From IMG/VR virus record IMGVR_UViG_3300033571_001054, positions 1-21,339 of that record: a stretch of DNA of 21,339 nucleotides; one strand, 5' to 3'. Each line of letters begins with the position of its first letter. Position 1 is the first letter of the stretch. This DNA is from a virus. The notes beneath the pieces were generated by a model, which saw only the letters and a program-made list of their open reading frames with translations, had not been told where the DNA came from and ran no database searches. Below, one piece after another: positions 1 to 21,339 of this stretch. Position numbers and translations under genes: made by a program.

Positions 1-618
1 TGGAACTCTGGTTCAGATGCTAACAAAGAGATCGCTCGTCTACAAAAACGTAGATTACATTTCATCTCAAACATCTTGGTTGTATCAGATCCTAAACATC
101 CAGAAAATGAAGGCAAAGTAATGCTATTCAAGTATGGTAAGAAGATCTTTGATATGATCATGAATAAGGCTCGTCCTACATTTGAAGATGAAAAGCCAGT
201 AAACGTGTTTGATTTATGGGAAGGTGCAAACTTCAAGATCCGCATGCGTACGGTTGAGGGTTACCCTAACTATGATCAGTCTGCATTTGCTGAGCCAACA
301 CCAGTTGCTCCATCAGATGAGGCTATCCTTAGCGTAGTAAATCGTCAAGTTAAACTTGGTGAGTTCCTTGAAGATAAACACTTTAAGTCATATGATGAAC
401 TTAAGGCTAAGCTTGATTCAGTGTTGAGTGGTAGTGGACCTGTCCCTACTGCAGAACAGTTGACTAATGAGCCGTTACCTATTGCAGAACCTAAAACTTT
501 TGCATCAGCACCAGCTCCTTCTTATACAGCTGCTCCAGCACCAAGTAAAGCACCTGAAATCAACGATAACGATGAGTTCGATATGAGCTTCTTCCAAAAG
601 ATCGCTGATGAAGGATAA
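1..618 (+). CDS. 32: gp32-like single-stranded DNA-binding protein, 3' part
   Basis: The reading frame is open from base 1, so the start lies outside the window; 205 residues are visible. In T4, gp32 coats single-stranded DNA during replication, recombination and repair and contacts other replication proteins through an acidic C-terminal tail. What is seen: a basic, aromatic stretch near the start (LQKRRLHFISNILVV, about residues 14-28), then DPKHPENEGKVMLFKYGKKI, which matches the OB-fold core of the T4 family, then a low-complexity Ala/Pro linker (about 140-185) and an acidic tail (NDNDEFDMSFF). The tail is typical of gp32 and other SSBs. The gene is followed at once by a strong hairpin terminator and converges with the minus-strand tail operon. 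I am confident of the family; the zinc-binding core is upstream of the window and cannot be checked. Confidence 0.93.
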   Translation, partial: WNSGSDANKEIARLQKRRLHFISNILVVSDPKHPENEGKVMLFKYGKKIFDMIMNKARPTFEDEKPVNVFDLWEGANFKIRMRTVEGYPNYDQSAFAEPTPVAPSDEAILSVVNRQVKLGEFLEDKHFKSYDELKAKLDSVLSGSGPVPTAEQLTNEPLPIAEPKTFASAPAPSYTAAPAPSKAPEINDNDEFDMSFFQKIADEG

Positions 619-632
619 GTTATAAAGTAATT

Positions 633-659
633 AAAAAGGGAGCTTACGCTCCCTTTTTT
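633..659. terminator. Bidirectional intrinsic terminator between gp32 and the minus-strand operon
   Basis: An 11-bp perfect stem (633-643 with 648-658) closes a TTAC loop (644-647). The GC part is GGGAGC/GCTCCC. It is preceded by five A and followed by six T, so it reads as a Rho-independent terminator on both strands. It sits between the gp32 stop (618) and the stop codon of the converging tape-measure-like gene (658-660), whose stop overlaps the T run. Confidence 0.9.
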
Positions 660-2229
660 ATGTTGAAAATCTGGATCTATAATAGTCTTTTATAGACGTA
701 TCTGAGTTTCTGACATTAACCTTCATTAAGTTATTTTGTGTAGATTTAGTAATAGTTGTTGGTGCATTAACGATGTTAGTAGCAGGTGTTGCAAATGGAT
801 ACATTGCGCCTTCTTCATTTTCTGCAGATTTTTCATATATGACTTCAGCAGCTGTGGCTGGAGGGGTTACTACGTTTTCAGGTTTTACTTCAATAGCTGG
901 AGCCATAATGGGCTCTGAGGTTTTCATTGGGGTTTCTGTTACAGTTGGTGTTTCAACTGTAGATGATTGTTCTGGTGCAGCAAGAGCTGCGAATGGTTTC
1001 CATGGACCAAACTTCTTGCCAAATATACTTAATGGTCCAATGCTAATCTTAGTTAATATATCTTGTAACCATTTCATTGGTGCAAAGAACATATCTATGA
1101 ACTTAGAATAAAGATCTTTAAACGAGAATGAGTCTAAGAATTCAGATGCTTTGTCAAAGCCAAGCTTATCTAATATCCATGAACTAATGTCTTTGATTAA
1201 ATCTAAGAATCCACCTAACGTAGCATCAAATAAACCTTTTAATCCTCCCTTAATCGCTCCAACTAGTCCATCTTTCTTAAATCCTGAAGTTATACCTTTG
1301 ATAGTATCAATGACTGCAAGGACTATTAAGATAGGCTCAAAGATATACTTGACTAATGATGATGCGGTTTTTATTAACCCGCTAAAAATTTTTAAGGAAC
1401 TAGCCATAGTTTTAAATGTTCCAATAATTCCATTAACAGGACCGCTAATTAATTCTGTGATGACTATAAAGGCTTTTTGGAATGGAGCTATGAATTCTTT
1501 TATAGCTTTACCTATCTGACTAAATATTGTTATTTCTTTCTCAAATCTAAGGAACTTCTTTATCTTTTCAAAGCTTGATGACAAGAACTTGCCAATCTTA
1601 CTCTCTGAAAACATCTCGGATATCTTATTGAATGCCATTCCTATTCTATTTTTAAGTTTCGTGCCAAGTTGTTCTAAAGATTTACCTAAACCTTCAAACT
1701 TACCTTTAAATGCATTGAGTAAGTTACCAGGTAAAAGCTTACGTAAGAAGTTGATATAACCTTGGACTAAACCTAATAAAGTGCCAAGAGCAGCACCTAA
1801 AGCAGCTAACAATAATGGTAATGCATTCTTATCGTCAGCTTTTTTCTTTACCATTAAACCATCACGTATTTCTTCGAGCAATCGCAATTCTTTGCTCTTA
1901 TAATCTTTATCTTCTATGTCTTGTTGACTTAAATCGTTCTTAGATTGAGGTGGGACTTGTTTCCTAGAACCCTTTATGAATCCTGCAAGAGTATTAGTAC
2001 TATTTTCGATAGCCTTAGTCATCTTAATTATATTTTTATTAAGATTAACGTTTAGAGACGTATTGATCTTTTTAAGTTCTGATAAGATATTATTTTCAGA
2101 CGATATATCGCTACCAGTAGGCATGTTACCTATCTGCGATTTTACAGTAGAGCTTAAACCTGAAAGTTTCTCAGATTGCTGTTTCTGTAAGATATACTCT
2201 AATGATAGTGATGGATCTTTCTTAGCCAT
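658..2229 (-). CDS. Tape-measure-like tail protein (gp29-position)
   Basis: A 523-residue protein with no motif that names it directly. What is seen: a polar, helix-prone N-terminal third (1-135); a strongly hydrophobic helix at about 137-162; repeated amphipathic helices rich in Lys, Phe, Ile and Gly to about 400, including a second hydrophobic region at about 290-357; a Pro/Thr/Glu linker (about 415-465); and a short basic C-terminus. Helical length with embedded hydrophobic segments is typical of tape-measure proteins, and T4 gp29 is of similar size (about 590 residues). Context supports this: its ATG overlaps by one base (TAATG) the end of a probable frameshifted tail-assembly chaperone, the usual neighbour of a tape measure in long-tailed phages. 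Assignment to tail-length control is inference; another internal or structural virion protein is possible. Confidence 0.6.
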   Translation of the reverse strand: MAKKDPSLSLEYILQKQQSEKLSGLSSTVKSQIGNMPTGSDISSENNILSELKKINTSLNVNLNKNIIKMTKAIENSTNTLAGFIKGSRKQVPPQSKNDLSQQDIEDKDYKSKELRLLEEIRDGLMVKKKADDKNALPLLLAALGAALGTLLGLVQGYINFLRKLLPGNLLNAFKGKFEGLGKSLEQLGTKLKNRIGMAFNKISEMFSESKIGKFLSSSFEKIKKFLRFEKEITIFSQIGKAIKEFIAPFQKAFIVITELISGPVNGIIGTFKTMASSLKIFSGLIKTASSLVKYIFEPILIVLAVIDTIKGITSGFKKDGLVGAIKGGLKGLFDATLGGFLDLIKDISSWILDKLGFDKASEFLDSFSFKDLYSKFIDMFFAPMKWLQDILTKISIGPLSIFGKKFGPWKPFAALAAPEQSSTVETPTVTETPMKTSEPIMAPAIEVKPENVVTPPATAAEVIYEKSAENEEGAMYPFATPATNIVNAPTTITKSTQNNLMKVNVRNSDTSIKDYYRSRFST

Positions 2230-2411
2230 TATTGGTTATTTTCCTGTCTTTGTTTTTCTTCTTCTAAATACTTAATTAACATAGCAACGTAGATATCTCT
2301 CTCAAATGGTATCATATTCTCTAAGTCTTCTAAACTATAATGATGATACTGCATCAAAGCAAAATTCATTTTATAGAAGTTATGCAAAGACTCATGAGAG
2401 AGATTAACTAA
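2229..2411 (-). CDS. Probable -1 frameshift extension of the gp26-like chaperone (60 codons)
   Basis: The stretch between the gp26-like stop and the tape-measure start is not empty. In the -1 frame relative to gp26 it is open for 60 codons from TTA (2411-2409) to TAA (2231-2229), and the TAA overlaps the tape-measure ATG by one base. The encoded segment is well formed: it contains QYHHYSLEDLENMIPFERDI near its middle, then a helical, acidic/basic tail (YLEEEKQRQENNQ). An internal ATG (M15 of the segment) exists but has no Shine-Dalgarno sequence, and the frame stays open upstream through the slippery run. The simplest reading is a gp26 fusion of about 297 residues made by -1 slippage, analogous to lambda gpG/gpGT. 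It occupies the T4 gp51 position but is far shorter than T4 gp51. Independent translation from the internal ATG is the alternative. Confidence 0.75.
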   Translation of the reverse strand, partial: LVNLSHESLHNFYKMNFALMQYHHYSLEDLENMIPFERDIYVAMLIKYLEEEKQRQENNQ

Positions 2412-3121
2412 AAAAAACTTTGCAGACCCTCTAATACTTTGTGATGCTCTTTGTTACACACTGGACACTTATAGTCAATACCGTGTCTTAACTTAGGCAT
2501 CGTCTCAAAGAACTTCTGAACTTTTGCAAACTGTTCAGATGATAAGTTATTAAGGAATTGTAATAATTCTTCTTTACTTTGTTCTTTAGCATGATATACT
2601 TGAGAAGAATCATAGATAGCATCAATACACTCGATCACTATACTGAACACTGCATCAAGGTTTGCACTATCTAAGTTCTCTAACTTCTTAATAACGTCAA
2701 TGGTTGGGTACTTCATTAACACACCTACGTCATCAAATAACTCTATGTTATTTGTATGCGCTTGATCCTTTTCTACTTGGATCTTAGTTAAATCTATTTC
2801 TACTTTAGCTACTGCTTTTTCATCTTCACATGTATCACATCTAATCATTAATTCAGCGATCTCACCTACAGATTTTGCTCTGATCTGTGTAAATACGTAT
2901 TCAATGTCAAATGTAGCAAACGTATCTACATCTATATTATCTTTAAGGCACGACTTAATCACACCTTTAAGAGATTCAACCATTACTTTAGGATCTTCTG
3001 ACTGATGCGCTAAGAGTAATGCTTTCTCCTCTTTAATTAAAAACGGTCTATACTTAACTTCTTTACCAGTTGATGGTAACACCAATGTATAGGTTGGTGT
3101 ATTGTTCATAGGTAATGCCAT
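2408..3121 (-). CDS. 26: gp26-like baseplate hub assembly protein / tail assembly chaperone
   Basis: A 237-residue protein matching the T4 gp26 family (T4_baseplate family, PF12322, from memory): start MALPMNNTPTYTLVLPSTGK, then the conserved YRPFLIKEEKALL segment (24-36). Two CxxC pairs (C95/C98 in CDTC and C219/C222 in CPVC) look like a split zinc-binding site. T4 gp26 is about 208 residues and is needed for hub assembly without being a clear part of the finished virion. The start is well supported: AAAGGAG lies 6 nt upstream (3134-3128), inside the last codons of gp16. The gene ends in the T8 slippery run, and its position directly before a tape-measure-like gene fits the short product of a G/GT-type chaperone pair. 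The family call is strong; the chaperone role is inferred from context. Confidence 0.85.
   Translation of the reverse strand: MALPMNNTPTYTLVLPSTGKEVKYRPFLIKEEKALLLAHQSEDPKVMVESLKGVIKSCLKDNIDVDTFATFDIEYVFTQIRAKSVGEIAELMIRCDTCEDEKAVAKVEIDLTKIQVEKDQAHTNNIELFDDVGVLMKYPTIDVIKKLENLDSANLDAVFSIVIECIDAIYDSSQVYHAKEQSKEELLQFLNNLSSEQFAKVQKFFETMPKLRHGIDYKCPVCNKEHHKVLEGLQSFF
2411..2417 (-). promoter_or_regulatory. Slippery heptamer T TTT TTT for -1 frameshifting
   Basis: On the minus strand the gp26-like gene ends CAA AGT TTT TTT TAG, a run of eight T (2417-2410). The heptamer T TTT TTT allows both tRNAs to re-pair after a -1 slip, and the next codon then becomes TTA in the open 60-codon frame. A Shine-Dalgarno-like GAGGG (2431-2427) lies 9 nt upstream, close to the spacing of the stimulatory element in E. 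coli dnaX. I did not find a clear downstream stem by eye. A run of eight identical bases could also act by polymerase slippage. Confidence 0.72.
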
Positions 3122-3122
3122 A

Positions 3123-3554
3123 CTATTCTCCTTTATGTATATCCTTAAGCATCTTACTCAACTCACTTGTAGATCCCACGAATATCGCGTTGTTGTTCGT
3201 CACTTGTTTATTTGGATGTCCTTCTTGTTGCTTAGGTGCATCCAACTTTTGTTTACGTTCACTCAATGCTAATAGCTGCTCGTTAGTGTCAGCTAGTTGT
3301 TTCATCAAGTTTCCTACCACCTCAAAGGCTCTTGGATGCTCAGACTGTTTGGCTATCTCTAGCGCATGGTATAATGCATCTTGTCCTTGATTCAATAACT
3401 TATGTAGGTTATTACGAGCTGAATCATAATCGTAATCTACATTCTCTTCAACTTTATTAGAAGCAGGAACTATCTCGTTCCCGCCACTAACTACTTCACC
3501 CGGTTTAAGAGGCTCTACGTTAAAAACCTTTGACAAATTATCATCAGACTTCAT
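3123..3554 (-). CDS. 16: Small terminase subunit gp16
   Basis: A 143-residue protein, close in size to T4 gp16 (164 residues), which recognises DNA and stimulates the gp17 packaging motor. Matches to the T4 protein are visible along the chain: an acidic DYDYDSARNNLHKLL segment (40-54) corresponding to the T4 DYGVVRRNMH region; the central helix pair with SEHPRAFEVVGNLMKQLADT (71-90), comparable to T4 DSPRHMEVFATLMGQM; and a C-terminal NNNAIFVGSTSEL (120-132) comparable to NATVFMGSPTEL. The helical centre is the coiled-coil oligomerisation region in the family. AAGG lies about 8 nt before the ATG. The gene is not next to gp17 as in T4; its neighbours are an EF-hand membrane protein upstream and gp26 downstream. 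Confidence 0.9.
   Translation of the reverse strand: MKSDDNLSKVFNVEPLKPGEVVSGGNEIVPASNKVEENVDYDYDSARNNLHKLLNQGQDALYHALEIAKQSEHPRAFEVVGNLMKQLADTNEQLLALSERKQKLDAPKQQEGHPNKQVTNNNAIFVGSTSELSKMLKDIHKGE
3128..3134 (-). promoter_or_regulatory. Ribosome binding site for the gp26-like gene
   Basis: AAAGGAG on the minus strand, 6 nt before the ATG at 3121-3119. It lies within the last codons of gp16 (stop TAG at 3125-3123), so translation of the two genes is probably coupled. Confidence 0.8.
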
Positions 3555-3568
3555 AACAATACCTTATA

Positions 3569-4087
3569 TTAAGTTATCTTTCTTTTTGGTGTTGCTCTTG
3601 CTGGGGTATCTGCTGCAACTTCTGGCTCACTGTAATCTTCTACACTTGGTGGAGCTGGAGGTGTTGGAGCTGCCGGAGCTGGACTAGGAGCTGTTGGTCT
3701 TGGCGGCACCGGCATTGGCATTTGCTGCGGAGCCGCATCAGCTTTTTTTGATGATGAGTATGCATTCGCACCAAAGAAAGCAGCTACTAAAGCTGAGATA
3801 GCCACAAAGTATGTAGGAGCAATATTGCCAATAATAGTTGCTGCATCATCCACGTCTAACCATGAAGCGATAACGATAGTTGCTGGATAGAGTAACATAC
3901 CCCATAGAGCGAACCATGTCATTTTACGCATTGCGTCGCGTTGAGCGTCTTGATCTTCAAGCTCTTTACGCTTGAACTCTAGATACATGGCTAGTTCTTG
4001 GCTACTAACATAGCCGTCACCATTTGTATCTGCTTCTTGTAAATGTTGGTAAGCGTTATCACTTACACCTTGTTTTCTATTTTCCAT
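3569..4087 (-). CDS. EF-hand membrane protein with proline-rich tail
   Basis: A 172-residue protein of unknown role. Residues 20-31 form a canonical EF-hand calcium loop (DTNGDGYVSSQE): Asp at positions 1 and 5, Asn at 3, Gly at 6, Ser at 9 and Glu at 12. It is flanked by helices. A charged helix (38-56) then leads to two predicted membrane segments at about 57-76 (WFALWGMLLYPATIVIASWL) and 87-107. The C-terminal 65 residues are rich in Pro and Ala with a basic end (PKRK). By charge, both ends are probably cytoplasmic. A small two-helix membrane protein in a phage could be holin-like or act at the membrane during assembly, but nothing proves this. AAGGA 7 nt before the ATG supports the start. 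It lies between gp54-like and gp16 in the same operon. The C-terminal coding region looks richer in G+C than its neighbours because of Pro/Ala codons. Confidence 0.8.
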   Translation of the reverse strand: MENRKQGVSDNAYQHLQEADTNGDGYVSSQELAMYLEFKRKELEDQDAQRDAMRKMTWFALWGMLLYPATIVIASWLDVDDAATIIGNIAPTYFVAISALVAAFFGANAYSSSKKADAAPQQMPMPVPPRPTAPSPAPAAPTPPAPPSVEDYSEPEVAADTPARATPKRKIT

Positions 4088-4096
4088 TTTAAGTCC

Positions 4097-4816
4097 TTAA
4101 GTTAATATAGTTCCACGACCTGTAGTCGCTGTTTCTGCAGAGAATAACGAAGCTCTTCCTTGTTCAAATGAGTTAAATCCTGTTTGATACTGATCAAAGT
4201 TTGTAAAATATGTATCAGGTATTTGTTGTTTATCCGTAAAGAAGTCACCAAACAAACTATTAGTTGTTGCTGTTTCAGGCTTAGCATTTACAGTTACAGA
4301 ACTTGATATCCAATACTTATAATTCATGCTTACAGTCATCTTCATCACATCCTTAGCGGCATAATCCATAGTTACAGGATTTAAAACTTTAGGATAGCAT
4401 TGATATAGTACTACCTGATATCTAGTTTTATCTGCTACGTCAAACACTTCAATAGTAATGTCAGTAGTATAATCTTTATAATAATTAAAGTTTCTTGTTG
4501 TTGGGTTTTGTATTGCTCCCATCCAACTATCAAACATTCGCTTCACGGTCATGCCATTATCCACATAGAAGCTTATGTTTATATTATCATATAGCTTGTT
4601 AAATGGAACCTCTCTATACTCACCATATGTTTTAGCCAGTGTAGTTTCAAGATTTATACCTGGCAAATTAATACTATCACAATACAATAATACCTTACGT
4701 AAATCTTTTACTGAATTACCTAAGGATCTGGGAGGTTGCATTACTACAGCGAACCTAGATGATCTCATCAAGCCTTCGCTCTTTATGTTTGCTATAAATT
4801 GATTTAGTGTTGCCAT
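4097..4816 (-). CDS. 54: gp54-like baseplate tail-tube initiator
   Basis: A 239-residue tail-tube-fold protein. In T4, gp54 binds gp48 on the hub and nucleates polymerisation of the gp19 tube. The N-terminus (LNQFIANIKSEGLMRSSRFA) resembles that of T4 gp54. The central part (REVPFNKLYDNINISFYVD at 68-86, then DSWMGAIQNPTT at 96-107) aligns by eye with the gp54 segment that ends in a W-x-x-x-VQDP motif. The domain closes with MTVSMNYKYW (160-169), the tube-fold terminal strand. It is shorter than T4 gp54 (320 residues), mainly because the T4 N-terminal insertion is missing. Its ATG overlaps the stop of the preceding gene (TAATG). A gp19-type tube paralogue is the main alternative; the N-terminus and linkage to hub genes favour gp54. 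Confidence 0.72.
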   Translation of the reverse strand: MATLNQFIANIKSEGLMRSSRFAVVMQPPRSLGNSVKDLRKVLLYCDSINLPGINLETTLAKTYGEYREVPFNKLYDNINISFYVDNGMTVKRMFDSWMGAIQNPTTRNFNYYKDYTTDITIEVFDVADKTRYQVVLYQCYPKVLNPVTMDYAAKDVMKMTVSMNYKYWISSSVTVNAKPETATTNSLFGDFFTDKQQIPDTYFTNFDQYQTGFNSFEQGRASLFSAETATTGRGTILT

Positions 4817-5400
4817 TAATACCCCATCGAATCTTTCCAGACTCTGTTCTTAGTTGCGCCAACAAATTGTTCTACTGGTAACATAACCGCTGTAGCCCAG
4901 TCTGGAGCGTCTATCTTTCTAAATGTAGACTTGACATGATTAATCAAATAATGCTTAACGCATGGTTCTGCTGATTTAAACTTACTGACCCCGTTTATTA
5001 AGCTCCATGAATACCTAATACGAGTATTTTCACTTAGGTTTCTGTCAGAAACAAAGTCCATTAAGCTTTGAAGTAACATCATCCTAGGTTGATAAGGTAG
5101 ATAATGTAAGTTTAACCCTATAAACCCTCCAGCTGCCTTTTTAAATGGCAACACTAGCGGAAACCTATCATAGTATTCAAGGCTATCTTTACCCTTAGGA
5201 TCGTATATAAACATGTACATTGATCCTGGGAGTATAGTATTCTTGACTCGTTTAGCATCAGAATTTAATACTTTATCTGCAGTTAAATTTTGTCTTCCAA
5301 GAAGCATAGCTTGTTGTTGAAACCATGCTCTAGACTTGATAGCAGCTTCTTTTAAGTTATATTGATTCTTAGCAAATACGTCTTTAATTATTTGAGCCAT
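4816..5400 (-). CDS. Conserved T4-like virion protein, unassigned (YYDRFPLVLPF family)
   Basis: A 194-residue soluble protein that I cannot assign to a T4 gene. A helical N-terminus (1-50, rich in Lys, Gln and Ala) is followed by PGSMYMFIYDPKGKDSLEYY (58-77), DRFPLVLPF (78-86) and a Gly-rich GFIGLNLHYLP segment (92-102). I remember segments of this kind from proteins of marine T4-like phages, but without a secure function. It has no signal peptide or membrane segment. It lies between the gp4 nuclease and the gp54-like gene and overlaps the latter as TAATG, so a role in head or tail completion is plausible but not shown. A perfect late promoter motif ends only 5 nt before its ATG and no Shine-Dalgarno sequence is present, which is unusual. 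Confidence 0.6.
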   Translation of the reverse strand: MAQIIKDVFAKNQYNLKEAAIKSRAWFQQQAMLLGRQNLTADKVLNSDAKRVKNTILPGSMYMFIYDPKGKDSLEYYDRFPLVLPFKKAAGGFIGLNLHYLPYQPRMMLLQSLMDFVSDRNLSENTRIRYSWSLINGVSKFKSAEPCVKHYLINHVKSTFRKIDAPDWATAVMLPVEQFVGATKNRVWKDSMGY

Positions 5401-5405
5401 TTGAT

Positions 5406-5413
5406 TATTTATA
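5406..5413 (-). promoter_or_regulatory. T4-type late promoter (TATAAATA), 5 nt before an ATG
   Basis: A perfect TATAAATA on the minus strand, the late promoter element recognised in T4 by the gp55 sigma factor. Its last base (5406) is 5 nt upstream of the ATG at 5400-5398. If transcription starts at the usual distance, the first base of the message would fall at or next to the A of the start codon, giving a leaderless mRNA. It lies between gp4 and the 194-aa gene. Confidence 0.65.
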
Positions 5414-5415
5414 TG

Positions 5416-5853
5416 TTAATTTAGACCTAATTCATTTTCAGTAATGATAACGAATTCATAGCCTCTGTCTTTACACCATTCTGTGGCAGCTTTCCATTTA
5501 GCTTGGTTTTTTATAAAAGTAACTGACTCCATCAAATAGTGTTTAGTCTTTTTGCCGGGAAACACTGGAGGCTGTGTCTGTTTAGCTGGTTTGACTTCAA
5601 CCAGATACGTCTTGGTTTGGTTATCCTTAGTCTTAACTCTTATCTTAAAGTCTATGAAGTACCTATGCAGTCTATTATCAGTAGGACACCTGTATGGGAC
5701 AATTGTCTCTTCAGAACACCACTTTATGATAGATGGGTTCTTATCACACCAGGAGGCAAAGCGAGTCTCCCAACTAGATCTCATGATAATGTTGGTAGGA
5801 TCCCCTTCATACTTCTCAGGAAACATTGGTTTATATCTTCGTTTATGAAACAT
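5416..5853 (-). CDS. 4: Head completion nuclease gp4
   Basis: A 145-residue protein of the T4 gp4 (gp50) head-completion family; T4 gp4 is about 150 residues and is needed so that filled heads can join tails. The sequence carries a TnsA/PD-(D/E)XK-type nuclease core: Glu29 in RSSWE, Asp68 in FIDF and Glu86-x-Lys88 in LVEVKPAK, with the order and spacing expected for an active site. The first 30 residues (KYEGDPTNIIMRSSWETRFA) are a conserved family signature. It is the first gene of the minus-strand operon and is divergent from gp48. Only a weak Shine-Dalgarno sequence is present; an imperfect late promoter lies 6 nt upstream of the ATG. The family call is strong; nuclease activity is inferred from the residues. 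Confidence 0.88.
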   Translation of the reverse strand: MFHKRRYKPMFPEKYEGDPTNIIMRSSWETRFASWCDKNPSIIKWCSEETIVPYRCPTDNRLHRYFIDFKIRVKTKDNQTKTYLVEVKPAKQTQPPVFPGKKTKHYLMESVTFIKNQAKWKAATEWCKDRGYEFVIITENELGLN

Positions 5854-5859
5854 CTTATG

Positions 5860-5867
5860 TATTTATT
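5860..5867 (-). promoter_or_regulatory. Possible minus-strand late promoter (AATAAATA) before gp4
   Basis: AATAAATA on the minus strand differs from the T4 late consensus TATAAATA at one position and ends 6 nt before the gp4 ATG. It touches the perfect plus-strand late promoter, so the pair would form a back-to-back divergent promoter for the two structural operons. The one mismatch and the AT-rich context make this less sure than the others. Confidence 0.4.
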
Positions 5868-5874
5868 ATAAATA
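5867..5874 (+). promoter_or_regulatory. T4-type late promoter for the gp48 operon
   Basis: A perfect TATAAATA that ends 24 nt before the gp48 ATG at 5899. A start site about 6 nt downstream would leave a leader of about 19 nt holding AGGAA (5889-5893) as ribosome binding site. This is the conventional arrangement for a late operon. Confidence 0.75.
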
Positions 5875-5898
5875 ATCAATAAACGTTTAGGAAAGCAA

Positions 5899-7038
5899 AT
5901 GGCTGATCCAATACCAAGTATCTTAGTAAGTACTCCAGTATCACCGGTAGGTGATTCCAACCCAGATAATTTAGGCCGAGGTGATAACCTTTATACTCGT
6001 AGAGGCGGTCCCGCTACGTTTGATAAAAACAAATATCAAATAGACCAGCTACAATATCCATCAGATCTCATGGGTTCGTTAAATCAATATGGTGGAAACT
6101 ATGCTATATTTTATATAAATGTGGCTTCCGACTCTAAGTTATTAAAACAAAATCCTGAATTAAAAGTAGAAGATGCTACTCCAAGAGATTATGGTGATTT
6201 ATCTGCATTATCATATGAATATGGTAACAAAGTAGAAAATGTGATAGCTGGTACTGCTGTACCCGCTGGTGTTACTGGGTTAGTAGCAAATGCTGGACTA
6301 AAAACGCTTAGTACTATTGCTGGAGTATCTGTTGCTGCTGACCTTGCATTAAAACAAGTAGCTTCTACATTTTCAGGCCAAAAGAAAAGATTAAAGACTG
6401 CTATTGCACTTCATGCACCAAACACCATGCAAACCACTTATAGTGTTAATTATGAAGAAGAAGATCTTGATATCTATGCTATGGGTCTTGCCGGATCTTC
6501 TGCGTTACAAAAGGCTGCCACACAAAAGAACATGAGTAACGTTGTGCAAGATGCATTAAGAAACCCTAATGTAGTTGCTGGTGCAGTGTCTGCTGCATTT
6601 AAAATACCTGGAACTGGAGGAGTATCAAGACTTACTGGACTTGCTCCTAATCCAAGAAAAGAGCAACTATTTAAGAACGTTAATTTCCGTACATTTACAT
6701 TTGATTATCAATTCTATCCAAGAGATGCTATTGAAGCTAGAAATGTAGAGAATATTATTAAAGAGTTTAAATACCATATGCATCCTGAATTTAAAGATGC
6801 TAATAACTTTTTATATGTTTATCCTTCAGAATTTGATATATTTTACTATAAAGATACCCAGGAAAATACTCATGTCAACAGACATACTTCATGTGTACTT
6901 ACAGACATGACAGTTAATTATACTCCAAATGGTCAGTTTACTGCATTTCCTGACGTCACCCCTACACAAATAAACATTACATTAACATTTAAAGAACTTG
7001 CAACTCTTACAAAAGAGAAAATTGCGGACGGGCTATAA
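5899..7038 (+). CDS. 48: gp48-like baseplate tail-tube cap protein
   Basis: A 379-residue protein, close to T4 gp48 (364 residues), which sits on the hub and with gp54 forms the platform for the tail tube. The N-terminal region contains LGRGDNLYTRRGG (25-37) and a stretch around YPSDLMGSLNQYGGNYAIFYI (53-73) that I associate with gp48 of marine T4-like phages. A Gly/Ala/Val-rich middle (about 115-150, 190-250) follows, and the C-terminal third has a tube-type fold (FKNVNFRTFTFDYQFYPRD near 256-274; FTAFPDVTPTQINITLTF near the end). It is first in the plus-strand operon, with AGGAA 5 nt before the ATG, and is followed after 3 nt by gp53. Weak similarity to gp54 is expected, as both carry tube domains. 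Confidence 0.8.
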   Translation: MADPIPSILVSTPVSPVGDSNPDNLGRGDNLYTRRGGPATFDKNKYQIDQLQYPSDLMGSLNQYGGNYAIFYINVASDSKLLKQNPELKVEDATPRDYGDLSALSYEYGNKVENVIAGTAVPAGVTGLVANAGLKTLSTIAGVSVAADLALKQVASTFSGQKKRLKTAIALHAPNTMQTTYSVNYEEEDLDIYAMGLAGSSALQKAATQKNMSNVVQDALRNPNVVAGAVSAAFKIPGTGGVSRLTGLAPNPRKEQLFKNVNFRTFTFDYQFYPRDAIEARNVENIIKEFKYHMHPEFKDANNFLYVYPSEFDIFYYKDTQENTHVNRHTSCVLTDMTVNYTPNGQFTAFPDVTPTQINITLTFKELATLTKEKIADGL

Positions 7039-7041
7039 TCT

Positions 7042-7533
7042 ATGTATTTTGATAATTTTCCATCATTCTTATACCCATTTAATATCAAGAATAAAGTTGA
7101 ATACAAACTTGTTAAAGATATATCTCAGAACGTACGTGTTAGAAAAGAGATCTTATCTAGGGTAACATTATATGATGAGTATGATATCCGTGATGGTGAG
7201 ACCCCAGAAATCATAGCAGAAAAAGTATATGGTTCTCCAGCATATCATTGGGTAGTAATGTTGTGCAATGAAAGGTATAATTATATTGATGACTTTCCAA
7301 TGACGTCTACTCAACTTGAAAACCACATAGACGAAAAATATGGTTCAGCAAAGTATGATACTCATCACTATATAGATTCTAATGGGTTTATAGTTGATTC
7401 GTCTGCTGCAACCGCGACATCAGTTTCAAATTATGACTATGAGTACGCTACTAATGAATCTAAACGCAGGATTAAATTAATCTCATCTTCACTATTAAAT
7501 ACAATAATCAAAAACTTTAAAGAACTTATATAA
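7042..7533 (+). CDS. 53: gp53 baseplate wedge protein
   Basis: A 163-residue protein; T4 gp53 has 196. In T4 it joins wedges to the hub and stabilises the six-fold baseplate. The family signature is present: an N-terminal YFDNFPSFLYPF, then EIIAEKVYGSPAYHWVVMLC (54-73), close to the T4 stretch ELANAIYGNPQLYWVLLMC, then NERYNYIDDFPMT and a C-terminal helix (RRIKLISSSLLNTIIKNFKEL) similar to the T4 end. The gene follows gp48 by 3 nt and its stop overlaps the next start as TAATG, so translation is probably coupled; no strong Shine-Dalgarno sequence is visible. Confidence 0.9.
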   Translation: MYFDNFPSFLYPFNIKNKVEYKLVKDISQNVRVRKEILSRVTLYDEYDIRDGETPEIIAEKVYGSPAYHWVVMLCNERYNYIDDFPMTSTQLENHIDEKYGSAKYDTHHYIDSNGFIVDSSAATATSVSNYDYEYATNESKRRIKLISSSLLNTIIKNFKELI

Positions 7534-8828
7534 TGGCAGCTAATAATGAAGTAATACGATTTGCTGGAGATGTCAGCATTGACAATATTGAAATCATCTC
7601 CTCTAATGGCTTTGGCCAAGAAGTAACAAATCAAGTGGTTGCGATTGAGATTTATGAAGATCTATTCTCCCCATTTATATCCGGCGTAGTAGCTCTAAAA
7701 GATTCTTTAGACTTAGCAAACCTGTTTCCGCTTGTAGGTGAAGAATACATCAATATCAAACTCCATACGCCATCGTTTGAAAATAAAGATAAGATTATTA
7801 ATGATCAATTCTATATCTTTAAGATGACTAATCGTGAGATGGCGGGTGATCGTAGTGTAATCTATGAACTACACTTCATGACAAGAGAAGCTGTAGTAGA
7901 TTTAAATAAAAAAGTTAGTAAATGCTATCAAGGCAAATGTTCAGATATTGCAAAGTCAATCATAGCAGATACAAAAGATGGGTTGGAATCAAAGAAGACT
8001 ATTATCGTTGAAGACACTCCAAATGGAATTAAATTTATATCTAACTACTGGCCTCCAGTCCAATCATTAAACTATGCAGCAGAGACTGCTGCTAATCAAA
8101 ACGGAAATGCTTCTTATATATTCTTTGAAAACCGTAAGGGTTTAAACTTTGTATCACTAGAGTCTTTATATCAAGGAGGCATCGTACAAGAATTTGTATA
8201 TGATGCATATATGAGAGAGTTTACTCCAGATGGTAGATCGTTTCGTAGCGTAGAGGAAGAATATAAACGTATTATAACTATTAGTATACCTAAAGTGTAT
8301 GATTATATAGAACGCGCACGATCTGGTATGTTTGCTTCTAAGATGATTAACTATGACTTAACAACCAAAAAGTATGTAGTTAAAAACTTTGATATGTTAG
8401 AAGATTTTCCAAAAGAGAAACATTTAAACAAATTCTCTTCAGTGTCTAATAAAGCTATTCGCAGAACAAACGCAATGGTGTTTACTTATCCTAAGTACTT
8501 TGGAAATTTTAATAACTTTGGAGACGTCACCAACGCTAGAACAATACAAAAGCGAATGTCATTATTACAGCAAGCAGAGACCACAAAGATAGAAATAGTA
8601 GTTCCAGGTAGAACAGATTATACTGTTGGTCAAAAGATATATCTAAGATTAAATAAATTTAATCCTATAGAAACTTCAGATTCTAACCAAGATACTTTAG
8701 ACAATATGTTCTCTGGAAATTATTTAATAAGTGCTATAAATCATTCTATAGATAGAGAAAAACACCAATGCCATATTGAATTAATTAAAGATACATTCAT
8801 AGTTGATTTGAATGGAGGTGGGAAGTAA
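7533..8828 (+). CDS. 27: gp27-like baseplate hub protein
   Basis: A 431-residue protein resembling gp27 (391 residues in T4), the trimeric torus under the gp5 spike, related to the N-terminal part of VgrG. Visible features are an N-terminal beta-rich domain (residues 1-130) with NQVVAIEIYEDLFSPFISG, and a middle helical segment, QSLNYAAETAANQNGNASYI (about 177-196), followed by FFENRKGLNFVSLESLY. That alternation (helix bringing in a Phe-Glu-Asn strand) is typical of gp27/VgrG domain exchange. The C-terminal strand (NYLISAINHSIDREKHQCHI) resembles the closing strand of such domains. Position between gp53 and gp5 matches the role, since gp5 sits on gp27. It overlaps both neighbours as TAATG. 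Fold-level assignment; sequence identity to T4 is probably low. Confidence 0.75.
   Translation: MAANNEVIRFAGDVSIDNIEIISSNGFGQEVTNQVVAIEIYEDLFSPFISGVVALKDSLDLANLFPLVGEEYINIKLHTPSFENKDKIINDQFYIFKMTNREMAGDRSVIYELHFMTREAVVDLNKKVSKCYQGKCSDIAKSIIADTKDGLESKKTIIVEDTPNGIKFISNYWPPVQSLNYAAETAANQNGNASYIFFENRKGLNFVSLESLYQGGIVQEFVYDAYMREFTPDGRSFRSVEEEYKRIITISIPKVYDYIERARSGMFASKMINYDLTTKKYVVKNFDMLEDFPKEKHLNKFSSVSNKAIRRTNAMVFTYPKYFGNFNNFGDVTNARTIQKRMSLLQQAETTKIEIVVPGRTDYTVGQKIYLRLNKFNPIETSDSNQDTLDNMFSGNYLISAINHSIDREKHQCHIELIKDTFIVDLNGGGK
8814..8820 (+). promoter_or_regulatory. Ribosome binding site for gp5
   Basis: GGAGGTG, 7 nt before the gp5 ATG at 8828 and within the last codons of the gp27-like gene. 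It is the strongest Shine-Dalgarno sequence noticed in the plus operon. Confidence 0.8.
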
Positions 8829-11377
8829 TGAAATTATATACTGGAGTAGTTGAAAATAGACAAGACCCTCTAAAGCTTGGAAGATGTCAAGTTAGAGTAG
8901 TCGGTTTACATAACCATGATAAGAGTCAGTTAAAGACTGAAGACTTACCGTGGGCATACCCTATGCAGCCAATAACTTCTGCTGGCATATCAGGCATAGG
9001 TCATTCACCATTAGGACCAGTTGAGGGAACCTGGGTCGTCATCATGTTTAGAGACGATGACGAACAACAACCCATCATCTTAGGATCTATCGGAGGTATC
9101 CCACAATCTCAAAGCACTATAGACTATGACAACGAAGAAGTAATACTTAAACAAGACGGATATCTTTCATCATCTGGAGAACAAACACTTACTGGTGAAA
9201 ATGGTACTACTACCGTAAATTCTAGCAATGAACGAGTAGAAGAAGACATTGGATTAAATCCAGCTAGTAGTTATACCCCATCTTCTGATGCAACCAACCT
9301 TATTAAACAATATGAAGGATTAAGACTAACAGCTTATCAAGATACTGGTGGTGTATGGACTATTGGTTATGGCACGACTTCTATCAATGGAGTGCCGGTT
9401 TATGAAGGTCAAACTATCACAGAAGCACAAGCTGATGAGTATTTAACTACGCATTTAACAACTTCTGTATCACCTATCGTAAACTCTAAGACTAAAGCTC
9501 CCATCACACAATCTATGTATGATGCCTTATGTTGCTTTACGTATAATTTAGGTTCAGGCAACTTTAGCAAATCAATTCTACTAAAAGAATTAAACGCAGG
9601 CAAGTACCTTGATGCCGCAACTATGTTTAGTGATTGGATAAAAGATGATGGAGTGGTACTTCCTGGATTAGTTAGAAGACGAGGATCCGAGAAAGATTTA
9701 TTCTTAAAAGATGGTGTACCAAATATCTCTGGAGAACTTAGTCCGCCAATATCTGAAACACCTGCAGTAGATTCTGCAGCAGATAGTTCAGGTTTAAAAA
9801 CATCTTCAAGCCAATCTACATCTCTTGGGTTTAAAGATCCTAAAGGTAAGTATCCGCTTTATCTAAATGAGCCAGACACTAATAAACTAGCAAGACACGA
9901 AGATATTAAGAAGACTATCGTTCGTAAGAAAGAAATAGCAAGAGAGAAGGGCGTCATCTCTGCATTTAATATATCATGGGACCAATCACCAATCCCATAC
10001 AATTCAGTGTATCCATATAATCATGTATTCATGTCAGAGTCTGGTCATGTCATGGAATTTGATGATACTCCAAACTCTGAGCGCGTGCATATCTATCATA
10101 AGACTGGCACTTATACAGAGATCGACTCTAACGGTACAGAAGTCAAACGTATAGTAGGCGATAAGTATGAGATACTTGAACGCAACGGACACCTATACGT
10201 TAAAGGATCTGCTGACGTCACCATCGATGGTAACCATAATGTTAAGATCAACAATGCACTAAACGTTGAGGTGTCTGGTAAGACAAAAATTAATGTTTAT
10301 AATGACGTTGAGATGAACGTGTCTGGTAAGATGGACTTATCAGTAAAAGAAGATCTAAACATTCGCGCTAATAACATCAACATGGAAGCTGTTGGTAATA
10401 TCAACCTTGCCTCTGCTTCTATAAGAGAACAAGCAAATGATATCAACGTTACTGCTAGCACATATAAAGAAACAGTTGGAACATCAAGCTATCGTCATAC
10501 CGGTACTAAGTACACATATCTTGGTGGAGATACCTACACTGTAGCTATATCAGGTAAGACTGATTATAGTTGTCCAACAAGTAGATCTGGCGGATCATCA
10601 TGCCCAAGTATTGATAGTGCTACTGGCGCAAGTACGACTGGACTCTCATCTCCTGGAGAAAAACAAACTCCAGAGATGCCAACATTTGCTGAGTTAGTAG
10701 TGTTAACTCGCGGCGTTGAAGCTGCAGCGCATTATGAAACGCCTGAGGAAGGTGATCCATCAGAGTATATAGACAAACGAATCTCAGACGGTACATTAGA
10801 TCCTGATGATAAAGACTACGGGACTTCTCAAGGCACTGCTTCTGCAGCGGCAAATAACGTTACACCTTTACCACAGAGCTGTAACATCATCAACTCTATG
10901 GAGAAGTTTACTCCAGACTTAATACTATCACCACACTTTAGTCTTGGTGGTTTAACTAAGGGCGGTTCAAGGATGCCTGTAAACCAACAGGGTTTAACCG
11001 CACAAGAGATCGTATGTAACCTTAAAGGTCTTGCTGAGAATTGTCTTGAGCCTATCATTAACTTGTATCCAGGTATGGTGATAACTTCAGGATACAGGAG
11101 ACCTGGCGATGTACCTAAGTCATCTGCTACATCACAACACTACTTAGGTCAAGCAGCAGACTTCATCATTCCAGGGTTTAACAGAGAAAGACACTATGAA
11201 GCCATACAAGCTATCCAACAGATCATACCATATGACCAATTGATATTAGAGTATTCTGGTAAGACTACGGTATGGATCCATGTGTCGTTTAAGTATACTG
11301 CTAATAGGCTTATGGCTTTTACCATGAGGGATCATGCTAAAGTTGGAGATACTGGCCAGTTTACACTAATAGGATAA
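8828..11377 (+). CDS. 5: gp5 baseplate hub spike with lysozyme and an added M15-type peptidase domain
   Basis: An 849-residue central spike; T4 gp5 has 575. Domains in order: OB-fold (about 1-95, with LGRCQVRVVGLHNHD); GH24 T4-type lysozyme (about 156-297) with Glu163 in QYEG, Asp172 in AYQD and Thr178 in WTIGYG, whose spacings equal those of T4 lysozyme Glu11/Asp20/Thr26; a gp5/VgrG core with SESGHVMEFDDTPNSERV; and a triple-stranded beta-helix with VxGx-type repeats (about 455-570). At the C-terminus (about 690-849) is an extra D,D/L,D-peptidase-like M15 domain: SGYRR at 754, SQHYLGQAAD (769-778) giving His771 and Asp778, and WIHVSF giving His818, the three zinc ligands. The protein would cut both glycan and peptide bonds of peptidoglycan during entry. 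It overlaps gp27-like as TAATG. Confidence 0.92.
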   Translation: MKLYTGVVENRQDPLKLGRCQVRVVGLHNHDKSQLKTEDLPWAYPMQPITSAGISGIGHSPLGPVEGTWVVIMFRDDDEQQPIILGSIGGIPQSQSTIDYDNEEVILKQDGYLSSSGEQTLTGENGTTTVNSSNERVEEDIGLNPASSYTPSSDATNLIKQYEGLRLTAYQDTGGVWTIGYGTTSINGVPVYEGQTITEAQADEYLTTHLTTSVSPIVNSKTKAPITQSMYDALCCFTYNLGSGNFSKSILLKELNAGKYLDAATMFSDWIKDDGVVLPGLVRRRGSEKDLFLKDGVPNISGELSPPISETPAVDSAADSSGLKTSSSQSTSLGFKDPKGKYPLYLNEPDTNKLARHEDIKKTIVRKKEIAREKGVISAFNISWDQSPIPYNSVYPYNHVFMSESGHVMEFDDTPNSERVHIYHKTGTYTEIDSNGTEVKRIVGDKYEILERNGHLYVKGSADVTIDGNHNVKINNALNVEVSGKTKINVYNDVEMNVSGKMDLSVKEDLNIRANNINMEAVGNINLASASIREQANDINVTASTYKETVGTSSYRHTGTKYTYLGGDTYTVAISGKTDYSCPTSRSGGSSCPSIDSATGASTTGLSSPGEKQTPEMPTFAELVVLTRGVEAAAHYETPEEGDPSEYIDKRISDGTLDPDDKDYGTSQGTASAAANNVTPLPQSCNIINSMEKFTPDLILSPHFSLGGLTKGGSRMPVNQQGLTAQEIVCNLKGLAENCLEPIINLYPGMVITSGYRRPGDVPKSSATSQHYLGQAADFIIPGFNRERHYEAIQAIQQIIPYDQLILEYSGKTTVWIHVSFKYTANRLMAFTMRDHAKVGDTGQFTLIG

Positions 11378-11391
11378 TATTGTATAAAGCA

Positions 11392-11399
11392 TATAAATA
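11392..11399 (+). promoter_or_regulatory. T4-type late promoter, 4 nt before the gp25 ATG
   Basis: A perfect TATAAATA in the 26-nt gap between gp5 and gp25. Its last base is 4 nt upstream of the ATG at 11404. At normal late-promoter spacing transcription would start within 1 nt of the start codon. There is no Shine-Dalgarno sequence in the gap. A weaker TATAAAGC lies just upstream (11383-11390). Confidence 0.65.
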
Positions 11400-11403
11400 A
11401 GAC

Positions 11404-11796
11404 ATGGCACGCAATACACGTACATTTTCAGACTTAGACCTTAACTTCACTAAACACCCTGTGACTAAGGATGTCGTACGTAAGTTTGACGAGGAAGCTA
11501 TCAAAGCTGCAGTAAAAAACTTAGTTTTAACACAGAATTACGAGAGACCGTTTCATTCAGAGATAGGTTCTCAGATTAGAGGGTTATTGTTTGAGCCAGC
11601 TACCCCTATGTTAAATATAACGCTCAAGAGAGCTATAACTGATACCATCATTAACTTTGAACCAAGAGTTAGATTAGATGAAGTATTAGTTACTGTCTCC
11701 CCAGATAATAATGAAGTCTATGTATCAATAGAATTTACTATTATTAATACAACGCGACCAGTAACTGTCGATTTAATACTAACGAGAACCCGATAA
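11404..11796 (+). CDS. 25: gp25 baseplate wedge protein
   Basis: A 130-residue member of the GPW/gp25 family; T4 gp25 has 132 residues. In contractile machines it binds gp6 in the wedge core and contacts the first sheath ring. The family markers are here: N-terminal DLDLNFTKHPVTKD, a helix with AIKAAVKNLVLTQNYERPFH (33-52), GSQIRGLLFEP, and the highly conserved EPR motif (NFEPRV at about 84-89). It is preceded by a late promoter motif rather than a ribosome binding site, and its stop overlaps the gp6 start as TAATG. Confidence 0.95.
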   Translation: MARNTRTFSDLDLNFTKHPVTKDVVRKFDEEAIKAAVKNLVLTQNYERPFHSEIGSQIRGLLFEPATPMLNITLKRAITDTIINFEPRVRLDEVLVTVSPDNNEVYVSIEFTIINTTRPVTVDLILTRTR

Positions 11797-13640
11797 TGGC
11801 AAATAAAAACATTACTACTTCTGAGCTAGACTTTGATGCAATTAAATCCAATTTAAAAACTTTCTTACAAGGTCAGGCAGCTTTTGCTGATTACGACTTT
11901 GAGGGAGCCGGACTTTCCGTACTATTGGATATACTTGCATACAATACCCACTACAACGCTCTATATACAAACTTAGCTGTCAATGAATCCTTTTTGGATT
12001 CCGCCAGCAAACGATCAAGCGTCGTTTCAAGAGCTAAAGAAATTGGGTACGTGCCTTACTCATCATCTGCTGCCACAGCTACCGAGAATATAGTAGTATC
12101 TGGTACTACTTCATCTCCAGCAACATTGACTTTACCGGCATATAGTGCATTCAACACAACTATAGAAGGCACACAGTTTACATTTTATAATACAGAGAGC
12201 ATAGTAACTACTCGTGTTGGTTCAACTTATACTTTTCAAGGAGTACAAATCAAAGAAGGAACTCCGTTATCATTTAAATATACAGTTGCAGATGGTGTAC
12301 GATACACTATCCCAAATCAAAATGTAGATATGTCAACACTAGCTGTAAGGGTGCAAGATAACTCTGCTTCTTCTGTATTTACAACATTTGTAAATCAAGA
12401 AGATTTATTAAACTTGGATGGAGATTCTAGAGTATACTTTATCAAAGAAATCGAAGGCCAACTATATGAATTAGAGTTTGGTAACGGAGTCATTGGTAAG
12501 GCTTTAGAAAATGGTAACATAGTTAATCTAACATACTTAGTAACAAATGAAGAAGCTGGTAATGGAGCTCGTGTGTTTGCATACAATGGTTCAACACTAT
12601 TAGGTGGGTCAGTAGCAGTTACTACTACCACTCCAGCAGTAGGAGGATCTCCTGCAGAGACTATCGAGTCTATAAGGTATAATGCTCCTAGATCATACTC
12701 GTCACAAAATAGAGCTGTTACAGTTGAAGACTATAGAGCTATAATATTTAGATTATACCCAGAAGCCCAAACTATCAATGTTTGGGGCGGAGAAGACAAT
12801 GACCCTCCAATCTATGGTAAAGTATTTTTATCTATCAAACCTACCACTACTGACGTATTGACTCAAAATCAAAAAGATTATATTATAGATTCTATCTTAA
12901 AACAAAAGAACGTTGTATCTATCACTCCTGAGATAGTAGATCCAGAATATATTAGTCTACAAGTAACATGTTCGGCTTACTATAACCCGCGTTTAACAGT
13001 TAGATCTGAGAATACACTTAAAGAGTTAGTTATCCAAACCATAAAAGACTATAACACTGATAACTTAAATTCATTTACTGGAGTATTTAGACATTCAAAC
13101 CTTAGTGCATTGATCGATAATACAGAAGACGCTATAGTTAGTAACATCACTACAATCAAACTGCATCGTGAAATAAATGTACAGTACAATACAAATGCAA
13201 ATTATACGATTAACTTAGCAAACCCAATCTATGGATCTGGAGTGCCAGAAGAATCTATTACATCTCATGGATTCTATATTGCTGGAAATGATAATATAAT
13301 GTATATTGAAGATCTACCTACAGATCATTTTACTGGTCAATTAAGATTATTTTACTTTAGTAATACAGGGGAAAAAGTATACATAAGAACATTTGGTTCT
13401 GTAGATTATCCTAATGGAATTATAAGACTAACAGAGCTTGAGATTACTGGTATTGATTTAACACAAAGCCCAGTATTAGAATTAATAATTAAACCACAAT
13501 CAAACGATGTGGTATCAATTAGAAATCAATTAGTTACCATACCTGACGAAAACATCATCGTAAACGTAATACTAGATAAAGTTTCAGTAGGTGATCCAGG
13601 TGGCGGCACAAACTACATATTTACTTCAAGTAGGAACTAA
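11796..13640 (+). CDS. 6: gp6 baseplate wedge protein
   Basis: A 614-residue protein (T4 gp6 has 660), a baseplate J-like component. gp6 dimers form the inner ring that ties the wedges together. The N-terminus is very characteristic: ELDFDAIKSNLKTFL (11-25), then FEGAGLSVLLDILAYNTHYN (37-56) and ALYTNLAVNESFLDSASKRS, followed by AKEIGYVPYSS. The middle has a J-type domain with LYELEFGNGVIGKALENGN (about 220-238) and SSQNRAVTVEDYRAIIFRLYP (about 304-324), a signature shared with baseplate J proteins. Position directly after gp25 matches T4-like and P2-like order. Confidence 0.93.
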   Translation: MANKNITTSELDFDAIKSNLKTFLQGQAAFADYDFEGAGLSVLLDILAYNTHYNALYTNLAVNESFLDSASKRSSVVSRAKEIGYVPYSSSAATATENIVVSGTTSSPATLTLPAYSAFNTTIEGTQFTFYNTESIVTTRVGSTYTFQGVQIKEGTPLSFKYTVADGVRYTIPNQNVDMSTLAVRVQDNSASSVFTTFVNQEDLLNLDGDSRVYFIKEIEGQLYELEFGNGVIGKALENGNIVNLTYLVTNEEAGNGARVFAYNGSTLLGGSVAVTTTTPAVGGSPAETIESIRYNAPRSYSSQNRAVTVEDYRAIIFRLYPEAQTINVWGGEDNDPPIYGKVFLSIKPTTTDVLTQNQKDYIIDSILKQKNVVSITPEIVDPEYISLQVTCSAYYNPRLTVRSENTLKELVIQTIKDYNTDNLNSFTGVFRHSNLSALIDNTEDAIVSNITTIKLHREINVQYNTNANYTINLANPIYGSGVPEESITSHGFYIAGNDNIMYIEDLPTDHFTGQLRLFYFSNTGEKVYIRTFGSVDYPNGIIRLTELEITGIDLTQSPVLELIIKPQSNDVVSIRNQLVTIPDENIIVNVILDKVSVGDPGGGTNYIFTSSRN

Positions 13641-15472
13641 TGTCAGTTAACTTAAAGTCTGTAGTATCTAAACAGCTCCCAGAATTTGTACGGGCTGACT
13701 ACCCACTTTTCGTTGAATTCATAGAAGCATACTATGAGTTCTTAAATGCTAAAACATTTACGGTAGGTGCAACTAGTTTTCAGGGAGGAAACCAACAAAG
13801 AAACCTAACTGAGCTAAGAGATTTAGATGATACTATTGATGAGTTTATCCAATACTTTAAGAATGAGCTTGATATATTTGGTGATAACTATGAATTTATA
13901 GATAGAGCATTCTTTTTAAGAAAAGCTAAGCAGATATTTACTGCAAAGGGAACAGAAGCTTCATATAAGTTTTTATTCAAGTTATTATATAATAAAGATG
14001 CCGAGATCCACTATCCATGGGATCAAGTACTTAAAGCATCCGATGGCAAATGGCAACAAGAGATGTCTATATTTGTTGACATATCAGCAGGAGACGCTTT
14101 TAATTTAGTTGGAAATAGAATCAACTTAAATGGTACTAACCTTTCCATCAAAGTATTTGTGACACGAGTAGAATATTACAGAGATAATATCTATCAGCTA
14201 TACATCGATAAAAGTTATTATGGCACGATTCAAACTGGATATACCATCGATGATGATGGTGTGGTAGGTACAATCATCCCTACTACCGTAGGCTATGAAA
14301 TACTTAATAAAGGTATTGGATTTAAAGTTGGAACGTTCTTTGAAACAGCTACAATTTCAAATGGTCAAGTAATTACACAAAAATTAAAAGTTACAAAAGT
14401 TGACTCAAACGGAGGCATACTTGCATTAACCACAATTCAATTTGGTGCGGGTTATGCACTAGACTTCTTTTCAACTAAGAGTGTAACAGACATCATTTAT
14501 GATGCAAGCTTAACAATTGATAAGAATAGTACTAGACAGTTCTCAATCCCCAATGATACATTTATTGAAAATTATGTGGATTTTGGTTACTTAATTTCAC
14601 CAATATACTCCGAAATAGATTATTCAGATAATACATACGCCGGGGTATTATTAAATCAATGGTATCAACAAACTGAGGCTGGAGCTAATGAAATAGTAAA
14701 CTTTGCCATCATTAAGTTTACTATTGGAGCTGTTGCTAAGTATCAGGGACAGTTTATCAACAACGACGGGTTCTTAGATGATGATATCTATCTTCAAGAT
14801 AGTAGGTATTACCAAAAGTTTTCATATGTTATTACTATCAACCAAAGCTTAGATAAGTACAAATCATTAATTAAATCATACCTACATCCTACTGGTACAG
14901 CATTATTCTCTAATTATCAGATCCAAGCTACTTTTGCTCCTACAGTATCTGCTACGTTTGAACTAGGAGAATGGCAATCTGGTGCTTCTACAACTCAGAT
15001 AAATAGATCTATTAGAGATATGTTTGTATATCCAGTGGATTCTGGTGGAGTAATCAGAAGAGAGCCATATGATATTGACTACTTTGAGTTAGAAGGATTC
15101 TATAACCCACCTACCGCATATAGATTCTATGGTGATGCTAGAAACGTTTTAAGTTCAACAGTTAGCATGGACGATTCAGGATCAGCTTCGGTTGATATAG
15201 CATTTAATGCTGCCACAGCAGTCGATGATAGTCTTGAGACTATTACATATGCAAATCATGGATTCTCTACACAAGACGCTGTAGTATATAGAACAAATGG
15301 TGGCACAGCTATTGGGGGCTTATCTAATCTAAATACATATTATGTATACAAAGTAGACAATGATACAATAAAATTAGCTACATCCGCAGCTAATGCATTA
15401 GGCGGTTTAACAATTAATTTAACAGATGGTGTAGGATCTAATCATACGCTAACAAAAACAAGGAATTTTTAA
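13640..15472 (+). CDS. gp7-position baseplate wedge protein with C-terminal mobile module
   Basis: A 610-residue protein. The N-terminal 150 residues (QLPEFVRADYPLFVEFIEAY at 13-32; KAKQIFTAKGTEASYKFLFK near 95-114; HYPWDQVLKASDGKWQQ) resemble a family I recall after gp6 in marine T4-like phages, where T4 has gp7 (1032 residues). I do not see enough to claim orthology with gp7. The last ~89 residues (522-610) are a Gly/Asn/Thr-rich module with HGFSTQDAVVY, YYVYKVDNDTIKLATS and NLTDGVGSNHTL, also found in the two following genes. The stop codon overlaps the Shine-Dalgarno sequence of the next gene. A wedge role is inferred from position between gp6 and gp8. Confidence 0.7.
   Translation: MSVNLKSVVSKQLPEFVRADYPLFVEFIEAYYEFLNAKTFTVGATSFQGGNQQRNLTELRDLDDTIDEFIQYFKNELDIFGDNYEFIDRAFFLRKAKQIFTAKGTEASYKFLFKLLYNKDAEIHYPWDQVLKASDGKWQQEMSIFVDISAGDAFNLVGNRINLNGTNLSIKVFVTRVEYYRDNIYQLYIDKSYYGTIQTGYTIDDDGVVGTIIPTTVGYEILNKGIGFKVGTFFETATISNGQVITQKLKVTKVDSNGGILALTTIQFGAGYALDFFSTKSVTDIIYDASLTIDKNSTRQFSIPNDTFIENYVDFGYLISPIYSEIDYSDNTYAGVLLNQWYQQTEAGANEIVNFAIIKFTIGAVAKYQGQFINNDGFLDDDIYLQDSRYYQKFSYVITINQSLDKYKSLIKSYLHPTGTALFSNYQIQATFAPTVSATFELGEWQSGASTTQINRSIRDMFVYPVDSGGVIRREPYDIDYFELEGFYNPPTAYRFYGDARNVLSSTVSMDDSGSASVDIAFNAATAVDDSLETITYANHGFSTQDAVVYRTNGGTAIGGLSNLNTYYVYKVDNDTIKLATSAANALGGLTINLTDGVGSNHTLTKTRNF
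15203..15469 (+). repeat. Mobile 'HGF-GD / YYVIKVDxDTIKLA' module, copy 1
   Basis: Residues 522-610 of the gp7-position protein, forming its extreme C-terminus. Shared landmarks with copies 2 and 3 are an (E/D)TI(T/P/S)Y start, HGF followed by T..D.V.Y, a NGG or DGG turn, YY(V/I), DxxKLA(S/T)SAANA and G.G..H.LT. The 18 nt at 15419-15436 (ttaacagatggtgtagga) recur exactly at 18123-18140 in copy 3. Confidence 0.8.
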
Positions 15473-15476
15473 GGAG
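15471..15476 (+). promoter_or_regulatory. Ribosome binding site for the 234-aa gene
   Basis: AAGGAG, 6 nt before the ATG at 15483 and overlapping the stop codon (15470-15472) of the preceding gene, so the two are probably translationally linked. Confidence 0.8.
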
Positions 15477-15482
15477 TAATAT

Positions 15483-16187
15483 ATGTTACAATCGAACGTA
15501 AAACTTACAGGTAAATTAGTCATCAAGAAGTTTGATGCAGTTAAAAACTTAGTGTATGAAACAGAAGTAAACAATTTGGTAGTTACTTCAGGAAAACAAT
15601 TTCTAGCTTCTAGAATAATTGCAAACACTGCAAGCGTTATGGGTTATATGGCTATTGGTGATGATGCATCATCAGCGTCAGCATCTCAGACAACATTAGT
15701 TAATGAGTTAGCCCGTGTTGCTGTAGATTCTGCAACTGCATCTGGTGTCAATGCTACATTTGTAGCAACATTTCCAGCGGGTACCGGTACTGGAGATATC
15801 GTTGAAGCTTCTATCACTAACGCTGCAGCAAGTGCAGTTATATCTTTTGACGGAGACGATGTTGATGATGGTGGTGATACTATCCCATATGTTGGTCATG
15901 GATTCGATACTGGTGACTTGGTTACTTATACTGATGGTGGTAACACAGTGATAACTAACTTAACTGACGGAGCGCAATATTACATCATTAAAGTTAATGA
16001 TGACGTAGTTAAGCTTGCGTCATCTGCAGCTAATGCGATTGATGGCATTGCAATAAATATTACAGGCACTTCAGGTGCAGGACATAAACTAACAGCTGGT
16101 ACAATGTTATGCAGAACAACATTCCCAATAATTACTAAATCTTCATCTGAAACTATAGCTATTCAATGGGTGATCACTGTAGGATAA
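15483..16187 (+). CDS. Small baseplate/tail structural protein carrying the mobile module
   Basis: A 234-residue protein, probably structural. The N-terminal part (LTGKLVIKKFDAVKNLVYET, then NNLVVTSGKQFLASRI) and GYMAIGDDAS (about 56-65) resemble small tail/baseplate proteins common in phages, where a TG-x-L-x-I start is followed by a V-T-x-x-G-K-x-x-L-A-x-x-L helix and an x-x-x-G-x-G segment. This chain is split by the module at about 121-204 and resumes with MLCRTTFPIITKSSSETIAI, the usual closing strands. So the module appears inserted within an otherwise continuous domain. It has a strong ribosome binding site. Function is inferred from position between two wedge genes; no T4 orthologue is recognised. 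Confidence 0.65.
   Translation: MLQSNVKLTGKLVIKKFDAVKNLVYETEVNNLVVTSGKQFLASRIIANTASVMGYMAIGDDASSASASQTTLVNELARVAVDSATASGVNATFVATFPAGTGTGDIVEASITNAAASAVISFDGDDVDDGGDTIPYVGHGFDTGDLVTYTDGGNTVITNLTDGAQYYIIKVNDDVVKLASSAANAIDGIAINITGTSGAGHKLTAGTMLCRTTFPIITKSSSETIAIQWVITVG
15843..16094 (+). repeat. Mobile module, copy 2 (internal insertion)
   Basis: Residues 121-204 of the 234-aa protein: DTIPYVGHGFDTGDLVTY, YYIIKVNDDVVKLASSAANA and GAGHKLT correspond in order to copy 1. DNA words are also shared with copy 1, for example tcatggattc and gcagctaatgc, which hints at exchange rather than only distant homology. Confidence 0.78.
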
Positions 16188-16193
16188 TAAAAT

Positions 16194-19145
16194 ATGGCAA
16201 CATCGTACGAAATATTCACGTCTAGGTTCAAAAAAACTATCATTGATGCAGTATATCAAGAGATCGTCTCTAAAACCGCTACGTACTATCATTGGTATGG
16301 TAAAGAAAACTTGTGGACAGACTTCTTAAGTCCGTTTATTCCATCAAGTCCATCTGATATACCAGGAGAGCCTTCATATAACTTTAGATATGAGTTACAT
16401 GTTAGACGCGATATATTAACTGCTAAAAAGATTAAACCTTCTGATGTGTCTTATGTAATACGCCGCATAGATTGGGAATTTAATACTACCTATGACATGT
16501 ATGATGATGCTATAGAATATGTTTCAGGTGTAGGATATGGACCTGCACAATCAGGAGCTACTAAATTAGAAGATGCAAACTTCTATGTATTAACATCCCA
16601 ATATAACGTATATAAATGTATTTGGAATAATAATGATTCTCCTTCTACAGTCATGCCAACTGGTACGACTCATCAAATCTTTACTACAGCTGATGGATAT
16701 AGATGGAAATTTATGTATGCTCTTCCAATATCATTAAGAAACAAATTTTTATCTACGGCATATATGCCAGTAACTACGTCGCTTAAAGCTCCATACTATT
16801 CAAACGGGGCCATTAATTCTGTAACCATCGATAGCGGCGGGGCTGGATATAATATAGCAACTACTACTGCTGAAATTATTGGAGATGGTTATAAAGAAGA
16901 AAACCCATATATCATAGATTCTATTACTATAGATGATGCAGGTGATTCATATTCTACTACTCCAACTATTACAATTGCAGAACCATATATTGCTATTGCT
17001 TGGACAGCTAGTGCTAATATCCTTGTTGGCACTTATATTAAACACTATAACTCTGCTACACAACGTACAAACTATTACTATGTTATCTCTGGCACACTAT
17101 TGGGAACATCTGGTCCAACACATACTTCAGGAACTGTAACTAATGGCAGTGCACAGTTGCAGTATGTTGCGTCCCAAGCACTAGCTTCATGCACATTAAC
17201 TGGAAATGCAATAACTACAGTCACCCTTGACTATGAAGGATATGGATATACAACCACACCTGAGGTAACCACTTCTGCGGGTATTACTAAAGACGACGAT
17301 TATGCTATAGCTAGTGCATACAATACCGGAGACATATTAAAGTCAGGATTAAAATACTATGAGGTTACTACGGGTGGAACTACTAGTACAACAGCTCCTA
17401 CTCATACTTCAGGTTCTGCAGCTAATGGCACAACAGTATTGGCATATTTGGGAAGAGATGCAACGCTATCCGCAGATACCACCAAGACTGAAGCAGAGAT
17501 ATCTTTAGAGATTAGCCCAGGAACTGATGCTGTATTTCAAGTAGTTATAACTTCTGCTGGTACAAAATACGCTGAAGCTCCAACTGTAACATTCTCGAAT
17601 CCAGAAACTTTAGGAGGCACTACTGCAACAGGTACAGCTGCAATAGCATCAGGAGGAGTGTTATACATTACTATAACAGATCCAGGTAATGGTTATGTTG
17701 CTATTCCTACAGCAACTATATCTAATCCACAAATCACATTTAATGGTGCTACTGATTTAAATGATTCGACAGAAACAATTTCATACTCTACTCACAGACT
17801 AATTACTGGTGATACTGTAACATACTCTAATGGCGGTGGTACATCGATTGGAGGTTTAACTTCAGGTAACACTACAGCTGGTTCATTTATTACAAGCGCT
17901 GTTTATATTATCAGAAGTTTAGGTAATACTACACAGTTACAATGGAATACTGCAGCTGGTACAAGCGGAGTTACGTATGCTGTTGGTGATATATTCACAG
18001 CCGCTGCCGCCGGAACGGGAACAGGTGCTGCACAAAGGGTATACTACATTATTAGAACTGATGCCAATAGCTTTAAACTCGCTACGACGTCTGCAAATGC
18101 TTCAGCAGGAACTGCTATCAACTTAACAGATGGTGTAGGAGATGCTCATACATTAACATCAACAGATGAAGCTGCACTAGGAACTGTCGTGCTCGGTACT
18201 GGAGGAGAGATAGTTGGGTATAGCATAGACAATTCAGGTATCGGATATACTAATGCAAATGTTATCATAACTGACTCATCTGGTTCTGGTTCAGGGGCTC
18301 AACTATCAGTAGATTTCGATGTTGGTAATGTTAACACATTACAATCGAACGTAGAACTATTAGCTGTGCCAGGATCTATTGAAGCTATTAAAGTAGAGGA
18401 AGGTGGTACAGGGTATGGTGCAGCTGTTGTAGAAATCTTAGGAGACGGTCAAGGAGCAACAGCTGAAGCTGTGGTAACTGGAGGTAAAGTTGTAGCTGTT
18501 AACATGTTGACTACTGGATCTGGATATACTTGGACCGATGTAGTTGTGACCGGAGGATTGGGAACTGGATGTCTAGCAAGAGCAATCATGTCTCCGTTAG
18601 GAGGTCATGGATTCAATGCTGTTGAAGAATTATATGCAAGATCACTACAATTCTACACCGCAATGTCCAAAGACTTAAATCAAGGTTTAGAAATAAAAAA
18701 TGATTATCGTAAGGCTGGATTGATTAGAAACCTCAAGAAGTTTGGTACTAACCAAAGATTTACAGAAGAGATTGGATCTGGTTGTGTATTAATCACTGGT
18801 CAGTTTGATAAATTAAAACTAGAATACGATATGTTGTTACTTAAACAAGAAGCAACAGGACCCAACTATAAAAAATATCGTATAGTAGAATTTAATGATA
18901 CTCAGATATTATTATCTGTTTTTAATAACTTTAGCATTAACATAGGTGACATTATCGTAACAGACCCAACAAATGGAGGATTAAACTTAAACCCAACAGT
19001 ACCAGTGTCTACTATTACTGTGGAGAGTGTTTCAGAAAGAACTATTGATCAGTTCTCCGGAGACTTCATATTTTTCAGTGTCAGAGAACCATATGCTCCT
19101 TCAGATGATCAAATTATTACAATAAAAACCACTTTAACCTTATAA
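16194..19145 (+). CDS. 8: gp8-like baseplate wedge protein with large modular insertion
   Basis: A 983-residue protein; T4 gp8 has only 334. Residues 1 to about 205 look like gp8: SYEIFTSRFKKTI, an internal VIRRIDWEFNTTYDMYDD, NVYKCIWNNN and DGYRWKFMYALP, which parallel T4 IPRRDW, VYRCL and DGYVWEYLFEIP. Residues about 800-983 (SPLGGHGFNAVEELYARSLQ onwards) finish the wedge fold. The ~595 residues between them are inserted: beta-helix-like GxGYxxxPxVTI repeats; two copies of a W/Y...GTYIK-type module ending in PTHTSG (about 268-327 and 370-422); and a mobile module (516-657) that is itself interrupted by another module (561-615). There is no clear ribosome binding site beyond AGGA about 10 nt upstream. 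In T4, gp8 binds gp7 and gp10 at the wedge rim. Confidence 0.8.
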   Translation: MATSYEIFTSRFKKTIIDAVYQEIVSKTATYYHWYGKENLWTDFLSPFIPSSPSDIPGEPSYNFRYELHVRRDILTAKKIKPSDVSYVIRRIDWEFNTTYDMYDDAIEYVSGVGYGPAQSGATKLEDANFYVLTSQYNVYKCIWNNNDSPSTVMPTGTTHQIFTTADGYRWKFMYALPISLRNKFLSTAYMPVTTSLKAPYYSNGAINSVTIDSGGAGYNIATTTAEIIGDGYKEENPYIIDSITIDDAGDSYSTTPTITIAEPYIAIAWTASANILVGTYIKHYNSATQRTNYYYVISGTLLGTSGPTHTSGTVTNGSAQLQYVASQALASCTLTGNAITTVTLDYEGYGYTTTPEVTTSAGITKDDDYAIASAYNTGDILKSGLKYYEVTTGGTTSTTAPTHTSGSAANGTTVLAYLGRDATLSADTTKTEAEISLEISPGTDAVFQVVITSAGTKYAEAPTVTFSNPETLGGTTATGTAAIASGGVLYITITDPGNGYVAIPTATISNPQITFNGATDLNDSTETISYSTHRLITGDTVTYSNGGGTSIGGLTSGNTTAGSFITSAVYIIRSLGNTTQLQWNTAAGTSGVTYAVGDIFTAAAAGTGTGAAQRVYYIIRTDANSFKLATTSANASAGTAINLTDGVGDAHTLTSTDEAALGTVVLGTGGEIVGYSIDNSGIGYTNANVIITDSSGSGSGAQLSVDFDVGNVNTLQSNVELLAVPGSIEAIKVEEGGTGYGAAVVEILGDGQGATAEAVVTGGKVVAVNMLTTGSGYTWTDVVVTGGLGTGCLARAIMSPLGGHGFNAVEELYARSLQFYTAMSKDLNQGLEIKNDYRKAGLIRNLKKFGTNQRFTEEIGSGCVLITGQFDKLKLEYDMLLLKQEATGPNYKKYRIVEFNDTQILLSVFNNFSINIGDIIVTDPTNGGLNLNPTVPVSTITVESVSERTIDQFSGDFIFFSVREPYAPSDDQIITIKTTLTL
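16995..17174 (+). repeat. 'GTYIK...PTHTSG' module, copy A, in the gp8-like gene
   Basis: Residues about 268-327: an aromatic start (IAWTASANILVGTYIK), a double-Tyr strand (YYYVISGT), then GPTHTSGTVTNGS and LQYVAS. It matches copy B at the same relative landmarks (GDILK, YYEVTTGGT, APTHTSGSAANGT, LAYLG). Such modules occur in many phage tail and baseplate proteins; binding of surface sugars is a common suggestion but not shown. Confidence 0.65.
17301..17459 (+). repeat. 'GTYIK...PTHTSG' module, copy B, in the gp8-like gene
   Basis: Residues about 370-422 of the gp8-like protein: YNTGDILKSGLKYYEVTTGG, then TTAPTHTSGSAANG and VLAYLG. It is the second tandem copy, separated from copy A by a GYGYTTTPEVTT beta-type repeat. 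Confidence 0.65.
17739..18164 (+). repeat. Mobile module, copy 3, split by an inserted module
   Basis: Residues 516-657 of the gp8-like protein. The first half (STETISYSTHRLITGDTVTY, then SNGGGTSIGGL) and second half (YYIIRTDANSFKLATTSANA, then TAINLTDGVGDAHTLT) match copies 1 and 2, but 55 residues separate them. The His-Gly-Phe of the other copies is His-Arg-Leu here. The exact 18-nt match to copy 1 lies at 18123-18140. Confidence 0.8.
17874..18038 (+). repeat. Nested module (AGSF...VGDIFTAAAAGTGTG) inside copy 3
   Basis: Residues about 561-615, placed between SGNT and VYYII of the mobile module. It has a pattern I recall as common in phage structural proteins: AGSF..., YII.S.G.T, a W/F-containing turn, VGDIFTA and a Gly/Thr/Ala end (AGTGTGAA). 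The boundaries are my estimate from comparison with the uninterrupted copies. Confidence 0.68.
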
Positions 19146-19148
19146 ATA
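19141..19148 (+). promoter_or_regulatory. T4-type late promoter for the last gene
   Basis: A perfect TATAAATA overlapping the stop codon of the gp8-like gene (19143-19145). It ends 27 nt before the next ATG (19176), leaving a short leader with AAAGAG (19161-19166) as ribosome binding site. Confidence 0.75.
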
Positions 19149-19175
19149 TATAAAACATTGAAAGAGTAACCAGAT

Positions 19176-21339
19176 ATGTCACTTAATTTTAATATTAATC
19201 CTTACTATGACGATTTTGATGAAACCAAGAATTATCATCGAATCCTTTTTAGACCAGGATATGCAGTTCAAGCCAGAGAACTAACACAGCTCCAAACACA
19301 AATTCAAGACCAAATCAATAAATTTGGTAAGCATGTATTTGTCAATGGCTCTGTAGTTTTAGATGGAGGAAGATCATTTGAGAATGATATCTTGTCTATT
19401 AAATTAGACTCTTCATTTTCTGGAGCATCAGTAGATTATACTAAATTTACTGACACTATCATTACTGGTGCAACATCTGGAACTAAAGCTGTAGTTAAAT
19501 TAGCTGTAGCAGCTACAGGCACAGATCCAATTACTCTATTAGTTAAAGTTATATCAGGCGGTACATTTACCGCTTCAGAAACTATTACTACAAACTCTGC
19601 AGTTGCCATTTCTGCTAAAGTACAAACTACAGATCCATTCAATGATGCTATCATATTCTCTGTAGATGATGGAGTATACTTCATTGATGGCAAATTTGTA
19701 TACGTTGAAGCCCAAAAAATTGCAGTAGACAAATACACGAATACATCATCTAAGAATATAGGTTTCTTAGTAACTGAGAGTGAAGTAGATTCAGATGCTG
19801 ATAGTACTTTACTAGATGGCGCACAAGGCACACCAAATTATGCAGCTCCTGGAGCTAATCGTTATGGTATAACATTAACACTAAGAGCAAAAGACTTAGC
19901 TACAGAATTAGATAACTTTATAGAGATAGCTCGAGTAGTTGATGGAGACTTAGTAGTTAATAGAGACAAGACAGTTTATTCTGAGATTGGTAAAGAGCTT
20001 GCTCGTAGAACATTTGATGAATCAGGTGACTACACAGTTAAGAAATGGCCTATACAAATATTAGACCATCAAGCAACTTCTCCTGATGCAACTAAGTTTA
20101 CTGTAGCATTAGATCCAGGTAAAGGTTATGTTAAAGGCTATGAGTATGAAACTATCAATCAAGAGTTCTTAACATTAGATAGAGCTAGAGACACAGCTAC
20201 TGCTACTGGTGTTAACGTTAGTCTTAACTATGGCAATTATTTACATGTTACTAGTGTATTTGGTGTATTCACTACAAATGCTGCATCAAGTCCATATACA
20301 AGTGTTGAATTACATAACGTAGTTAGAGGTTCAGTCGCAAACTCAAGTACAAGAATTGGCACAGCTAGAGTTAGGTTCATGAGATGGAGCTCAGGTACCG
20401 GTGCTAAGATAGATGATGTATACAGAATGTATCTCTTTAATATCACGATGAGCGGTGGTAGCTTTAAAGACGTAGAGTCTATTGTATATACTTCAGGCTC
20501 AGGAGCTTACGTCACAGCTGGTGCAAATATAGATTTACTAAGTAAAGTTGGCGGTTCTAGCGGTGGAGACGTATTCTTATCAGGTCAAGACGTTCCAGGT
20601 TTAGTATTCCCACTTTCTAATCAATATATCGATTCTATAAGTTCTGTAGAATATAGGATTCAAAGAACATTACCATTAATATTTAATGGTGGGGTCGCTA
20701 ATAATGCGTCAGGTTGTCTTTTAGGTACCAATGAACAATGGGTAGGTTCATCTACTGTTAGCGCGGATGATAAGAATACTCATTATCACATCGTATTCAA
20801 CACTGTATCAGCTGCCGGTGGCACTGGAATGGCTGCAGGTTCTATCTTAGATATGACAGCTGCAGGAAGAACAATTACTATTAGTGGTACACCTAATCAA
20901 AGCCATCAAATTACTGTTAATCTAAACGATGGTGCATTTGCAGGTACTGCCACACTTATCGCAAGTATTGATTTAAGTTCACAACTTTCTTCTACTAGAA
21001 CTAAAACATTATCAGGATATACTAAGGGTGTAATTACAACAAACCTAAATCAAACTTTAGGTGGCAAAGATTTTATCGCAAATGCATCAGGTACTGCTGG
21101 TATTTCTGATGTATATGATATTTTAGGCGTATATAATATTGGTAGTGATACAGGATCAACTGTTACTGTTAATAGTACTACTGGTGCTATTACTTGGGGT
21201 GCTGTAGCTCGTACAGACGTTACTGCAAATTACACTCTAGATAACGGTCAACGTGCTGAATTTTATGATCATGGATCTTTAGTTCTTACAGGAACTGCTC
21301 CAGTAACTAATACAGACAATCTATTAGTTGTTTATAGAA
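19176..21339 (+). CDS. DUF4815-like baseplate/tail-fibre protein, 5' part
   Basis: The frame is open from the ATG at 19176 to the window end, 721 codons plus one base, so the C-terminus is missing. The N-terminus (NINPYYDDFDETKNYHRILF at 5-24, then RPGYAVQARELTQLQTQIQD at 25-44) is the signature I associate with DUF4815 proteins of phage baseplates and fibres. A Gly/Thr-rich module around residues 93-148 (ITGATSGTKAVVKL ... SGGTFTASETITTNSA) follows, then the conserved middle (FVYVEAQKIAVDKYTNTSSK; GANRYGITLTLRAKDL; ALDPGKGYVKGYEYE near 310-325), then a long beta-rich region. AAAGAG 9 nt before the ATG supports the start, and it has its own late promoter. T4 has gp9 and gp10 after gp8, so this may be the functional replacement; that is inference. 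Confidence 0.78.
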   Translation, partial: MSLNFNINPYYDDFDETKNYHRILFRPGYAVQARELTQLQTQIQDQINKFGKHVFVNGSVVLDGGRSFENDILSIKLDSSFSGASVDYTKFTDTIITGATSGTKAVVKLAVAATGTDPITLLVKVISGGTFTASETITTNSAVAISAKVQTTDPFNDAIIFSVDDGVYFIDGKFVYVEAQKIAVDKYTNTSSKNIGFLVTESEVDSDADSTLLDGAQGTPNYAAPGANRYGITLTLRAKDLATELDNFIEIARVVDGDLVVNRDKTVYSEIGKELARRTFDESGDYTVKKWPIQILDHQATSPDATKFTVALDPGKGYVKGYEYETINQEFLTLDRARDTATATGVNVSLNYGNYLHVTSVFGVFTTNAASSPYTSVELHNVVRGSVANSSTRIGTARVRFMRWSSGTGAKIDDVYRMYLFNITMSGGSFKDVESIVYTSGSGAYVTAGANIDLLSKVGGSSGGDVFLSGQDVPGLVFPLSNQYIDSISSVEYRIQRTLPLIFNGGVANNASGCLLGTNEQWVGSSTVSADDKNTHYHIVFNTVSAAGGTGMAAGSILDMTAAGRTITISGTPNQSHQITVNLNDGAFAGTATLIASIDLSSQLSSTRTKTLSGYTKGVITTNLNQTLGGKDFIANASGTAGISDVYDILGVYNIGSDTGSTVTVNSTTGAITWGAVARTDVTANYTLDNGQRAEFYDHGSLVLTGTAPVTNTDNLLVVYR

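Follow-up and report, generated by a model that had tools for sequence, protein, structure and literature searches.

Comparative evidence for a programmed −1 ribosomal frameshift joining a gp26-like tail-assembly chaperone to a gp51-type extension in an uncultivated virus

Introduction

Tail-assembly chaperones produced in two forms, by means of a −1 frameshift shortly before the short frame ends and with the tape-measure gene directly following, are known from the G/GT system of phage lambda and from the phages analysed by Xu, Hendrix & Duda (2004). The chaperones (TAC) of the Vandenendeviridae and Andersonviridae, exemplified by phage Adele (PMC12846349), have a polyT slip motif (GTTTTT), an open −1 frame that is routinely listed as a hypothetical gene of its own and, again, the tape-measure protein (TMP) next. 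T4-like tail-assembly chaperones were identified by Vladimirov, Gautam & Davidson (Virology 2022, 566:9-15), as recorded in the citing passages of two later papers: the PRFect paper (PMC10885494) cites that work for the occurrence of separate short and long genes in some T4-like phages, and the Adele paper (PMC12846349) cites it for polyT stretches as known −1 signals in T4-like TAC-N genes. On the wording of these passages, a frameshifted T4-like chaperone had already been described in kind by 2022. The abstract of that study reportedly states that several groups of T4-like phages have conserved the frameshift. A further point of reference is dnaX, where an SD-like element precedes a homopolymeric heptamer by some 10 nt.

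Gene 51 of T4 has been described as encoding an essential protein with no assigned function that is absent from the particle (PMC3004832), and the gp51 of cyanophages has been reported (Sullivan et al., 2010) to lack the first ~200 residues and to reach just ~20% of the T4 gp51 length.

Here we describe a locus in the window, by which we mean the whole 21,339-nt stretch of viral DNA that was analysed. It resembles the lambda system in having a two-product chaperone, a predicted −1 frameshift late in the short frame and the tape measure next, but its slip sequence is unlike that of lambda, T TTT TTT being preceded by an SD-like element and abutted by a stop codon, and the likeness drawn here is one of arrangement. 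The comparison with the Adele-type chaperones is likewise one of arrangement, and the phage families are different. With dnaX-type frameshifts the locus has in common an internal SD-like element 5′ of a homopolymeric heptamer; unlike dnaX, no downstream stem-loop was detected here and a stop codon follows the heptamer directly. Genes 26 and 51 of T4 provide, as is predicted for the window, a gp26-like short form and a long form consisting of gp26 plus an extension, although T4 does so from two divergent paralogous genes with no frameshift, whereas the window has one gene and a slip site. The window virus is uncultivated and apparently absent from the set of the 2022 study. With the general idea already in print in 2022, what the present analysis contributes is confirmation in an uncultivated clade, with evidence from synonymous sites and from the SD-like element.

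Results and Discussion

Layout of the locus

The gp26-like frame of the window ends, by direct reading of the minus strand, in ...GGT CTG CAA AGT TTT TTT TAG, and the features around this end are listed in Table 1. A first-pass annotation of this DNA, made from the sequence alone, had proposed that a −1 frameshift fuses the gp26-like protein to a 60-residue extension. Its description of the site, namely eight T at the end of the gene, a T TTT TTT slip heptamer, GAGGG 9 nt upstream and a −1 frame open for exactly 60 codons with its TAA over the tape-measure ATG, was borne out in every detail; the DNA that would be non-coding in the absence of a frameshift, put there at about 177 bases, was counted as 178 nt. 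The T8 run is the sole run of at least eight T on the minus strand of the window. The predicted frameshift product has 297 aa, with the junction peptide ...SFFLVNLSHESL.... Matches of the next gene to TMP families, together with the TAA/ATG overlap, place the chaperone locus directly 5′ of the tape-measure gene. No second gp26-like place was found in the 21 kb record, which is itself a genome fragment. One base upstream of the chaperone gene there is a terminase small subunit-like gene (phrog_445, 2e-37).

Table 1. Coordinates of the chaperone locus, of other genes mentioned in the text and of junctions in other phages (positions refer to the window unless a locus number, L, is given)
Feature	Position	Strand	Remarks
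gp26-like ORF, short form (TAC-N)	3121-2408	minus	237 aa, C-terminal S-F-F-stop
Shine-Dalgarno-like GAGGG	2431-2427	minus	exactly 9 nt 5′ of heptamer
T8 run	2417-2410	minus	spans heptamer and first base of TAG
Slippery heptamer T TTT TTT	2417-2411	minus	P-site TTT, A-site TTT
Zero-frame stop TAG	2410-2408	minus	directly 3′ of heptamer
−1 frame extension (TAC-C), 60 codons	2411-2232	minus	begins TTA GTT AAT; C-terminal part of predicted 297-aa fusion
Extension stop TAA	2231-2229	minus	one A common to tape-measure ATG (2229)
Tape-measure-like protein, 523 aa	2229-658	minus	hits phrog_58 (tail length tape measure, 3.1e-12) as well as further TMP families
Terminase small subunit-like gene	3123-3554	minus	
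172-aa protein	3569-4087	minus	
gp5-like hub protein	8828-11377	plus	
Consecutive tail/baseplate proteins	13640-15472, 15483-16187, 16194-19145	plus	
Vibrio phage phiKT1024, gp26-family gene pair	L099 1811-3153		
Citrobacter phage Moon, gp27/gp28	L100 3141-4779		
Ackermannviridae-type loci	L087 3703-3900, L113 2260-2450, L114 2206-2400, L115-L133 junctions, L092, L134, L135, L137		

Conservation of the slip site and the SD-like element

The first-pass annotation had named the junctions of related phages and their synonymous sites as the places where its proposal could be checked. A tblastn-confirmed scan of IMG/VR yielded 80 relatives at 53-86% identity, and in all 80 the aligned gene end reads NNT TTT TT(T/C) followed by TAA, TAG or TGA, so that the T-run and the T TTT TT(T/C) heptamer are kept throughout, as is a recognisable −1 extension wherever the sequence is long enough. 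Synonymous variation was scored in 47 representatives with less than 95% nucleotide identity (mean pairwise identity 66%), where the AGT/AAT/GCT codon and the first TTT showed zero third-position variation and ranked 1 and 2 of the 188 scored columns, against a mean of 0.47. Among 33 well-separated loci the Ser-type codon always ends in T (P ~3e-9) and the first Phe codon is always TTT (P ~3e-7), both values being calculated under the genes' own codon usage and optimistic because of phylogenetic dependence. The conserved Glu codon that forms part of GAGGG is GAG in 38 of 43 cases as against a GAG usage of 29% (P ~1e-15 before phylogenetic correction), the SD-like site is among the strongest 5% of gp26 positions in 31 of 33 representatives, and its spacing from the heptamer is 8-10 nt, mostly 9 nt. 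The slip-site observation is correct, far beyond chance, and the comparison of the relatives indicates that the GAGGG SD-like element is selectively maintained. A search of the relatives for a conserved downstream stimulatory RNA structure found none (alifold −0.9 kcal, mean z −0.8).

The heptamer, as T TTT TT(C/T/G), was found in 14 of the phage isolates examined: the cyanophages syn9, P-HM1, S-IOM18, S-H9-1 and Sf-FR1, Methylophilales phage Melnitz-2, Sinorhizobium phiM12, Ochrobactrum ORM_20, Rhizobium RHph_N34 (where it is T TTT TTG), Aeromonas 65, Vibrio phi-pp2, Stenotrophomonas Bhz51, Acinetobacter SH-Ab 15599 and Delftia PhiW-14. Homopolymer runs are prone to errors, and a sequencing or assembly error, or a pseudogene, might hide a true gene of one continuous frame; the first-pass annotation itself had named a simple sequence error as a finding that would count against it. 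This explanation is refuted, its residual probability being negligible, by the 80 contigs from many metagenomes and the more than a dozen isolate genomes that share the same frame relation and stop.

Long homopolymers can also cause transcriptional slippage, and the eight consecutive T of the window might lead RNA polymerase to add or drop a U and so give rise to a mixed mRNA population. However, the heptamer is T TTT TTC, with only six or seven T, at loci L046, L049, L058, L063 and L066 and in most isolates, and at these short-run loci the −1 arrangement persists, as does the phase-specific XXXYYYZ form. As T TTT TTC is too short for polymerase slippage but still allows tRNA-Phe to re-pair (the X XXY YYZ rule), slippage would be ribosomal and not transcriptional, and we regard an origin at the level of transcription as extremely unlikely.

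The extension and its relationship to T4 gp51

In each of the 43 representatives whose downstream DNA is long enough, the first 55 codons of the −1 frame contain 0 stops, as against means of 6.8 and 6.0 stops in the other two frames. Nucleotide diversity in the downstream segment, taken by −1 codon position, is 0.22/0.08/0.47 and resembles that of the upstream gene in its own frame; this periodicity starts immediately after the slip site, and in nearly all loci only a few bases separate the end of the extension from the ATG of the following gene. These patterns argue strongly that the −1 frame is under coding selection. The extension of the window gave a match to phrog_634, 'baseplate hub assembly catalyst', at 7e-25 and a second one, at 1.9e-7, to the C-terminus of phrog_150, and in cyanophage annotations it appears as 'gp51, baseplate hub assembly catalyst'.

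The gp26-like ORF of the window matches PF12322 (T4_baseplate) at 3.2e-65, with 220 bits against a curated cut-off of 24.5, and phrog_150 at 3.1e-71. T4 gp51 (249 aa) matches PF12322 over residues 1-201 (7.7e-55), the same model that is matched by T4 gp26, and phrog_150 along its whole length (1e-87). When the conceptual fusion was aligned with T4-type gp51 by hhalign, the alignment was continuous through the frameshift junction (probability 99.4, E 4.7e-21), with ...SFFLVNLSHESLHNFYKMNFALMQYHHYSLEDLENMIPFER... of the fusion set against T4-type gp51. AlphaFold2 (AF2) models were made of window gp26 (pLDDT 86.8) and of T4-type gp51 (pLDDT 83.8), the long form being represented by a natural in-frame T4-like gp51 from IMG loci; the secondary-structure elements occur in the same order in both, gp51 having three C-terminal helices in addition, and a structure search with gp51 returned gp26 proteins. 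T4 gp51 thus consists of a gp26-like domain to which the same extension is joined in frame, and the paralogous, divergently placed T4 genes 26 and 51 are therefore the counterparts of the short and the long form, respectively. The earlier suggestion that gp26 and the segment in the position of gp51 make up one chaperone pair was right and can be sharpened, in that T4 gp51 has this segment as its C-terminal domain. No solved homologue was found by sequence, and a Foldseek search of the PDB gave no significant hit, the HK97 tail assembly chaperone 2OB9 being the hit of highest probability (0.77, TM 0.52 on the target) and, at E ~1, a suggestive match.

In the isolates, the extension is usually annotated as a separate gene of 27-53 aa (in syn9, P-HM1, phiM12, phi-pp2 and others), and a small cyanophage-type 'gp51' gene might indeed be expressed by termination-reinitiation, for which TAATG is present at the junction in some relatives, or from a start codon of its own. 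However, no conserved start codon for the extension was found among the representatives (codon 2 is GTT, ATT or ATG), and about one-fifth of loci have no start-like codon within its first 12 codons. Coding periodicity and conserved residues begin at the slip site, 5′ of any AUG, and GAGGG is 15-18 nt from any such start, probably too far for initiation. A separate gene would also leave the synonymous conservation of the slip codons without explanation, and is at odds with the in-frame fusion found in T4 gp51. We consider it very unlikely that the extension is a gene in its own right, and put at about 93%, on the comparative sequence evidence, the probability that this is a gene for a tail-assembly chaperone in which ribosomes undergo a programmed −1 frameshift. 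The same evidence supports the placing of such a frameshifted chaperone pair before the tape measure, as originally proposed.

Other arrangements in the gp26/gp51 family

Phages Vi01, PP35, Magnus and D509, along with most other Ackermannviridae-type phages examined (Kuttervirus, Taipeivirus, Limestonevirus, Serratia KNP4 and several Vibrio phages), are without the heptamer, though the extension follows in the −1 frame. Their junctions have ATTTTC, GTTTTC, CTTTTC/CTTTTT or GCTTTC in place of the heptamer, with TAATG in some and TAATT or TGATC in others, and the extension is phrog_9633 and, weakly, phrog_634. No relatives of the Vibrio D509 gp26 were found in IMG/VR. The first-pass annotation had pointed to homologues with the segment as a separate gene and no slippery run as evidence that would count against a frameshift; such cases are confined to distant groups, namely the T4 clade, with its full in-frame gp51, and most of the Ackermannviridae examined. 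In Vibrio phage phiKT1024, a short gp26-family gene (216 aa) lies next to a long one that includes the extension (229 aa), a tandem version of T4 26/51. In Citrobacter phage Moon, an annotated 'GT-like fusion' joins gp27 and gp28; this join may be misplaced, as the TAC pair there appears to be gp26/gp51.

It is conceivable, and we suggest it only tentatively, that three modes coexist in the gp26/gp51 family: frameshifting at T TTT TTN, as in the window and the majority of groups; a duplicated pair of genes, one short and one long (the T4 clade and the phiKT1024 tandem); and a −1-phased extension with no heptamer in most Ackermannviridae (e.g. ATT TTC ATT TAA), to be explained by reinitiation or by an unrecognised slip at a single codon. 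This last mode may be undescribed.

Proposed mechanism and significance

Our working model, in which slippage and its efficiency are inferred from the features described above, is that the majority of ribosomes would terminate at TAG to give the 237-residue gp26-like short form (TAC-N), while a minority would pause owing to 16S rRNA pairing with GAGGG and to the adjoining stop codon. The paused ribosomes would move back one base on T TTT TTT and append the 60-residue helical domain, yielding a long form of 297 residues (TAC-NC). If lambda G/GT is a guide, both forms may act as chaperones that coat the tape measure and aid assembly of the tail tube around it, with the C-terminal domain presumably contacting the tape measure or the tube. 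Phages of the T4 clade would obtain these two products from a pair of separate paralogues, gene 26 for the short form and gene 51 for the long one.

Cyanophage 'gp51' would then appear without the first ~200 residues because the extension is a frameshift fusion to gp26. The small 'gp51' annotated in hundreds of genomes of cyanophages and marine phages very probably represents the C-terminal domain of a gp26 extended by frameshifting and not a gene of its own, and the hub 'catalyst' gp51 of T4, so far unexplained, is linked to a simple and testable chaperone role.

Other genes in the window

Three further observations concern genes outside the chaperone locus (Table 1). The gp5-like hub protein has an internal phage lysozyme domain (2.2e-39) and a weak Peptidase_M15_3 match near its C-terminus (0.0016), and is possibly a spike with two wall-cutting domains. 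The 172-aa protein has a single EF-hand-like motif, followed by two apparent membrane-spanning stretches and a Pro/Ala-rich tail. The three consecutive tail/baseplate proteins contain a similar module, recognised by eye as HGFxTGDxVxYxxGG...YYxxKVxxDxxKLAxSAANAxxGxxINxT, which represents a duplicated domain.
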